Below are positions 1-64,000 of a DNA stretch of 64,000 bases, piece by piece. Below the pieces are notes generated by a model that was given only the letters and a program-made list of their open reading frames with translations, ran no database searches and was not told the origin of the DNA. Source of the stretch: Nostoc sp. 'Lobaria pulmonaria (5183) cyanobiont' (GTDB taxonomy: Bacteria; Cyanobacteriota; Cyanobacteriia; Cyanobacteriales; Nostocaceae); the NCBI RefSeq assembly GCF_002949795.1, contig NZ_CP026692.1, positions 3,022,545-3,086,544 on the forward strand, in the 5' to 3' direction. Numbering within the stretch: the first letter of the stretch is position 1; every line of letters begins with the position of its first letter. Made by a program: the position numbers and the translations under genes.

Positions 1-1
1 G

Positions 2-973
2 AGTGCAAGGGGCGATACTAGTTTGGGTGTGACGGTTGAAGCACGTTTCAACGTTGGCGAATACGACATCCTGATCCTCAGCGCGAAAGAATCTGGCGGA
101 CTGGAAACTTGGCTTAAACGCAATGGCTACAAAATCCCCAGAGGTGCGAAACAGTTACTTCAGCCTTATATTCGCTCCTCAATGAAATTCTTTGTTGCTA
201 AAGTCAACTTGGATAAATTCGAGCAATCTGGCTACCAGTTTCTCCGTCCGCTACAAATTTCCTACCAATCGCCTAAATTCATGCTGCCAATTCGTTTAGG
301 CATGATCAATGCTACGACAGAGCAAGATTTGATTGTCTACATCCTCTCGCCCCAAGGACAAGCAGAAATCACCAACTATCGGACGGTGAAAATTCCCTCC
401 GACGCGAACATTCCCTTATTTGTCAAAGATGAATTTGGTGAATTTTACAAATCCATGTTTCAAACTATCTACACCAAAGAAGACAGGAAAGTTGGTTTTT
501 TAGAATACGCTTGGGATATGGGTAGTTGCGATCCTTGTTCTGCTGAACCCCTGACTCCAGAAGAACTCAAGCAAGCAGGCGTATTTTGGCTAGATGATAA
601 TTCTACAAGTAATCTGCCAGTACCCCCCAGTTTTCGTCGTCCCTCTCCTAGAAGTAACGTCTTCATCTCTCGATTGCATGTTCGCTATACCCGCGACAAA
701 TTCCCTGAAGACTTGATATTTCAACAAACTGCTAACAGTGAATCTTTCCAAGGACGCTATGTTTTGCAACATCCGTTCCAAGGGGAACTAAAATGTCAGG
801 CTGGTAGACAATATAAGCAGTCTTTACCCAAACGTTTTGAACAAGAGGCGCAAACTCTAGCTAAACTAACCAACTGGAAAATCCAAGATATTCGCAACAA
901 AATGAAGTTGAGTGTAGGTAATCTGCAATATTCTTGGTGGGGAAATTTACTATCCTGGCTGGGATTATATTAA
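2..973 (+). CDS. DUF2330 family protein, 3' part (start lies before the window)
   Basis: The reading frame is open to the first base of the window, so the true start is upstream and this is a C-terminal portion of about 323 residues. The segment YDILILSAKESGGLETWL followed by a GYKIP stretch, a PYI block and KFFVAKVNL is what I recognise as the conserved core of DUF2330 proteins. These are usually exported proteins of unknown function. A CDPC pair sits near the middle (around 530 nt). The C-terminus is hydrophobic (WWGNLLSWLGLY). The function is unknown. The gene is separated from the next one, which is on the opposite strand, by about 140 bases without a clear terminator. Confidence 0.8.
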   Translation, partial: SARGDTSLGVTVEARFNVGEYDILILSAKESGGLETWLKRNGYKIPRGAKQLLQPYIRSSMKFFVAKVNLDKFEQSGYQFLRPLQISYQSPKFMLPIRLGMINATTEQDLIVYILSPQGQAEITNYRTVKIPSDANIPLFVKDEFGEFYKSMFQTIYTKEDRKVGFLEYAWDMGSCDPCSAEPLTPEELKQAGVFWLDDNSTSNLPVPPSFRRPSPRSNVFISRLHVRYTRDKFPEDLIFQQTANSESFQGRYVLQHPFQGELKCQAGRQYKQSLPKRFEQEAQTLAKLTNWKIQDIRNKMKLSVGNLQYSWWGNLLSWLGLY

Positions 974-1110
974 GGAGAGTGGAGAGTAAGATTAATTCAA
1001 AAAATCAAATCTGATAATTTCCTTTTCTTACTTTTTATCAACTGATAACTCTTAAGGGATTGTCGGAAATACTCTCCACAGAAACTCCTAAATTCTCAAA
1101 TAAGCTAATA

Positions 1111-1401
1111 TTAGTTATTAATACCGCTCCGTTTTTTCTGATTGAATAATCCAGACATACTTATTCCTGTCACCAGCAAACCAATCAATCCCAATCCATT
1201 AAAAATTGGGTAAACTGCTTCTAAATGGAAGATTTCTCCTGTATGAATTCTTAACAGCAAACTAGAAGAAATCCCAGTGCTAATTGGCCATTCTTTAACA
1301 ATAGTTGTCAGCATTCCAGTCAATACAGTTAATATTAAAGGTAGACAAATTATGATGCCAATCGTGCGGTGATACTTGCGAAATGATCGTTTCATAGTCA
1401 T
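1111..1401 (-). CDS. PepSY-associated transmembrane protein (small)
   Basis: A 96-residue membrane protein. It begins with a basic KRSFRKYHRTIG stretch followed by a hydrophobic helix (about residues 13-33), a polar middle containing LLLRIHTGEIF, and a second hydrophobic helix (about 65-86). This two-helix arrangement with the Y-H-R-x-x-G entry is typical of the PepSY-associated TM domain found in small cyanobacterial membrane proteins. These are often near metal or redox functions, but no specific role can be assigned here. ATG codons exist at 1401 and 1395 and neither has a strong ribosome binding site. It stands alone on the minus strand. Confidence 0.65.
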   Translation of the reverse strand: MTMKRSFRKYHRTIGIIICLPLILTVLTGMLTTIVKEWPISTGISSSLLLRIHTGEIFHLEAVYPIFNGLGLIGLLVTGISMSGLFNQKKRSGINN

Positions 1402-1888
1402 CTTTCAGAAAGGTTATTATTTTTATACTAGTGGTTATGAAAATTAAGCGTTACTGAATTATGGGATGAATTAACCCAATATGGATCGAAATTTCAATGC
1501 TTACATCTGCCAATTTATCTTGCAAAGGAAGTAATACTTAAAATTGTTATCTATTATATAAAAAAATAGTCAATTTTCCGTCCTATGTTAAGTTTTTTCA
1601 AAAAATCACGTCTATTCACAACCTAGCTGAACTTTTCAAAAGACTGAAGCTGCCGCATCTACCAAAGTCCGTAAACAGTTTTGATAAAATTATATTTTGC
1701 TCCTGTGGCTTTGAGTTTTTGATATATGTTTTTCCACTTTGCAAACTTATTCTATAAATAAGTATAAGGTTAAGTGATATATTTATCTAGTAGAGACTAG
1801 CCGCATAAATATTGCTATTAATGCTGGCAAACAGCAGACTATTCACTTTTGTCAATTACAGCTTAATAATAAATCGAGGAGTTTTACA
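1402..1888. other. AT-rich intergenic region
   Basis: Nearly 490 bases between two divergently oriented genes. It must carry both promoters and ends with a purine-rich site just before 1889. I see no RNA gene, repeat array or convincing open frame. Confidence 0.5.
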
Positions 1889-2317
1889 ATGAAGCGTTTT
1901 CAACTAATGTCGAGCGTTGCAGGTATCAGCTTGCTAGCTTTGGTAGGCTGCAACAGTCCCGAACAACCTACTACCCAAACTACCCCAGCAGTGACTCCTA
2001 ATGCTAGCGCAGCATCAGCCCCAGCGACAACATCCACTACAAGTAATAGTAGTTTATTAACTATCGTATCTAAAACTAAAGCCGCCGTTACATCTGGCAA
2101 CTTTGTTCAAGCTAAAAAAGAATTTGACCAATTTGAGGATGCTTGGAAAGAAGTTGAAGACGGTATCAAAGTTAAATCTCCTAATAATTATGAAACTATA
2201 GAGACAAATATGGATCGAGTTACAGAAGAACTTAAAGCTTCTAAACCCCAAAAAGAAAAATTATTGACAACATTGCAGTCATTAGAAAAAACGATTACTG
2301 CTGTTTCAAAATCTTAA
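1889..2317 (+). CDS. Small exported lipoprotein (DUF4363-like)
   Basis: A 142-residue protein with a lipoprotein signal. The basic start MKRFQ is followed by a hydrophobic core and the lipobox LVGC at residues 18-21, so Cys21 is the likely lipidated residue. A linker rich in Thr, Ala and Ser (about residues 22-55) leads to a charged helical domain of about 85 residues with repeated heptad-like Lys/Glu spacing. The domain resembles the DUF4363 fold in size and pattern, but that assignment is tentative. The start is supported by GAGGAG about 8 bases upstream of the ATG. Two hairpins follow the stop. Function unknown. Confidence 0.7.
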   Translation: MKRFQLMSSVAGISLLALVGCNSPEQPTTQTTPAVTPNASAASAPATTSTTSNSSLLTIVSKTKAAVTSGNFVQAKKEFDQFEDAWKEVEDGIKVKSPNNYETIETNMDRVTEELKASKPQKEKLLTTLQSLEKTITAVSKS

Positions 2318-2324
2318 GGAAATG

Positions 2325-2387
2325 TGCATTCAAGTGTTTTTGAATGCATCGCTGTCTTCCCTACCCTGAATGTACTTATAGGGTAGG
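2325..2387. terminator. Two consecutive hairpins after the lipoprotein gene
   Basis: The first hairpin (2325-2348) has a perfect 9-bp stem TGCATTCAA/TTGAATGCA. The second (2360-2387) has the 8-bp stem CCTACCCT/AGGGTAGG. Neither has a long T tract, so they may be factor-dependent terminators, RNA stabilisers or short palindromic repeats. Confidence 0.45.
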
Positions 2388-2423
2388 AATAAAAGCGGTA
2401 AATTGAGTGTATAACCAAGCTCT

Positions 2424-2520
2424 ATGAGCAAACGTGGTGAGTTTGAGAACCCAAGCAACCAGAATATTAAGGCGCTCGATGTCTTAAAAATCTCCGTCGC
2501 TTTAGCCCGGAGAGTGTCAA
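2424..2520 (+). mobile_element. Decayed right end of an IS605/TnpB-type element (omega-RNA 3' scaffold)
   Basis: The segment ends in a hairpin TCTCCG (2491-2496), a loop TCGCTTTAGCC, CGGAGA (2508-2513) and then GTGTCAA ending at 2520. From memory, this is the characteristic right end of cyanobacterial IS200/IS605-type tnpB elements. There the 3' part of tnpB overlaps the omega RNA and the guide begins immediately after the terminal motif. No tnpB coding frame remains. The 61-codon open frame over it is not considered a gene. The guide-position sequence would start at 2521. Confidence 0.5.
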
Positions 2521-2679
2521 ATCTAAGTTCTATTTACTTCAGAACCTCAAATCTCCCAATAGTATATGCCCGTTGCCCACTTCCTTTTAAAAAAGATTCA
2601 GTATCTTAAGGAAAGGTAATTCTTCGGGTGTTGTTATACGCAATACTAAGATATTCTTGCTTTCTTCGCCAAGATTGTC

Positions 2680-3330
2680 ATGGTTCAATTCGATGAACAG
2701 CTACGCCGCTTAGTTACAGAAGCCTGTGGACACCAACCTGGAAGCCCTCAGCGTCAGAAGCTGCTCACGCAAATTATTCGCTTGACAGCAAGTAGACTCT
2801 GGAGGGAACATACTCCCTACTATCAAGACGCACTACAACAAACTTGGTTGTATTTCTGTCGCAATGTTTGTGAAGGTTTGACAGGCCAAACCTACGATCC
2901 CAATTATGGCAGTGTGATCACTTGGCTGAATGCTTACCTAAAACGGAGACTACAAGACTTTTACCTTAACCAGAACCGAGAACAAGCCACAACAGTCCCT
3001 CTGAGAATTCGTCAGTCTACATTCGGTGGAATAAGTGAAACTATCGATCCTGTAGATAACCTACCGGCTAGCCCCCAAGCACCTCCGATTTTGGAAGACT
3101 TGGAGATATGGACGAAGACAGATTCGGATGGGGAACTGCGCGGTACTTACATTAAAGGACGTCCAGATGTGAATTGTCAGGTGTTAATTCTCAAACGCTT
3201 ACCCCCAGAAGTTAGCTGGAAAGATTTATCTGAGGAATTTGGGTTGTCAATTCCGACGTTAAGCAGTTTTTATCAACGCCAATGTTTACCGCGTTTGCGT
3301 AAGTTTGCAGAATTGGAGGGATTATTATGA
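2680..3330 (+). CDS. Sigma-70-like (ECF-type) factor linked to CHAT genes
   Basis: A 216-residue protein with a two-part sigma layout. Residues about 45-95 contain DALQQTWLYFCRNV and a YDP-x(4)-VITWLNAYLKRRLQD stretch, which is region 2-like (the usual F/YDP..F.tWL..i..n...D pattern). Residues about 165-210 contain LILKRLPPEVSWKDLSEEF and a helix-turn-helix, region 4-like. A variable acidic linker lies between. Such proteins probably direct RNA polymerase to a small set of promoters. It sits upstream of the CHAT/DUF1822/CHASE2 genes on the same strand, although a 445-base gap separates it from the next gene, so co-transcription is uncertain. No anti-sigma gene is visible next to it. Confidence 0.7.
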   Translation: MVQFDEQLRRLVTEACGHQPGSPQRQKLLTQIIRLTASRLWREHTPYYQDALQQTWLYFCRNVCEGLTGQTYDPNYGSVITWLNAYLKRRLQDFYLNQNREQATTVPLRIRQSTFGGISETIDPVDNLPASPQAPPILEDLEIWTKTDSDGELRGTYIKGRPDVNCQVLILKRLPPEVSWKDLSEEFGLSIPTLSSFYQRQCLPRLRKFAELEGLL

Positions 3331-3774
3331 TCGGTGCTGATAGCGAATAGCTAGGGTTGAGCCAGTGCTGAGTCAGAAGTAGTACTGATGAATCTTCCCA
3401 CTTTCAGCTGAGGTATTCACTCCTCGGAATTAATTTTATGCCTAAGCCTAGTACCGCAAGGCGGAAGTCAAAAGTCAAAAGTCAAAAGTCAAAAGTCTTA
3501 TGGAATGTGCTTTTTATGGATATTAAATGGTTGCTCTATTTACGCCGTGGTGTACTAGTTAATTTTACTTTTTACTCAGCACTATTTCGGTGGGTTTTTG
3601 TTTAAGGTTTGCGCTCGCTTTTTAACTATACTTTGCTAATCAAGTTTCACAGCGATCGCAATAAATAAGAAGATTGTGAAAGCTCAAAGATTGGTGAGGG
3701 ATGGGAATGGTAACATTACCCTGTTAGCCTAATAGTTGATCCTATGTGTTTCTGGTTATCACCTACCTCTCGTC
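3331..3774. other. Intergenic region upstream of the TPR-CHAT gene
   Basis: It contains an anchor plus heptamer repeat tract (3450-3497), one HIP1-like GCGATCGC site near 3653 and AT-rich stretches. It presumably carries the promoter of the CHAT gene. No convincing open frame or RNA gene is seen. Confidence 0.5.
3450..3497. repeat. Short tandem heptamer repeat with GC-rich anchor
   Basis: The anchor AGTACCGCAAGGCG (3450-3463) is followed by about 4.5 copies of the heptamer AGTCAAA (3466-3497). Heptamer arrays of this kind (STRR sequences) are known from heterocystous cyanobacteria. The same anchor precedes a different heptamer array at 27395. Confidence 0.85.
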
Positions 3775-3780
3775 ATGCTT

Positions 3781-6504
3781 ATGGCTAAAACAACTAGGAT
3801 TTTTGGTGCGAATTCTCTAAAGTTTAAAAGCAGGGGTCGGGAAACCGCAAGGACGCGCTGGCTCACCCCCCTAGCTCACTTTTTACGTTTGCCTTTGTAC
3901 TTCTTGGTCGCTTTGCTATGCATTGTCGGTTCACCAGTGCTAGCAAAAGTTCCTAACTCAATCAATTCTTCATCCCAACTGCCAATAAACAGTCTGACAT
4001 CGCTGGCTGTACCCACTGATGCCGCCTCACTCCTACAGCAGGGCAAAGTTTTATACAGTACTGGCAAATTTGCCAAAGCTGTAGAAGTGTTACAACAGGC
4101 TGTCCAAATATATAAGCAGCAAGGGGAGAACCTCACACTAGCAGTGACACTGAGTAATCTTTCCCTAGCTTACCAGCAACTCGGTACATGGAGTCAGGCG
4201 CAGCAGGCAATTACAGAAAGCTTAAATTTACTCCAAGGACTGGATAAAAACCAAAATCTGCCAATATTTGCCCAATCACTAGATATTCAAGGTCGTCTGC
4301 AATTGGCAATGGGACAGTCTGAGGCGGCTTTGGCAACTTGGCAGCAGACAGAAGAAATTTACAAACAAGCAGATGATAAAAGTGGTGTGGTGCGATCGCT
4401 AATCAATCAAGCACAGGCGTGGCGCACCCAAGGATTTTACCCGCGAGCGTTCAAAACACTCGATCGAATAAGTCAGACGTTAAAATCTCAACCCGATTCT
4501 ATAGAAAAGACAGTGAGTTTGCGATCGCTCGGTGATGCCCTTTTGGTATTGGGCGATTTGAAAAAGTCACGCAAAGCATTAGAAGAAAGTCTGATAATTG
4601 CTCGAAATCTGCAATCAAGGGCTGATATTGGGGCTAGTCTGTTCAGCTTGGGAAATAATGCCCGTAAACAAAACCAAAAGGAACAGGCGATCGCCTATTA
4701 TCAACAAACAGTCGCAGCATCTCCCTCACCTTTAACAAAAGTTCAAGCACAACTTAATCACCTGGGCCTACTGATTGAAGATAAAGAATGGGCAAAGGTT
4801 CAAACTCTTTTGCCGTCGATTGAGTCTTACCTCGACCAACTCCCTCTCAGCCGTGCGAGTATTTATGCTCAGGTTAACTTTTCACAAAGTTTGGCAAAAG
4901 TCAAGAGCGGTGTATTACAAGCGTCCAGTCAGAGTTTTTACTCAGGATTCAGTACAAAAGACTCAGCAAAGTTACTTGCTAGTGCCATCCAGCAATCCCG
5001 CAGTTTAGGGGACAAGCGGGCAGAGGCTTATGCTCTGAAGAGTTTAGGCGGCTTGTACGAAGAAACCAGACAGTGGTCAGAAGCGCAAGACTTGACCAGG
5101 CAAGGATTAGCTTTGGCACAGAGTAGCAATGCACCAGAAATTACCTATAGCTTGGAGTGGCAGTTAGGTAGATTGCTTTGGGCACAAAAAAATATTAATG
5201 GTGCGATCGCGGCTTATGATGCTGCTGTAGACACTCTTGAGTCTCTCCGCAGAGATTTAGTAGTAAATAAAGATGTCGTGAACCAGGATGTGCAATTTGA
5301 CTTCCGGGACAGTGTAGAACCCGTCTACCGCCAGTCAGTAGAGTTACTGCTGCAATCTCAAACAGGAAAACCAAATGAAAAAATATTGGAGAAAGCACGC
5401 CAGCGGATTGAAGCACTCCAACTAGCAGAATTAGACGACTTCTTTCAGGAAGCTTGTCTGCAAGGTCAGAGAGTAGCCCTCGATCGAGTAGTAGACAAAG
5501 ATAATACCAAGGCTGCCATCCTTTATCCAATTATTCTTCGTGACGAACTCCAGGTAATTGTCAAAATTCCTAAACAACCTCTGCAAAGCTACAGTACCAA
5601 AATTTCCCAAAAAGAAGTAGAGAAACTCTTAATAGAACTGCGAAGAAATCTTGTCGATCCAACTGCTACTAAGATCGTCCAAACCCAATCGCAAGAAGTT
5701 TACAACTGGCTGCTTAAACCCATTGAGTCACAATTGCAAAAAAGTGGTGTTGATACGTTAGTGTTCGTCTTAGATGGGCCATTACGCAATTTACCAATGG
5801 CAGCTCTCTACGATGGTAAACAATACTTGGTAGAGAAATATGCGATCGCCCTGAGCGTCGGTCTACAACTCCTCGACCCAAAACCGCTGGTAAAACAGCA
5901 GCTGAGAGCACTAACCGCAGGACTGACTCAGCCGCCGCCAGGATTTTCCAAGTTTGCACCATTGCTAGCGATCAAATCTGAATTTGACGGTATTGCTAAA
6001 GCAGGAGTTTCGACAACCAGCCTACTTGATGGAGATTTTAAGAAAAAGAATTTGGAAAGTGAAATTGGTGGTGCTTCATTCAACATAGTGCATTTGGCAA
6101 CCCACGGTCAGTTTAGTTCCCGCCTTGAAGAGACTTTTATTTTAGATTTCGATGGTCAGATCAATGTCAAAGATTTTGATACTCTCTTCCGCAGTCAGGG
6201 TAAAACCGTAGTAGAATTATTAGTCTTAAGTGCTTGCCAGACAGCAACAGGAGACAACCGTGCAGCACTCGGTCTAGCAGGAGCAGCTGTCCGAGCTGGG
6301 GCACGTAGTACCATAGCTTCCCTGTGGCAAATTGATGATGAATCAACAGCAATGTTTGTTAGTGCCTTCTATCGAGAACTCAAGAGTGGCAAAATCACCA
6401 AAGCCGAAGCAGTCCACCGTGCCCAGCTAAAACTACTGAAACATCCCAACTACAGATCGCCAAGCTTTTGGTCTGCCTATGTATTGATTGGTAATTGGTT
6501 GTGA
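3781..6504 (+). CDS. Exported TPR-CHAT protein (caspase-like peptidase domain)
   Basis: A protein of about 907 residues. A basic N-terminus precedes a hydrophobic segment (residues 37-54) ending SPVLA-K, which is a signal peptide or signal anchor, so the protein probably acts outside the cytoplasmic membrane. Residues about 80-500 form tetratricopeptide repeats, for example the AVTLSNLSLAYQQLGTWSQA unit. The C-terminal third is a CHAT domain with the His-Cys dyad of clan CD peptidases: HLATHGQF (His775) and VLSACQTATG (Cys819). ATG codons at 3775 and 3781 and a TTG at 3736 are all possible starts. I prefer 3781 for the normal signal-like N-terminus, without a clear ribosome site. CHAT proteins are caspase relatives with TPR partner-binding regions. 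The substrate is unknown. It lies in an island with DUF1822, CHAT-CHASE2 and DUF928 genes. Confidence 0.85.
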   Translation: MAKTTRIFGANSLKFKSRGRETARTRWLTPLAHFLRLPLYFLVALLCIVGSPVLAKVPNSINSSSQLPINSLTSLAVPTDAASLLQQGKVLYSTGKFAKAVEVLQQAVQIYKQQGENLTLAVTLSNLSLAYQQLGTWSQAQQAITESLNLLQGLDKNQNLPIFAQSLDIQGRLQLAMGQSEAALATWQQTEEIYKQADDKSGVVRSLINQAQAWRTQGFYPRAFKTLDRISQTLKSQPDSIEKTVSLRSLGDALLVLGDLKKSRKALEESLIIARNLQSRADIGASLFSLGNNARKQNQKEQAIAYYQQTVAASPSPLTKVQAQLNHLGLLIEDKEWAKVQTLLPSIESYLDQLPLSRASIYAQVNFSQSLAKVKSGVLQASSQSFYSGFSTKDSAKLLASAIQQSRSLGDKRAEAYALKSLGGLYEETRQWSEAQDLTRQGLALAQSSNAPEITYSLEWQLGRLLWAQKNINGAIAAYDAAVDTLESLRRDLVVNKDVVNQDVQFDFRDSVEPVYRQSVELLLQSQTGKPNEKILEKARQRIEALQLAELDDFFQEACLQGQRVALDRVVDKDNTKAAILYPIILRDELQVIVKIPKQPLQSYSTKISQKEVEKLLIELRRNLVDPTATKIVQTQSQEVYNWLLKPIESQLQKSGVDTLVFVLDGPLRNLPMAALYDGKQYLVEKYAIALSVGLQLLDPKPLVKQQLRALTAGLTQPPPGFSKFAPLLAIKSEFDGIAKAGVSTTSLLDGDFKKKNLESEIGGASFNIVHLATHGQFSSRLEETFILDFDGQINVKDFDTLFRSQGKTVVELLVLSACQTATGDNRAALGLAGAAVRAGARSTIASLWQIDDESTAMFVSAFYRELKSGKITKAEAVHRAQLKLLKHPNYRSPSFWSAYVLIGNWL

Positions 6505-6797
6505 TTTGGCGAGCCAATCTTCCTAATTGATCGCTCAAATTGTACGCTCAAAATTTGCCAAACTATCTGCTAGTTGATAAGCCGCTTTTAGCAGCTTGAA
6601 GCTATCTTCATAGAAGTATAAATACTCAAAAGCTCTATCTCCCAGATCATTTGAATATACAATATTTTAATTTGATGGGATATTTTTACCTAATCCCCAG
6701 TCCCCAATTCTCTTTTTCCAGTATTCAATTTTGTGGCATAAATTTATTGAATGCGGGTGATATATACATAGCAGCATTGAACCCTATAAATTGACTT

Positions 6798-7766
6798 ATG
6801 AATAACTCCACCTATCAGCTAGATGATTTCGCTTTAACATTGCCGATTTCCCAAACAGCTCGCATAACTGCCCAGCAATTTGCTAACCAGCAGCCAAATC
6901 TTGAAAAAGCAGAGCAAGTCCGGCTGAATACTTTAGCTGTATGGGTGGTGAATGACTACTTGCAGATGATGAATATTCCTACCGATCTTCAAGCTAGTGA
7001 CAGTTGGAACCCGATCATGCGCCTTTGTGGGGATGTAGCTGATTTAGAATTGCCCTCAATTGGCCGTCTGGAGTGTCGCCCCGTGCCTTTGCATCAGCAG
7101 ATATGTTCTATTCCTCCAGAAACTTGGCAAGAACGGGTGGGTTATTTAATAGTTCAATTTGATGAATCGCTCGAAGAAGCAAGGCTGCTTGGTTTTATCC
7201 CTAGTGTGGCAACTGAAACACTGCCTTTAGCGCAACTGCAACCATTGGAAGCGTTTATTGACCACATCTGGCAACTGCGCCAATCCCCAGTTAATTCATT
7301 AGTGAATTTGAGTCAGTGGTTTGCTGGTATATTTGAGACTGGCTGGGAGACTATTGAATCGCTGTGGAACGTGCCAGAACTCAGGCCAACTTATGCCTTT
7401 CGCAGTATTGAAACTTTGGAATTAGATACTCTCAAACAACCAGAATCAATTACTAAACGGGCAAAAGTGATTGATTTAGGTATCCAAATTCTCAACCAAC
7501 CTGTGATGTTGATTGTGGAAATCAGCCCCGAAAAAGATCAACAAACTAGTATTCATCTCCAATTGCACGCCACTGGAAATCAAATCTACTTACCACCAGG
7601 AGTTCATCTCACTGTTATAGATAGTTCAGGAGCAATATTTCTCGACGCTCAATCTAGAAAATTAGACAACTATATTCAGTTGCAGTTTCGTGGTGAACCT
7701 ACAGAGCAATTTAGCGTTAGGGTAGCCTTGGATAATACCAGTATTACCGAATATTTCCGAATTTGA
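6798..7766 (+). CDS. DUF1822 family protein
   Basis: A 322-residue soluble protein. The N-terminal half, with LPISQTARITAQQFANQQ, LNTLAVWVVNDYLQMM and WNP..RL..DVADLELP, is the conserved DUF1822 block found almost only in cyanobacteria. The C-terminal part, rich in beta-strand patterns (LQLHATGNQIYLPPGVHLTV, then FRGEPTEQFSVRVAL), looks like a separate all-beta domain. No enzymatic motif is visible. DUF1822 genes commonly sit beside CHAT-CHASE2 and sigma-like genes, as here, which suggests a regulatory or adaptor role. That role is inference. The ATG at 6798 gives the expected family N-terminus. Confidence 0.8.
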   Translation: MNNSTYQLDDFALTLPISQTARITAQQFANQQPNLEKAEQVRLNTLAVWVVNDYLQMMNIPTDLQASDSWNPIMRLCGDVADLELPSIGRLECRPVPLHQQICSIPPETWQERVGYLIVQFDESLEEARLLGFIPSVATETLPLAQLQPLEAFIDHIWQLRQSPVNSLVNLSQWFAGIFETGWETIESLWNVPELRPTYAFRSIETLELDTLKQPESITKRAKVIDLGIQILNQPVMLIVEISPEKDQQTSIHLQLHATGNQIYLPPGVHLTVIDSSGAIFLDAQSRKLDNYIQLQFRGEPTEQFSVRVALDNTSITEYFRI

Positions 7767-7942
7767 AATATGTAGCTATCTTCCTTCTTTGTTGGTAATT
7801 TATTAAGTGATAATTCATTAATTAAAAATTAAAAATCCAAGCCAGCTTTTGGGGATTTTGAAAAAAATCTGTAGACGCTTGTGAAGCTTGTGATCGGACA
7901 TTAGAACAGGGCACGATATTGCATGGGGAGATAGCGACGGTT

Positions 7943-10309
7943 ATGGGTAAATTAGTGGCGATCAAATTTGGAGAGGGTAGTTTTGAGCAGGGGTTTGCTG
8001 TCACCCTCCAAATAGGTGAAGAACACGAGCGTGCTACAACCGAAATCACCGGGAGGCTACCTTCATTCCCGGAAATGCCGCTCTATTATAGTCATTGGCA
8101 GTCTAGTTATCGGCAGATAGGCAATCGTTATCGCCTCCATGCTGACCAAATGCAGGTGACGAATGTATCGATGGTTCAAGACTGCGAAAACGCTTCTCAT
8201 ATTTTGCGGGCACGCTTTAATACCTGGCTGCGAGCAGAGGAGTTTCGCCCTTTGAGGGAAAAATGGTTAGAAAGATTATCGTCCAGCGACGAAGTAAGGG
8301 TGATTTTGCAAACAGAAAATAGCCAATTGCAGCTATTACCCTGGCATCTGTGGGACTTGTTAGAACGCTATCCCAAAGCTGAAATTGCCCTTTCTTCACC
8401 ATCCTACGATCGCATTCACAAGCCACGCACTCTTAATCAATTAGTCAATATTTTGGCAATTGTGGGCAATAGTAAGGGGATTGACACCCAAGCCGATCAA
8501 GCTTTATTGCAACAGTGTAGTAACGCAGAGGTGAGCTTTTTGGTAGAACCACAACGTAAGGACTTGACTGAGCATCTCTGGGGAAAAAACTGGGATATTC
8601 TCTTCTTTGCTGGACACAGTTCCAGTCAGAAAAATGGAGAAAGCGGACGAATTTACCTAAATAGAACTGATAGTCTTACCATTGGCGAGTTAAAGTACGC
8701 TCTCAAAAAAGCTATTGAGAATGGTTTGCAATTAGCTATATTCAACTCCTGTGATGGATTGGGTTTGGCGCGAGAATTAGCTGATTTGCAAATTCCTCAA
8801 ATGATTGTCATGCGCGAACCCGTCCCAGATCAGGTTGCGAAGGAGTTTTTAAAGTATTTTCTCCAAGGCTTTGCCGGTGGCGAGTCTTTATATCAAGCGG
8901 TACGCCAAGCGCGAGAACGCTTGCAAGGACTTGAGGATAGATTTCCTTGTGCAACTTGGCTACCAGTAATTTGCCAAAATCCGGCGCAGATACCACCGAC
9001 TTGGGATGAATTAAGGTCTGCAAAATCTGAGGATGAAGATAAAGCAAATTTACCTTTGTCTAACAGACGCAGATTTAAAAGAACTTTGTTATCCAGCTTG
9101 GCAGTTACAGTCTTGGTTTGTGGCGTGAGATTGCTGGGATTGCTAGAAAATCCAGAGATTCAAGCCTTTGACCTAATGATGCGATCGCGTCCCGCAGAAG
9201 GACTCGATCCCCGACTGTTAATAATCACAATTGACGATGAGGATCTGGCGACTCAAAGACAAAATGGCGAGTCCTTGATCGGAGCTTCTATTTCCGAAAA
9301 ATCTCTGAATAAACTCTTAGCAAAACTGAATCAATACCAACCCCGTGCGATCGGCTTGGATATCTACCGTGATTTTAAAGCCACACAACCAGATTTAATT
9401 ACTCGTCTCCAGCAAACTCAAAACTTGGTTGGCGTATGTAAGGGGAGCGATGGCACAGAAAAAATTAAAGGTACTGAGCCACCGCCAGAAATCCCCCCAG
9501 GAAATCTGGGATTCAGTGACTTTATTTACGATCGCGATGGAGTTATTCGTCGACATCTTCTGTTCATGAATCAGGAGACGACATCATTGTGTTCTGCTCC
9601 ATATTCCTTCAGTTTACAGCTAGCATCCCTTTATTTGCGCCCTTTAGGAGTTCAAACAAAGTTCACCCGTGAAGGAAATTTGCAGTTGGGTAAAACTATT
9701 TTTCCGAATCTGAAGTCTCGTACTAATGGCTATCAAAATATTGATGCTAATGGCGGTCAAATCTTACTCAACTATCGTTCTTCAAAAGAAATAGCCGAAC
9801 AGGTAAAGCTAACGCAATTTTTATCTAGTCCCATTAACCCCAACGCCATCAAAGACCGGATTGTTCTGATTGGTGTAACTGCAAAGGGGGATTCTCCAGA
9901 CACCTGGCCTACACCTTATGGCATTCCTTTAGATGAGCAAATGCCAGGAGTACTGGTACAAGCTCACATGGTCAGCCAGATCCTTGGTGCAGTCCAAGAT
10001 GGGCGGCCGTTGCTGCGAGCTTGGTCATGGTGGGCAGAGGTCGCCTGGATTTGGGGCTGGTCTTTGATTGGGGGAGTCCTGGTTTGGCGCAAGCTTTCCT
10101 TACCCTGGTTGGCATTGGCAATCGGTGTTACTTCTAGCGTTTTGTATGTAGTTTGCTTGGGTCTGTTAATTTCAGGTGCTTGGGTACCTTTTGTACCGTC
10201 GGCTTTATCGCTTGTAGCTATGGCGAGTTTGATGTCAATTTATAATCATTCAAAAATAAAAGTCCGGGCGGGGAATCGGGAGCTAAAGGAGATAAAGCAG
10301 AATAACTAA
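7943..10309 (+). CDS. CHAT-CHASE2 membrane receptor
   Basis: About 788 residues. The N-terminal cytoplasmic part carries a CHAT domain with both catalytic residues in place: FFAGHSSS (His225) and FNSCDG (Cys270). A transmembrane helix follows at about 378-398. A CHASE2 sensor domain comes next, recognisable by FDLMMRSRP, LIITIDDEDL and RAIGLDIYRDF, and should lie outside the membrane. Three C-terminal helices (about 695-770) return to the cytoplasm. The layout is that of a receptor whose external sensor could control an internal caspase-like domain. The ATG at 7943 has GGGGAG about 14 bases upstream; an in-frame TTG lies at 7919. It starts 176 bases after DUF1822 and is followed by the broken DUF928 gene after 48 bases. 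Confidence 0.85.
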   Translation: MGKLVAIKFGEGSFEQGFAVTLQIGEEHERATTEITGRLPSFPEMPLYYSHWQSSYRQIGNRYRLHADQMQVTNVSMVQDCENASHILRARFNTWLRAEEFRPLREKWLERLSSSDEVRVILQTENSQLQLLPWHLWDLLERYPKAEIALSSPSYDRIHKPRTLNQLVNILAIVGNSKGIDTQADQALLQQCSNAEVSFLVEPQRKDLTEHLWGKNWDILFFAGHSSSQKNGESGRIYLNRTDSLTIGELKYALKKAIENGLQLAIFNSCDGLGLARELADLQIPQMIVMREPVPDQVAKEFLKYFLQGFAGGESLYQAVRQARERLQGLEDRFPCATWLPVICQNPAQIPPTWDELRSAKSEDEDKANLPLSNRRRFKRTLLSSLAVTVLVCGVRLLGLLENPEIQAFDLMMRSRPAEGLDPRLLIITIDDEDLATQRQNGESLIGASISEKSLNKLLAKLNQYQPRAIGLDIYRDFKATQPDLITRLQQTQNLVGVCKGSDGTEKIKGTEPPPEIPPGNLGFSDFIYDRDGVIRRHLLFMNQETTSLCSAPYSFSLQLASLYLRPLGVQTKFTREGNLQLGKTIFPNLKSRTNGYQNIDANGGQILLNYRSSKEIAEQVKLTQFLSSPINPNAIKDRIVLIGVTAKGDSPDTWPTPYGIPLDEQMPGVLVQAHMVSQILGAVQDGRPLLRAWSWWAEVAWIWGWSLIGGVLVWRKLSLPWLALAIGVTSSVLYVVCLGLLISGAWVPFVPSALSLVAMASLMSIYNHSKIKVRAGNRELKEIKQNN

Positions 10310-10357
10310 TGTCTAATGTCCAATCTAAAATCTAAAATCCTATGAGGTCAGGTTTCT

Positions 10358-10656
10358 ATGAATTTAAATTCACAACTGATAAAACTGTTTTTAGTAGTAG
10401 CTTTTAGTTGTACAAGTTTATTAGTTAGCCTGACTCCAATACTGGCAAAACCAACTCCTAATCGCTCTGACGCTAAAACAACCCTTGCTCAAGCCACAAC
10501 TTTTACTCAACCTCCAATTCCACCTGGCTCACCTCCTGGAGGTCGTGTTCGTGGTGGAGCAAAGCGCGGGGGGCCTAGTGGATGTCCTTCACCTAAAATT
10601 GACTTGACTGCTTTAGTACCCTTTACTCAGGAAGCTAACTCTGTAATTAATGTCTG
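10358..10656 (+). pseudogene. DUF928 gene, 5' fragment (interrupted by IS)
   Basis: The frame encodes a signal peptide (basic start, hydrophobic core, cleavage around PILAK) and then the DUF928 hallmark: a Gly/Arg-rich stretch (GGRVRGGAKRGGPSGC) and LTALVP. It reads normally to VINV at 10654 and then runs into the insertion sequence, where it stops after a further 17 codons of IS-derived sequence. Removing the IS and one 4-bp target copy joins it in frame to 12016-12520 and gives a 267-residue protein. DUF928 proteins are exported cyanobacterial proteins of unknown role, often beside CHAT genes. Confidence 0.85.
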
Positions 10657-12011
10657 CTCATATCTTGCACCTGGAAATAGTAATGTCAATTCCATGACTA
10701 AGTGCTAAGGGCCGAAGCCGTTCAATGTCTAGTAGCAATAAAGACAAGACTAAATGAGGTAAAAAAGTAGATAGTGCAAGGAAAGCAGCTTGACCCCAGT
10801 CTAAAGAATCAGGGAAACAGGATGAAAGATACGTCCAATATGCTAATAAATAGGCAGTAATAGACAAGACTAACCAACGATAAATTCCTAAAAGAGTACC
10901 TTGTCCAAATCTATCTAAACCAAAGCGATATTTAGCAGTTTTAAACCAACCTTCAATTTTCCAACGGCGTTTACCCCACCAGGAAATAGTACTGGCTTTA
11001 AGAGGTTGTGTAGAGATAACATATCTTTTAACAAACTGACCATTATCGCGTTTGAAGTAATACCAAGAAAGAGTAACAGGGAAATCTAATCCAACAAGTC
11101 GGACTTGTTGTCCTCGACGATGTAGAAGTTTAACTGGATAACCATTAACCAACTTGCGATTACAACCAATACCAATAACAGCATGATATTTTAGTTTCCG
11201 AAGATTGTTGATAAAATCCTTAGTACCAAAAGCAGTATCAGCGAGAATTTTTACCCGAAATCGTTTGGTTAAATCTTTGGGTAAATGACGTACCATTCGT
11301 AATGCTATTTGAGACGGACTAGCCGTCCCTTTACCTCTCCAGACACGAAAATTCCAGGGTATACGCCATTGTCCAACTACCAAATATAAAACTACTATAT
11401 GCAAGCCTCGTTTCCCGTTGTAAACGGTTATTAGATTTTTAAATGCTTTAAATTGACCACATTTCTCTAAAGTTGTCAGGTCAATTATTACTTGTAGAAA
11501 CGCTTTTCTTCCCAATGGACAATGACTGTTAACTTGCTCAATTGCCTGTTGGCGAAGATGGCGAATTAGCTTGCGAGTAGGCCATTTATAGGTATTCAAA
11601 AATCTACTTAAAGCACTTTCAGATTTGGATTTACTGTAGTGTGGCAAAGGTTTTCCGTCTGCTGCTAGAAACAGCCCTAACATTGCTTCCAAGTTGCCTC
11701 GTTGATAACGGCTAGGCATCAATGCCAGAATCGTATACATTAGGGTATGGGCGTGGGCAAGAATGGTTTCCATATTTCTTGCTGTTATTTATGTTATCTA
11801 CGCCCTTTTCTCTCATTTTTTACGAACATATAAAAATATCTTTATGCAGATGACATTATTCCCATCTTTGTATATGTCATTTGTATATATTTTGATACTA
11901 AATGTAGTTTATTATACTAATGCAAAACGTAGAAGCTCAATTTTTAGATGTTACTTTTATTTTCTTGTTATTGACTAATACTGAGAGTTTTTATCAGGTG
12001 CAAGATATGAG
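10657..12011 (-). mobile_element. IS4/IS701-like insertion sequence, 1355 bp, complete
   Basis: Both ends carry a 17-bp inverted repeat, CTCATATCTTGCACCTG at 10657-10673 and its exact complement at 11995-12011. The flanking target duplication is TCTG (10653-10656 and 12012-12015). One transposase gene on the minus strand nearly fills the element. About 220 AT-rich bases upstream of that gene hold its promoter. The element looks intact and recent, because the host gene on both sides is otherwise undamaged. Confidence 0.92.
10658..11773 (-). CDS. DDE transposase of the IS4/IS701 superfamily
   Basis: A 371-residue transposase. DDE-type motifs are seen: IDLTTLEKCG (first Asp), ILADTAFG (second Asp) and the C-terminal RRWKIEGWFKTAK, which fits the R-x3-E-x6-K signature of IS4-like enzymes. 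A KYRFGLDRF and LTAYLLA-like helical tail follows. The first residue of the IS4 Y-x2-R motif is not Tyr here. The frame ends inside the left terminal repeat. It has no frameshift and both ends of the element are intact, so it may be active. Confidence 0.9.
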   Translation of the reverse strand: METILAHAHTLMYTILALMPSRYQRGNLEAMLGLFLAADGKPLPHYSKSKSESALSRFLNTYKWPTRKLIRHLRQQAIEQVNSHCPLGRKAFLQVIIDLTTLEKCGQFKAFKNLITVYNGKRGLHIVVLYLVVGQWRIPWNFRVWRGKGTASPSQIALRMVRHLPKDLTKRFRVKILADTAFGTKDFINNLRKLKYHAVIGIGCNRKLVNGYPVKLLHRRGQQVRLVGLDFPVTLSWYYFKRDNGQFVKRYVISTQPLKASTISWWGKRRWKIEGWFKTAKYRFGLDRFGQGTLLGIYRWLVLSITAYLLAYWTYLSSCFPDSLDWGQAAFLALSTFLPHLVLSLLLLDIERLRPLALSHGIDITISRCKI

Positions 12012-12520
12012 TCTGGGCACAAACAACAGTAGAACATCCAAGTTGGTTTTTCTATGTGCCATATACTAAAGATTCGCCATATACAGTTGAATTTGTGCTG
12101 CAATATCTAGACGATAACGAGGTATACAAAAAAGCGATCGCTCTACCGGATAAGCCCGGAATCGTCCGCGTTTCTTTGCCTAGCACTGCTCCCACTTTAG
12201 CAGTAGGTCAACAATACCGCTGGTTTTTCACCATTAACTGTGACAAGCAACAGAATGCTCCCCTAACTTTTGTTGAAGGGGTAATAAAACGAGTTAACCT
12301 CAGTCAAGCAACAGTCAAAGAACTAGAAACGGCAGAACCTCTAAAGCGCTATGCTATCTATGCCCAAAATGGGATATGGTACGAGGCGCTGACGACGTTG
12401 GCTGAACTACGTCAAAAAAATCCTCAAGATGCAGCACAGAAAGCAGAGTGGCGAAATTTATTAGGTAGCATCCGTTTAGATGATGTTGCCGAAGAACCCA
12501 TTCTTCCAGGAACACCTTAA
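12012..12520 (+). pseudogene. DUF928 gene, 3' fragment
   Basis: Starting right after the IS, the frame reads VWAQTTVEHPSWFFYVPYT, the central DUF928 motif (usually a xxPTFWFYVPY form), and continues to the natural stop with the family C-terminus (RYAIYAQNGIWYEALTTLAEL). The region from the ATG at 12056 alone would give 154 residues lacking the signal peptide, so it is unlikely to reach its normal place even if translated. The reconstruction across the IS is in frame without any base loss. Confidence 0.85.
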
Positions 12521-12558
12521 ACTAGGAAAATAATGTTTAGTTAAGCCAATATTTGATA

Positions 12559-12587
12559 GTAGAGACGTTGCAATACAACATCTCTAC
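12559..12587. terminator. Hairpin between convergent DUF928' and M3 peptidase genes
   Basis: A 12-bp stem with one mismatch (GTAGAGACGTTG / CAACATCTCTAC) and a 5-base loop lies between two convergent genes. It could end transcription both ways. The GTAGAGACG arm also resembles the palindromic repeat at 32465, so it may be a member of that dispersed family. Confidence 0.5.
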
Positions 12588-12598
12588 AGAGGTGTTGT

Positions 12599-14701
12599 TT
12601 AGTTTGCAGCAGCACTCACTAAACCATTGTGCCTAAGCAAAGCGATCGTACTTGGTTCACGACCCCGGAAAGTTTTAAACACCTCCATTGGATGCTTGCT
12701 ACCACCGAGTGCTAGCACCGTATCCCGATAACGCCGACCTGTAGCTTTTATCGCTTCTTCATTTTCTAGCCCAGCTTCTTCAAAAGCGGCAAAAGCATCA
12801 GCACTCAGTACTTCAGCCCATTTGTAACTGTAGTAACCTGCTGCATAACCACCCTCAAAGATGTGCCCAAAAGAACATAATACTGAATCTTCTGGAAGTG
12901 GTGGTAAGACAGTAGTAGTCTTGGCTATACGATGACGTACATCTGCTGGAGTTTCATTGCTACCGGAACGATAGCGGTAGTGTAGTTCTAAATCAACACT
13001 GCTAAGGTGAATTTGCCGTAACATACCAGTACCACTCATATAATTACGCGCCGCTAGCAGCTTTTGATAATAATGCTCTGGTAGAGCTTCTCCAGTTTCG
13101 TAATGTTTCGCCATGCCAAACAAAGTGGGTCGCTCATAACACCAGTTTTCCATAAACTGACTGGGCAGTTCCACTGCATCCCATTCCACATTATTGATGC
13201 CTGCGGCTCCAGCATAGTCAACCTTGGTGAGCATGTGGTGCAATCCATGACCAAACTCGTGGAACAAAGTCTCTACTTCATAGAAAGTCATCAAACTCGG
13301 CTTGCCATCTACTGGAGGAGTTTGGTTGCATATCAAATAAGCCACAGGCAACTGGATGGCAGCACCATTTTCAGTTTTGGCACGATTGATGCATACATCC
13401 ATCCAAGCACCACCGCGTTTTTCTGCTGGACGGCTATAGGGGTCTAAGTAGAAGTAAGCGATGGGAGAACCAGTTTCATCGGCTATTTGAAAATAACGCA
13501 CATCCTCATGCCATACTGGGGCTTTACCATCGGCAGGGGTTACTGTAACACCAAATAACCGCTTAACAAGTCCAAATAAGCCATCTAGCACTTGGGGAAG
13601 GGGAAAGTAGGGACGTAATTCTTCAGCGGTAAAGGCAAATTTTACTTCTCGTTGGCGTTCTGCCCAAAAGCTGATGTCCCAATGTTTTAAATCTTGATAT
13701 TCTTCTCCATAAGATGCAGCAAAAGCTTGGAGTTCTTTTAAGTCTTTGACAGCAGCATCATAACTGGCCTGGCGTAGTTCTTCTAATAATGCTTCGACTG
13801 CCTCAACATTAGGAGCCATTTTACTTGCAAGGCTCAACTCGGCAAAACTCTTAAAGCCAAGTATATCTGCAAGTTCTTGCCGTAACTCGAAAATACGCAC
13901 AATTAACGGGTTATTATCTAAATCGCCACTAGAAGCACGGGTGATATGAGCTTTGTAGAGCTTTTGGCGCAAATCTCGACGGGTGCTGTGCTGCATAAAA
14001 GGGCCGTAACTGGGAAAGTCTAAAGTAATACGCCAAGGGCCATTTTCTGGTGTGGCGTTCTCTTCTCCAGCTGCTCGTGCAGCTTGGGCGGCTAAACTCA
14101 CCAAACTTGGTGGTAAACCGTCAATTTCGGCTTTTGTTGTCAGGGTTAAGCTAAAGGCTTTCGTAGCATCAAGTACATGATTAGAGAATTTAGTAGAAAG
14201 TTCTGCCAACTCCATCTGAATGGCATTGAAACGGTCTCTTACCTCTCCTTTTAAGCCAACACCAGAAAGTTCTGCATCTCGAATGGCGGCTTCCACAATG
14301 CGCTGTTGGGCTAATTCTAAAGTTGCCCAACTATCACTGCTACGGAGTGCCTTAAAAGCATTGTAGATGGGTTGGCTTTGACCGAGTTTGTTGATAAATT
14401 GTACAACTAGTGGCTGTACGATTTCATGAGCTTCGCGCAGTTCCGGGCTATTTTTAACACCCATTAAATGATTTACCGCTCCCCAACTCCAGGTAAGCCG
14501 TTCTGTCAGCTTTTCTAAGGGTTCTACTAAACCACTCCAAGTCGGCTGTACGCTAGTCTCTAAGGTGGCAAGTTGCCGATCGAGTTCTGCTAGCAACTGA
14601 TTAAAGGCTGGTACTACTCGTTCTGGTTTAATTTCTGCAAAGGGGGGTAAACCAGTGCCTTGGAGTAAGGGATTATCGGAAATAATGGTACTTGCACTCA
14701 T
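12599..14701 (-). CDS. M3 family oligopeptidase (oligopeptidase A / PrlC-like)
   Basis: A 700-residue cytoplasmic zinc metallopeptidase. The zinc motif HEFGH is at residues 481-485, within FHEFGHGLHHML, followed downstream by the third ligand region (WDAVELPSQFMENW). Length and overall sequence match oligopeptidase A/PrlC of family M3, which cut short peptides, including released signal peptides, down to free amino acids. The N-terminal 200 residues are the usual helical cap. The gene is convergent with the DUF928 fragment and has a 500-base leader region. No sign of damage. Confidence 0.92.
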   Translation of the reverse strand: MSASTIISDNPLLQGTGLPPFAEIKPERVVPAFNQLLAELDRQLATLETSVQPTWSGLVEPLEKLTERLTWSWGAVNHLMGVKNSPELREAHEIVQPLVVQFINKLGQSQPIYNAFKALRSSDSWATLELAQQRIVEAAIRDAELSGVGLKGEVRDRFNAIQMELAELSTKFSNHVLDATKAFSLTLTTKAEIDGLPPSLVSLAAQAARAAGEENATPENGPWRITLDFPSYGPFMQHSTRRDLRQKLYKAHITRASSGDLDNNPLIVRIFELRQELADILGFKSFAELSLASKMAPNVEAVEALLEELRQASYDAAVKDLKELQAFAASYGEEYQDLKHWDISFWAERQREVKFAFTAEELRPYFPLPQVLDGLFGLVKRLFGVTVTPADGKAPVWHEDVRYFQIADETGSPIAYFYLDPYSRPAEKRGGAWMDVCINRAKTENGAAIQLPVAYLICNQTPPVDGKPSLMTFYEVETLFHEFGHGLHHMLTKVDYAGAAGINNVEWDAVELPSQFMENWCYERPTLFGMAKHYETGEALPEHYYQKLLAARNYMSGTGMLRQIHLSSVDLELHYRYRSGSNETPADVRHRIAKTTTVLPPLPEDSVLCSFGHIFEGGYAAGYYSYKWAEVLSADAFAAFEEAGLENEEAIKATGRRYRDTVLALGGSKHPMEVFKTFRGREPSTIALLRHNGLVSAAAN

Positions 14702-15210
14702 GGTTTTGTGTGAACTGCGAACGAAAAAAAATCACTGTTGATTTTTATTTATATATCTTCTAATGTAACGATCGCTGTGCTATTTAGTATTGCCATTGTG
14801 GCAAAAAGGTAAAAAAAACGATAATTCCTCACAAAAGTATGCCGATAGGACTATTTTGTTTAGTTTATGAAGTTGCGATCGCACATCGTCGGTGCTTCAC
14901 ATCGGGAACAGAGTGCATTCACCTACCTCAACCTGACCTTTTGGCGATCGCCAAAAGACACGAGCGTGTAATATGTCAAACAGCTAAGTCCGTCAGCATG
15001 GGCGTTGCCTGGAAAGCGCAGTTTCAGCCCAAGAATTGCACGTTTTCAAGGCGGGGAAGCGTACAAATTAACTGAGCGTCAGCGAGTGTCCTTACCAAAC
15101 CAAAAAGGAAGCTTCATATTTCCATATTTATGATATTATTTGGCAACTCATCTTTTTACTCGTAAAATCGAAGACAAGATCAAGGTCAGTAGAAAAGAGT
15201 CCCTAAATTA
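14702..15210. other. Intergenic region between divergent genes
   Basis: About 500 bases containing several HIP1-type sites (around 14770, 14876 and 14944) and promoters for genes on both sides. A 78-codon open frame here has no recognisable protein pattern and a base composition like the surrounding spacer. I see no RNA gene. Confidence 0.45.
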
Positions 15211-16167
15211 ATGAATACGTTAATCAGTCAGGGTGGAAGAGCTATCACTAAATTTCAGGTGGTAGACCGGATAAACGATATCGCTTGGCAAGCTCACCAA
15301 GGCAGCGTTGCAGCGATTATTCAGCTATTGAACGAAAAGCTAGCCCAGTCTTGTGTCAGAACTAGAGCCATTTTTTCTGATGGTGTCTTACAAATTCTCT
15401 GCGAGGCAGCTAGAGTAGAGCAACTAGAGCAATCTCCCCTAGTAGAACAAATCCAGCAAATTCTTGAGTCTATCGCCCCGCGTCACATTCGCCGCGTCAA
15501 GATCAACAGTCGGATTGTTCGAGAACAACAATTGCTGTGGTTAAAAGAAATAGATAGCGATCGCGAGAATCAATTGCTTTGGTCGCAGGAAATTACATTA
15601 ATTCAGCCCAATATTGTAAAGCAATTAATTAAAGATATCACAGAAGCTCAAGCTGAATTAGGAAAACCAAATTATCCTAAAACTCAAGTCTCTCGTCCTT
15701 TAGTACTCATTAACAAAGAAAAATCCAAAAATAAATCTAAAACAAAGATATTAGCAGCAGCTGGTTTATGCTCGCTGTTGTTGCTTAGTTGGGTTGTTTA
15801 TGCCCAGCTAGGTAATAAACTGAAAAATCTAATACAACCAGAAACTTCCAAATCTTTAACTACAGAAAATACTAACCACAGGAAAGCCCAAACACCATCT
15901 CGCTCTCCTAACAATAGCTTTTCTGAGCCATCTGACGATCCATTTCAAATATCTGTGCGAATTGCCAATCAAGCTTCTGCATCTGGGAAAACGGCTACAA
16001 CCTCAACTCAGTGGTTAGAGATCGCTGCTAAGTGGCAACGGGCTTCAGATTTAATGAGTACTGTACCACAAACCCACAGCCGTTATCAAGAAGCTAAGAT
16101 TCGTACTCAACTTTATAAAAAATACAGTGAGGCGGCACAAAAAGAAGCCGATAAGAGCAAATCTTAG
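15211..16167 (+). CDS. Hypothetical protein with one membrane helix
   Basis: A 318-residue protein not assigned to a named family. Residues 1-165 form a soluble domain (AWQAHQGSVAAIIQLLNEKL, then IFSDGVLQILCEAA and a RHIRRVKINSRIV strand), which resembles N-terminal domains of several cyanobacterial one-TM proteins. A transmembrane helix spans about 183-200 (AAAGLCSLLLLSWVVYAQL). A Ser/Thr/Pro-rich linker and a C-terminal helical segment (about 255-310, WLEIAAKWQRASDLMSTVP) follow. The orientation suggests a cytoplasmic N-domain and an external C-domain. Function unknown. It is monocistronic as far as can be seen. Confidence 0.7.
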   Translation: MNTLISQGGRAITKFQVVDRINDIAWQAHQGSVAAIIQLLNEKLAQSCVRTRAIFSDGVLQILCEAARVEQLEQSPLVEQIQQILESIAPRHIRRVKINSRIVREQQLLWLKEIDSDRENQLLWSQEITLIQPNIVKQLIKDITEAQAELGKPNYPKTQVSRPLVLINKEKSKNKSKTKILAAAGLCSLLLLSWVVYAQLGNKLKNLIQPETSKSLTTENTNHRKAQTPSRSPNNSFSEPSDDPFQISVRIANQASASGKTATTSTQWLEIAAKWQRASDLMSTVPQTHSRYQEAKIRTQLYKKYSEAAQKEADKSKS

Positions 16168-16489
16168 TTTTTTCTGATTGGAAGAATTCGATTAGTGATT
16201 AGTATTCCAGCAGTAGGCAATGAATTATTTACTTTACTTATCACGTTTCATCCAAGCGCGTAAAACGAATTTCGATGGCTAAGGTTTTTCTTGGGGAATA
16301 GGAGCAAATTCCCCACTTGATAATATTAGTTGTACTACTGAATAGGCGCGAAAGGGTTTTAGATAACACATATTTAATTTCTGGATATGTTTAGAAAAAA
16401 ATCGACTTTATTGTGAATAAAGTCGATTGAATCAAGCGAATTCATCCTGTGGTCAATCTAAAATTTAAAATCTAAAAGGTGTATATCCC
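16168..16489. other. Intergenic region between convergent genes
   Basis: About 320 bases that separate the stops of two convergent genes. The only structure I see is the strong hairpin at 16394-16428 and an A/T-rich short repeat just before 16490 (AAATCTAAAA-like units). Confidence 0.6.
16394..16428 (-). terminator. Intrinsic terminator for the ABC exporter gene
   Basis: A perfect 13-bp stem, AATCGACTTTATT (16400-16412) with a 3-base loop and its complement (16416-16428). Read on the minus strand it is followed by a run of T residues (A run at 16395-16400 on the plus strand). This is the classical intrinsic terminator layout for the minus-strand gene ending at 16490. It may also serve the plus-strand gene ending at 16167. 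Confidence 0.8.
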
Positions 16490-18310
16490 CTAACTCAGGA
16501 GTTCTCCTGTTTCTTGCAGAGAGTGCAAGCGGCGGTAAATACCTTCGTGACGCAAGAGTTCATTGTGGCTACCCACTTCTACAATCTTTCCTTGCTCTAG
16601 AACGACAATTTTATCAGCTTCCCTGACTGTGCTTAAACGGTGGGCAATAACGATGGTGGTGCAAGTGCCCTGAATCGATCGCATCGCTAGCTGAATTGAA
16701 CGCTCAGATTCATAATCTAAGCTAGAGGTGGCTTCGTCAAAAATCAGTACATCTGGTTCCACTAACAACGCCCTAGCAATTCCCAAGCGTTGTCTTTGTC
16801 CTCCAGATAGTCTGACACCTCGTTCTCCCACGACGGTGTAATAACCTTGTGGTAAATGCTGCACTACTTCATCGACTCTGGCAATCCTACAGGCTTCTTG
16901 AACCTGCTCCAAACTAGCATCTGGTCTGCCATAAGTCAGATTATCCAATATAGTACCGTTGAAAACGTCTACTTCTTGGTGAACGATCGCTAGCCTTCGT
17001 CTATATTTACCTACATTCAAAGTGCGAATATCTTGACCATCAATCAGAATTTGACCTGCTTGAGGTTCAAAATATCGCAGCAGTAATTTTACTAAAGTAG
17101 ACTTACCAGAACCGGAACGCCCCACTAATGCGACTGTTTGGTATGGCTCAATCAACAAGCTGATATCTTGCAAAACTTGATGGTTGGCATCATATCCAAA
17201 ACTGACGTGTGACAACTCAACTTTTCCAGTAAATTTATAAGGTGATTCTGTCTGGCTGCTCTCTTCTAAAAGACTATCTGAATCAGATGCAGTTGGCTCT
17301 TGGAGAAATTCGTGAAACCGCAGCATGGAAGAGTAACGACGGGCGAAAACTTCTGCCAAGTTAGTAATAGGTTCTAATTCGGCATAAGCCATGCTGGAAA
17401 GAGTTAAGGTCATGATAAAGTGACCGAGAGAAATTCTACCGTCTACTGTTGCTGCTAAAGTCAAACCCAGAATTGTAAACACACAAAACTGAATTACAGT
17501 CCTTTGCCAAGTACCCAGTTTCACATAACCTTTGTGGATGCGATAATCAACCACTATTAATTCACGATCTAGACGTTGCTTTTGCCGTTTCAGTTCCCTA
17601 GCTTCTGTAGCAAATGCTTTCACCGTTTTGATATTGGTGATCAGTTCAGAATTGTGGCTTTCGGTATTCTCTGCATATTTATTCAGACGACTTTCATACC
17701 TAATCAATTGCTGTAAATCCTTCAAGCTGAAGCTGAGAATAATTACAAAGGAAATTAGATATAAAATCGCAATTCGCCACTCAATCACCAAAATAAACAC
17801 AAAAATTCCCAGTACACGAACCAGTTTAGGAATCAACTGTCCGGCGATTTCGGGATACGCCCAAGCGTGGTTCTCAACACCTCTAGCTACTCTTCCGGCG
17901 ATGCGTCCGGGGTTATTTTCGTCATAAAATTCCAGTGGTAGAGTAAGAATTTTGGCGATGGCTGCTTCGGTTTTCTTTCGACGCGACCTGAAAGTTATAT
18001 CCCAGTGAAACCAACCAGTTAACCAGGGCTGTGTTGGCGCTCTCACTACGGTGACAACGAAAATTAAACCCAGTAATACACTCAAAGATAGAGTTTTAGT
18101 AACTGGATAATTGGTGATGTCAGAAAAAGTTGCGATCGCACTTTGAAGTGGTTTATCCAAAGCTTGACCAGACAAAATGTTTAAAATCTGCCCGATCGCA
18201 TAAGGAACAACCAAATCAATAATTTCGTAAATGCCGGATGCTGCGATACTAAAAACACTCAGCTTCCAATCAGAGCGAAAGTAATTGACAATATCTTGAA
18301 ATTTGGCCAT
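16490..18310 (-). CDS. ABC exporter, fused permease and ATPase (MsbA/multidrug type)
   Basis: About 606 residues. The N-terminal 320 residues hold six membrane helices. The C-terminal ATPase has Walker A (GRSGSGKST), the Q-loop area, signature LSGGQRQRLGIARALL, Walker B (VLIFDEATSSLD) and the H-loop (VIAHRLST). It is a half-size exporter expected to work as a homodimer and move lipids, peptides or hydrophobic compounds outward. The substrate cannot be read from sequence. An ATG at 18310 gives MAKFQDIVNYF. A GTG at 18319 is the alternative. An intrinsic terminator follows the gene. Confidence 0.9.
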   Translation of the reverse strand: MAKFQDIVNYFRSDWKLSVFSIAASGIYEIIDLVVPYAIGQILNILSGQALDKPLQSAIATFSDITNYPVTKTLSLSVLLGLIFVVTVVRAPTQPWLTGWFHWDITFRSRRKKTEAAIAKILTLPLEFYDENNPGRIAGRVARGVENHAWAYPEIAGQLIPKLVRVLGIFVFILVIEWRIAILYLISFVIILSFSLKDLQQLIRYESRLNKYAENTESHNSELITNIKTVKAFATEARELKRQKQRLDRELIVVDYRIHKGYVKLGTWQRTVIQFCVFTILGLTLAATVDGRISLGHFIMTLTLSSMAYAELEPITNLAEVFARRYSSMLRFHEFLQEPTASDSDSLLEESSQTESPYKFTGKVELSHVSFGYDANHQVLQDISLLIEPYQTVALVGRSGSGKSTLVKLLLRYFEPQAGQILIDGQDIRTLNVGKYRRRLAIVHQEVDVFNGTILDNLTYGRPDASLEQVQEACRIARVDEVVQHLPQGYYTVVGERGVRLSGGQRQRLGIARALLVEPDVLIFDEATSSLDYESERSIQLAMRSIQGTCTTIVIAHRLSTVREADKIVVLEQGKIVEVGSHNELLRHEGIYRRLHSLQETGELLS

Positions 18311-18397
18311 GATGCACACCGTCCAAGAGCGCGATCGTAAACTTGGAATTTGTATACTACAAACGCACTACAAAGTAGTCAAGAGCTAGATGACAAA

Positions 18398-19189
18398 TCA
18401 CTCTTTAGGAGTAGTTGGTAGTTCTTGAGGGAAAAATTCGAGGCGATAGCGGTAGAGAGCAACTGGTCGAGAATCAGCTTTAAAGTAATCTGGATCTTGG
18501 GGTGAAAGATAGACAGCAGTAACTTGATCTGCTTCAATCGCCGGATTGGATGTTGGAAGTTTATGATAAGCCGTAGTAGATTCTACAGAGTTGAAGTAGG
18601 GGCGTGAGCCACCTTTAAATAGTTGTTGAAACACTTCTGTGGTGATGAATTTACAATTAGAGGTAGTTTCTGTAGCACGTGCAGTCACAATGGAAACTAG
18701 TTGGCGACTGCTACGCAAGAACGTAATTTGACGATTAGGTGAATCTGGATCTACTTTGACTAATAACACTGCTTCATCCCCTAAATAAGCTCTTGCCAAA
18801 TTCAAGCTATTAAATGCTCTATCTGCTACTAAAATTTGGGATTTGTAAGCTATCTGAGGAAGTATTTTTAACCCAGTAATAGATGATTGCCGTTTCACAA
18901 ATCTTACTACAAAACTCACAGGCTGATTTAATTGTCGGCGATTACCTTCAAATCCTGGTGTTACAATCTCTGGTGCTAAAGGCGCAGCTAAATCTACTAA
19001 GGTACTTGTAACTTTCCAAGTACCAGCCATCCATTCAGGGTAAACTAAATCACCCGAAGCCGATTGCACTGAAGTTAGTTTTTCCCATTGGGGAAAATTT
19101 GCTAACCTTTGAGACAACTCTTCTGCAAAAGCTTCACCACCCCAGAATAGGAAAAAAACTAGCAAGCAAAAACTCCAAATTCCCTTCAT
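18398..19189 (-). CDS. DUF6816 family exported protein
   Basis: About 263 residues with a signal peptide (MKGIWSF then a hydrophobic core ending EAFA). The body contains YPEWMAGTWKVTSTLVDLAAP, a lipocalin-like opening seen in a family conserved in cyanobacteria and plant plastids that I place as DUF6816. The rest is rich in beta strands, with ALYRYRLEFF near the end. It may act in the periplasm or thylakoid lumen. That location is inferred from the signal peptide. ATG codons at 19198 and 19189 are both possible. The latter gives the more usual signal-peptide start. Confidence 0.7.
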   Translation of the reverse strand: MKGIWSFCLLVFFLFWGGEAFAEELSQRLANFPQWEKLTSVQSASGDLVYPEWMAGTWKVTSTLVDLAAPLAPEIVTPGFEGNRRQLNQPVSFVVRFVKRQSSITGLKILPQIAYKSQILVADRAFNSLNLARAYLGDEAVLLVKVDPDSPNRQITFLRSSRQLVSIVTARATETTSNCKFITTEVFQQLFKGGSRPYFNSVESTTAYHKLPTSNPAIEADQVTAVYLSPQDPDYFKADSRPVALYRYRLEFFPQELPTTPKE

Positions 19190-19313
19190 TACAAGCATTA
19201 GCAGTTTTGTATTTAACGTTTATTATTTATCAATTAAAAATTAAGTAATTTTCTGTAAAAAATTAAAACTTTGTAGTGAGATAATTAGCCCTATCCCGAA
19301 TTATAGTGACAGC

Positions 19314-19652
19314 ATGACATTGGCATTAGGCATGATTGAAGTTTATGGCATTCCCACTGCTGTGGAAGTAGGAGATGCTATGTGTAAAGCTGCCCGTGTA
19401 ACCCTTGTTGGTTATGAAAACACTGATTTGGGACGAATTACCGTGTTAATTCGAGGAGTTATAGGCGAGGTGAATGTGGCAGTAACAGCAGGATTAAAGG
19501 CTGTGCTGCGAGTTGATGGTGGCGAGGTACTTTCTAATCACATTATTCCCCGTCCACACGAAAATTTAGAATATATTTTACCGATTCATCGCAGCGTTAA
19601 TATCGAGCAATTCAGTGCAGATATCCGATTTCCTCCACCCTTATCAGTTTAG
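19314..19652 (+). CDS. ccmK: Carboxysome shell hexamer paralogue (BMC-H, CcmK-like)
   Basis: A 112-residue single BMC domain protein. It aligns by eye with CcmK over its whole length: GMIEVYGIPTAVEVGDAM, KAARVTLVGYE, a GRITVLIRG strand, and IIPRPHENLEYILPIH at the end. The family normally tiles the carboxysome shell as hexamers whose central pore is lined by residues 36-40, usually K-I-G-S-G. Here that loop is N-T-D-L-G (residues 36-40), so the pore chemistry should differ. The gene is alone, away from any ccm operon, as is usual for extra CcmK paralogues. Which subtype (K3-K6) it is cannot be decided by eye. Confidence 0.85.
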   Translation: MTLALGMIEVYGIPTAVEVGDAMCKAARVTLVGYENTDLGRITVLIRGVIGEVNVAVTAGLKAVLRVDGGEVLSNHIIPRPHENLEYILPIHRSVNIEQFSADIRFPPPLSV

Positions 19653-19657
19653 CTGTA

Positions 19658-20062
19658 TTAAATTTCTGCTGGTAAAGGTTCCCAAACTTCCCCATACTTC
19701 TCTTTTAAAGTTTCCCAAGCTTCCACTTGTCCTGGTTCATATTCTCCCGGTTTACCCCATTGCAAAAATAAGCTTAAAGCAGGCTCTTGTTTATCATCTA
19801 AAAACCGGATGGCATAGGTTGTAAAGTTACCTCTCTTCGCTTCACCTGTTTCAAATTTCACCTGAGTGATTTTATCCATATTCAAGTGAAACTCAAAGCC
19901 TTCAGTATGCATATTCGCATATTTACCTTTAGGCAATTCTGCATAAAATAACTTTTCTACTTTGCCTCGTGCTTCTAATACAGCAGCGCTGCTAGTAACA
20001 ATTAAACGCAAAGTTCCCAAAGTCTCGCAAGCTGCTAAAAATTCTTTTAATGTTGTGGTCAT
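19658..20062 (-). CDS. ChuX/HutX-type heme-binding family protein
   Basis: A 134-residue protein with the pattern of the ChuX/HutX group: an N-terminal helix LKEFLAACETLG, VTSSAAVLEARG, then FHLNMDKITQVKFE and a RFLDDKQEPALSLFLQWG strand. Family members bind heme and aid its use or storage. Cyanobacterial copies are not well studied. It converges on the CcmK-like gene with only 5 bases between the stops, so transcription of the two may interfere. The upstream 100 bases are short tandem repeats. Confidence 0.7.
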   Translation of the reverse strand: MTTTLKEFLAACETLGTLRLIVTSSAAVLEARGKVEKLFYAELPKGKYANMHTEGFEFHLNMDKITQVKFETGEAKRGNFTTYAIRFLDDKQEPALSLFLQWGKPGEYEPGQVEAWETLKEKYGEVWEPLPAEI

Positions 20063-20066
20063 TTGT

Positions 20067-20155
20067 TATTTGTCCTTTGTCATTTGTCATTTGTGGTTGG
20101 TTAAACAATTAGTCCTAACTAATACCTAATGCCCAATGCCCTATGCCCCATTCCC
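20067..20155. repeat. Degenerate heptamer repeat tracts
   Basis: Two low-complexity stretches. One has TTTGTCA-type heptamers (about 20067-20098) and the other CCAATGC/CCTATGC-type heptamers (about 20120-20155). They resemble the STRR-type repeats elsewhere in the window. Confidence 0.6.
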
Positions 20156-20160
20156 AATTC

Positions 20161-21150
20161 CTATTTTTCATATTGTTCATAAGCGGCAACAATACGCTGA
20201 ACTAGAGGATGGCGCACAACATCTCTTTGGGAAAATTCACAAAAGGCAATGCCTTCAACGTGTTTTAAAATTTGTAAAGCCACTACTAAACCCGATTGTT
20301 GGTGAAGTGGCAAATCAGTTTGTGTCATGTCGCCTGTAATCACCATCCGCGAACGGAAACCCAAACGAGTCAAAACCATTTTCATCTGAGCGGGTGTAGT
20401 ATTTTGAGCTTCATCCACAATTATAAAGGCGTTATTGAGAGTGCGTCCCCGCATATAGGCAAGTGGTGCGACTTCAATCACACCGCGTTCCATTAAACTG
20501 GGTACTTTTTCTGGGTCGATGAATTCATAAATAGCATCGTAAAGTGGGCGAAGATAGGGATTAACTTTCTGCTGTAAGTCTCCAGGCAAAAAACCGAGTT
20601 TTTCGCCGGCTTCAACGGCAGGGCGAGTTAAAATTAGCTTTTCAAACTGGTTAGCAAGGAGTGCTTGCACAGCAACAACAACAGCGAGATAAGTTTTACC
20701 AGTACCAGCAGGGCCAATCCCAAATGTGAGATCGCATCTGCGGAGTGCGTCGATATATTGGCGCTGGCGGAAGGTTTTGGCACGAACTTGTTCACCCCGG
20801 CGACTTTTGGCGAGGACATCTCGCTGTAAATCTTGCAGTTCCCCTTGGCGATCGCTATCTATGGCTTGATGAGCTGTTAAAATATCGGCACTGGAAATAG
20901 TATTGCCTTTAATCCAGAGGTCTTCAAGCGATCGCACTAATCGAGAAGCCAGATCGATTTGCCCTTCAGTACCAGAAATCACTAATTCTTGTCCGCGTAG
21001 CACTAAAGCGGCTCCTGTTTGCCGAGATAGAATTTTGAGATTTTCTTCTCCATCTCCGCCAAGAGCGATCGCACTGGTAATATTCGGCAGCTGAATTGTT
21101 AAGGCACCTGCCATAGTATTTTTTAATTGGTGAGGATCTGTATTTGACAA
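20161..21150 (-). CDS. phoH: PhoH-like ATPase
   Basis: A 329-residue cytoplasmic protein. An N-terminal KH-like region (about 15-90) precedes the PhoH P-loop ATPase core with Walker A GPAGTGKTYLA, the LTRPAVEAGEKLGFLPGDL block, Walker B-like FIIVDEAQNTTP and the GFRSRMVITGDMTQTDLP sensor motif. PhoH proteins bind ATP and RNA and are linked to RNA handling and ribosome maturation. Downstream of ffh, rpsP and a KH protein on the same strand is the usual cyanobacterial setting. A palindromic repeat separates it from the KH gene. Confidence 0.93.
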   Translation of the reverse strand: MSNTDPHQLKNTMAGALTIQLPNITSAIALGGDGEENLKILSRQTGAALVLRGQELVISGTEGQIDLASRLVRSLEDLWIKGNTISSADILTAHQAIDSDRQGELQDLQRDVLAKSRRGEQVRAKTFRQRQYIDALRRCDLTFGIGPAGTGKTYLAVVVAVQALLANQFEKLILTRPAVEAGEKLGFLPGDLQQKVNPYLRPLYDAIYEFIDPEKVPSLMERGVIEVAPLAYMRGRTLNNAFIIVDEAQNTTPAQMKMVLTRLGFRSRMVITGDMTQTDLPLHQQSGLVVALQILKHVEGIAFCEFSQRDVVRHPLVQRIVAAYEQYEK

Positions 21151-21236
21151 AGGTTAATTTTTTCTCGCTAACAGCGAAATTATGCTTTTATTTCCTACAT
21201 TTTGGAAAATCTTTGCAACAAATTAATCTGCCGTAG

Positions 21237-21340
21237 GGTTGCCCTCTCCCCTAACCCCTTCTCCCATATTGGCAGAAGAGGAACTAGAGAATTTGCCCCT
21301 CTCTCCCAACATGGGAGAGGGGCCGGGGGTGAGGGCAAAA
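21237..21340. repeat. Palindromic GC-rich dispersed repeat
   Basis: An imperfect palindrome of about 100 bases. TTGCCCTCTCCCCTAACCCC at the left end pairs with GGGGCCGGGGGTGAGGGCAA at the right end, with an inner pair around TCTCCCA/TGGGAGA. This kind of non-coding element is frequent in cyanobacterial spacers. It lies between the KH and phoH genes. Confidence 0.8.
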
Positions 21341-21510
21341 CTCATGCACTCAGAAGATTTCATCTGAAGTTGACACCAATACAAAGCTGTACGCTCCTAC
21401 TGGTGAAGAGTTCAAAAAAAGATTTAAAAATCTTTTTGCTACTTTCCATCTTTATAAAAATTCTGAGCGGAGGTAACAACAACCGCTCAGATTTGCTCTT
21501 TAGTTTCAAC

Positions 21511-21945
21511 CTAGCGGAGGCGTGGTTTAACAATGGGTTTAGGCCCATCATTTGCACGCGGTTCTCTCTTAGTCGGCGGTGGCGATCGCTCTTCTGTGTC
21601 TTCATCAAAAGACATACCCTCGCGGCCCGGAGTGGTGCTGCCGTAGATATCCAGGTATGTTGATTGCCCAGCTGCGGCGGCGGCTGCGGCAATTACTGTA
21701 CGAATCGCCTGAATATTGCGTCCCCCTCGACCAAATACTTTTCCTTTATCTGTGCTTTCAAAGGCGATGCGAACCCAAACCCGGTTGAGGGCCTGAGAAA
21801 TTTCACAATCGACGCTTAATGTCTCTGGAGATTCCAAAAACGGCTGCACCAAAAACCGAACCAGCTCAACATAGTTGGGGCTAGCTGTTGGGAGTTTTGT
21901 TCCGAAATTATGATGCGGCTGTTGCACTGACCTGCTCAAAAACAT
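21511..21945 (-). CDS. khpA: KH-domain RNA-binding protein (KhpA-like)
   Basis: A 144-residue protein. The KH domain occupies about residues 20-100, with [39 protein letters not shown] and the GRGG nucleic-acid-binding loop followed by [12 protein letters not shown]. The C-terminal 40 residues are charged and disordered. KhpA proteins bind RNA, often with KhpB. The gene begins inside the end of rpsP with a 38-base overlap, so translation is probably coupled. A GTG at 21930 also lies inside rpsP. The gene order ffh-rpsP-khpA is conserved. Confidence 0.85.
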
Positions 21946-22168
21946 TAGCTTTTACTAGAATGCGACGAACGGTGTCAGTGGGTTGAGCGCCTTGTTGTAG
22001 TCGCTTGACGATACCGGGAACGTCTAGTCGCACTTCATCCGTTCTGGGGTTATAAAATCCCAATTCTTCTAAGGGACGGCCATCGCGGCGAGCGAGGTTG
22101 TTAATGGCGACAATGCGGTAACTTGCTTCCCGCTTTTTACCGAATCTTTTCAAGCGCAGTTTGATCAT
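21908..22168 (-). CDS. rpsP: 30S ribosomal protein S16
   Basis: An 86-residue protein that starts [20 protein letters not shown] and contains [17 protein letters not shown], the S16 signature. It is an early-assembling part of the small ribosomal subunit. Length is normal. It lies between ffh and khpA on the minus strand, 212 bases after ffh, and overlaps the start of khpA. Confidence 0.97.
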
Positions 22169-22380
22169 GGTTGAAGAATCATTCTCCTGTTGTTAGATAT
22201 TAGTTAGCAACTAATTAATTGGTGAGGAAGTAACCTAAACCTGGCTGCTGCCGAGAAATTGAGGGTTAGTTTCCTCTGCTGATAAATTCTGAGGTCGAAA
22301 TGCTAATTTTAGCACTGCCTAGCGTTTGCTGCTATTTGTCATTAGTCTTTTGTCATTAGTCCTTAGTTAATGACTAAAGA

Positions 22381-23844
22381 TTAAAGATTGCCAAAGCCTT
22401 TTTTCTTTTTATCTTTGGGTTTTTTCTTTTTCGTGGCTGGGGCACCATCATAACCTCGCCATCCGGGGGCTGGGGGACGATTACCAGCACCGGCGAAGGC
22501 GTTGCCCATACCGCCACCGCCGAACATTCCCGGCATTCCAGGGAAGCCACCTTGACCCATTTGCTGCATGAGCGATCGCATTTTTTGGAAATCACCCACC
22601 AGTTTGCTGACATCTGACTCTCTATAGCCGGAACCAGAAGCAATCCGCCGCCGCCGACTGGGAGAACTAGCTAATAAATCGGGGTCGTGGCGTTCTTGGC
22701 GAGTCATGGAGTTAATCATTGCCTCACAGCGCTTTAACTGGGTTTCTCCTTGCTTGAGTTGATCATCTGAAAGCTTGTTCATCCCTGGAATCATCTTGAT
22801 CAAGCCTCCCAGAGAACCCATGTTCTTCAGCATCCGCAACTGCTTGAGAAAGTCAGTAAAGTCAAACTTTGCTGACAAAATTTTCTCCTGCATTTTCTCA
22901 GCGTCTGCTAAGTCAAACTCTTCCTGGGCTTTTTCTACCAGGGTCAACACATCGCCCATACCGAGAATCCGCGATGCCATGCGATCGGGATAAAACGGTT
23001 GCAGTGCCTCGACTTTCTCACCCACGCCCACAAATTTAATCGGCGCTCCCGAAATCTTTCGCACCGAAAGCGCTGCACCACCACGGCTATCACCATCTAA
23101 TTTTGTAAGAATCGCTCCAGTAATGCCGATCTGTTCGTGGAAGGTGCGGGTAAGATTTGCTGCTTCTTGACCAGTCATCGCATCCACCACCAACAGCGTT
23201 TCATCGGGTTGGACGGTTGCTTTGATGCGGGCTAATTCCGCCATCATATCTTCGTCAATTTGCAGGCGACCAGCAGTATCAATAATTACTGTGTTGACAC
23301 CTTCTGCCCTACCGCGTTCTACACCTTGCCTTGCGATTTCTACAGGATCGGCGTCGTTTCCTAGTTCAAATACTGGTACGTCAATTTGCTTACCCAACGT
23401 CACCAACTGGTCGATCGCTGCTGGGCGATATACGTCTGTCGCCACCAACAAGCAGCTACGCTCTAATTTCCGAAGATGTAAGGCTAACTTAGCGGTAGCC
23501 GTGGTTTTACCAGTACCTTGCAACCCAGCCATGAGAATAATAGTAGGCTGTTCCTGGGCTTCTGCTATGGGAACATTTTCTTCTCCCATTACCTGCACCA
23601 GTTCATCATGAACAATTTTGATGAACTGTTGGTCAGGTCGCACGCCGGTAATCACCTCGGCTCCCTGTGCCTTGGCTTCGACTTCGCTAATAAAATCTTT
23701 TACTACCTGGAGATTGACATCTGCTTCCAACAAGGCGCGGCGCACTTCGCGCAATGCATCTTGAATGTTGGATTGAGAAATTTTGTCCTGTCCCCGCAGT
23801 TTTTTCCAGGCTGATTCTAAACGGTCAGATAGAGCATCAAACAT
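22381..23844 (-). CDS. ffh: Signal recognition particle protein Ffh
   Basis: A 487-residue SRP54 GTPase. The N domain (1-90) is followed by the G domain with GLQGTGKTTATAKLA (P-loop), DTAGRLQID, TKLDGDSRGGAALS and the GVGEKVEALQPFYPDR motif. A methionine-rich M domain follows (about 320-440, with PGMNKLSDDQLK and SMTRQERHDPDLL), then a Gly/Met-rich tail and a lysine-rich C-terminus. Ffh with SRP RNA targets nascent membrane proteins to FtsY and SecYEG. It is first in the ffh-rpsP-khpA-phoH set. Confidence 0.97.
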   Translation of the reverse strand: MFDALSDRLESAWKKLRGQDKISQSNIQDALREVRRALLEADVNLQVVKDFISEVEAKAQGAEVITGVRPDQQFIKIVHDELVQVMGEENVPIAEAQEQPTIILMAGLQGTGKTTATAKLALHLRKLERSCLLVATDVYRPAAIDQLVTLGKQIDVPVFELGNDADPVEIARQGVERGRAEGVNTVIIDTAGRLQIDEDMMAELARIKATVQPDETLLVVDAMTGQEAANLTRTFHEQIGITGAILTKLDGDSRGGAALSVRKISGAPIKFVGVGEKVEALQPFYPDRMASRILGMGDVLTLVEKAQEEFDLADAEKMQEKILSAKFDFTDFLKQLRMLKNMGSLGGLIKMIPGMNKLSDDQLKQGETQLKRCEAMINSMTRQERHDPDLLASSPSRRRRIASGSGYRESDVSKLVGDFQKMRSLMQQMGQGGFPGMPGMFGGGGMGNAFAGAGNRPPAPGWRGYDGAPATKKKKPKDKKKKGFGNL

Positions 23845-24243
23845 AATGTAATTACAGGTAGTTCGCCAATGGAGAATTCTAAACCGCCGATGAATGCGAT
23901 TTGGAATTTCCGCTAAAATTTAAACGTGCTATCTACCAGCTTAGTATTTTTCACCGCGACTGTAGCAATCAGATACGGATTGGCGAAGAAGCAGAGGAGA
24001 AGTTGCAGTAAGTTTTTCCCCTCTGCCTCCTGCACTTTGCCCCTCTGTCTCTTTATCAATAATTGTGAGGATAAGGGGCGCAGGTAAAGGTATGGAATTT
24101 TCCCTTCCCCCTCTTCATGGCGATCGCGCGTTATTATCTGTAGCGCTTATCCGATGCGATAGATTTAGACTGAGCGAATCGCACCACTTATCTTGACAAG
24201 ACCCCAACTATACAAAGATAGAACTTTTTCTGGAGAAATATCA
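23845..24243. other. Intergenic region between divergent genes ffh and DUF1993
   Basis: About 400 bases with promoters expected for both directions. A CCCCTCTGCCTCC-type low-complexity tract lies around 24010-24050. Some GCGATCGC-related sites lie near 24120. GGAG at 24232-24235 is the ribosome binding site for the next gene. No RNA gene was recognised. Confidence 0.45.
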
Positions 24244-24750
24244 ATGATCATTTCAATGTATCAAGCTTCAATACCAGTGTTTATTCACACACTGAATAAC
24301 CTTGTAGGTATTCTTGAAAAAGGTGCTACATACGCAGAAATCAAAAAAATAGATCAGCATGTGTTGCTCAATAGTCGTCTATTCCCAGATATGTTTCCAT
24401 TGTCAAGACAAGTACAAATTGCCTCTGACATAGCAAAGAGAGGTGCCGCACAATTAGCAGGGGCAGAAGCACCCAAGTTTGAGGACAATGAAACTACATT
24501 GCCCGAACTTATTGACCGTGTTCAGAAAACTATCTCTTATTTAGACACATTAAAATCCGAACAAATAGATGGTTCGGAAGATAAAACAATTACCATTACT
24601 CAGGGTGACAAGAGCCTATCTTTTGAAGGAATGCCATTTCTCCTATATTTTGTTTTGCCAAACGTTTATTTTCATGTCACAACAACCTATGACATTCTCA
24701 GACACTGCGGTGTAGAGCTTGGCAAAAAAGACTTCCTAGGCAAGCCTTAA
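24244..24750 (+). CDS. DUF1993 family protein
   Basis: About 168 residues. The pattern MYQASIPVFIHTLNNLVGILEKG, LFPDMFPLSRQVQIASDIAKRG and FVLPNVYFHVTTTYDILRHCGV is the DUF1993 family, distantly related to DinB-like four-helix bundles. Its activity is unknown. I chose the ATG at 24244 because GGAG sits 8 bases upstream. A further ATG at 24256 is possible, and an ATG-less extension back to 24193 exists. It is convergent with rpmB, with a hairpin between. Confidence 0.8.
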   Translation: MIISMYQASIPVFIHTLNNLVGILEKGATYAEIKKIDQHVLLNSRLFPDMFPLSRQVQIASDIAKRGAAQLAGAEAPKFEDNETTLPELIDRVQKTISYLDTLKSEQIDGSEDKTITITQGDKSLSFEGMPFLLYFVLPNVYFHVTTTYDILRHCGVELGKKDFLGKP

Positions 24751-24887
24751 CGCTCCGCAATATAAGAGCGAACTGATTTCCATTCTCCCTATCGGGTGAG
24801 CGTATAGCGGCTAAATCTTACGTCGCCCGATAGTTCCTATTATTGTTATCCAACACAGTAGTAGTGGAACGCGAGCTTTACAAGGCA

Positions 24888-24916
24888 GTAGGGTAGCACA
24901 AGCTGTGTTACCCTAC
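24888..24916. terminator. Hairpin between convergent DUF1993 and rpmB genes
   Basis: A 13-bp stem with one mismatch (GTAGGGTAGCACA / TGTGTTACCCTAC) and a 3-base loop. It lies between the stops of two convergent genes and could end both transcripts, although there is no strong T run. Confidence 0.5.
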
Positions 24917-24969
24917 GAATTACCTATATTCTACCCTACGAAAGTTTCAGGTTATAAAATCCAGATTAC

Positions 24970-25206
24970 TTAGTAATGATTTAGGTTAATGCCAGCTTCT
25001 TTTGCCATTGCTTCTAAACCATTAATTTGTAGAGTTTTAATTGCTTTGGTAGACAGCTTTAATCTCACCCAGCGATTTCCACCTTCCCACCAAACACGTT
25101 TGTTTTGCAGATTAGCGTGCTGAAGGCGTTTAGTACGGCGGTGGGAGTGGGAAACAGCAAAAGCGTTATTTGCCTTCTTACCAGTTAGTTCACAGCGACG
25201 GGACAT
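24970..25206 (-). CDS. rpmB: 50S ribosomal protein L28
   Basis: A 78-residue protein beginning [21 protein letters not shown] and containing [19 protein letters not shown], the L28 pattern. It is a large-subunit protein. The Cys-pair zinc form is not present, since only one Cys is seen. Monocistronic. Confidence 0.96.
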
Positions 25207-25350
25207 AGCAAATATCTCCAGATTGTTATTTTAATACAGCCTTTCCATTTTAGGTCTTAGGCAACAGAAGTGGGGAGATGAGGGGACAGGGGAGCAGGGG
25301 AGAAATAACTCCTAACTCCTAACTCCCAACTTCCCACTCAGCACTCAGCA

Positions 25351-27339
25351 CTATTTACTTGCTTGTTCCGTCAGCTTGGTGAGTACCTCATTTGAACGCT
25401 CGACGAAGGATTTCATTCCCTCAGCGTCAAATCCTTTCTGAGACATCAACGCTAAATCGTAGACGTGTTGGCAAATCAAGTTGACTAACTGATCTGTAGG
25501 CGATTGACCGTCACCTTGAATGATACTACCTTGGTTAATATTTGCCAGATTTTGAATCAGTGGGTGAGCAGTATTCACCAGCAAAATGTGATCTTCAGGA
25601 AACTCTGTTGTTTGCTGCTGCATCATAGCGTTCATTTCCCGCAGGCGGCGGAGAATTTCTGGTAAAAGCACGATCGCAGGTGGTGTTCCTTGAGGATCGT
25701 CTGATTTCAAAGCTTCGGTACGGATATTGAGTTTGGGTTTGTTGAGGGATTTCTCAAATAACTCTTTGATCGTCTCACTCCGAGTTTTGTTCGTCTTGGG
25801 ATCGACAATTTCCGTAGCTTTGTCTTGTTCTAGCAGGGTATTATCTAAGTCTGAGTCTACCCGCGTAAACTTGACATCCTGATATTCCCGCTCTAGGAAG
25901 TTGATAAAGTGGGTATCGATGAAGGAGTCCATAAACAGGACTTCCAAGCCTTGATTTTTGTGCAGTTCTATGTATGTAGCTTGGGTTGCTCCATCGGTGC
26001 TGTAGAAAACCCGATTTTCGTTGCGTTCTTTGTTCCGTTCTAGATACTCTTTGAGCGTAGTATAGGGAGCGCTGGGTGCTGAGTTCTCAGAATTGGGTGA
26101 AGGAGTGACATCTTGCCAAGCATCCCCCTCTGAAGACTGGACTTCAACCACTGGCGTTTCAGCAGCAACTTTTTCTGTCAGCTTGGCGGTGGTGCGGAAG
26201 ACGATGATATCTTCGATTTGTTTTTTGAATTTCTCGTCGTTGAGAGCGCCGAATTTTACAAAAGTGCCGAGGTCTTTCCAGGCGCTAATGTATTGTTCGC
26301 GGTTATCGCGGAAAAGTTCTTTGAGGCGATCGCCTACTTTTTTAGCAATGTAATCACCAATTCTCCGCACGGTGCGATCGCCTTGCAAGGCACTGCGCGA
26401 TACGTTTAGGGGAATATCGGTGCTATCAATCACACCCCGCATCGGCATCAGAAATTGCGGGATAATTTCTTCGCAGTTGTCGCTAACAAAAACTTGATTG
26501 CAAAATAGCTTGATCTGCCCTTTCGTAACATCTACATCCGGCCTCATTTTCGGAAAATACAGAATCCCGTTGATGATAAAGGGGTAGTCTGTATTTAGAT
26601 GTACCCATAACAAAGGTTCTTCCTGAAAAGGATACAGGTAGCGATAAAACTCTAAATAATCTTCTTGAGTAAGATTACTCGGAGACTCTCGCCACGGTGC
26701 TTTTTGCTTATTTACTACTTCACCATCAAGTTTAATTGGGACTGGCAAGAAGTCGCAGTAGGTCTTGACAAGATTCTTAATCCGTGCTGATTCGAGAAAT
26801 TCCTCCTCTTCTCCTTGCAGGCTGAGAGTAATAGTAGTACCGCGAGTTGTTCGGGGCGAGTCCTCTAAGGTGAATGCTGGGGAACCATCACAAGACCAGT
26901 GAACCGCCTGCGCCCCTTCTTGATAAGATAAAGTATCAATTTCTACCTTTTGCGCCACCATGAAGGAAGAGTAGAAACCAAGACCAAAGTGACCGATGAT
27001 CGGTTGATCTGATTTGCCTTCATACTTATGAATAAATTCTTCAGCACTAGAGAAGGCAACCTGATTGATATATTTCTTAACTTCATCTGCACTCATCCCG
27101 ATACCATTATCGGAGATGGATAGGGTTTTCTTATCTTTGTCAATGGCAAGTTCAATTTCTGGTTCGCCGATGTCTCCAGCATAATCTCCGGCGCGAGATA
27201 CCATTTTCAGCTTTTGGATGGCGTCTACAGCGTTGGATACCAGTTCCCGCAAGAAGATTTGGTGATCTGAGTAAAGCGACTTCTTAATGATCGGGAAAAT
27301 ATTCTCAGTATGAATACTGATAGTGCCTTGTTCTAGCAT
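25351..27339 (-). CDS. htpG: Molecular chaperone HtpG (Hsp90)
   Basis: A 662-residue Hsp90. The N-terminal GHKL ATPase contains LRELVSNAVDAI, SISDNGIGMSADEV and GHFGLGFYSSFMVA. The middle domain contains the SRSALQGDRTVRRI loop that contacts ATP. The C-terminal dimerisation domain is complete. It assists protein folding under heat, light and oxidative stress and in phycobilisome assembly in cyanobacteria. The spacer before rpmB contains CTCCTAACTCC-type tandem units. Confidence 0.96.
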   Translation of the reverse strand: MLEQGTISIHTENIFPIIKKSLYSDHQIFLRELVSNAVDAIQKLKMVSRAGDYAGDIGEPEIELAIDKDKKTLSISDNGIGMSADEVKKYINQVAFSSAEEFIHKYEGKSDQPIIGHFGLGFYSSFMVAQKVEIDTLSYQEGAQAVHWSCDGSPAFTLEDSPRTTRGTTITLSLQGEEEEFLESARIKNLVKTYCDFLPVPIKLDGEVVNKQKAPWRESPSNLTQEDYLEFYRYLYPFQEEPLLWVHLNTDYPFIINGILYFPKMRPDVDVTKGQIKLFCNQVFVSDNCEEIIPQFLMPMRGVIDSTDIPLNVSRSALQGDRTVRRIGDYIAKKVGDRLKELFRDNREQYISAWKDLGTFVKFGALNDEKFKKQIEDIIVFRTTAKLTEKVAAETPVVEVQSSEGDAWQDVTPSPNSENSAPSAPYTTLKEYLERNKERNENRVFYSTDGATQATYIELHKNQGLEVLFMDSFIDTHFINFLEREYQDVKFTRVDSDLDNTLLEQDKATEIVDPKTNKTRSETIKELFEKSLNKPKLNIRTEALKSDDPQGTPPAIVLLPEILRRLREMNAMMQQQTTEFPEDHILLVNTAHPLIQNLANINQGSIIQGDGQSPTDQLVNLICQHVYDLALMSQKGFDAEGMKSFVERSNEVLTKLTEQASK

Positions 27340-27394
27340 AATTGGTAATTTTCGATGTTAGTATCTGAAACGATGATAGTAGGTAATACAACTT

Positions 27395-27440
27395 AGTACC
27401 GCAAGGCGTAATTCGTAATTCGTAATTCGTAATTCGTAAT
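27395..27440. repeat. Heptamer repeat array with shared anchor
   Basis: The anchor AGTACCGCAAGGCG (27395-27408) is followed by about 4.5 copies of the heptamer TAATTCG. The same 14-base anchor precedes a different heptamer array at 3450. Confidence 0.88.
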
Positions 27441-27689
27441 TATGATTGCGTAAGGGTTCTAGACATTTCAAATGGGTGGTTTATTTCCGCCGACCTGTAC
27501 TAGCTATCTGTTTTCCAGGATAAACCCGGAGAACATAGAAGGGTATGATACCAATTATGATTTTAAAAGCATAACTTAAGCGATGTCTACGACGGGCTAT
27601 GCCTACGTACCTTTTTTGAGCATTGTTTGCCGCCATTTTCTGATTCGGATTCCCCTACTCCCGACTCCCCACTCTTCCCAGATTGCTGT

Positions 27690-28331
27690 TTAAGTATTAC
27701 TAAAATTCTTCTCCAACACCAAAAAATAGTGGTATGGATAACTGGGATCGATAAATTCTTGCTTAACAGTTAACCCAGCTTTGGCAACAGAGTTTAAAAT
27801 CCGCTTTTTGGGATAACCTTTCAAACCCATTTCCCAGCAATGTTCGTCACAGACTGGTGTTGTACTCCAGAATTTTGGGAGATTGAATAGTAAATACCTT
27901 GGTCTACCAGAGAAAGAAGTTTTCACCTGAAATGAGAGGTATTGAGTGCAATAGGGAATCGAAATCACCAAAAATTTCTTAGTTGCAATAGCAAGTTTTC
28001 TCAATGCTTCTTCTGACTCAGGGTAGGGGAAATGCTCTAGCACTTGAAACAGGACAATCGCATCAAATTTATCTTTTGGTAATGAAAAATCTGTAGTCAA
28101 ATCCAAAATTATTTCTGGCTTGAGGCTGGGGTCAACATCAGCAGTAGAGACGTTGTATCCATTATTCTTCAGAATGTCTGTTAACAGAGAATTAAAAATC
28201 CCAATTTCCAGAACGTTTTTTACCTGATTACCCAGTGAAAAAATTAGACGCAACTGGTGATGGTAACTGATGAGGCGATTTTTTGATAAATATTCTGAAT
28301 TTCTAATATCTAACGAGCTGATGAGTTGCAT
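27690..28331 (-). CDS. SAM-dependent methyltransferase, class I
   Basis: A 213-residue protein. The SAM-binding fold is shown by VLEIGIFNSLLTDIL (motif I, in a form without the usual second Gly), an acidic end of strand 2 (NVSTADVDPSL), and FDAIVLFQVLEHFPYP (motif post-II, typical of Methyltransf_11). The C-terminal half is rich in aromatic residues. The substrate is not known. The gene is single, with repeats on both sides. Confidence 0.75.
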   Translation of the reverse strand: MQLISSLDIRNSEYLSKNRLISYHHQLRLIFSLGNQVKNVLEIGIFNSLLTDILKNNGYNVSTADVDPSLKPEIILDLTTDFSLPKDKFDAIVLFQVLEHFPYPESEEALRKLAIATKKFLVISIPYCTQYLSFQVKTSFSGRPRYLLFNLPKFWSTTPVCDEHCWEMGLKGYPKKRILNSVAKAGLTVKQEFIDPSYPYHYFLVLEKNFSNT

Positions 28332-28694
28332 AAATAAGCCTACCTAAACTGAGAGATTAATAAATTTGGTGCGTATACAACTACAGGATTCCCGGAAAAA
28401 TCATCAAAGTAACATTTGAACCTCACTCCAAACCTCTCTCCTACAAGGAGAGAGGCTTTGAATCTTACTCCCCTTCTCTCTCCTGATAGGAGAGAGAAGG
28501 GGAGAGGTAGAAAAGAGGTTAGGGCGTGTTTTCAAACCTTTCTTGAAGCACCTGAGTCTTTGGAGATCCCCCCAACCCCCCTTAAAAAGGGGGGCTTTTA
28601 GAGTTTCTTTTCCCCCCTTCTTAAGGGGGGTTAGGGGGGATCTTTGAGGCAAAATATCACTAGCACCAAGCGTATTGGGTTAACGAGTCGGATT
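28332..28694. repeat. Spacer filled with two palindromic repeats
   Basis: Two different palindromes lie here. One is based on CTCTCTCCTACAAGGAGAGAG and CCCCTTCTCTCTCCTGATAG units (about 28430-28508). The other is a GATC-bounded element (28564-28642) with arms GATCCCCCCAACCCCCCTTA and the near-complement. The second has a relative at 35647. No gene is visible. Confidence 0.85.
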
Positions 28695-31600
28695 TTATGC
28701 GCTAAAGTATTTTGCTAATGGGTGGTAAGCAATAATTGCAGTGGTAGACTGTTCTGGATAAAGTTGTTCACTTTCATCCATATACAAGTTAATCCTGTCA
28801 GTCTGCAATAACTCTAGTTGCTTGTACTGATCCTGAATATTTGGACAAGCTGGATACCCGAAACTATATCGTGAGCCACGATAGCGTTGTGCTAAGATAT
28901 CCCGAATATTGTTGGGTTCAGACGCTCGAGTACTCGCTACCGCTTCGCTATCAGCAGTAAAACCTAACTCCCGGCGAATTCTGGCGTGTGTCCATTCAGC
29001 TATAGCTTCCGCTATCTGTACCGCCATGCCGTGGAAATACAGATAATCGGTGTATTGATTGGCAGCAAACAGCTTTTGGGCGAACTCTGTGGCAATTTCC
29101 CCTACAGTTACCGCCTGCATTGGGAAGACATCAATAATTCCCGACTCCTTCGGTGCAAAGAAATCTGCTATGCACAGCCGCCTTAAAGACTTCTGTCTGG
29201 GAAACTCGAAAGTTGCAACCTGTTGTGATTGGTTCTCGGAGTTATATATATGTAGAGAATTCCCCTCGGCTTGACAAGGGAAATACCCGTAAATCACCTG
29301 GGGATGCAACAGATTCTCTTCAATAATTCGCTGTTTCCAAGTTTCTAAAACTGGGTAAACTTTCTCAGCTAAGAAAGCCTGATATTCTTCCTTAGATTGT
29401 TCTTTTGGTTTGCGGAATTGCCACTGTCCAGCAATTAAAGCTTGTAAATCCAAGTGCCAGAATATTTCCTCAATAGGAATATCACTAGGCTGCAATAACT
29501 TTGTTCCCCAGAAAGGTGGTGTAGGACGTTCAATATCTATTGCCACAGCATCAGAACGCCGCGTATCTACTTCTTTTGGTTCAGTAGCTACTGTTTCCTT
29601 AGCAGTTGTAGTTACTGATTCTTTGTGACCATTAGTCGAAACTTCAGCCGTTTCAACTTCGTTCAAAAATCCCTGCAAATCTTCCCAGTTACCAGCGGAC
29701 TTTGCTGGCATTAATTTATCCATGAAATGCAAGTCAGAAAAGGCATCTTTGCCATAAACAACCTTACCTTTGTAAGTTTTTTGGCAATCATCATGCACAA
29801 ATTTGGGAGTCAGCGCCGCACCACCTAAAATCACGGGGACACTAATTCCCTTTTCGTTGAATACCTCCAAATTTTCTTTCATGAAGGCAGTGGATTTTAC
29901 CAGCAAACCACTCATGGCAATACAATCAGCTTTGTGTTGTTCGTAAGCGTTGATGATGTTTTCCACCGGCTGCTTAATTCCCAGGTTAATCACCTTGTAG
30001 CCGTTGTTGGACAAGATGATATCCACCAAGTTTTTACCAATGTCGTGGACATCGCCTTTAACTGTGGCAATGATAAAGGTTCCCTTGGCATTGTTGCCTG
30101 ATTCTGATTTTTCCATGAACGGTTCTAGAAACGCCACCGCCGCTTTCATGGTTTCCGCAGATTGCAAGACAAAGGGTAGCTGCATTTGTCCAGAACCGAA
30201 TAATTCCCCGACAACTTTCATGCCATCTAGCAAGAAGGTGTTGATAATTTCTAAGGGGGGATGTTCTTCTAAGGCTTTTTTGAGATGTTCTTCTAAGCCA
30301 ATGCGTTCGCCGTCGATGATATGGCGTTTGAGACGTTCGGGGATGGGGAGACTTTCATCTAAAGAGCGATCGCGTTTTGTCGTCACCCCGGCAAACACTG
30401 TGGTAAGCTCTCCCAAGGGATCGTAAACACAAACATTACCCTCAAACTTCCGTTCGTCATAAATCAACTGCCGACAAATTTCTTGATGGCGTTCCTCAAT
30501 CTTGGACAACGGTAAAATCTTGTTTGCACTGACAATGGCTGCATCCATTCCCGCCGTCGTTGCTTCGTGTAAAAACACCGAGTTCAGCACCATCCGCGAG
30601 GCTGGATTCAAACCAAAGGAAATATTGGAAACACCCAAAATCACATGACATCCAGGCAATCCTTGACGAATTCGCCCAATGGATTCAATTGTCGCCTTAC
30701 CGTTTTCTCGGTCTTCTTCAATCCCGGTGGAAATTGGTAACGCCAGGGTATCAAAGAATATTTCTGTGGGAGGTATGCCGTATTCTACAGCTTGACGGTA
30801 TGCACGTTGTGCGATCGCAAATTTTTTGTCTGCTGTCCGCGCCATGCCATCTTCATCGATAGTACCAATGACTACACCAGCACCGTATTTCTTCGCTAAA
30901 TCCAATACCTTCAAAAAGCGCGGTTCCCCATCTTCGTAGTTGGTGGAGTTCAGCAAGCACTTACCACCAGCAATCTTTAAACCCGCCTCCATCTTTTCCC
31001 ATTCGGTGGAGTCAAGCATTAAAGGCAATGTCACATTATTAACGATGCGCGAAACTAATTCGTGCATATCCCGTACACCGTCACGTCCCACATAATCGAC
31101 GTTGACATCAAGGATATGTGCCCCTTCTTTTACTTGCGCCCTCGCCATTGAAACCAGTCCATCCCAATCTTCGGCATTTAACAAATCGCGGCACTTCTTG
31201 GAACCACTGGCGTTAAGACGTTCGCCAACAATCAAGAAGGAATTATCTTGCTCGTAGGGCTGAGTGGTGTAAATTGATGCTGCTGCTGGTTCTAAACTAG
31301 GTTGTCTAACTTTTGGCTTCAGGTCTTTAGCGGCTTCTGCCAATTGTTGAATGTGTTCTGGACGCGTCCCACAGCAACCCCCAATCACTTGGACACCCAA
31401 ATCTTCAACAAAATGCATCAGCGACATCCGTAATTCCAACGGTGTCAGGCGGTAGTGCGCTTGACCGCCGACGTTTTCAGGTAAACCCGCGTTGGGAATA
31501 CAGGAAACGATGAAAGGCGAATGTTCTGCCAGATACTTGATATGTGGTTTCATCAAGTCTGGGCCAGTGGCACAGTTTAGACCGAGAATATCTATTGGGT

Positions 31601-32255
31601 AATGTTCCAGAATTGTCAGCACAGCACTGATTTCTGAACCCACCAACATTGTGCCCATGCTTTCCATTGTCACAGAAACCATCAACGGACGGCGATCGCC
31701 TTTTTTGGCAAACACTTCTTCAATTCCATTCAGCGCCGCTTTAATTTGCAGCACATCTTGGCAAGTCTCCACCAGAAATAAATCGACACCACCATCCCAC
31801 AGCGCCTCTGCTTGTTCGGCAAAAGTAGCTTTCATGGTATCAAAGTCAATATGTCCCAAGGTAGGGAGTTTAGTTGTGGGGCCAATGGAACCTGCCACAA
31901 ATCGGGGTTTTTCTGGCGTGGAAAATTCCGCAGCCACACGCTTGGCTAATTCTGCGGCTGTCTTGCTGAGGTAGTAGGCTTGGTCTGCCAAGTCATATTC
32001 TGCCAGCACCAGGGACGTACTGCCAAAGGTATCGGTTTCAATCACATCAGCACCAGCAGCGAGAAAGTCTCGGTGAACCTTAGCGACAGCTTCAGGTTTC
32101 GTGTGGACTAAGTATTCGTTACAACCTTCATACTGTGGGCCGCCGAAGTCTTCAGCAGTCAGGTTTTGGGTTTGCAGGTTGGTTCCCATCGCCCCGTCGA
32201 AGACGAGGACTGGGCTATCTGGACTACGCAGCCGTTCAAGGAAAGGATGAGTCAT
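28695..32255 (-). CDS. metH: Cobalamin-dependent methionine synthase
   Basis: A 1186-residue enzyme with all four modules: the homocysteine-binding Zn domain ([14 protein letters not shown], with the [11 protein letters not shown] cysteines), the methyltetrahydrofolate domain ([17 protein letters not shown]), the B12 cap and binding domain ([14 protein letters not shown], with the axial His), and the SAM activation domain ([12 protein letters not shown] onwards, with [11 protein letters not shown]). It makes methionine from homocysteine. The linker around 29520-29660 is Thr/Glu-rich. Near 28930 the stretch [14 protein letters not shown] looks like a short repeat-derived insert. The gene is alone. 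I saw no cobalamin riboswitch upstream. Confidence 0.97.
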
Positions 32256-32680
32256 ATTTTCCGAGAATAAATGAGCAAATCAAGTGAGTCTTGTGATACT
32301 CCACTTACTTTATTATTTTCCCAAATTGTGATATTTTGGGCACTATTTAATAAATTCAGTTTTGCTGAAACTCACCATTCGCTCATTTTGACCTGATTTA
32401 TCAACATTGGCGACGACAGAATTATGCAAAAGCTGTCAAGGAATAATTGACGAGTCCATTCTTTGTAGAGACGGCGATTTATCGCGTCTCTCTAACGTGT
32501 CAGTCTTTTAGACGCGATAAATCGCGTCTCTACATGAGGGGTTTCTGGCTTATCCCAAGTTTCACTGAATTATACACATAGTCAGATGAAATATTTTCAT
32601 CAAGTTTCTTATCTTGGGATCACAGCTTAGAGTTGTTACTCCGTTCAGCTCAAAGATGGAAAAAACACTAGGAGTATAAC
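32256..32680. other. Spacer between divergent metH and DUF4126 genes
   Basis: About 425 bases. It carries the palindromic element at 32465-32533 and a ribosome binding site near 32671. No riboswitch-like conserved boxes were recognised. Confidence 0.5.
32465..32533. repeat. Palindromic repeat with GCGATAAATCGCGTCTC arms
   Basis: The left arm GTAGAGACGGCGATTTATCG and the right arm CGATAAATCGCGTCTCTAC fold together over about 69 bases. The right arm also contains its own inner palindrome GCGATAAATCGC. It is a typical dispersed cyanobacterial spacer repeat. Confidence 0.85.
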
Positions 32681-33322
32681 TTGAGTCTTACTATGGATTT
32701 AAATTCTTTGTTCAATCTAAATACATTTATTGAATTATTACTGGGAATTAGTTTGAGTGCGGCGGCTGGCTTTCGAGTATTTGTACCACTGCTAGCATTG
32801 AGTGTGGCTTCAGTTTTTGGACATTTTGATTTGCCGACTGACTTTGATTGGCTGGAAACACCTCAAGCTGTAATTGTATTTGCAGTCGCTTGTTCGCTGG
32901 AAATTACTGGTTATTACATTCCTTGGTTGGATCATCTGCTGGATATTGTTGCCACACCTGCGGCATTTATCACCGGGACAATCGTAACAGCTTCGGTTGC
33001 TCCAGAGATGAATCCACTGGTGCAATGGACGTTAGCTTTAGTTGCTGGTGGTGGAACCGCAGGATTAACTAAGGGATTAATGAATACATTGCGGATAAGT
33101 TCTACAGGCGTTTCGGGTGGATTAACTAATCCTATTGTGTCAACCATTGAGTTGGTCATGGCAATCGGACTGTCTTTGCTGGCGCTAGTATTCCCAGTGC
33201 TAGCAGGAGTGACTGTGATTGGTTTTCTAATAATAGCTATTCAAAGAATCTGGAATTTCTTCTTGAATAAACCATCTTCTCAAACGAACGAAACCGTCTC
33301 TCCATCAAGAGAATTGGGATAA
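32681..33322 (+). CDS. DUF4126 family membrane protein
   Basis: About 213 residues with four to five hydrophobic helices. LLGISLSAAAGFRVFVPLL at the start, PWLDHLLDIVATPAAFITGT and GTAGLTKGLMNTLRISST are the family blocks. Function unknown. The start is likely the TTG at 32681, because GGAG (32671-32674) is 6 bases before it but 18 bases before the ATG at 32693. The minisatellite element begins soon after the stop. Confidence 0.8.
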   Translation: MSLTMDLNSLFNLNTFIELLLGISLSAAAGFRVFVPLLALSVASVFGHFDLPTDFDWLETPQAVIVFAVACSLEITGYYIPWLDHLLDIVATPAAFITGTIVTASVAPEMNPLVQWTLALVAGGGTAGLTKGLMNTLRISSTGVSGGLTNPIVSTIELVMAIGLSLLALVFPVLAGVTVIGFLIIAIQRIWNFFLNKPSSQTNETVSPSRELG

Positions 33323-33347
33323 GTGCTTATGGATTGGTTTCAGAACT

Positions 33348-33734
33348 GCGACGCCGAATAGCCCGTCGTAGACATCGCAATTATAAAGCGATCGTAGTCT
33401 TCGGGTGTGTTAGCGCGAAAGCGTAACGCACCCTTTGATATTCGTGAATGAGTATTTGAACTCCATTAATGAGTCTTTTAGCTCCATTAATGAGTCTTTT
33501 AGCTCCATTAATGAGTATTTGAACTCCATTAATGAGTATTTGAACTCCATTAATGAGTATTTGAACTCCATTAATGAGTATTTGAACTCCATTAATGAGT
33601 CTTTTAGCTCCATTAATGAGTATTTGAACTCCATTAATGAGTATTTGAACTCCATTAATGAGGCTTTTAACTCCGTGAATGAGTGAATGTTACTGCGAGG
33701 TTAGCGATGTCTACGACGGGCTATTCGGCGTCGC
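33348..33734. repeat. Inverted-repeat-bounded element holding a 21-bp minisatellite
   Basis: Perfect 31-bp inverted repeats lie at 33348-33378 and 33704-33734 (key inner part GCGATGTCTACGACGGGCTA). Between them is an array of 21-bp units (about 33449-33680, 11 copies). Two unit types occur, A (GAGTATTTGAACTCC then ATTAAT) and B (GAGTCTTTTAGCTCC then ATTAAT), in the order A-B-B-A-A-A-A-B-A-A plus a diverged last unit. Because 21 is a multiple of three, frames on both strands stay open. I do not treat them as genes. Confidence 0.9.
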
Positions 33735-33859
33735 ACCCTGCTAATTTGAACATTAAAGCAGTTTTCATGTAGATAGAACACACGAATCTACCCTTACTCC
33801 CCATTTCCTGCGATACACTATTCTGGTAAATATTGCTACATCGTTCGTGAGGTTTGCAG

Positions 33860-34365
33860 GTGACGAACGAAGAACTGTTGCAAATTATAGAAAAAGCTGC
33901 CAGGGAAAAAGCAACACATCTAAACCTCTATAACAATAAACTAAGCAGCCTGCCGCCAGAAATTGGCCAACTCTCTAACTTGAGGGAGCTATACCTCTCT
34001 AACAATAAACTAAGCAGCCTGCTGCCAGAAATCTGCCAACTCTCCAACTTGATAACGCTATGCGTGCATTACAATCAACTCAGCAGCCTACCGCCAGAAA
34101 TTAGCCAACTCTCCAAGTTGGAGGTGCTATTCCTTGCTAACAATAAATTAAGTAGCTTGCCGCCAGAAATCGGTCAACTCTCCAACTTGACATGGTTATC
34201 ACTCGCTAACAACCCACAATTGACCTCACCGCCGCCTGAGATTGTCAAGCAAGGAGCGCAGGCGATTTTGACCTATCTTCGAGAAAAGTTAGAGGATAGC
34301 CAACGGCAATAAACTGTTAGTAGTTAGTGAAAAAGGTGTGGGTAAAACATTTTATAGACATGCAA
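33860..34365 (+). pseudogene. LRR-Roc (ROCO) protein gene, decayed
   Basis: From a GTG at 33860, with TGAGG 7 bases upstream, the frame encodes TNEELLQIIEKAAREKATHL and then five leucine-rich repeats of the LSSLPPEIGQLSNL type, ending LREKLEDSQRQ at 34312. In the next frame, immediately after, comes NKLLVVSEKGVGKT, matching the family continuation KLLVVGEGGVGKT, the P-loop of the Roc GTPase. That frame stops after about 10 more residues. A one-base frameshift and loss of the rest of the Roc-COR part explain this. The 151-residue LRR piece might still be translated. Confidence 0.75.
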
Positions 34366-34752
34366 TGCCAAGAGAGCTTTGAATGTGTCTTAGTATCATC
34401 TCTAGTTTTCGGGTTGGATATGCAAACATCACGCAGCAGAGTATAAACGCTAACCATTTTAGATTTGAGATTGCGATCTTGAATTGTAGACACACAATTC
34501 ATCAACTATTACCTGAACCAGTAGCAATGTTTTTGAGAACATTTAAATAGCTCCCTAGACAGAGGAAGCATCTAAAACAATTACTTAGCATTCCAACATA
34601 TACTAATAGCGTATATTTGACTAGAATTAAGGTATTATAGCGATTATTGTTTAGATACCATAAGCGGTAGAGGTTTACAGAAGTGCGCCTCTACAAAAGA
34701 CATACCAGTTTAGCTATAAATTAATATCTACCGTTTTACGGGTATTAGAAAA
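34366..34752. other. Spacer after the decayed LRR gene
   Basis: About 390 bases with no recognisable protein or RNA. It may contain unrecognisable remains of the Roc-COR gene, and it should hold the promoter of the amidase gene. Confidence 0.4.
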
Positions 34753-35631
34753 ATGAAGTTTACAGACTGGGTGACTAGGGTGCTACTAATCTGGCTGATG
34801 TTCGCCACTCTAATTGTAGTGCTGCTAATTGGACGAGCAACAAAATTACACAACAATCCGACAATATCCCGTACACCCAATCCACAGGTTACAGCTTTCA
34901 GTCAATATCCCCAGGCGCAATTTCAATTAGCGAAAGAGCCAGAGAAGAAATTTCAAAATGTTATCAAGTCCCCAGTCAAGACTAACAAACCTGTAGCAAG
35001 GTATGTAACCACTCAAGCTTTTGCACAGTACAGACCTAATTATCAAGTTGCTTCGGTTGATCCAAGTAACTATGGAGAACGGTACATTCAAGATGTTAAC
35101 GGCGTAACTCTCCACAATCAACCGATTATCGTCCTCCATGAAACTGGTTATTCTGCTTCCAGCGCCGTTAATTTTTTTCAAGTAGCCCATACTGATGAAA
35201 GTGTGCAAGCAAGTTACCACGCTTTAGTTAAGTTAGACGGAACAGTAGTTTATCTAGTACCGCCAGAAAAGCGGGCTTTTGGTGCGGCTAACTCAGTATT
35301 TGAGAGTTCCGAGGGAGTGGAAACTGTGCAGACTAATCCGAATTTGCCAGCGTCGGTGAATAATTTTGCTTATCACGTCTCTTTAGAAACACCGCCAGAT
35401 AGTTATGACGCTAGTAGCCAACAAACCCATAGCGGCTACACGGAAACTCAATATAATTCTCTTGCTTGGTTAATTGCTCAAAGTCAAGTCCCAGACGATC
35501 GCATCACTACGCACCATTTAGTAGACCGTTCTGGTAAAAAAGTTGACCCGATAAATTTTGATGGTAATAAATTTCTCAGCTTACTTAATACTTATCGTCA
35601 GGTTAGACCAATTTATCGAGTCAGCAAATAA
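34753..35631 (+). CDS. Exported N-acetylmuramoyl-L-alanine amidase-type protein (Amidase_2/PGRP fold)
   Basis: A 292-residue protein with a membrane helix (residues 8-29) acting as a signal anchor. The C-terminal amidase domain shows IIVLHETGYSAS (first zinc His), YHALVKLDGTVVYLV, FAYHVSLE and ITTHHLVDRSGKKVDP (third ligand region with Asp). This matches zinc amidases that cut the link between muramic acid and the peptide of peptidoglycan. The N-terminal 100 residues are low-complexity. Its role may be wall turnover. The gene is single, with a palindromic repeat after it. Confidence 0.82.
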   Translation: MKFTDWVTRVLLIWLMFATLIVVLLIGRATKLHNNPTISRTPNPQVTAFSQYPQAQFQLAKEPEKKFQNVIKSPVKTNKPVARYVTTQAFAQYRPNYQVASVDPSNYGERYIQDVNGVTLHNQPIIVLHETGYSASSAVNFFQVAHTDESVQASYHALVKLDGTVVYLVPPEKRAFGAANSVFESSEGVETVQTNPNLPASVNNFAYHVSLETPPDSYDASSQQTHSGYTETQYNSLAWLIAQSQVPDDRITTHHLVDRSGKKVDPINFDGNKFLSLLNTYRQVRPIYRVSK

Positions 35632-35646
35632 TTCAGATGAATAAGA

Positions 35647-35715
35647 GATCCCCCAACCCCCTTAAAAAGGGGGCTTTTTATATCCCTCCCTTTTTAAGGG
35701 GGGTTAGGGGGGATC
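35647..35715. repeat. GATC-bounded palindromic repeat (second copy)
   Basis: A 69-base element with arms GATCCCCCAACCCCCTTAAA and TTTAAGGGGGGTTAGGGGGG before GATC. It is the same family as 28564-28642 and forms a long hairpin. It may also end transcription of the amidase gene. Confidence 0.85.
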
Positions 35716-35828
35716 AAGTTTTCAGGTTTTTGAGTGCGTAAGTCCTATTTAATTTTGAATTGTTAACTTGCTCAAGGAGGCGCGATCGCGTCAAAATAAG
35801 AGTTAAGACGCTGTAACCTAACTTAATA

Positions 35829-37085
35829 ATGACCCCAACGCAGCTTGAGCAAATTTCCCCTCAACCAACACCGCCAAATGAGCGGGGATATGAATATGAT
35901 TTGGTAATTGTCGGCGGTGGGATTATTGGGTTAACTCTAGCCTCTGCTTTAAAAGATTCTGGTTTGAGTATTTTGCTAATTGAGGCGAAAGTCGCATCAG
36001 TGGCGGTAGCGAAGGGACAAGCTTATGCAGTTCATCAGCTTTCGTCGCTAATTTATCAAGGAATTGGCGTTTGGGACAAAATGTTGCCGCAAATCGCCAA
36101 GTATTGCCGAGTTCGTCTTTCGGATGCCGATTATCCCGATGTGGTGGAATTTACCACAGATGATATAAATACCTCAGAGTTGGGTTATGTGGCGGAACAC
36201 CAAGCCCTGTTGCAGCCGTTGCAAGATTTTGTCCAAAATTGTCCAAATGTGACTTATCTCTGTCCGGCAGAAGTGGTAAATACACAATACCAGCAGAATA
36301 TAGTCACAATCGAGATAAAAATTGCCGATCAGCTAAAGACAGTCAAGAGCAAATTAGTTGTAGCAGCAGATGGATCGCGATCGCCAATTCGGCAAGCGGC
36401 TGGAATCAAAACCTCTGGCTGGAAATATTGGCAATCTTGCATTGTCGCCATTGTCAAACCAGAAAAACCCCACAATGACACGGCTTACGAAAGATTTTGG
36501 TCTAGCGGCCCCTTTGCGATTTTACCTTTACCGGGGAACCGTTGCCGCATTGTCTGGACTGCCCCCCATGAAGAAGCAAAAGCTTTGTGTGCTTTAAATG
36601 ACGAGCAATTTTTGGCAGAACTAAGCCGCCGCTATGGCGATCAGATGGGGAAACTGGAATTACTAGGCGATCGCTTTGTTTTTCAGGTACAACTCATGCA
36701 AAGCGATCGCTACGTTCTCCCGCGACTGGCATTAATTGGTGATGCGGCGCACAATTGCCATCCCGTCGGTGGACAAGGTTTAAATTTGGGTATTCGGGAT
36801 GCCGCAGCTTTGGCGCAAGTAATTCAAGCAGCGCACAAGGCGGGTAAAGATATTGGCGATATTCAGATTCTCAAAGATTATGAACGCTGGCGCCAGCTAG
36901 AGAATCTGACGATTTTAGGTTTCACCGATTTGTTAGATCGGATGTTTTCTAATAATTTCTTCCCTGTGGTGGTGGTTCGTCGTCTGGGTTTATGGTTCTT
37001 GCAGCGAGTACCGATATTAAAAGTATTTATGCTGAAATTGATGATTGGTTTAAAGGGGCGGACTCCAGAATTAGCAAAACGATAA
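35829..37085 (+). CDS. FAD-dependent hydroxylase of the UbiH/COQ6 family
   Basis: A 418-residue flavoprotein. It has the FAD-binding GxGxxG motif (DLVIVGGGIIGLTLASAL, residues about 24-41), the DG motif (VAADGSRSPIRQAAGI) and the GD motif (LIGDAAHNCHPVGGQGLNLG). It matches the UbiH/UbiF class of aromatic ring hydroxylases. In cyanobacteria members of this class are linked to quinone-type biosynthesis, but the exact substrate is not shown by sequence. The start ATG at 35829 is followed by a Thr/Pro-rich lead of about 20 residues. Confidence 0.88.
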   Translation: MTPTQLEQISPQPTPPNERGYEYDLVIVGGGIIGLTLASALKDSGLSILLIEAKVASVAVAKGQAYAVHQLSSLIYQGIGVWDKMLPQIAKYCRVRLSDADYPDVVEFTTDDINTSELGYVAEHQALLQPLQDFVQNCPNVTYLCPAEVVNTQYQQNIVTIEIKIADQLKTVKSKLVVAADGSRSPIRQAAGIKTSGWKYWQSCIVAIVKPEKPHNDTAYERFWSSGPFAILPLPGNRCRIVWTAPHEEAKALCALNDEQFLAELSRRYGDQMGKLELLGDRFVFQVQLMQSDRYVLPRLALIGDAAHNCHPVGGQGLNLGIRDAAALAQVIQAAHKAGKDIGDIQILKDYERWRQLENLTILGFTDLLDRMFSNNFFPVVVVRRLGLWFLQRVPILKVFMLKLMIGLKGRTPELAKR

Positions 37086-37120
37086 AGCTTGAGAACGCGA
37101 TCGCTGATATGCTTACTTGA

Positions 37121-38641
37121 TTAAATTTGCAAAAAGTTAGCGATCGCTTGCGGTAATGGCAGAATAATTATAATCAACAAAGCTATTGCCAGTAATCCCC
37201 AAACGTCACGTTTGTTATCTAATTCGGTGACATCATTCAGTGCAGGTTCATCAATCAACGGCATAAATAATAAGATAATCGCCCACACCAAAAATTCTTG
37301 TCGAACTAAAGAAAGTAATAGCAACAACACGCGAGCAATTTGACCAATTACGATCGCAGTTCGTTGTCCAAACATCGCATGGACAATGTGACCTCCATCT
37401 AATTGTCCCACAGGCATTAAATTTAACGCTGTGACAACTAGTCCTAAAAAACCTGCTACTGCAACTGGATGCAAGTCAAGGGCTGATTTTGCTGTTAAAT
37501 GACTTCCCAAAGCTAACTTCGAGAGTATAGCCAGTAAAATTGAATACTTGGGATTGAGGGCATGAAGATTTAAAAGTTGGGTTTTTTCAGTCAGGGAAAC
37601 TATCTCAGAATGAGCCAAACCCCATATTAGTAATGGTAAAGTAACAACAAAACCTGCAATTGGCCCAGCAATACTAATATCAAATAAAGCTTTGCGGTTG
37701 GGAATGGGACTACGCATCTGAATAAATGCGCCAAATGTTCCTAAGAAGAAAGGTACAGGAATAAAGTAAGGCAACGTCGAGCGAATCTTGTAAAATTTAG
37801 CTGTCAAATAATGCCCAAGTTCGTGAGTGCCCAAAATAGCCATCAGCCCTAAAGCATAAGGCAATCCCTTAAATAGGACATCTGGGTTAGATAGAAGCTT
37901 GAACAAAGATCCAATATCCCAGATAAGCGGCAGAGTAACACCAGCATTTTCCACTCCCACCAAGGTAGTAGTGATCAAAGTAGCTGCTAGCAGCATCAGC
38001 GCTAATCCTGGTCGAGTTAATCGTTCCTGGTTGCGTCGTGGTGTATCTGTCTGTTTCGCAGCTTGAGTGTTGGGAACCAGCACAAAGAAAGGTTTGCCAT
38101 TGAAACCTTCTTGAAAAATCAGCAAGAAGCGATCGCCAAATTGTGCTTCAATATTGGTTTTAATCTGCTGGTAAGCGTTGCTGGCTTTAGTTCGCAACTG
38201 ACCCCGGCAAATCACAGATTGTGGTCGATACTCAATATTTTGAACGTAGTATATAGACCAAGGAAAACAATTTCGTAGTTGGGTTTCTTCCGTTGGTTCA
38301 ATGGGACGCACTATTGGTTCTGGGGTAGGCTGGATAGTCGGTTGTGATTCTGAGGCTTGGGTTTGGGCTTCGGTCTGTGTATCTCTTGGTACTTGACGCC
38401 CCCATTGAAACAACACCCAGTACAAAACTGTGCAGACAAATACCGACCAGAGGATCAGATATGGTGGTGGAGATTGTTTCGTACCGTAGATTAGCGTCCA
38501 TCCACTCAACAGAAATGCTGGTGTCATTAAAACCAGCCACAACAACCATACAGGTGTGCGGGTGATGTGAGCAACGCTGCGCTGCACCATGAGATAAGTA
38601 GCTAGCCCCAGCAGCAGGATAAATAGAAACCAAAATGCCAT
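37121..38641 (-). CDS. Site-2 protease family membrane metallopeptidase (M50, EGY-like)
   Basis: About 506 residues. Four hydrophobic helices near the N-terminus flank a soluble domain (about 120-200). The protease core has HELGHYLTAKFY (His273, Glu274, His277), PYFIPVPFFLGTFGAFIQM and the second zinc motif NLMPVGQLDGGHI. This corresponds to the EGY-type S2P family of cyanobacteria and chloroplasts. The enzyme cuts inside membranes, with a thylakoid or plasma membrane site. I prefer the ATG at 38641. An upstream in-frame ATG at 38725 would add 28 residues with a hydrophobic patch. Confidence 0.88.
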   Translation of the reverse strand: MAFWFLFILLLGLATYLMVQRSVAHITRTPVWLLWLVLMTPAFLLSGWTLIYGTKQSPPPYLILWSVFVCTVLYWVLFQWGRQVPRDTQTEAQTQASESQPTIQPTPEPIVRPIEPTEETQLRNCFPWSIYYVQNIEYRPQSVICRGQLRTKASNAYQQIKTNIEAQFGDRFLLIFQEGFNGKPFFVLVPNTQAAKQTDTPRRNQERLTRPGLALMLLAATLITTTLVGVENAGVTLPLIWDIGSLFKLLSNPDVLFKGLPYALGLMAILGTHELGHYLTAKFYKIRSTLPYFIPVPFFLGTFGAFIQMRSPIPNRKALFDISIAGPIAGFVVTLPLLIWGLAHSEIVSLTEKTQLLNLHALNPKYSILLAILSKLALGSHLTAKSALDLHPVAVAGFLGLVVTALNLMPVGQLDGGHIVHAMFGQRTAIVIGQIARVLLLLLSLVRQEFLVWAIILLFMPLIDEPALNDVTELDNKRDVWGLLAIALLIIIILPLPQAIANFLQI

Positions 38642-38834
38642 GTTATCTTCAGTAATTTTGACAAAACGCCCCACCAGTAGCTTCAGCACCATAGCATTAA
38701 CTACAAGGCAGACCTCAAATCCCAATTTTTTTCACAACGGTTAACAGTGCTGGTTAACGCTCAAGTTTCAATTCTTGAGAATTTCCGCACTGTAATCAAA
38801 TTGTCCACAACTTCTCAGTTTCGGTTCTTTGATT

Positions 38835-39566
38835 ATGTGCCCTTTACCTCAACAGCCAAGTCATATAACTAAGCCGCCACGGGCTGTCTTCCCTGACGAA
38901 GTTCTCAGCGCAGGTTCTCTGCAATCGAACTTCGCACAAGAGAGTATTTTTGCTTTTCCACCCAATCGGGACACATTCGGGGGAACCTCTTATTTTATTG
39001 TAAGAAATGAAGGCAATATCCTCATAGATTGCCCTGCATTAGAAAAAACAAATCAAGATTTTTTAGCAGTGCATGGAGGCGTGCGTTGGTTATTTATCAC
39101 TCATCGCAGCGCCATTGGTAAGACTGCTGAATTTCAGCAAGCCTTTGGTTGCGAGGTGCTGATCCAAGAGCAAGAAGCCTATTTATTACCAGGCTTAACC
39201 GTAACTAGCTTTAGGCAAGAATTTACTCTTGATGCTGCAACACAAGTAATTTGGACACCAGGGCATTCTCCTGGCTCATCTTGTCTCTACTACAGTGAGC
39301 TTGGTGGTATATTATTTTCTGGTCGCCATTTACTTCCTAACCAGCATGGTCAAGCAGTACCATTACGAACAGCTAAAACCTTTCACTGGCCAAGGCAAAT
39401 TCAGAGCCTTCGATTATTGTTAGAACGTTTTACACCAGAAACTCTTCAGTATATTTGTCCTGGAGCTAATACAGGCTTTCTTAGAGGTAAGCGGGTCATA
39501 GATCAAGCTTATCAACACCTCGCCTCTCTGGATTTACCAGCTTTGCTGGGGATACAACCCCTTTAG
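38835..39566 (+). CDS. Metallo-beta-lactamase-fold protein with degenerate metal site
   Basis: About 243 residues. The fold is evident from GTSYFIVRNEGNILIDCPAL, WLFITHRSAIGK, VIWTPGHSPGSSCLYY and ILFSGRHLLP. In active members the second motif is THxHxDHxG. Here only the first His remains (THRSAIGK). The Asp in SGD is replaced by Arg (SGRH). The His in TPGHSPGS is kept. Metal-dependent hydrolysis is therefore doubtful. It may bind a ligand or act as a scaffold. Cyanobacterial relatives exist with this pattern as far as I recall. Confidence 0.75.
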   Translation: MCPLPQQPSHITKPPRAVFPDEVLSAGSLQSNFAQESIFAFPPNRDTFGGTSYFIVRNEGNILIDCPALEKTNQDFLAVHGGVRWLFITHRSAIGKTAEFQQAFGCEVLIQEQEAYLLPGLTVTSFRQEFTLDAATQVIWTPGHSPGSSCLYYSELGGILFSGRHLLPNQHGQAVPLRTAKTFHWPRQIQSLRLLLERFTPETLQYICPGANTGFLRGKRVIDQAYQHLASLDLPALLGIQPL

Positions 39567-39666
39567 AGGTAGCAGGGCTTGTTATAACCACAAGGGTAAA
39601 ATTTTGTCAATATCATTAAAATAAATCTTTGGGCTTGGGTGATGACAAAGGGTTATATAACTCAAT

Positions 39667-39693
39667 GGATGGGCTGAGGTACGAAGCCCATCC
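39667..39693. terminator. Hairpin between convergent genes
   Basis: A perfect 9-bp stem GGATGGGCT/AGCCCATCC with a 9-base loop sits between the MBL-fold gene and the small secreted protein gene, which converge. Likely a bidirectional terminator, or a short dispersed repeat. Confidence 0.5.
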
Positions 39694-39720
39694 TACCGCG
39701 CTTGAGTGCAAACGACATTC

Positions 39721-40092
39721 TTATCTCTGTTTGCAGCTTGCGGTAAGTTCTACATTGTAGAAAGTCCCTGATTTGGGATTAATTGAACGCAATTGCTGAA
39801 TAAAATCATTAAATGTTGTATTGCTTGTGCCGAAGCCAGCTTCAGCACAAGCAGATAAACCCCCTTCGATAGGAATAGGAGATCCTGCCCTGGGACTATA
39901 TACAATGAATTTATCGACGGTGCTAGTACCGACTGCAAACCCGATAACCTGGCGAATCGTTTGCAAAGCGGCATTATCTAAGGGGCCACCAATGCTGCCA
40001 ATACTGATATTAACCGCACGATTTTCAGCAAAGGCTGGCGCAGTAATTGACAATACTGCCCCGACAATCATTAAACTGGTGAACTTATTCAT
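39721..40092 (-). CDS. Small secreted protein, unknown
   Basis: About 123 residues. It has a clear signal peptide (MNKFTSLMIVGAVLSITAPAFA, cut after AFA). The mature part has two Cys residues (in SACAEAG and TASCKQR) that could form a disulfide. GGAGGAGAG a few bases before the ATG at 40092 fixes this start over the in-frame ATG at 40107. I do not recognise the family. Confidence 0.65.
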   Translation of the reverse strand: MNKFTSLMIVGAVLSITAPAFAENRAVNISIGSIGGPLDNAALQTIRQVIGFAVGTSTVDKFIVYSPRAGSPIPIEGGLSACAEAGFGTSNTTFNDFIQQLRSINPKSGTFYNVELTASCKQR

Positions 40093-40298
40093 TTTTCTCT
40101 CCTCCAAAAATTGAAAAATTAATAATTAAGTTTCGACATGGATGAAGTATATCAGAGACTTTACCATGTAAGGTTTTTAGGCATATTGTTGTACCTTACT
40201 GGTTTTACTTTTATTCTGACTATAGTATTGCCCATTTCTTCAAGTAGCGATCGCCTACTAGCCGAATAATTAGTAACATTAAAATATTTTCATGTGCA

Positions 40299-41789
40299 AT
40301 GAAAAGACCTGGATTTATTGAGCGTCATCACCTGTGGACAGAAATCCAAAAAGAAGCATCTGAAAAGATCAAGGCTGTTGTTAAAGAACAGGATCTACTG
40401 TTGATTCGTACCGCTTGGTCAGACCAGCATGGCATTGTTCGCAGCAAGTCGCTCTTACCCCAAGCGTTTTTCAGCGCCTTAGAAAACGGTATGCAAATCA
40501 GCACAGGGACATTCCTGTTTGATACTGGTGGTGCAATAGTATTTAACCCGTTTGTTCCTGGTGGTAGTTTAGATATGCCTTCGATGACAGGTGCGCCAAA
40601 TCTTGTGGCTGTTCCTGACCCTGATACTTTCAAAATTCTGCCTTGGGCAAAACGTACTGGCTTTATTCTCTGTGACGAGTACTTTCAAAATGGTCAGGCA
40701 ATGCCCTTTTCCAGTCGTGGTATTTTGCGCCAATCATTGGTAGAGTTACATCAAAGAGGATTAGAGCATATTATCGGCTTAGAAGTTGAGTGGTATCTGG
40801 CAAAGTTAGAAGATCCGATGTTAGCGATCGCTAATGTTGGTACTTCTGGAAAACCTGGTGAACCTGCCAAAGTTAGCGCTGTAGAGCATAGCTTTCAATA
40901 CCTTTTAGAATCACACAATCCAGAGATTCACGACTTACTGCGCGTTTTGGCAGAAAACTTAGTTGAAATGGAATTGCCTTTAAGAAGTGTAGAAAACGAA
41001 GGAGGTGTCGGTCAATTTGAATTTACCTTTGACCCGATTCCGGCATTGCAAGCTGCGGATACAATGATGATATTCCGAATGGCGACCAAGCAAATCTGCC
41101 GTCAACAAGGTTACATCGCCTCATTTATGTGTCGTCCAGGATTGCAAGGTTCTTCTTCCAATGGCTGGCATTTGCACCAATCCCTTGTAGAACGAACCAC
41201 AGGCGAGAACGCTTTCATGTCTGCAAACTCTGAATCCCTAATGTCAGATTTAGGTAAACATTTCGTTGGTGGTCTTCTTAAACACGCCAATGCCGCTTCT
41301 GTGTTCACAACCCCGACAATTAACGGCTACAAAAGATTTAGGCCTTATTCCCTAGCTCCTGACCGTGCCGGATGGGGATTGGAAAACCGAGGGGCAATGA
41401 TTAGATTACAAGGCGGTTATGATGACCCCACCACCCACATAGAAAACCGAGTTGGAGAACCAGCAGCCAATCCCTACCTGTATATGGCATCGCAATTGAT
41501 TTCTGGGTTAGATGGTGTAGATTGTAAAGTTGACCCTGGCTCCCCAACGGAGTCACCTTACGCTACAGAAAGTCCGACCTTACCCAAAAGTTTACCAGAG
41601 GCGATTTCATATTTGAGCCAAAGCGAACTTTTTTCTCAAAAAATGGGGCATCAGTTCATCAACTTCATCATTAAGATGAAACAAAGTGAAATTAATCGTT
41701 TTTTACAGTCCGTCGCCGATCGGCCACCAGAAGAGTATTTAAAGCAGGTAACTAACTGGGAGCAAAGAGAATATTTTGAATTATTTTGA
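40299..41789 (+). CDS. Glutamine synthetase family gamma-glutamyl ligase
   Basis: A 496-residue enzyme of the glutamine synthetase fold. The N-terminal beta-grasp part has IRTAWSDQHGIVRSKSL. The catalytic part has GLEVEWYL and ENEGGVGQFEF (metal Glu residues), SSSNGWHLHQSL (His of the GS fold) and RPYSLAPDRAGWGLENRGAM (ATP/phosphate Arg). It is not the canonical GlnA, since the GSGMHxHxS and NRSA motifs differ, and it resembles the PuuA/GlnA3-like group that joins glutamate to amines. The substrate is unknown. It is not near nitrogen genes in the window. A MITE-like element follows. Confidence 0.82.
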   Translation: MKRPGFIERHHLWTEIQKEASEKIKAVVKEQDLLLIRTAWSDQHGIVRSKSLLPQAFFSALENGMQISTGTFLFDTGGAIVFNPFVPGGSLDMPSMTGAPNLVAVPDPDTFKILPWAKRTGFILCDEYFQNGQAMPFSSRGILRQSLVELHQRGLEHIIGLEVEWYLAKLEDPMLAIANVGTSGKPGEPAKVSAVEHSFQYLLESHNPEIHDLLRVLAENLVEMELPLRSVENEGGVGQFEFTFDPIPALQAADTMMIFRMATKQICRQQGYIASFMCRPGLQGSSSNGWHLHQSLVERTTGENAFMSANSESLMSDLGKHFVGGLLKHANAASVFTTPTINGYKRFRPYSLAPDRAGWGLENRGAMIRLQGGYDDPTTHIENRVGEPAANPYLYMASQLISGLDGVDCKVDPGSPTESPYATESPTLPKSLPEAISYLSQSELFSQKMGHQFINFIIKMKQSEINRFLQSVADRPPEEYLKQVTNWEQREYFELF

Positions 41790-41884
41790 AGTGAATAATT
41801 CTTGGGAATGTCGCGCTTTTAAGGGTGATTATTCAGGTTTAAAATAAGTTTTCGGTGCATGAGAAATTGCACCCTGTCCATACT

Positions 41885-41987
41885 TATAGCAGTCGCCAAA
41901 GCCGTTAGGACAGTTTGCGGGAAACGCGTCTTCAACAGCGTACTTTATGATTTTATTGCTGTCCTAAGCTTCCTGTCCGTTGCTATA
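41885..41987. mobile_element. MITE-like element, 103 bp, with 29-bp imperfect terminal repeats
   Basis: The two 29-base ends both start TATAGCA and end TTAGGACAG (41885-41913 and the complement at 41959-41987), with a diverged middle. The TA at each outer edge and the TTAGGACAG end fit IS630/Tc1-mariner-type terminal repeats. There is no coding capacity. It lies between the GS-like gene and the graspetide precursor. Confidence 0.65.
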
Positions 41988-42201
41988 CTTAAGAAAAATT
42001 ATTATATTTTTAACTTTATACAAACCTAATTACACAAAAGTAAATATTTTGTAAAACATAAATTAATACTTGTTTTGCTAAGTCAATACCTTCGCCAATT
42101 TACGAGGGTGAGTTGATGTATAAACTCTTGTTTTGGCAAAAATATTGGTAAGTATTATGTCACATAATCAGATACAGTATAAATTTAGGTTCAGTCTTTA
42201 T

Positions 42202-42207
42202 AGGAGG
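42202..42207 (+). promoter_or_regulatory. Ribosome binding site that fixes a GTG start
   Basis: AGGAGG at 42202-42207 lies 6 bases before the GTG at 42214, and none of the upstream ATG codons has a comparable site. It decides the start of the graspetide precursor. Confidence 0.85.
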
Positions 42208-42213
42208 AATATT

Positions 42214-42501
42214 GTGTCTGAAAATAAACCAGAAGATTTGAATTCACAAGCAGTACCATTCTTTGCTCGATTCTTGGAAGCGCAAAGCATTGAAGACCTT
42301 TCTGATGAAGAATCAAAAGCGATTATCGGTGGATGCAATAATGCCACAAACAAGAAGAATGATGATCTTGTCCAAACTCTGAAGTTTCCATCCGATCAAG
42401 AAGATGCCACTATAGTAACCAAGAAGCACCCTTCTGATAGTCATGAGTACGCTGTTACTCAGAAATATCCTTCAGATGGTGATGACAGTTCGCCGTATTG
42501 A
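42214..42501 (+). CDS. mdnA: Graspetide (microviridin-type) precursor with three cores
   Basis: A 95-residue precursor peptide. The leader has the ligase recognition helix PFFARFLEAQ (residues 15-24) and ends near a GG pair (39-40). The core region holds three copies of the microviridin motif T-x-K-x-P-S-D-x-x-(E/D): TLKFPSDQED (55-64), TKKHPSDSHE (69-78) and TQKYPSDGDD (82-91). In this family Thr, Ser and Lys side chains are joined to Asp/Glu side chains by ester and amide bonds, giving caged peptides that inhibit serine proteases. The start is the GTG at 42214. The first core residues at the variable x positions are Phe, His and Tyr. Two matching ligase genes follow. Confidence 0.92.
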   Translation: MSENKPEDLNSQAVPFFARFLEAQSIEDLSDEESKAIIGGCNNATNKKNDDLVQTLKFPSDQEDATIVTKKHPSDSHEYAVTQKYPSDGDDSSPY

Positions 42502-42692
42502 CCTTCATAGCTGCATACTTTTGACTACACCAGAGATGCAGTTTTAAAACTATTGTCAGAATAAAAATACAGTTAGCTTTGCCAACTTCATCTAGAGGTT
42601 GGCTTCCCATTAAAATTAAGTTCACTTTTTTAAAATTTTGCTTTCTCAATAGTTAACAATAGTGAAGATGCAAAAACTAATGAAAATATTTT

Positions 42693-43682
42693 ATGCACCT
42701 TGAGCGTGATGTGGTTTTATTAATTACCCATAGTGGTGATTACTTTACAATAGATAGAGTTGCAGAAGCAGTATCAAAACTAGGCGCACAGCCATTTCGT
42801 CTTGATACTGATAAGTTTCCGATCGCACTCCAACTCCAGGCTAATTTAAGTAACTCTGGTAGCAATCATACACTGAAATATAACGATTGCTCCCTCAACA
42901 CCGAGCAAGTGCAAGCAGTATGGATGCGGCGTATTTGGCAACCCGATCTCGGTAAAGAATTGGCTCCACAATTTCAAGCAGTCTGTTCTAGTGAATCACT
43001 CGCAGTCTTAGATGGCTTTTGGGACAGCCTGAGAGAAGCTAAGTGGGTGGATGATTTACGCCGGATAAGTGCAGCTGAAAACAAGTTACGCCAACTGCGG
43101 GTTGCATCGGAAGTAGGTCTTATCATACCTCGGACTCTCGTCACCAATAATCCTCAAGAAGCACGAGAATTTTTCCACCAAGTTAAGGGAAAAATGATTG
43201 TCAAGCTGCTCAAACCTCTTTCTTCTGGGATGCAAGTCTCCTCTTTTTTCATGTATACCAGCGCCGTTAAAGAAGAAGACTTACTTGATGCTGAAACACT
43301 GCGCTATTGTCCAGTTATGTTTCAAGAACAAATCCCTAAACAGCAAGAACTACGGGTAGTGTATGTGAATGGCAATCTCTTTGTCGGGGCGCTAGATGCG
43401 TCTGAGTATGCAGCATCTACCCAGGATTGGCGACGCGAGACAAAAAAGATTCTTACCTGGCAACCAGATCGATTACCTGATAAACTAATCCGTTGTTTGG
43501 ATACCTTTATGGCGAAGTTTGGACTAGTTTTTGGAGCATTTGATTTTATTAAAACACCAGCCGGAGAATATGTTTTTTTAGAAATTAATCCTACAGGAGA
43601 GTGGGGGATGCTGGAGAGGGATTTGGACTATCCAATTGCTCAAGCGATCGCATCTGCACTACTTTCAACAAGCCCGAAGTAA
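42693..43682 (+). CDS. mdnB: Graspetide ATP-grasp ligase, MdnB/MvdC type
   Basis: A 329-residue ATP-grasp enzyme. The N-terminal domain opens with VVLLITHSGDYFTIDRVAEA and FRLDTDKFP, the family-specific pre-ATP-grasp part that binds the leader. The ATP-grasp core has KMIVKLLKPLSSGM, a hinge MFQEQIPKQQELRVVYVNG and the metal site YVFLEINPTGEW. In microviridin pathways MdnB forms the Lys-Glu amide after the esters are made. It lies 191 bases after the precursor and 80 bases before the second ligase, all in one direction. Assignment to MdnB rather than MdnC rests on the N-terminal sequence. Confidence 0.9.
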   Translation: MHLERDVVLLITHSGDYFTIDRVAEAVSKLGAQPFRLDTDKFPIALQLQANLSNSGSNHTLKYNDCSLNTEQVQAVWMRRIWQPDLGKELAPQFQAVCSSESLAVLDGFWDSLREAKWVDDLRRISAAENKLRQLRVASEVGLIIPRTLVTNNPQEAREFFHQVKGKMIVKLLKPLSSGMQVSSFFMYTSAVKEEDLLDAETLRYCPVMFQEQIPKQQELRVVYVNGNLFVGALDASEYAASTQDWRRETKKILTWQPDRLPDKLIRCLDTFMAKFGLVFGAFDFIKTPAGEYVFLEINPTGEWGMLERDLDYPIAQAIASALLSTSPK

Positions 43683-43762
43683 GATGCTCTTACTTAAAAA
43701 TTCCAAACCAACTGATAACCCCTATTTTTATCTGTAGCGTACTTCATTTTCTATATTTGTAA

Positions 43763-44737
43763 ATGACTGTTTTAATCATTACTCACAGCCAAGACAACGA
43801 AAGTATTCCTCTAGTTATTCAGGCAATTGAAGCCCAAGGAAAGAAAGCATTTCGTTTTGACACAGACCGATTTCCCACAGAAGTGCAGTTAGATATTTAC
43901 TATGGTAGTACTAAGCGAGTGATTCTGAGTGTCGATGACCAGACATTAGATTTAAATCAAGTGTCAGCAGTTTGGTATCGGCGCATTGCAATTGGGTCAA
44001 AAATTCCCAACTCGATGGACAGTCAACTTAGACAAGCCTCACTGAAAGAATCTCGCGTCAGTATTGAGGGAATGATTGCTAGTATCAGGGGGTTTCATCT
44101 TGACCCTGTGCCAAATATTCGCCGAGCCGAAAATAAGCAACTGCAATTACAAATAGCAGGAGATGTTGGTCTAGATACGCCACGCACTCTGACTACAAAT
44201 AATCCAGTAGCAGTAAAGCAATTTGCCCAAGAGTGTCAGCAGGGAATGATTACAAAAATGCTGTCTTCCTTTGCTATTTATGATGAACAAGGGCGAGAAA
44301 AAGTTGTGTTTACAAATCCAATTTCATCAGAGGATCTAGACAACCTTGATGGCTTACGTTTCTGCCCAATGACATTTCAGGAGAAGATTCCCAAGGCATT
44401 GGAATTGCGGACAATTATTGTAGGTAAGCGTGTGCTAACGGCTGCGGTTGATTCTCAAACTTTGGATAAGGCACGTTACGACTGGCGCAAACAGGGAATC
44501 GCCTTACTCGACGCTTGGGAGTCATACACTTTGCCCGAAGATGTCGAAGAGAAATTGCTCAAACTCATGGCAGAATTCCGTTTAAACTATGGGGCGCTTG
44601 ATATTATTTTGACTCCTGATGGTCGTCATGTATTCCTTGAAGTTAACCCAGTTGGCGAGTTTTTCTGGCTGGAACGCTGTCCTGGCTTACCGATTTCTCA
44701 GGCGATCGCTGAGGTTTTAAATAATTCAGCTAATTGA
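43763..44737 (+). CDS. mdnC: Graspetide ATP-grasp ligase, MdnC/MvdD type
   Basis: A 324-residue ATP-grasp enzyme. It opens MTVLIITHSQDNESIPLVIQ and has KKAFRFDTDRFPTEVQLD and VSAVWYRRI. The ATP-grasp core has ITKMLSSFAIYDE, MTFQEKIPKALELRTIIVG, LNYGALDIILTPDG and the metal site VFLEVNPVGEFFWLE. This matches the MdnC ester-forming ligase, which acts first on the precursor. No GNAT acetyltransferase or transporter gene typical of some clusters is next to it. The gene downstream is on the other strand. Confidence 0.92.
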   Translation: MTVLIITHSQDNESIPLVIQAIEAQGKKAFRFDTDRFPTEVQLDIYYGSTKRVILSVDDQTLDLNQVSAVWYRRIAIGSKIPNSMDSQLRQASLKESRVSIEGMIASIRGFHLDPVPNIRRAENKQLQLQIAGDVGLDTPRTLTTNNPVAVKQFAQECQQGMITKMLSSFAIYDEQGREKVVFTNPISSEDLDNLDGLRFCPMTFQEKIPKALELRTIIVGKRVLTAAVDSQTLDKARYDWRKQGIALLDAWESYTLPEDVEEKLLKLMAEFRLNYGALDIILTPDGRHVFLEVNPVGEFFWLERCPGLPISQAIAEVLNNSAN

Positions 44738-45073
44738 CTCAATTTTCTCTACTTTAACCATGCGGTAACTACTATATGTCAAAATAATCACAGTTGCAGT
44801 AACAGAAGGAATAAAAGCATTGCCGTGCAGGTAAGCAGTTGCAAGGATGGCTATCTCTACCACTTTCAGAAAATGATTAGTTTGTATATCATGAGACACT
44901 ACTGTTAAATCTTTGAGAGCCATCACACTCAGTTTCCGTACTTAGGACTAATCCCTAATTTACTTGACTTTTAGGCTTAACTGAACCGTATTGGGGCTAG
45001 GGGGACAAGTCTCTCCCTTATCTCCCCCTCTACCTTGTCTCTTCCCAATGCCCCATTCGCAATTTAGAGAGAA

Positions 45074-45739
45074 CTACCCTGCATAAGGATTACCAATTCT
45101 GTCTACAGAGACATTAGAGGAAAATGGCAAACGACCTGGATTTAAGCGTGGTTCGGCTGCATAGCCAACAGGAATTAAAACAGCGATCGCTAAATCTGGA
45201 TTATCCCCTGCACTAATCACTTGTTTTACCTGATCCTCAATCCAACCGTTCATAAAACAAGTGGATAATCCCAGACTTTCTGCTGCTAACACCAAATGGG
45301 TAGCAGCAATGATGGCATCTTTGATCGCATATTCGCGTCGCTTCTCGCCCAACGCCGCTTGAAATTGGGGGACGGCGGTTTTAAAGTAGTTTACCGTACC
45401 TTCATTCCATGCCCCAGTTTCGAGTCCCCGCTCTAGAATTGGGGCCAAGTTTTGTTCGCCTGCGTTAGGATCGGCGGCAAAAACAAAGGTTACAGGTGCT
45501 TGAACAATTTGCTGTTGATTAAAAGATGCTGCTGACAGTGCTGCCTTTTGCGCCTCATCTTGCACAAGAATAATTTGCCAATCCTGGATATTATAGCTGC
45601 TGGGTGCAGCTACGGTTAACTCTACTAGTTGCTTGAGCAATTCTGGGGCGATGGGGTCTGTTTTAAAAGTTTTGATGGAACGACGTTGAGCGATCGCACT
45701 GGGTACATCTAAAGGTTGGGTTTGAGTAATGGAAATCAT
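45074..45739 (-). CDS. Nitroreductase family flavoprotein
   Basis: A 221-residue FMN enzyme with IAQRRSIKTFKTDPI and PELLKQLVELTVAAPSSYNIQDWQIILVQD, split here as the two N-terminal FMN-contact blocks, and AATHLVLAAESLGLSTCFMNGW further on. Such proteins reduce nitro groups, quinones or flavins with NAD(P)H. It is the last of a run of minus-strand genes (thioredoxin, SDR, OYE, SnoaL-like, nitroreductase) that are spaced by 90-200 bases. Confidence 0.85.
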   Translation of the reverse strand: MISITQTQPLDVPSAIAQRRSIKTFKTDPIAPELLKQLVELTVAAPSSYNIQDWQIILVQDEAQKAALSAASFNQQQIVQAPVTFVFAADPNAGEQNLAPILERGLETGAWNEGTVNYFKTAVPQFQAALGEKRREYAIKDAIIAATHLVLAAESLGLSTCFMNGWIEDQVKQVISAGDNPDLAIAVLIPVGYAAEPRLNPGRLPFSSNVSVDRIGNPYAG

Positions 45740-45830
45740 GAGATTCTCCTGATAAGTTGAGTTATGAAAGGGTTTCAGATTTTACTCTGCTGAGAGTGAT
45801 TAAGAGCAAGGCAATGTAATGTGTTCCTCT

Positions 45831-46271
45831 CTAATTGGCAATGTTAACCGGGTTAGAGATGTGTTCATGGATAATGCGCCATTGTCCGTCTCGCTTCTCC
45901 CATACAAGCGTTGCATGAGCCGTAATTTTAACCGCCTCATTCGCTATAGTGGCTACCGTACTCTCAAAAATCAGAGCTGAGACGGTAATGTTATCACCTG
46001 TAAATATCTGAATATCCCCAACTGATTTAACTTGCCACTGTGTTATTGCTGTCATGAAGGGCTTCCATATCTCCTGATACGATTGCCATCCTTGAATTCG
46101 AGTGGTCTGCGGTGAGAGGGTATCGAAGGCGAGCAATTGTTCATCTTGCCAGTAGAGATTGTCTAGAACAGAAAAATCAAATGGTTTGTTGCCTGCACTA
46201 AACGCGGCTAGCCAATTGTTAACGCGTTCTTTGATTTCCCTTTCCTCTAAAGTATCTTTCATAGTTGACAA
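45831..46271 (-). CDS. SnoaL/NTF2-like small protein
   Basis: A 146-residue protein with the NTF2-like pattern: a helical start with ERVNNWLAAFSAGN, LDNLYWQDEQLLAFD, QSYQEIWKPFMTAI and ATLVWEKRDGQWRIIHEHIS at the end. These folds bind small ligands or act as isomerase-like enzymes or stress proteins. The exact role is unknown. It lies between OYE and nitroreductase genes. Confidence 0.75.
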   Translation of the reverse strand: MSTMKDTLEEREIKERVNNWLAAFSAGNKPFDFSVLDNLYWQDEQLLAFDTLSPQTTRIQGWQSYQEIWKPFMTAITQWQVKSVGDIQIFTGDNITVSALIFESTVATIANEAVKITAHATLVWEKRDGQWRIIHEHISNPVNIAN

Positions 46272-46380
46272 CTAATTTACACAACCATTTTGTTGGATCT
46301 TGGAAAAATCTCAAACTCCTCAGTTTGATTTGATACTTTAGAGTGCGGAAAGTGGGTTTTAATTATTCAGAGGAGAAGAA

Positions 46381-47493
46381 TTACGCCTTAGCTACCGGCT
46401 CGTTAGCAGTTGACCAAAATGGATAGTCTGTATATCCCTTTTCATCGCCACCATAAAAGCTTGCTTGATCTGCTTCATTTAGTGGTGCATTCAAAGCCAA
46501 GCGTCGAGGTAAATCGGGATTTGATATAAATAGTGTACCAAAGGCAACTAAATCTGCTGCTTTGTTTGCCAGTACTGCATCGCCTTTTTCACGGGTATAA
46601 CCACCATTAACGATCAGTGTACCTGTAAAGCGATCGCGTAGATGACTAGTGGGTACAATTATCCCGCCATGTCTAATGTCTGCCTCTATTGCCTCAAAAA
46701 TATGCAGATATGCCAAATTAAACTGGTTCAACGCTTGAGCCGCATAACCGAATGTCTCCAGGGGATTGGAGTCATGCATATCGTTATAAGTCCCACTAGG
46801 AGATAAACGTACCCCAACTCGGTTAGAATCCCACACACTAGTTACCGCCTCTGTCACCTCCAACAGGAATCGGGCACGATTTTCAATGTCACCTCCATAT
46901 TTATCTGTGCGTTGATTCGTACCATCCCGGAGAAACTGATCTATTAAATAACCATTAGCTGCGTGAATTTCTACCCCATCAAACCCAGCCGCTAGGGCAT
47001 TTGCCGCTCCCTGACGGTACTGTTCGACTATCTGCGGTATTTCCGAAGTTTCTAAAGCACGGGGAGTAACAAAGGGTTTTGGCCCCTCATAAGTTGTAGC
47101 GTCACCTTTAGGAGCAATGGCAGAAGGTGCTACAGGTAAAGCTCCATTCGGTTGTAAATCAGGGTGAGAAATCCTGCCTACGTGCCATAGTTGCAGAAAA
47201 ATTCTTCCTCCCTGTTGATGCACAGCATCGGTTACTAACTTCCATCCCTCCACCTGTTCTGGTGAATGAATTCCTGGTGTAGCAGGATAGCCCTGTCCTT
47301 CAGGAGTTACCTGTGTTGCTTCAGCAATAATCAGTCCAGCGGAAGCACGTTGGACGTAGTAGGTAGCATTCAGTTGGTGCGGTACGTTTCCCTGACCTGC
47401 CCTGTTTCGGGTTAAAGGTGCCATCACTATTCGGTTAGGTAGTTCCAGATTCCCTAATTGGTAAGGAGAAAATAAGTTGATATCATTAGTCAT
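46381..47493 (-). CDS. Old yellow enzyme family alkene reductase
   Basis: About 370 residues. The FMN-binding TIM barrel is marked by LFSPYQLGNLELPNRIVMAPLTRNRA, LWHVGRISHPDLQPNG, GFDGVEIHAANGYLIDQFL and LVAFGTLFISNPDLPRRL. The active-site His and Asn pair is in the HAAN segment and the Thr in APLTR. Homologues reduce activated double bonds in enones, nitro compounds and electrophiles with NADPH. The ATG at 47493 is preferred over 47508. Confidence 0.9.
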   Translation of the reverse strand: MTNDINLFSPYQLGNLELPNRIVMAPLTRNRAGQGNVPHQLNATYYVQRASAGLIIAEATQVTPEGQGYPATPGIHSPEQVEGWKLVTDAVHQQGGRIFLQLWHVGRISHPDLQPNGALPVAPSAIAPKGDATTYEGPKPFVTPRALETSEIPQIVEQYRQGAANALAAGFDGVEIHAANGYLIDQFLRDGTNQRTDKYGGDIENRARFLLEVTEAVTSVWDSNRVGVRLSPSGTYNDMHDSNPLETFGYAAQALNQFNLAYLHIFEAIEADIRHGGIIVPTSHLRDRFTGTLIVNGGYTREKGDAVLANKAADLVAFGTLFISNPDLPRRLALNAPLNEADQASFYGGDEKGYTDYPFWSTANEPVAKA

Positions 47494-47515
47494 TGGTTTT
47501 ATCTCCAAATTATTT

Positions 47516-47585
47516 TAGTCATTGGTCATTGGTCATTGGTCATTGGTCATTGGGCATTGGGCATTGGGCATTGGGCATTGGGTAT
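47516..47585. repeat. Heptamer repeat array with a variant switch
   Basis: About five copies of CATTGGT are followed by about five copies of CATTGGG. It lies between the OYE and SDR genes. The CCCAATGC-type units resemble repeats in other spacers and inside hpnB. Confidence 0.9.
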
Positions 47586-47630
47586 TCTCCTTGTCCCCTT
47601 GTCCCCCAGCCCCCACGCAAAGCGCATTAA

Positions 47631-48425
47631 CTAAACAATCGACCGAATAACGCCACCATCTACCCGTAAAGCTGCACCATTAGTTGCCGATGCTACGGGG
47701 CTAGAAAGATAAACTACGATCGCTGCTACTTCTTCATTAGTTGCAAAGCGTTTGATTAGCGAAGTTGGACGTACATTTTGAAAAAATTCAGCCTCAACTT
47801 CAGCGCGAGTAATACCGCGTTCCTGTCCCAGGTTGGTGATAAAACCTTCAACTCCTTCTGAGCGGGTTGGCCCTGGTAAGACGGAGTTTACTGTGACTCC
47901 AGTACCAACTGTCATTTCTGCTAGACCTCGTGCAATGGCAAGCTGCGCTGTCTTAGTTGTGCCGTAGTGAATCATTTCTACGGGAATTTGAATAGCAGAT
48001 TCGCTGGAGATAAAAATTATCCGCCCCCAGTTTTGCTCTAGCTGCTTTTGCAGATATTGCCGACTCAAACGGACTCCACTAAGGACGTTAACCTCAAATA
48101 TGTTTAACCAGTCTTTATCAGTAATATCAAAGAAGGTTTTTGGCTCATAAATACCCACATTGTTGATCAGTATATCAACGTCAGGAACCTCTTGAATGAG
48201 TTTTTCTACCCCTGATGCAGTGCCTGCGTCCGCAACAACACCAGAAACTTTCGCATCAGGTGTAGAATGCTGAATTTTGGCGATCGCTTGAGCGACTCGT
48301 TCTTCAGATCGACCGTTAACAATAATTGATGCACCCTCTTGAGCTAACCCAAGGGCTGTCGCCAAACCAATACCTGCGGTTGAGCCACTCACCAGCGCGG
48401 ATTTACCATGTAATTTCAAGTCCAT
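47631..48425 (-). CDS. Short-chain dehydrogenase/reductase (SDR)
   Basis: A 264-residue SDR. It has ALVSGSTAGIGLATALGLA (cofactor TGxxxGIG motif, in the SGSTAGIG form), DILINNVGIYEP (NNxG), a catalytic Ser in FISSESAIQ and YGTTKTAQLAIARGL (YxxxK). It uses NAD(P)H on an unknown alcohol or ketone. It lies downstream of the thioredoxin gene on the same strand and might belong to the same redox response. Confidence 0.88.
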   Translation of the reverse strand: MDLKLHGKSALVSGSTAGIGLATALGLAQEGASIIVNGRSEERVAQAIAKIQHSTPDAKVSGVVADAGTASGVEKLIQEVPDVDILINNVGIYEPKTFFDITDKDWLNIFEVNVLSGVRLSRQYLQKQLEQNWGRIIFISSESAIQIPVEMIHYGTTKTAQLAIARGLAEMTVGTGVTVNSVLPGPTRSEGVEGFITNLGQERGITRAEVEAEFFQNVRPTSLIKRFATNEEVAAIVVYLSSPVASATNGAALRVDGGVIRSIV

Positions 48426-48616
48426 TTCGCTCTTTCCCCGTTAGTTGAAACAGAATTCAGAAGTTGGGAATGGGGCACTGCGCATGAGGCATTGGGGCAG
48501 GGTGCAGAAAACAATAATTTTCCCCCTGCTCCCTGTGCCCTGTTTCCCCTACTCTCCACCTCCTACTCGCCACTCCCCACCCTCACCTAGCAATTTTGGG
48601 TTGGTCGAGTACTAGA

Positions 48617-48940
48617 TTAAAGATGCTGTGCTAAGGTCTTATTCAAGGTGGTTTTTGGAACTGCCCCTACGACAGTATCGACCTGCCTACCCCCCTTAAA
48701 AACCATCAGCGTCGGGATGCTGCGAATTCCATAGTGGCTGGCTACAGTAGGATTTTGATCTGTGTTCAACTTCACAAATTTCACCTGTCCTTCGTATTCA
48801 GTAGCAACTTCATCGACGACTGGGCCCACCATCCGGCAAGGGCCGCACCACGGGGCCCAAAAGTCCACTAATACCGGAATTTCACTTTCCAAGACTTCTT
48901 GCTTGAATGTGGCTTCTGTGACATTTGTAATGGATGACAT
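48617..48940 (-). CDS. trxA2: Thioredoxin (TrxA2-type)
   Basis: A 107-residue thioredoxin with the active site WCGPC (Cys32, Cys35) in [16 protein letters not shown] and the cis-Pro loop [14 protein letters not shown]. It transfers electrons to disulfide proteins. It faces the RexT-like gene across a spacer with a perfect 17-bp palindrome. In Anabaena sp. PCC 7120 RexT represses trxA2, so I give this name by analogy. A heptamer/low-complexity tract lies between it and the SDR gene. Confidence 0.92.
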
Positions 48941-48966
48941 AAATTGCCCTCCTAATTAATTCTATA

Positions 48967-48983
48967 ATTCGATAATATCGAAT
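48967..48983. promoter_or_regulatory. Perfect palindromic operator between trxA2 and rexT
   Basis: ATTCGATAATATCGAAT is a perfect inverted repeat around a central A. It lies 26 bases from the trxA2 start and 37 bases from the rexT start, and fits a dimeric winged-helix repressor. It probably controls both promoters. Confidence 0.85.
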
Positions 48984-49020
48984 AATAAAAATATATGCCA
49001 CTTGATGAGATAATGCAACT

Positions 49021-49371
49021 ATGAGATTCCTTTATCATCCAGATCGAAAAAATATTTCTTTACCGGGCGTGTTGTATGCCTTGGGCGATCCGGTACGGCT
49101 AGAGATTGTGCGCCTGCTGGCGACTGAGGGGGAACAATGCTGTGCCAAATTTGATTTTGCGATCGCAAAATCTACTATGTCCAATCATTTTAAGATTTTG
49201 CGGGAGTCGGGGATAGTCTTTACACGTAAAGAAGGGACACATCACATTAACATCCTGCGGCGTGAAGATTTAGAGACACTGTTTCCAGGGCTGCTGGATG
49301 CGGTATTGAAAGCCGCTCAACCATTGCCTGTGAGTTCTGTGAGTGATAAACAAACAGCTTCAAGGATTTAG
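49021..49371 (+). CDS. rexT: ArsR-family redox-sensing repressor (RexT)
   Basis: A 116-residue winged-helix protein. It contains ALGDPVRLEIVRLLATEG (start of the ArsR fold), the DNA-reading helix KSTMSNHFKILRESGIV and a beta-wing with FTRKEGTHHINIL. It has an adjacent Cys pair, Cys40-Cys41, which is the peroxide-sensing pair in RexT of Anabaena. When oxidised the repressor should leave the DNA and allow thioredoxin expression. Its divergent position opposite trxA2 with a shared palindrome supports the call. Confidence 0.88.
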   Translation: MRFLYHPDRKNISLPGVLYALGDPVRLEIVRLLATEGEQCCAKFDFAIAKSTMSNHFKILRESGIVFTRKEGTHHINILRREDLETLFPGLLDAVLKAAQPLPVSSVSDKQTASRI

Positions 49372-49402
49372 GAGGAATGGGTAATGGGTAATGGGTACTT
49401 GT

Positions 49403-50182
49403 TTAAAAATCTTCTCGTTTTTCAATTTGTGTTTCTAAATCAGCAAAGATATCATGTTGTTCCCCAAAAGTTCTTGGAGTGTGAGATAAATCTAAATCTG
49501 TAGAGAGTAAATCAATACCGTCGATAATTTTCGGTATCTGAGCTTGATCAACTTGCAGACCTAGAAAGCATTTCTCCCTGTAATCTGGTCTTTCCTGAAA
49601 TAGTGCGATCGCTCTTTTCAAAGGACGCATAACCTGATATGCTTTTTCAGCCTTCTCAATTGATGCTTGAGGTATTGGAGATTGCAGCCTGAGAATTGCT
49701 AAATCGATTAAATCTCTTGCCTCAACGCTGTCATCGGCGTAACGGTCAGAATTTGACAGTAGCTTAGAGGTAAAACAGTCATTGAAGCTTAAGCAAGGAA
49801 CGACTGACCACTTTGGATATCTTGGTGGGTCTAGTTGAAAACGAGTTTCGGCAATAATTTCCGTTTTAATCGGCACATCATCTACAAAAACGATCATCCG
49901 AATTCCATATTGGTCAGTTGTGCTACGTCCAACTTGGATTTTACTTAAATCCCGAAATAATGCTTCATGCCCACCCTCAAATACCACTGTCCGCAGATAT
50001 TTGTAGCCTTCTGTACCAACAGAGGCGATAAAATCAACGTCCTTACTCCAGCGATATTCATCAAAATCAAATGCCAGAAGGGTTCCGCCACCGAAGTAAG
50101 CAGAACCCTTCCTAAGTATTTCAGAATCTAAGCATTCAAGAACTGTGAGAATTTGATTATGGTGTTCTAACCTGAAGGTCAT
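49403..50182 (-). CDS. AbiEii-like nucleotidyltransferase (putative toxin)
   Basis: A 259-residue protein. The motif YFGGGTLLAFDFDEYRWSKDVDFI has the GG..(x)..S-x-D-x-D pattern of the nucleotidyltransferase AbiEii/DUF1814 family, with the paired acidic residues in KDVDF. The rest has LSFNDCFTSKLLSNSDRYAD and EARDLIDLAIL, as in this family. AbiE systems act in phage abortive infection and as toxin-antitoxin pairs by modifying tRNA or nucleotides. Its start overlaps the stop of the upstream small gene by 4 bases (ATGA), which indicates coupled translation. Confidence 0.75.
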   Translation of the reverse strand: MTFRLEHHNQILTVLECLDSEILRKGSAYFGGGTLLAFDFDEYRWSKDVDFIASVGTEGYKYLRTVVFEGGHEALFRDLSKIQVGRSTTDQYGIRMIVFVDDVPIKTEIIAETRFQLDPPRYPKWSVVPCLSFNDCFTSKLLSNSDRYADDSVEARDLIDLAILRLQSPIPQASIEKAEKAYQVMRPLKRAIALFQERPDYREKCFLGLQVDQAQIPKIIDGIDLLSTDLDLSHTPRTFGEQHDIFADLETQIEKREDF

Positions 50183-50415
50183 AAAGAAACTTGCAACCAG
50201 GATTTATAGCGTCTGGCGAGTTCCTGAAGGAAATTGAGTTCTTCACCCTCAAGATTATTAAATAGGTTGTGATATTGCCAACCACGCTCGTAGCGACTCA
50301 GCATTTCTTCTGAAGTGAACCGATAGACATCGGCAGTCTGCCAACAAATGGACTCCAGAAAAGGCAGCTTTTTGGGGACAATAACAGGATTATTTGTTGG
50401 TGTTGCGGTTGTCAT
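50179..50415 (-). CDS. Small partner of the AbiEii-like gene (putative antitoxin)
   Basis: About 78 residues from the ATG at 50415 (an upstream ATG at 50430 exists). The middle has WQTADVYRFTSEEMLSRYERGW and a C-terminal ELARRYKSWLQVSL helix. It lacks a recognisable helix-turn-helix. Position and the 4-base overlap with the nucleotidyltransferase gene suggest an antitoxin or accessory role. Sequence gives no more than that. Confidence 0.6.
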   Translation of the reverse strand: MTTATPTNNPVIVPKKLPFLESICWQTADVYRFTSEEMLSRYERGWQYHNLFNNLEGEELNFLQELARRYKSWLQVSL

Positions 50416-50511
50416 AGCTCTTTTAATCAACCACTTTCGGCTTATTTTTATTTAGATTAGCACTGTGGACATCCACTGGACATCCACATTTAATTTTATT
50501 CTAACTATAAA

Positions 50512-51747
50512 TTATCTTTCTCTGTGATAAACTCTTCCTTTCCAAGCGCCGCCGCGCCCTTGCCAGTGACGTAGTGCTGAGTCTAGAGTAATCAGGGTAT
50601 AGAGAAAAGCGATCGCAGGTAAACTCAACGCGAACCAGAAAGAACATTTATAAAAGCGGATCGTCGGGTAGTAAGCGAAAGTCATTAACAGCCATCCGAA
50701 TAAACCTGTAAGTGCGATCGCCCAATTGCTCCAGACTGCACCCAGAATCACACATACAGGTGGAGTTAAATAAATTAGAGGCATTCCCACCAAAGTTCCC
50801 AATAGTATTAATGGCGAATAATTCAGTTGGGTATAGGCAGTACGAGCAACCATATCCCAAATCGTCGCCAGCGAGTCATAAGGGCGCAAGCTACGAGTCA
50901 AGCTACTCAATCCCAGCCAGATACGCCCTTGATTGGGCATTGGGTATGGGGCATGGTTATTTTCCTTGTATCCCTTACGCCCTTGCTCCCCTGCTCCTCT
51001 GCTCTTCTTAACAGCCTGAGCCAGGGCGCAATCGTCAATTAAAGCTTGGCGAATTACTTGAATACCCCCGATTCGTTCTAAAGCTTCACGGGCGATTAGA
51101 ATAGATCCCCCGGCGGCTCCTGCTGTGGGATTGTTGGGATTATTCACCCAGCGAAAAGGATAGAGTTTTTGGAAGAAAAAGACAAAAGCTGGAATCAAAA
51201 ATTTTTCCCAAAAGCTCTCACACCTGAGTCGCACCATTACCGAAACCAAGTCTAAATCTTCCTGCATAGCTTTCTTCACCAGCCGACGGAGATTACCAGG
51301 ATCGTGTTCGATATCTGCGTCAGTCAGCAAAAAATAATCGGGTGCAAATAAACTCGCGCTCTTTATACCTTGCTCAACTGCCCAAAGTTTTCCCGACCAA
51401 CCGGGAGGCAGTGATTCACCTGAGATAATATGCAATTGCTGGGGTTTACCGACAGCGTGGGCAACCCCTTCGGCAAAATTTGCTGTCTGATCTGTGCTAC
51501 GATCGTCCACCAAAAACACCTTGAAAGAACCAGGGTAATCTTGAAGTAGGAGCGATCGCAGTGTAGTGGGTAGCAATTGTGCTTCGTTACGAGCTGGAAC
51601 TACAGCACAAACCACAGGTAACGATTCTAGCTGAGTTTCTGTAACCTCTAATTGCTGGTCTGTCCGCCAAAACTGTCCCCAAAAACCCAGTAATCCTAAC
51701 CAAATTGTCAAGGATAACAGCATCAATCCTAATACAATTACATCCAT
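50512..51747 (-). CDS. hpnB: Hopene-associated glycosyltransferase HpnB
   Basis: A 411-residue membrane-bound GT2-type glycosyltransferase. A leading membrane helix precedes VVPARNEAQLLPTTLRSLL and the VFLVDDRSTDQT nucleotide-sugar motif, then FLLTDADIEHDP. The C-terminal part has several hydrophobic helices. HpnB is found beside hopanoid genes and is thought to act on hopanoid side chains or related lipids. It is divergent from shc, 122 bases apart. A 75-base in-frame repeat insertion (50929-51003) adds 25 residues between AQAVKK and GRIWLGLSS. Confidence 0.88.
   Translation of the reverse strand: MDVIVLGLMLLSLTIWLGLLGFWGQFWRTDQQLEVTETQLESLPVVCAVVPARNEAQLLPTTLRSLLLQDYPGSFKVFLVDDRSTDQTANFAEGVAHAVGKPQQLHIISGESLPPGWSGKLWAVEQGIKSASLFAPDYFLLTDADIEHDPGNLRRLVKKAMQEDLDLVSVMVRLRCESFWEKFLIPAFVFFFQKLYPFRWVNNPNNPTAGAAGGSILIAREALERIGGIQVIRQALIDDCALAQAVKKSRGAGEQGRKGYKENNHAPYPMPNQGRIWLGLSSLTRSLRPYDSLATIWDMVARTAYTQLNYSPLILLGTLVGMPLIYLTPPVCVILGAVWSNWAIALTGLFGWLLMTFAYYPTIRFYKCSFWFALSLPAIAFLYTLITLDSALRHWQGRGGAWKGRVYHRER
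50929..51003. repeat. In-frame repeat-derived insertion in hpnB
   Basis: The 75 bases read as the same low-complexity repeat seen in spacers (GATTGGGCATTGGGTATGGG, then CCTTGTATCCC and CTGCTCC-type units). They keep the hpnB frame open and encode a Gly/Asn/Pro-rich loop. Related proteins, as I recall them, go directly from the AQAVKxS to the GRIWLGL segment. Confidence 0.75.
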
Positions 51748-51869
51748 GACCTATTGCAAATTTTCAGTGACTCAGACACAATACTATGTCTACTGAATAG
51801 AGGAAAAAAATTTTTCACTGTAGTGCCGCGTTCATAACTAGGTTAAGTGTTGAGGTTAAATAGTTTTTG

Positions 51870-53786
51870 ATGCAAATACAAGACAGGGTAAAAGTCAATC
51901 AAATCGCAGATGCGATCGCAGCTAGTCAAGAATATTTGCTTTCGATTCAAAATCCGGCAGGTTATTGGTGGGCAGAGTTAGAATCTAATGTCACCATCAC
52001 TGCTGAAGTCGTCCTCCTGCATAAAATTTGGGGAACAGACCAAGCCAGACCTTTGCACCAAGTTGAAGCATATTTGCGTCAAGAGCAACGGCAGCATGGC
52101 GGCTGGGAACTTTACTATGGTGATGGCGGAGAACTTAGCACTTCGGTTGAAGCCTATATGGCGCTAAGACTGCTAGGTGTACCAGCAACCGATCCGGCGA
52201 TGATTCGGGCGCAAGCCTTTATTCTCCAAAGGGGTGGGATCAGCAAAACTCGGATTTTTACCAAGTTACACCTAGCCTTGATTGGCTGCTACAACTGGCG
52301 CGGTATTCCTTCGCTACCACCTTGGATAATGCTGTTGCCAAAAGCTTTCCCGGTTAATATCTACGAGATGTCTAGCTGGGCACGTTCCAGCACCGTACCA
52401 TTACTGATTGTATGCGATCGCAAACCTGTTTTTCTCACCGACTCAGCCATCAACCTAGATGAGCTATACGCTGAAGCTATCGATCGAGTCCGGTGGGAAT
52501 TACCCCAAAGTGGCGATTGGACAGATTTATTCCTCACCCTTGATCGAGGTTTCAAGTTGGCAGAAAGCCTTAATTTAGTACCCTTCCGCCAAGAAGGCAT
52601 CAAAGCCGCCGAAAAGTGGATTTTAGAGCGCCAAGAAGCTACAGGCGACTGGGGCGGCATTATTCCGGCGATGTTGAATTCAATGTTAGCTTTGCGGTGT
52701 CTGGATTATGACCGAAACGATCCCATTGTGGAACGAGGTTTGCAAGCAATTGATAACTTTGCGATTGAAACAGAGGATAGTTACCGGGTACAGCCTTGTG
52801 TTTCACCTGTCTGGGATACAGCTTGGGCGATGCGTGCCTTAGTAGAATCTGGCTTTGCAGCAGATCATCCGGCTGTGGTAAAAGCTGGAGAATGGTTATT
52901 ACAAAAACAAATTTTAGATTACGGAGATTGGGCTGTCAAAAATCGTCAAGGAAAACCAGGGGCTTGGGCATTTGAGTTTGAGAATCGCTTTTATCCAGAT
53001 GTAGACGACTCGGCGGTGGTGGTTATGGCTCTACATTTGGCGAAACTCCCAAATGAAAAAATCAAGCAGGCTGCGATCGCTCGTGCCTTAAACTGGATTG
53101 CATCTATGCAATGTAAACCAGGTGGTTGGGCTGCTTTTGATTTGGATAACGATCAAGATTGGCTTAACTCGATTCCTTATGGCGATTTAAAAGCGATGAT
53201 TGATCCAAATACCGCAGATGTTACCGCCAGAGTACTAGAAATGCTGGGTGCTTGTGATTTGTCAATTGATAGTGATAATTTGGAGCGATCGCTTACTTAT
53301 CTTTTGCACGAACAAGAAACTGAAGGCTGTTGGTTTGGTCGTTGGGGTGTAAATTATATCTACGGCACCAGTGGCGTTTTATCAGCTTTGGCGTTAATCG
53401 ATCCTCAAAGACATAAACTCAGTCTAGAACGGGGAGCAGCTTGGTTAGTTGGATGTCAAAATCCAGATGGTGGTTGGGGCGAGACTTGCCGCAGCTATGA
53501 TGACCCCAGTCTCAAAGGAAAAGGAAATAGTACTGCATCTCAAACTGCTTGGGCTTTAATTGGGTTGATAGCAGCAGGTGAAGCAACTGGTAAATTAGCT
53601 CTTGATGCGATCGAGCGAGGAATTGACTATCTGGTGGCAACTCAACAGCCTGATGGTACTTGGTTTGAGGCGGACTTTACAGGTACTGGCTTCCCTTGCC
53701 ATTTTTATCTCAAGTATCATCTGTATCAACAATACTTTCCTTTAATTGCGCTAGGTCGCTATCAAGCAGCGATTCAAAAAGGTTAA
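51870..53786 (+). CDS. shc: Squalene-hopene cyclase
   Basis: A 638-residue triterpene cyclase. The protonating motif DVDD is at residues 377-380 (FYPDVDDSAVVVMAL). Several QW repeats are visible, for example SMQCKPGGWAAFD, QNPDGGWGETCRSYDDPS and TQQPDGTWFEADFTGTGFP. It converts squalene to hopene, a membrane sterol-like lipid. Length fits the family. ATG at 51870 is preferred to the TTG at 51867. It is divergent from hpnB. Confidence 0.95.
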   Translation: MQIQDRVKVNQIADAIAASQEYLLSIQNPAGYWWAELESNVTITAEVVLLHKIWGTDQARPLHQVEAYLRQEQRQHGGWELYYGDGGELSTSVEAYMALRLLGVPATDPAMIRAQAFILQRGGISKTRIFTKLHLALIGCYNWRGIPSLPPWIMLLPKAFPVNIYEMSSWARSSTVPLLIVCDRKPVFLTDSAINLDELYAEAIDRVRWELPQSGDWTDLFLTLDRGFKLAESLNLVPFRQEGIKAAEKWILERQEATGDWGGIIPAMLNSMLALRCLDYDRNDPIVERGLQAIDNFAIETEDSYRVQPCVSPVWDTAWAMRALVESGFAADHPAVVKAGEWLLQKQILDYGDWAVKNRQGKPGAWAFEFENRFYPDVDDSAVVVMALHLAKLPNEKIKQAAIARALNWIASMQCKPGGWAAFDLDNDQDWLNSIPYGDLKAMIDPNTADVTARVLEMLGACDLSIDSDNLERSLTYLLHEQETEGCWFGRWGVNYIYGTSGVLSALALIDPQRHKLSLERGAAWLVGCQNPDGGWGETCRSYDDPSLKGKGNSTASQTAWALIGLIAAGEATGKLALDAIERGIDYLVATQQPDGTWFEADFTGTGFPCHFYLKYHLYQQYFPLIALGRYQAAIQKG

Positions 53787-54514
53787 GAGTAATTTATACG
53801 CGTTTGCCCTACCTCCCCAACCCTCCCCTTGGTCAGGGCTAAGGCGTACACACAAGTCCTAAAAATCTAGCTTGATAAGGCTTTTCTCATTCTCTATACA
53901 AAGCATGGGAACGAGGAAATAGCATTGTCAGTCGATACAATGCCATTGTCAGCCGATGCAATGTCATTGTCAATCGATGCAATGCCATTGTCAGCCGATG
54001 CAATGTCATTGTCAATCGATGCAATGCCATTGTCAGCCGATGCAATGCCATTGTCAATCGATGCAATGCCATTGTCAGCCGATGCAATGCCATTGTTAGT
54101 CGATACAATGCCATTGCAGGTCAAGAGACTTGTGTGTAACCGTAGTCGGTGAGGGGAAGGTGCGTGTCAGCGTGGGTGGGGTATCTGCCGCAAACATTTT
54201 TAAATTGGTATTATTACAGAATATTTTTATATCAATCAATAATATATATTTTTTTCATAAAGTTATTAAAAAGCTGATTGTAACAGTTGGAAAAGCGATA
54301 TAAACTAACCAACGGAAATATAGCTAGTAGATAGTTAGCGTCACAAAACAGCCCATCGTAGACATCGCAGTTATCCTAATTAAGAAATTCCATATAAAAG
54401 CGCGTTGTTTTACTGATTTATGATTTTGACACTTTATAACAATACTTTTAGTTTAAAATACGGAATTTCAAGTATAGACCTTTGAAGCTTTATCCCTAAC
54501 TATAGGAAAAAATC
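53787..54514. other. Long spacer with minisatellite
   Basis: About 730 bases between shc and the FG-GAP remnant. Most of the first half is the 21-bp array (53922-54116). The second half is AT-rich and contains a copy of the dispersed GCCCATCGTAGACATCGC repeat at 54351-54368. Frames in the array are open on both strands only because of the period. Confidence 0.7.
53922..54116. repeat. 21-bp minisatellite, nine copies
   Basis: Nine units of 21 bases plus a partial one. The common frame is (C/T)CATTGTCA-(GCC/ATC)-GATGCAATG, with end units reading GTCGATACAATG. The order of unit types is C-B-A-B-A-B-A-B-C, a mirror order. Each unit starts and ends with CATTG/CAATG, which can pair. The period is the same 21 bp as the array at 33449, with unrelated sequence. 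Confidence 0.9.
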
Positions 54515-54907
54515 ATGGCTAATTCATCATTTGATGTCTCTGACTTGAATGGCAGCAACGGCTTTAGCATAAACGGTGTTTTTGGTGGCTCCTCAGTTAG
54601 CAATGCAGGGGACATAAACAACGATGGCATTAACGACCTGATTATTGGGCAACCTTTTGCCTCCCCCAACGGTATTGATTGTGCTGGGCAAAGCTATGTG
54701 GTATTTGGGGGAACGAATGTCGGCAGTAGCGGCATTTTCAACATCTCTGACTTGACTAGTACGGCGAAAATTATCTACGACGCTGTTAATGGGCAGTTAT
54801 TCTACAATCAAAATGGTAGTGCGGCTGGTTTTGGTAACGGCGGTCTATTTGCAACTCTGATTGAAGCGCCAACTCTCAGTGCATCAGATTTCGTGGTGCA
54901 AGCGTAG
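54515..54907 (+). CDS. FG-GAP/RTX-type remnant, internally deleted
   Basis: A 130-residue protein. Residues 1-75 match FG-GAP repeats (FGGSSVSNAGDINNDGINDL, with the calcium-type D-x-N-x-D-G loop, and VVFGG). Residues 85-130 match the C-terminal end of calcium-binding proteins exported by type I secretion (IIYDAVNGQLFYNQNGSAAG, FATLIEAPTLSASDFVV). Normal proteins of this kind are many hundreds of residues long. A fusion at about residue 84 suggests deletion of the middle. The product may still be exported. Confidence 0.65.
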   Translation: MANSSFDVSDLNGSNGFSINGVFGGSSVSNAGDINNDGINDLIIGQPFASPNGIDCAGQSYVVFGGTNVGSSGIFNISDLTSTAKIIYDAVNGQLFYNQNGSAAGFGNGGLFATLIEAPTLSASDFVVQA

Positions 54908-54940
54908 TATTAATATCTAACACCCAAAATCAACGTATTT

Positions 54941-55387
54941 CTATTCTCTAGCTATAACAATATCGTTAGATTTAATAACTGCATAAGCTTCTTTTCCCTC
55001 AGATAATTCCAACTCTTCTGCGGAAGCTCTGGTGATAATCGAAGTTAATTCTACTTTGTGAATAATCTCCAGAGTAACCTCACTATTAACTGCTCCATAA
55101 ACAACTCGTTTAATCACACCTTTAAGAATATTGCGAGAGCTAACTTTTAGTGATTTCTTTTGAATACTACTTTCTATATCAGGCTTTTGAGTGTAGTCAA
55201 TATCTTCCTGTTGTTCCTGCTGAGTTGCTGGTGATATTGATGTTGAAGAATGCTGAGTGAGACTACGCACGAGTTCCCGCAGAATCTCAGTCTTAGTGCG
55301 TTGAGACTGTTCGCAGAACTCCTCTAAAATCTTCCGCTCGTCCTCTGAGGTTTGAAATGTAACCCATCCTTGTTCTTTTCTTGGCAT
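54941..55387 (-). CDS. Ribbon-helix-helix protein with TOBE/Mop domain
   Basis: A 148-residue protein. Residues 1-45 (GWVTFQTSEDERKILEEFC, then RTKTEILRELVRSL) look like an RHH-type DNA-binding domain. A Gln/Ser-rich linker follows. Residues about 83-148 match the TOBE/Mop molybdate-binding fold (ILKGVIKRVVYGAVNSEVTL, ITRASAEELELSEGKEAYAVI). The pair suggests a transcription factor that senses molybdate or another oxyanion. It has a strong palindrome 28 bases before its start and may regulate itself. No Mo transport gene is next to it. Confidence 0.7.
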   Translation of the reverse strand: MPRKEQGWVTFQTSEDERKILEEFCEQSQRTKTEILRELVRSLTQHSSTSISPATQQEQQEDIDYTQKPDIESSIQKKSLKVSSRNILKGVIKRVVYGAVNSEVTLEIIHKVELTSIITRASAEELELSEGKEAYAVIKSNDIVIARE

Positions 55388-55742
55388 AATAATATTATTA
55401 TCAATTTTGGTTATCTTGGTAAAATTCTACCAAGTATTAATTCGTTACGTCGTTTTAGTAATAACATTTTTTGTCAGGGTTTTCGGCATTTTAATCGCAA
55501 ATTAATCAATTAATCTCATATAGTAAGCTATATATATATTTATTTTTTTCTAGATGCGAAATATTTTGTTGCTCGAAATTGTCTAAATCATCACTAAATT
55601 ATTACCAACTAAGATGGTATAACGTGAAGTTTATGGTATTTGTTGGGATAGCAATGCCTATGCAAGGATAATCTAGCAGAAAATTCCACTGGCGATCGCG
55701 TCAGTGCCGTAGGATTATTTAACGTGAGTTCACAGCTGGGGG
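55388..55742. other. Spacer between divergent RHH-TOBE and CBS-HEPN genes
   Basis: About 355 bases, AT-rich, with the palindrome at 55415-55434 and a GCGATCGCG site near 55693. It should hold promoters of both genes. Confidence 0.5.
55415..55434. promoter_or_regulatory. Palindrome upstream of the RHH-TOBE gene
   Basis: CTTGGTAAAATTCTACCAAG has 18 of 20 bases in symmetric pairs (one mismatched pair). It lies 28 bases before the start of the RHH-TOBE gene, a good place for an operator bound by a dimeric RHH protein. Confidence 0.6.
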
Positions 55743-56540
55743 ATGAAACACCTAAAATCACGTTCTCAAGACCTGCGGAGTTTATTTGAGAACAATATCA
55801 CCATTGAATACGTGGCAGAACCCCTGAAAGCTATGCCAGCTGATGCGGAGGCAAAAAAAGTGCTGCATTGGATGCAAGCACAAAATTTTGATGTTATCGG
55901 CGTTGAGACGGGAGATATTGTTAGCGGTTATGTAGAACGCTCTAGTTTGATTCCAGACAAAAAAGGTAAATGTAGTGACTATCAACGGGTGTTTCATCCC
56001 AAAGAACTAATTGCCATTTCCACCCCACTGATAAAGTTGCTACCTATTTTGCAACAAACTCCGCGATTGTTTGTCTTAGATTGCAATCAGGTCAGTGGTA
56101 TTGTTACCTGTGGTGATTTGCAGAAAGCACCCGTGCGAATGTTACTGTTTGGCTTAGTAACGCTGCTAGAAATGAATTTGCTGCGGCTGGTGCGGATTTA
56201 CTATCCCCAAGATTCTTGGCAAAAAGTCCTTAAACCTGAGCGCTTAGAAGTTGCTCAACGACTATGGCGAGAGAGTCAGGAAAGAAACGAAGCCACCGAT
56301 TTGTTAGATTATTTACAATTCTGTGATAAGCGAGAGTTGATTTTAAATCAGCCAGAACTTCTCCAGCAACTAGGACTAAAATCAAAACGGTTTGGCGAAC
56401 GTTTCCTCAAGTCTGCTGAACAGCTGCGAAACCGATTAGCTCACGCCCAAAATTTAGTTAGTGGTTCCTCTTGGACAGAATTGATTTCTCTAGCAGAAGC
56501 GATGGAAAAGCTGTTAATTCATTGTGAGGAAGTTGAGTAA
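55743..56540 (+). CDS. CBS-domain and HEPN-like fusion protein
   Basis: A 265-residue protein. The N-terminal half (about 20-135) has a pair of CBS-like units (VLHWMQAQNFDVIGVETGDIVSGYV, then LFVLDCNQVSGIVTCGDLQ). CBS pairs bind adenosyl ligands or Mg-ATP. The C-terminal half is helical and ends in a RNxxxH sequence (R229-N230-x3-H234 in AEQLRNRLAHAQNL), the catalytic motif of HEPN ribonucleases. A ligand-controlled RNase is a reasonable guess. No antitoxin-like partner is next to it. It is followed by IS debris. Confidence 0.7.
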   Translation: MKHLKSRSQDLRSLFENNITIEYVAEPLKAMPADAEAKKVLHWMQAQNFDVIGVETGDIVSGYVERSSLIPDKKGKCSDYQRVFHPKELIAISTPLIKLLPILQQTPRLFVLDCNQVSGIVTCGDLQKAPVRMLLFGLVTLLEMNLLRLVRIYYPQDSWQKVLKPERLEVAQRLWRESQERNEATDLLDYLQFCDKRELILNQPELLQQLGLKSKRFGERFLKSAEQLRNRLAHAQNLVSGSSWTELISLAEAMEKLLIHCEEVE

Positions 56541-56811
56541 ATTGGTCAGCTTTCTTTAACACTATATGAACCAGCCTATTGAATCCGCTGCTGTCGATAA
56601 ATCTAATAGCGCCTCACTTAGCTCGACTTTATCCATTTTTTTCGCAACGCGATACTCCTGCGGAGTCGTTGCACGAACGCTAATGCTAAAAACTATATGG
56701 GGTCTTAGTTTTACTTTTTCGATTTCACCATGAATCAGTAACATAGAAAAAGTTTTTGCTAAAAAGCTAGGGTTTTTGCTCTATAAGGAGAACCAAGTTC
56801 CTAATTTTGAC

Positions 56812-58060
56812 AGGACTTACGCAACTGGCACAGCGCGATCGCATTTGTATAGTATTTATGTACTATATACTAAGTGGCGTACCTAGAGGGCATTGCTGAA
56901 ATTAGTAACAGTAATCGGGTGTGTTAAGTATTCTTCAAATCATGAGAAAATTAGTTGAGGATGCATGAAATAAATCCTGTAGTTTATGAGGTTTACTAAA
57001 CTTAACTATTGCCAGTACTTGTTAAGTAGTCAGATTAATTATACTCTGACAAATTTGGCGGAGCATTTAGAGCAGATAAGTCATGATAAAATCAACCGTT
57101 ATTTAAAAAATGAGAAATTAACACCCCGTCTTCTTTGGGATAACGTGAAAGATTTAATAGAAATAAATGATAACGCCTACTTGGTTTTTGATGACACAGT
57201 AATTGATAAACGATACGCTATTGAAATAGAGCCAAGTAAACGCCAATATAGTAGCAATGAGCATGGTGTAATTCAAGGGATTGGGCTAGTAAATTGTGTA
57301 TATGTTAATCATGAAATCGGAAAGTTTTGGGTAGTTGACTTTTCTGTTTATGATCCAGACAGAGATGGGAAAACAAAGATAGAACATGTAACAGAGATGC
57401 TGCAAAACTTTGTGTACCATAAAAAATTACCATTTAAAGCCGTCTTAATGGACAGTTGGTATGCGACAAATAAATTGATGTTATATATTGATGGGTTAGG
57501 GAAATATTATTATTGTCCTCTGAAACGTAATCGACTTGTTGATGATACCGAAGAGCAAGAAGACTATAAAAGAATTGAATTGTTATCTTGGGATGAGAAA
57601 GAGTTAAAATCAGGAAAAACAGTTAAAATAAAAAAGTTATCAGGCGCAAAAAAAGTGAAACTATTCCGGGTAACTGTCTCCACCGACAGAACGGATTTTA
57701 TCGCTACAAACGATTTATCTCAAGACTCTACGGACGTTGTGCAAAAAGTGTGTAAGGTTCGTTGGAAGGTTGAGGAGTTTCATAGAGAATTAAAACAATT
57801 GACTGGCATTGAGTCATGTCAATGCCGCAAGGGTCGTATTCAAAGAAATCATGAAAGCCTCGCGCTATTTTAGTCTGGCTTAGGCTCAAAGATTTAGCTT
57901 ATAAAACTGATCAAACAATCTATCAAATTAAGCATGGATTGTTATCAAATTATTTAGTTCAGCAACTAAAACGTCCGAATGTTCCCATGTTTATCGCCTA
58001 GTTATTGGGCGCTCGGCGCAGCGTAGCTGCGCCATCGCTTGTGACAGTTGCGTAAGTCCT
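56812..58060 (+). mobile_element. IS4/IS701-like insertion sequence, about 1249 bp
   Basis: Its ends are AGGACTTACGCAACTGGCAC (56812 on) and the near-complement ending at 58060, 20 of 22 matches. A transposase frame fills it but has a frameshift near its end. The right end lies inside a second, inverted partial copy of the same element. No clear target duplication was found. Confidence 0.75.
56986..58001 (+). pseudogene. Transposase gene with frameshift
   Basis: The N-terminal 295 residues run from MRFTKLNYCQYLLSSQ through YLVFDDTVIDKRYA (first Asp), KAVLMDSWYATNK (second Asp) and RWKVEEFHRELKQLTG (Glu region). The frame then stops at 57873, but the neighbouring frame continues with AILVWLRLKDLAYKTDQTIY to LKRPNVPMFIA and a stop at 58001. 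A one-base shift near 57855 explains this. The enzyme is likely inactive, unless the shift is bypassed. Confidence 0.8.
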
Positions 58061-58469
58061 AATTGCATATCTTTTATCTAGTACTGTGTCATCAAAAACT
58101 AGATATGCGCTATTACTCACTTGGATGATATCTTTAACATTATCCCAAAGCAAACGTGGTGTTAACTTTTCATTCTTGAGATAACGGTTAATTTTATCAT
58201 GACTAATCTGCTCTAAATGATCTGCCAAGTTTATGAGAGTATAATTAATCTGACTACTTAACAAGTATTGGCAATAGTTAAGTTTAGTAAATATCATAAA
58301 ATACAGAATTTATTTTATGCATCCTCAACTAATTTTCTCATAATTTGAAGAATACTGACACAGCCGATTATTGTTACTAATTTCAGCAATTACCTGTGGA
58401 TACCCCATTTTTATATAGTACATAAATACTACAAAATAGTGATCGCACTGTGCCAGTTGCGTAAGTCCT
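58061..58469 (-). mobile_element. Truncated second copy of the same IS, inverted
   Basis: The minus strand has the same terminal repeat (58448-58469, CTGTGCCAGTTGCGTAAGTC) and the first about 80 codons of the transposase (58061-58297, to DKRYAI), close to but not identical with the first copy. After DKRYAI it is cut by the right end of the first copy. The missing two thirds are not in the left flank, so a deletion followed or accompanied the insertion. Confidence 0.8.
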
Positions 58470-58566
58470 GACTCAAAAACAGCGCATTTCACAAGGCTTA
58501 GGGGGGAGCAACGCGATTTCGTGAGGTCGCCCAAAGGACGTGCATAAATGAGCTTTAACGCGGCTT

Positions 58567-59130
58567 TTAGATCGAATCACTCACTTGAGTCCCTGTATAA
58601 TTGGGAATCCAGCCTTCTGCATTGGCGCAACCCGCCGCAGCCATCGCAAAATAGCGTACTCCTTTGAAATTCAACGATGCAGTTAGGCTGCACCAATGCT
58701 CAACGCCAGCGGGGATGTAGAGATAGTCTTGTGCCTGAACTAAAAGCTGTACCTGACTGCCATCATGTCGCACGAAACCATAAATCATTTCTCCTGACAA
58801 CACATAGAGGGGTTCAGCCGCAGGATGAGTATGGTAACGACCGTAGGTTGCGATTAGGTGGTGAAGATTGACCGAACCTGGATGTACATTTAATAAGTCA
58901 CACCAGAGAGCGCCATTTTCTTGCTGAAGAAATTCAAAGACACTGTTATGGAGTTCTACGCAATAACGTTTCTCGGACTCAGTTAAAACGTCCTGGTCTA
59001 GCAGATTAGGGAAGAGTAGCGATGTTCCTGGGTCGTAGTGTTTGAGTTGAATGCCAAGAGGCGCAAGTTCACTAGCTATTTCGTCTAAATTGCTCTCAAT
59101 CGTACCGTCGTCAAGTAGTAGGTTAGCCAT
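58567..59130 (-). CDS. Cupin, acireductone-dioxygenase-like
   Basis: A 187-residue cupin. The metal-binding motif is in YHTHPAAEPLYVLSGEMIYGF (His-x-His-x4-Glu) and the second His in YLYIPAGVEHWCSL. The size and N-terminal region fit the acireductone dioxygenase (ARD) group of the methionine salvage pathway, but the surrounding salvage genes are missing, so the substrate is open. It is a minus-strand single gene downstream of IS debris. Confidence 0.75.
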   Translation of the reverse strand: MANLLLDDGTIESNLDEIASELAPLGIQLKHYDPGTSLLFPNLLDQDVLTESEKRYCVELHNSVFEFLQQENGALWCDLLNVHPGSVNLHHLIATYGRYHTHPAAEPLYVLSGEMIYGFVRHDGSQVQLLVQAQDYLYIPAGVEHWCSLTASLNFKGVRYFAMAAAGCANAEGWIPNYTGTQVSDSI

Positions 59131-59415
59131 GACAAAAAGACTAATTAACTGTTAAGAAGAGTATACTCAATTTCGAGCTAAAAAACCACTATCCCGATTG
59201 ACAAACCGGGGTTTAGTTTGCGATTGACATTCTGCGATCGCGATTTTCATTTGAATTCGTAAGGATCGCAGCTGTGCGCCCCTACACCATGCAATTGCAA
59301 ACTGCTATAGTTAAACTCTTAAATACCCATTAAAAGAATAAATTTATCGTCAGAATGATGCTTATTGGTACCACTAGCATCTAAGCTAGTACGGGTGAAC
59401 TATATCCAGCATGGA

Positions 59416-60885
59416 ATGTCTGACTTAATTCTGTTTTGGCATCGGCGCGATTTACGCATTTCTGACAATACGGGACTGGCTGCGGCAAAAGAGCAGAGTC
59501 CGAAGGTAGTGGGCGTGTTTTGCCTCGATCCGCATATTCTAGAACGGGATGATGTTGCTCCTGTGAGAGTAACTTATATGATTGGCTGTTTGCAGAAACT
59601 CCAAGAGCGATATGCTGAAGTTGGTAGCCAGTTGTTAATACTCCACGCCGATCCTGTACAAGCGATACCAGCTTTAGCAGAGGCTTTAACAGCCAAAGCT
59701 GTTTTTTGGAATTGGGATGTAGAACCTTATTCACAAGAACGCGATCGCACCATTATAAATGCCCTCAAAGAAAAAGGTATTGAGTTTCTTAACCAAAACT
59801 GGGATCAAATCCTCAACTCTCCAGAGGAGTTACGCACGGGTAGTAACAGTCCTTACACGGTTTACACCCCCTTCTGGAAAAATTGGCTTACTAAACCAAA
59901 GAGTCAACCAGTAGAAACATTGCAAAATGTTGAGGGATTAACGGAAGCTGAACAGGAAATTGCCAAACTTGCAGGAGCGATGGCTTCGCCAACGTCTTCG
60001 ACGAACGCACTACCTTCAGCAAAAGATTTAGGATTTATTTGGGATGGAGAATTGATTATTTCACCAGGAGAGGCGGCGGCACAAGAACGATTAGAAGAAT
60101 TTACTAATAAAGCCATTACTGAATATCAAGAACAGCGCAATTTTCCCGCAGTGGACGGTACATCACAACTGAGTGCAGCTTTAAAATTTGGGGTAATTGG
60201 CATTCGCACCGTTTGGCAAGCCACGATAGAAGCACTGGAAAACAGCCGCAGTCAGGAAACAGCAGTTAATATCCGCACATGGCAACAGGAATTAGCTTGG
60301 CGGGAGTTTTATCAACATGCAATGTATAACTTTCCTGAATTAGCTGATGGTGCTTTCCGCGACACCTTTAAAAACTTTCCTTGGCAAACTAACGAAGAAC
60401 ACTTCCAAGCTTGGTGTGAGGGGAGAACTGGCTATCCCATTGTGGATGCAGCAATGCGTCAGATGAATGAAAGCGGCTGGATGCATAACCGCTGTCGGAT
60501 GATTGTTGCGAGTTTTCTCACTAAAGACTTGCTAATTAATCCCCAATTGGGAGAAAAATATTTTATGCAACACCTGATTGATGGTGATTTATCTGCTAAT
60601 AATGGCGGTTGGCAATGGAGTGCTTCTAGCGGCATGGACCCCAAACCTGTGCGGATTTTCAACCCAGCCAGTCAAACGCAAAAATTCGATCCAGAGGGGG
60701 AATATATTCGACAATGGGTATCAGAATTGCGGTCTGTAGATACAGAATATTTAGTTACTGGTAAAATTCCACCTTTAGAACGTCATGCTGTTGGCTATCC
60801 TGACCCAATTGTGGATCATAAAATACAGCAACAGCAGTTTAAACAGCGTTATCAACAGCAAAAAAATATTAGTAGTGGTGAGTAA
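59416..60885 (+). CDS. phrA: DNA photolyase (cyclobutane pyrimidine dimer type)
   Basis: About 489 residues. It starts [20 protein letters not shown], with the photolyase N-terminal antenna domain. The C-terminal FAD domain has [57 protein letters not shown] and [12 protein letters not shown]. It repairs UV dimers in DNA by light. I chose the ATG at 59416, as it begins the family's first strand. In-frame sequence around 59977-60013 ([13 protein letters not shown]) looks like a repeat-derived insert. No operon partner. Confidence 0.92.
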
Positions 60886-61073
60886 AATTGTTAGTTTTTT
60901 AATAGACATTCCCGAAAATGATGTAGGCATAATTAATGAATTGTGCCTCCCAAAAATTTTGAGCAACGCATAATTAATTTATGGAGATATTTAAGGTTTA
61001 GTTAAAGGGGATATGTTAACATAATACAAATTTTGCTACGTATCCGTCTTAGCTTGTTGCTCTTTAACTGCAA

Positions 61074-62614
61074 ATGGATTTCAAAAGTTTTTCTGAGCTA
61101 CGTGAGTTTATTCGCCGCTACAACTCAACATCCATTCTAGAGATTGGAGCTAAGAAATGCTGGCAAAAGTGGGAAACGAAATATTCAGATCCTTTAGATT
61201 GGTTGCATAGTAATACTGAACGCAATTATGCTGTCCGACTCATGTTACTAGCTAGTGCAGGTAATCCCTATCGGCATGGGGATATTAGTGTTGAGACGTT
61301 TGACAGTTTAATTAATGCTTACCATAGTTGGGAACATCATACCATTTCAGACAAACGTATTCTTGATAAAGAAGCAGAAGTCGTATTAAGTTCTATCCAA
61401 AAATGGGAAATTGAACATGAAAAAACATCACGTAATTGGTCGTTAAAATTGAGTAACATTTTGGATTTAGAAGTAATTCGTGCTCATATAGCTGGTTTAT
61501 TCTTACAAAGGCTAGTAGCTTTTCAAAATGCAGGTTTGGGATACCCAGTTGCTCGCATACATCGAACGATAAAATTTATTGAGCTACTGGATAAACATTC
61601 CGACAAAAATTTTTAGATGATTTTATAGAGCGCACAAAACTAAGTCCAATAAATTACTTCAAACAAATTGTAGGTTGCTTAATGGTGTTTGGCAATTTTT
61701 ATAATAGAAAAGGATTTTGGGATTTTTCTGAATTTCTTGATATAGACGATGAAGTTCAAAAACACGGTATTAACCCAGAAAATATAAAAATATTTGTTAA
61801 GCAAAATAGTGAGCTTTTTTCCTCGGAAGCTGATAATTCCTTTCGGAATAGAATTAATCAAACACTTAATAGTGTTCCTGATTATTATCAACCTCTATTT
61901 TATAATTATTTTCTAGAAGTTCCTTTTATTAAATTGAATAGTGAAAGATTCTGTTCGCCAGATCCCTTTTCTTTTTCTGAATCTTGTTGGAATCAGATTA
62001 GAGGTCTTGTTTTCGAGGATAGTACTAGGAAAAGGTTAGAAGGATTATTAAGTCGCTCATTCGAGGATTATCTTGAAAATACACTTCTTCCTTTTATTAT
62101 TCCTAATTCTTTTAAAAGAATTTCTGAAGTCAAAAATTCTACCTCTAGCAAAGATAAGCGTGCTGATTTTCTCATTGAAACTTCAAGTTCATATATCGTA
62201 TTAGAATGCAAAAGTAGTATTATGTCTGCCGATACAAGCGCCTATTTTCATGCTGATAAACTTGCTGATGTTTGGTGTCGAATTCATTCTGCATTCGAGC
62301 AAATTGGCAACACAGTAAAAGCTTTAAATCTTCACGACAAGCCAGTGATTCCTCTTATTTTGACTTTTTATGACAGTATTGCTGCATCTACAGTATTTGA
62401 GGAGATGGTAAAGCAAACTGACTATTGCTCTCGTATGGGGTTGAATATACCGCCAATTGTATATTCTCTACATGAGTTTGAACATTTGATTTCCGATAGA
62501 AGTCTTAATAATTGGGCAGAATTAATCCTTTCAAAACAGAATGCTTCTTCTCCTATACAACGTGATAATAAAGGACATAATTATGGACACTTAAAGAATA
62601 TTTCAATTATTTAA
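61074..62614 (+). CDS. PD-(D/E)XK nuclease-like protein joined by a -1 frameshift (two frames)
   Basis: The first frame runs 61074-61616 (180 residues: FSELREFIRRYNSTS and SNTERNYAVRLMLLASAGNP, mostly helical). It stops at a TAG preceded by A-AAT-TTT. In the -1 frame the sequence continues without stop, FLDDFIERTKLSPINYFKQ, through the second frame to 62614. The joined protein has 513 residues. The C-terminal half has RADFLIETSS and YIVLECKSS, with Asp365, Glu378 and Lys380 (D-x12-E-x-K), the PD-(D/E)XK nuclease core. The family is unknown to me. A simple sequencing error or true pseudogene cannot be excluded. An ATG at 61682 could start the second part alone. Confidence 0.7.
61607..61613 (+). 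promoter_or_regulatory. Slippery heptamer directly before a stop codon
   Basis: A-AAT-TTT is in the X-XXY-YYZ form with the zero frame matching, and is followed directly by TAG (61614-61616). A -1 slip restores the long frame. No strong stem-loop was identified just downstream by eye. Confidence 0.55.
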
Positions 62615-62661
62615 AATTTCTCTAAAATATCCCAGATGAGTTATTAAACCCTAATGTGATA

Positions 62662-63639
62662 TTACGTCTTGACAGGTAAACGAGAAATTGTCCATAAGAT
62701 GAGCAGGAAGATTAAGTAAATTGCACCAACTAATCCAAACTCAATCAGAGGTATATAGGTTACTTCGTAAATTCTGCCCAAGCCGCGTTCAGTCAGTGCA
62801 TAAACCGCCAGGACACTCACTAAAAAAGCACCGTAGATAGTACGTTTAGTCAAGATACCCACAGGTAAACCGTGAAGTTGAGTAAGCACGAGAATACCCA
62901 GAAAACCAAAGAGAAATGTAGGCCACTTGCTTTGTCCTAGCATCAACGACACAACAACACTATGTAAAACCACCGTAATTTCTAAAGAGAATGTCCACCA
63001 ACGGTTTACATGAGTGCGGTTAAATATCAACGATGATTGGAGCAGCAGCAAGAACATATAGAGAAAACCAATTAAGTGCCCCAAAGTCGCTTCCATTGGA
63101 TGATACCAAAAGGTGTAGATAGCGGCGAAGGAGAAAAAATAGCCGTGGTACAGCTTGATAATTTGCAAAAACTGTTGATGGAATGGAACAGAATTGCCAA
63201 AAAACAAACCGCGTCGAGGTGTTTCTAAAATCAGTACAAAAACTAGTAAGAGTACAACTGCACCTTGAGAAGCCCAAATTGAAGTATCTTGAGCTAGAGC
63301 ATCATACCAAATATAGGTCTGAAGGAAGTGTAAAGCAATGAATGCACCATTAATGGCAAGCATGAGGTAATTTATCGGGTGCAACGCTGATTTGTATTTC
63401 AACTGCGATCGCTGCGCCCACAAGATACACGCCCAGATGCTAAACTGATGCCCAAGGTACATACCCCAAGCCGTTGCTCTACTCCAAAAGGTTGGTTGGG
63501 GAAGTTTCCAGTAGTACCAGTTTAATCCTTGGTCAGGAAGTTTGATGATATTTGCAGGAATGCTCCCACCAATCCAAATTGCGTAGGTGAGGAGGATGCT
63601 TATAAATATGCCTAAAAATAATACTCGGCGACCTGTCAT
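62662..63639 (-). CDS. Multi-pass membrane protein, unknown
   Basis: A 325-residue protein with eight to nine hydrophobic helices. Features are YYWKLPQPTFWSRATAWGMYLGHQ, NYLMLAINGAFIALHFLQTYIW, FFSFAAIYTFWYHPMEATLGHL and conserved His residues within helices. I do not recognise a named family. His in helices may bind heme or metal, but this is a guess. It stands alone on the minus strand. Confidence 0.7.
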   Translation of the reverse strand: MTGRRVLFLGIFISILLTYAIWIGGSIPANIIKLPDQGLNWYYWKLPQPTFWSRATAWGMYLGHQFSIWACILWAQRSQLKYKSALHPINYLMLAINGAFIALHFLQTYIWYDALAQDTSIWASQGAVVLLLVFVLILETPRRGLFFGNSVPFHQQFLQIIKLYHGYFFSFAAIYTFWYHPMEATLGHLIGFLYMFLLLLQSSLIFNRTHVNRWWTFSLEITVVLHSVVVSLMLGQSKWPTFLFGFLGILVLTQLHGLPVGILTKRTIYGAFLVSVLAVYALTERGLGRIYEVTYIPLIEFGLVGAIYLIFLLILWTISRLPVKT

Positions 63640-63641
63640 AA

Positions 63642-63676
63642 TAATTCGTAATTCGTAATTGGTAATTCGTAATTCA
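63642..63676. repeat. Heptamer repeat array (TAATTCG type)
   Basis: About four to five copies of TAATTCG, one as TAATTGG, lie between two minus-strand genes. It is the same heptamer as in the array at 27409 but without the GC-rich anchor. Confidence 0.85.
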
Positions 63677-63687
63677 GACCTAGATTT

Positions 63688-64000
63688 TCAGGCGATACGT
63701 TCTGTGTTTGATTCAGATGCGCTTTTAGTCACTCGTAAACTAAGAGTGAAAGCTATTACCATTACTATAAATCCACTCAAAAAAGGAGCAAAACTCCCAA
63801 ATTTCATAAAACTAACTCCTGCCCACGTTGGCCCAGCGATGCGTGCCAATGCAGAGCAAGAACTGGCGATTCCTAATATTTGTCCTTGTTCTTCTGGAGG
63901 TGTCATCTGGGAAATCAAGCTGTTCAATATTGGTTGACTGACACTAATTCCCCATGCCACAAGTGTGGTAGCAATCAACAAAAAAGTTAAGCTTTCTGAG
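63688..64000 (-). CDS. MFS transporter, C-terminal part (start beyond the window)
   Basis: The minus-strand frame is open to the last base of the window. The visible part, about 104 residues, has the typical SLISQMTPPEEQGQILGIAS loop and two to three membrane helices (WAGVSFMKFGSFAPFLSGFI) of the major facilitator superfamily, C-terminal half. The substrate cannot be seen. Confidence 0.8.
   Translation of the reverse strand, partial: SESLTFLLIATTLVAWGISVSQPILNSLISQMTPPEEQGQILGIASSCSALARIAGPTWAGVSFMKFGSFAPFLSGFIVMVIAFTLSLRVTKSASESNTERIA

Follow-up and report, generated by a model that had tools for sequence, protein, structure and literature searches.

Genes for a sigma-like protein, two caspase-like CHAT proteins, a DUF1822 protein and a DUF928 protein follow each other on one strand in Nostoc sp. 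'Lobaria pulmonaria (5183) cyanobiont', and one of the CHAT proteins carries the sensor domain CHASE2. A preliminary description proposed that this island is an undescribed signalling system. Is it new, or a form of a known system, and which of its parts belong together? We analysed the island within a stretch of 64,000 nucleotides (the window) and compared it with related loci in other genomes and with published systems.

Gene content of the island

All families of the proposed five-gene island were recovered in place by Pfam or as ORFs; however, DUF928 is not one gene here, being interrupted by an insertion. The features are as follows.

2680-3330, + strand: divergent ECF-like sigma factor, 216 aa, sigma-like by its relatives and profile
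3736-6504, + strand: exported TPR-CHAT protein, caspase-like, 922 aa from a TTG start (Pfam CHAT 1.8e-57, and TPR; hydrophobic N-terminus)
6798-7766, + strand: DUF1822 protein, 322 aa (Pfam 1.4e-87), without an export-type N-terminus
7919-10309, + strand: receptor, EACC2-like N-domain, CHAT, TM, CHASE2, TM (Pfam CHASE2 2.9e-67, CHAT 5.6e-17)
10358-10656, + strand: 5' part of the DUF928 gene with signal peptide, matching the start of the DUF928 protein of relative L144; no Pfam match alone
10657-12011, no strand given: IS701-like insertion sequence, 1355 bp (perfect 17-bp inverted ends, TCTG duplicated on both flanks)
10658-11773, - strand: transposase ORF of the insertion sequence (Pfam DDE_Tnp_1 1.1e-12; best NCBIfam match IS701, 2.2e-18 and 66.7 bits, under the model cut-off of 150)
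12012-12520, + strand: 3' part of the DUF928 gene (ORF 12056-12520), without signal peptide (Pfam DUF928 2.9e-51)

Neither the window sigma protein nor two relatives that were rescanned matched Pfam or NCBIfam. The family is sigma-like: Sigma70_r4_2, a model of region 4, was found in 4 of 25 relatives, and the best solved structure for the family profile is the ECF factor SigK (4nqw, E 0.0055).

The receptor probably starts at the ATG at 7943, and the His/Cys pair reported for its CHAT domain is present at H225/C270 counted from there. That of the TPR-CHAT protein was also confirmed (H790/C834 counted from the TTG start at 3736, equivalent to H775/C819 from an ATG 15 codons later). In an alignment of 36 receptor relatives (A1), the His and Cys are invariant in 36/36 and the N-domain is conserved; short GH and NSC motifs occur in 118/118 full-length CHASE2-type relatives, and two patterns for the TPR-CHAT motifs match 58 and 57 of 65 proteins. 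Two hydrophobic segments of the receptor (388-412 and 726-769) flank the CHASE2 domain, as expected of a CHASE2 receptor. By a simple hydropathy rule, N-termini are hydrophobic in 61/65 TPR-CHAT, 115/128 DUF928 and 2/118 receptor proteins; these hydropathy and motif counts pool partly overlapping sets of loci. The N-termini fit the earlier proposal that one CHAT domain is cytoplasmic, under an outward CHASE2 domain, and that the second is exported.

Relationship to known systems

EACC2 systems, for which caspase-driven signalling has been proposed, combine an EACC2 domain, a caspase and a variable domain, CHASE2 among the options, with an ECF sigma factor and DUF1822 (Kaur et al. 2021, eLife, PMC8195603). 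Likened through this published description, the island belongs to them by architecture and neighbours, in the TRADD-N-independent form: both have an N-terminal alpha+beta domain, a caspase with His/Cys, a variable C-terminus that can be CHASE2, and ECF sigma and DUF1822 neighbours. The island core is thus not undescribed, because it matches these systems; the sigma factor, DUF1822 and N-domain-CHAT correspond to EACC2, and what was not found in the portions of the literature searched is the exported sensor partner. In contrast to CHASE2-type loci, EACC2 systems as described in the consulted parts of that paper have no exported TPR-CHAT or two-partner-secretion (TPS) partner, and DUF928 does not occur in its main text. 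DUF1822 is called a TPR protein there, whereas the predicted model of the window protein shows no TPR helices.

Two other cyanobacterial cases bear comparison. A WD40-CHASE2-DUF928 cluster was reported from Nostoc punctiforme, in that species only of seven surveyed (PMC5587647, as excerpted); it shares with the island CHASE2 and DUF928 genes near each other, but the five genes listed include no caspase or sigma factor. HetF, a cyanobacterial CHAT protein and putative protease, is required for heterocyst development (PMC8406250). The island receptor is likewise a cyanobacterial CHAT protein, whereas CHASE2 is unmentioned for HetF in the excerpts of that source, and the window protein scored 26.8 bits against the NCBIfam HetF model, whose cut-off is 1200.

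Linkage of DUF928 to CHASE2

A first set of loci was taken from the best-scoring 140 of 150 listed DUF1822 places (more than 150 exist), and it leans to strong matches because the best-scoring places were taken first; one locus (L061) gave no DUF1822. Among these best-scoring loci, the C-terminus of 92 EACC genes was CHASE2 in 50 and other or fragmentary in 42. With 8 of the 92 left out at contig ends, a DUF928 gene lay within two genes downstream of EACC-CHAT in 35/47 cases when the C-terminus was CHASE2 and in 0/37 otherwise. Another copy in the window's own genome, L056, which is also broken, with CHASE2 as a separate fragment and DUF928 further on, was counted as non-CHASE2 without DUF928. 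One of the 12 CHASE2-type genes that lacked DUF928 in the two downstream genes is the window itself, with its insertion sequence; DUF928 lies upstream in three others (L007, L059 and L070) and further downstream in two (L141 and L143), and the rest had none in view. In L133, CHASE2 and DUF928 are opposite-strand neighbours of an EACC-CHAT gene.

A second set is not independent, because its loci were selected for their resemblance to the window and share genomes with the first. In 7 of the 80 loci the sequence stops at the receptor gene, and the single non-CHASE2 row counted with DUF928, L215, represents a gene that is split, its CHASE2 lying in the next ORF.

In 12 near-complete genomes, 41/60 DUF928 genes lay within 5 kb of CHASE2, about one being expected, whereas 19/60 had no CHASE2 within that distance and 53/92 CHASE2 genes had no DUF928 (60 of 61 DUF928 and 92 of 99 CHASE2 rows, with gene pieces and short partial matches excluded). 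The outputs joined to DUF928-linked CHASE2 are kinase, cyclase or caspase. No EACC gene was present in 18 of the 20 fetched DUF928-CHASE2 loci without a listed DUF1822, a class that rests on the DUF1822 places among the at least 150 listed; the other two (L237 and L239) are of the EACC type. DUF928 usually adjoins the CHASE2-coding end, with exceptions in 4 of 16.

DUF928 also covaries with CHASE2, in a permutation that ignores kinship, and this correlation could be raised by shared inheritance because the CHASE2 codons and DUF928 are adjacent in the DNA. By the same kind of permutation, DUF1822 tracks the N-domain (partial 0.52 versus 0.11) and not CHAT (0.15, versus 0.39 for CHASE2 given CHAT). 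DUF928 travels with CHASE2, and not with the island as such. The preliminary description had made its proposal depend on conserved co-occurrence of these families in other genomes, and the neighbourhood counts strongly bear this out.

Insertion sequence in the DUF928 gene

The DUF928 protein had been described as carrying a signal peptide. This is true of a 116-aa 5' piece, whose reading frame continues into the insertion as far as 10708, whereas the 154-aa piece that matches Pfam lies beyond the insertion, has no signal peptide and covers just positions 43-184 of the 184 of the profile. The relative L144 has an uninterrupted DUF928 gene (12560-13360). The insertion sequence is present in six full-length copies in the genome, including that of the island. 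With this DUF928 gene interrupted, the receptor of the island is predicted to be uncoupled in this strain, except if a DUF928 protein encoded elsewhere in the genome takes over.

Predicted fold of DUF928

The predicted structure of DUF928 consists of an Ig-like sandwich and TPR-like helices, and its best fold match is MtxA of Magnetospirillum (4z29, 12% identity). MtxA, studied for magnetotaxis, is an exported Ig-TPR protein whose gene precedes a CHASE2-cyclase gene (PMC4439547, as excerpted). Both have a signal peptide, a fold of an Ig-like part and two TPRs, and a CHASE2-coding neighbour; DUF928 thus has, in prediction, the layout of MtxA. However, they share no detectable sequence similarity (a DUF928 profile, A3, gave no match to 4z29 at E<=10), the context of MtxA is magnetotaxis, and the MtxA paper does not mention DUF928. 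We give about even chances to the view that cyanobacterial DUF928 and magnetotactic MtxA form one class of exported Ig-TPR CHASE2 co-receptors, the DUF928-CHASE2 stretch being a mobile sensor cassette placed on unrelated outputs (caspase-sigma, histidine kinase, cyclase, protein kinase), often with exported TPR-CHAT and two-partner secretion.

Proposed mechanism and alternatives

The island is probably an EACC2 caspase-sigma system of a CHASE2 subtype, to which an exported sensor module is added. DUF928, outside the cytoplasmic membrane, would be the CHASE2 partner, probably a co-receptor or ligand carrier. The exported TPR-CHAT, which is present less regularly, would be another partner on the outside, with DUF928 or, if present, a TPS exoprotein as the protein that it may process. 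Binding would alter CHASE2, and the signal would cross the membrane and reach the EACC2-CHAT caspase. The sigma factor would be held or delivered by DUF1822, whose gene regularly lies next to that of the sigma factor; cleavage of DUF1822 or of the caspase itself would let the sigma factor turn on its genes. Gene linkage, conserved catalytic residues, export-type N-termini, the DUF928-CHASE2 link across unrelated outputs and predicted folds are observed; from these we infer binding, cleavage and sigma release.

The outside partners could also serve secretion. Exported TPR-CHAT and TPS genes recur close to DUF928-CHASE2 pairs, and TpsA/TpsB genes lie within the island in some relatives. A TPS gene was found within 10 kb of 22/60 DUF928 genes (null 1.6) and of 33/55 TPR-CHAT genes (null 2.8), and ShlB near 10/55 TPR-CHAT genes (null 0.5), using 86 of 89 TPS, 55 TPR-CHAT and 35 of 55 POTRA_2 rows, with larger Omp85-like ORFs removed by hand. 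A Nostoc sp. UHCC 0302 plasmid carries on one strand DUF1822, CHASE2, DUF928, an S-layer protein, ShlB and CHAT; an Anabaena cylindrica plasmid is cited as a further locus with this association. CHASE2-DUF928 might accordingly sense the state of a secreted filamentous-haemagglutinin-like protein that TPR-CHAT processes, which is compatible with our best explanation. However, the island has no TPS genes, the nearest TPS and ShlB genes in the window genome being 153 kb and 182 kb away, and 38/60 DUF928 genes have none within 10 kb; we consider this role possible, at somewhat less than even chances. As for TPR-CHAT itself, close relatives have DUF928 within 5 kb in 22/48 (from 78 TPR-CHAT rows, after removal of weaker rows and of additional pieces of a gene already counted), and in the second set it lay near 16/63 CHASE2-type receptors and 1/10 others, with no clear difference. 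Genes related to the island were also found on conjugative plasmids. In Picosynechococcus sp. PCC 7003, a plasmid has a compact run of same-strand genes in the order hypothetical protein, DUF1822, CHASE2, DUF928 and CHAT.

The part given to DUF1822 may be questioned too. Its predicted model (mean pLDDT 82.8, pTM 0.53) has an alpha/beta N-part and a C-terminal Ig-like sandwich, with no clear fold match and no recognised fold overall, and in 53/141 loci the next downstream gene is neither EACC nor TPR-CHAT (one more is a contig end). It might then be a scaffold or sensor and not a regulator of the sigma factor, with sigma factor and caspase encoded together but working in different pathways. This is unlikely, given that the gene immediately upstream of DUF1822 is sigma-like, from either of two families, in 125/141 of the best-scoring listed loci; in the window, the TPR-CHAT gene intervenes.

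Least probable is a plain EACC2 conflict system for immunity or suicide, in which the variable C-terminus would detect invaders or the effects they cause, the caspase would self-activate, sigma action or cell death would follow, and DUF928 and TPR-CHAT would be passengers: EACC2 is placed among such systems by Kaur et al. (in the parts consulted) and plasmid carriage fits an accessory function, but DUF928-CHASE2 linkage is independent of EACC2, occurring with other outputs, and PADLOC gave no specific defence match, its only hits being to a TPR model and, weakly and over part of its length, to BovA, each within TPR-CHAT.

Our best reading therefore remains that DUF928 is an exported CHASE2 partner and that the CHASE2 receptor here controls a caspase, with a sigma factor encoded beside it and with binding and proteolysis as putative steps. 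CHASE2 is described in the literature as an outside sensor, and the portions of the literature searched mention neither a ligand nor a partner of this domain; an exported DUF928 partner travelling with the CHASE2 sensor is apparently previously undescribed. A linked exported partner, together with a solved structural look-alike beside CHASE2 elsewhere, makes the question of the CHASE2 partner directly testable. If the reading is true, DUF928 would gain a role, and bacterial caspase-sigma systems would have an additional input from outside.

The EACC2 core and its neighbours

The preliminary description presented the island (window positions 2680-12520, plus strand) as a candidate undescribed signalling system. 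In the consulted portions of Kaur et al. 2021 (PMC8195603), EACC2 consists of a constant alpha+beta domain and a caspase followed by a variable C-terminus, CHASE2 being among the options, and most TRADD-N-free EACC2 loci hold an ECF sigma factor and DUF1822; the caspase, sigma factor and DUF1822 core is thus already covered by that work. Our neighbour counts agree with this picture. They comprise 140 DUF1822 regions with 141 unique DUF1822 genes, fetched best-scoring first among the matches listed; within these matches, a sigma-like gene lies immediately upstream of DUF1822 in 125/141 genes, and an EACC-CHAT gene (EACC2-like N-domain, CHAT caspase, variable C-terminus) immediately downstream in 81/141. 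The upstream sigma-like genes belong to the window's family (51) or to a longer one (74), for which region 4 was matched at E≤0.01 in 5/5 scanned members, three exceeding the Pfam cut-off. Members of the longer family (loci L017, L020, L024 and others) usually have 380-630 aa, and some match region 4 twice; they precede DUF1822 both with and without EACC at the locus. TPR-CHAT was found immediately upstream of DUF1822 in the window and at four other loci. A draw of 291 genomes from the phylum yielded DUF1822 matches, many of them weak, in 187 genomes; 81 had a match to DUF928 and 255 one to CHASE2. In family f31 of the same phylum, many small genomes (about 1.5-2.5 Mb) contain one DUF1822 match apiece, a weak one with E between about 1e-4 and 1e-17.

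DUF928 is associated with CHASE2

The new part is the association of DUF928 with CHASE2. The downstream side could be read for 84 EACC genes: 47 with a C-terminal CHASE2 (18 genera), of which 35 are followed by DUF928, and 37 without it (19 genera), of which none is (Fisher p about 1e-13, uncorrected for kinship). Where both kinds of EACC gene share a genome (n=15), DUF928 stands solely at the CHASE2 kind in 11 and at neither in 4, the reverse never being seen. At one exception, L126, a trypsin-like protease gene occupies the place after EACC-CHAT-CHASE2.

The proximity also occurs without EACC2. Across 12 near-complete genomes (1-10 contigs), 41/60 DUF928 genes lie within 5 kb of CHASE2; 31 of these 41 have no DUF1822 nearby among the matches listed, and no EACC gene was present in 18 of the 20 such loci fetched. 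A Pfam scan of ten DUF928-partner receptors recognised as outputs histidine kinase (3), cyclase (3), protein kinase (1) and AAA_35 (1), and none in two. The side on which DUF928 lies varies with receptor architecture: downstream in 97/97 cases when CHASE2 is in the C-terminal half (95 of EACC type) and upstream in 12/16 when it is in the N-terminal half. At L236 (G042, 5424-10272), an NB-ARC ATPase gene adjoins a protein kinase-CHASE2-DUF928 set.

Distance matrices over 78 loci gave a DUF928-CHASE2 correlation of 0.93, a value confounded by the adjacency of both in the DNA; it exceeds those of CHASE2 with the other domains of the same receptor chain, the N-domain (0.88) and CHAT (0.87). DUF1822 tracks the N-domain, with a partial correlation of 0.52 (CHASE2: 0.11), and not CHAT (0.15; CHASE2: 0.39).

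In the accessible part of the open-licence PMC literature, we found neither a general DUF928-CHASE2 link nor one between DUF928 and MtxA, the exported Ig-TPR protein of Magnetospirillum; a single CHASE2-DUF928 neighbourhood is noted in the consulted part of PMC5587647.

A wider module with TPR-CHAT and two-partner secretion

In the close TPR-CHAT family, 22/48 genes lie within 5 kb of DUF928 (0.56 expected) and 20/48 within 5 kb of CHASE2; for 30 more distant CHAT matches, the counts are 2 and 1. TPR-CHAT occurs within four genes of EACC at 24/47 CHASE2-type versus 3/37 other genes, and at 16/63 versus 1/10 in a second set, picked by similarity to the window and sharing genomes with the first. 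Two-partner secretion genes lie within 10 kb of TPR-CHAT in 33/55 cases (null 2.8) and of DUF928 in 22/60 (null 1.6); none was found within 150 kb of the window island. Of nine cyanobacterial plasmid regions, five chosen through the receptor search and four through the DUF928 search, eight contain both CHASE2 and DUF928. One of these eight, on a conjugative plasmid from Nostoc sp. UHCC 0302, carries DUF1822-CHASE2-DUF928-S-layer protein-ShlB-CHAT. On Sinorhizobium meliloti plasmid p_2 (L249), a large TonB-dependent receptor gene is directly followed by a membrane cyclase partially matching CHASE2-cyclase, and perhaps encodes a different outside partner of that cyclase.

The island in the window genome

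The described same-strand succession of sigma-like, putatively exported TPR-CHAT, DUF1822, receptor (N-domain-CHAT-CHASE2) and DUF928 genes holds as to order on the plus strand, but DUF928 is split by an insertion. This is a 1,355-bp IS701-like element whose 17-bp ends are perfect and which is flanked by a duplicated TCTG; five more copies of it, 100% identical (rounded), lie elsewhere in the 7.34 Mb genome. Nostoc sp. NMS9 (L144) has the identical order of all five genes with DUF928 unbroken. The four other island genes are unbroken and under purifying selection (dN/dS 0.11-0.24 against two relatives); the two DUF928 pieces give 0.25-0.31 against two relatives. Five further DUF928 matches exist in the genome and may bear on how the break in the receptor's own DUF928 gene affects it. 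A third island copy, L056 (G000:C1:5903128-5922128), is decayed, with a TAG within DUF1822 and EACC-CHAT and CHASE2 as separate ORFs. At window 1889-2317, a small ORF of 142 aa appears lipoprotein-like by eye (DUF4363 match weak and sub-threshold); an ORF of equal length lies upstream of the sigma gene in L144.

Proposed mechanism

The data show linkage, conservation, topology-type signals and covariation; in the model proposed here, DUF928 is most likely the exported partner of CHASE2. Binding of this partner, cleavage and sigma release would be steps of the model: in the island, the receptor would control a caspase adjoining a sigma factor, which DUF1822 may hold or deliver.
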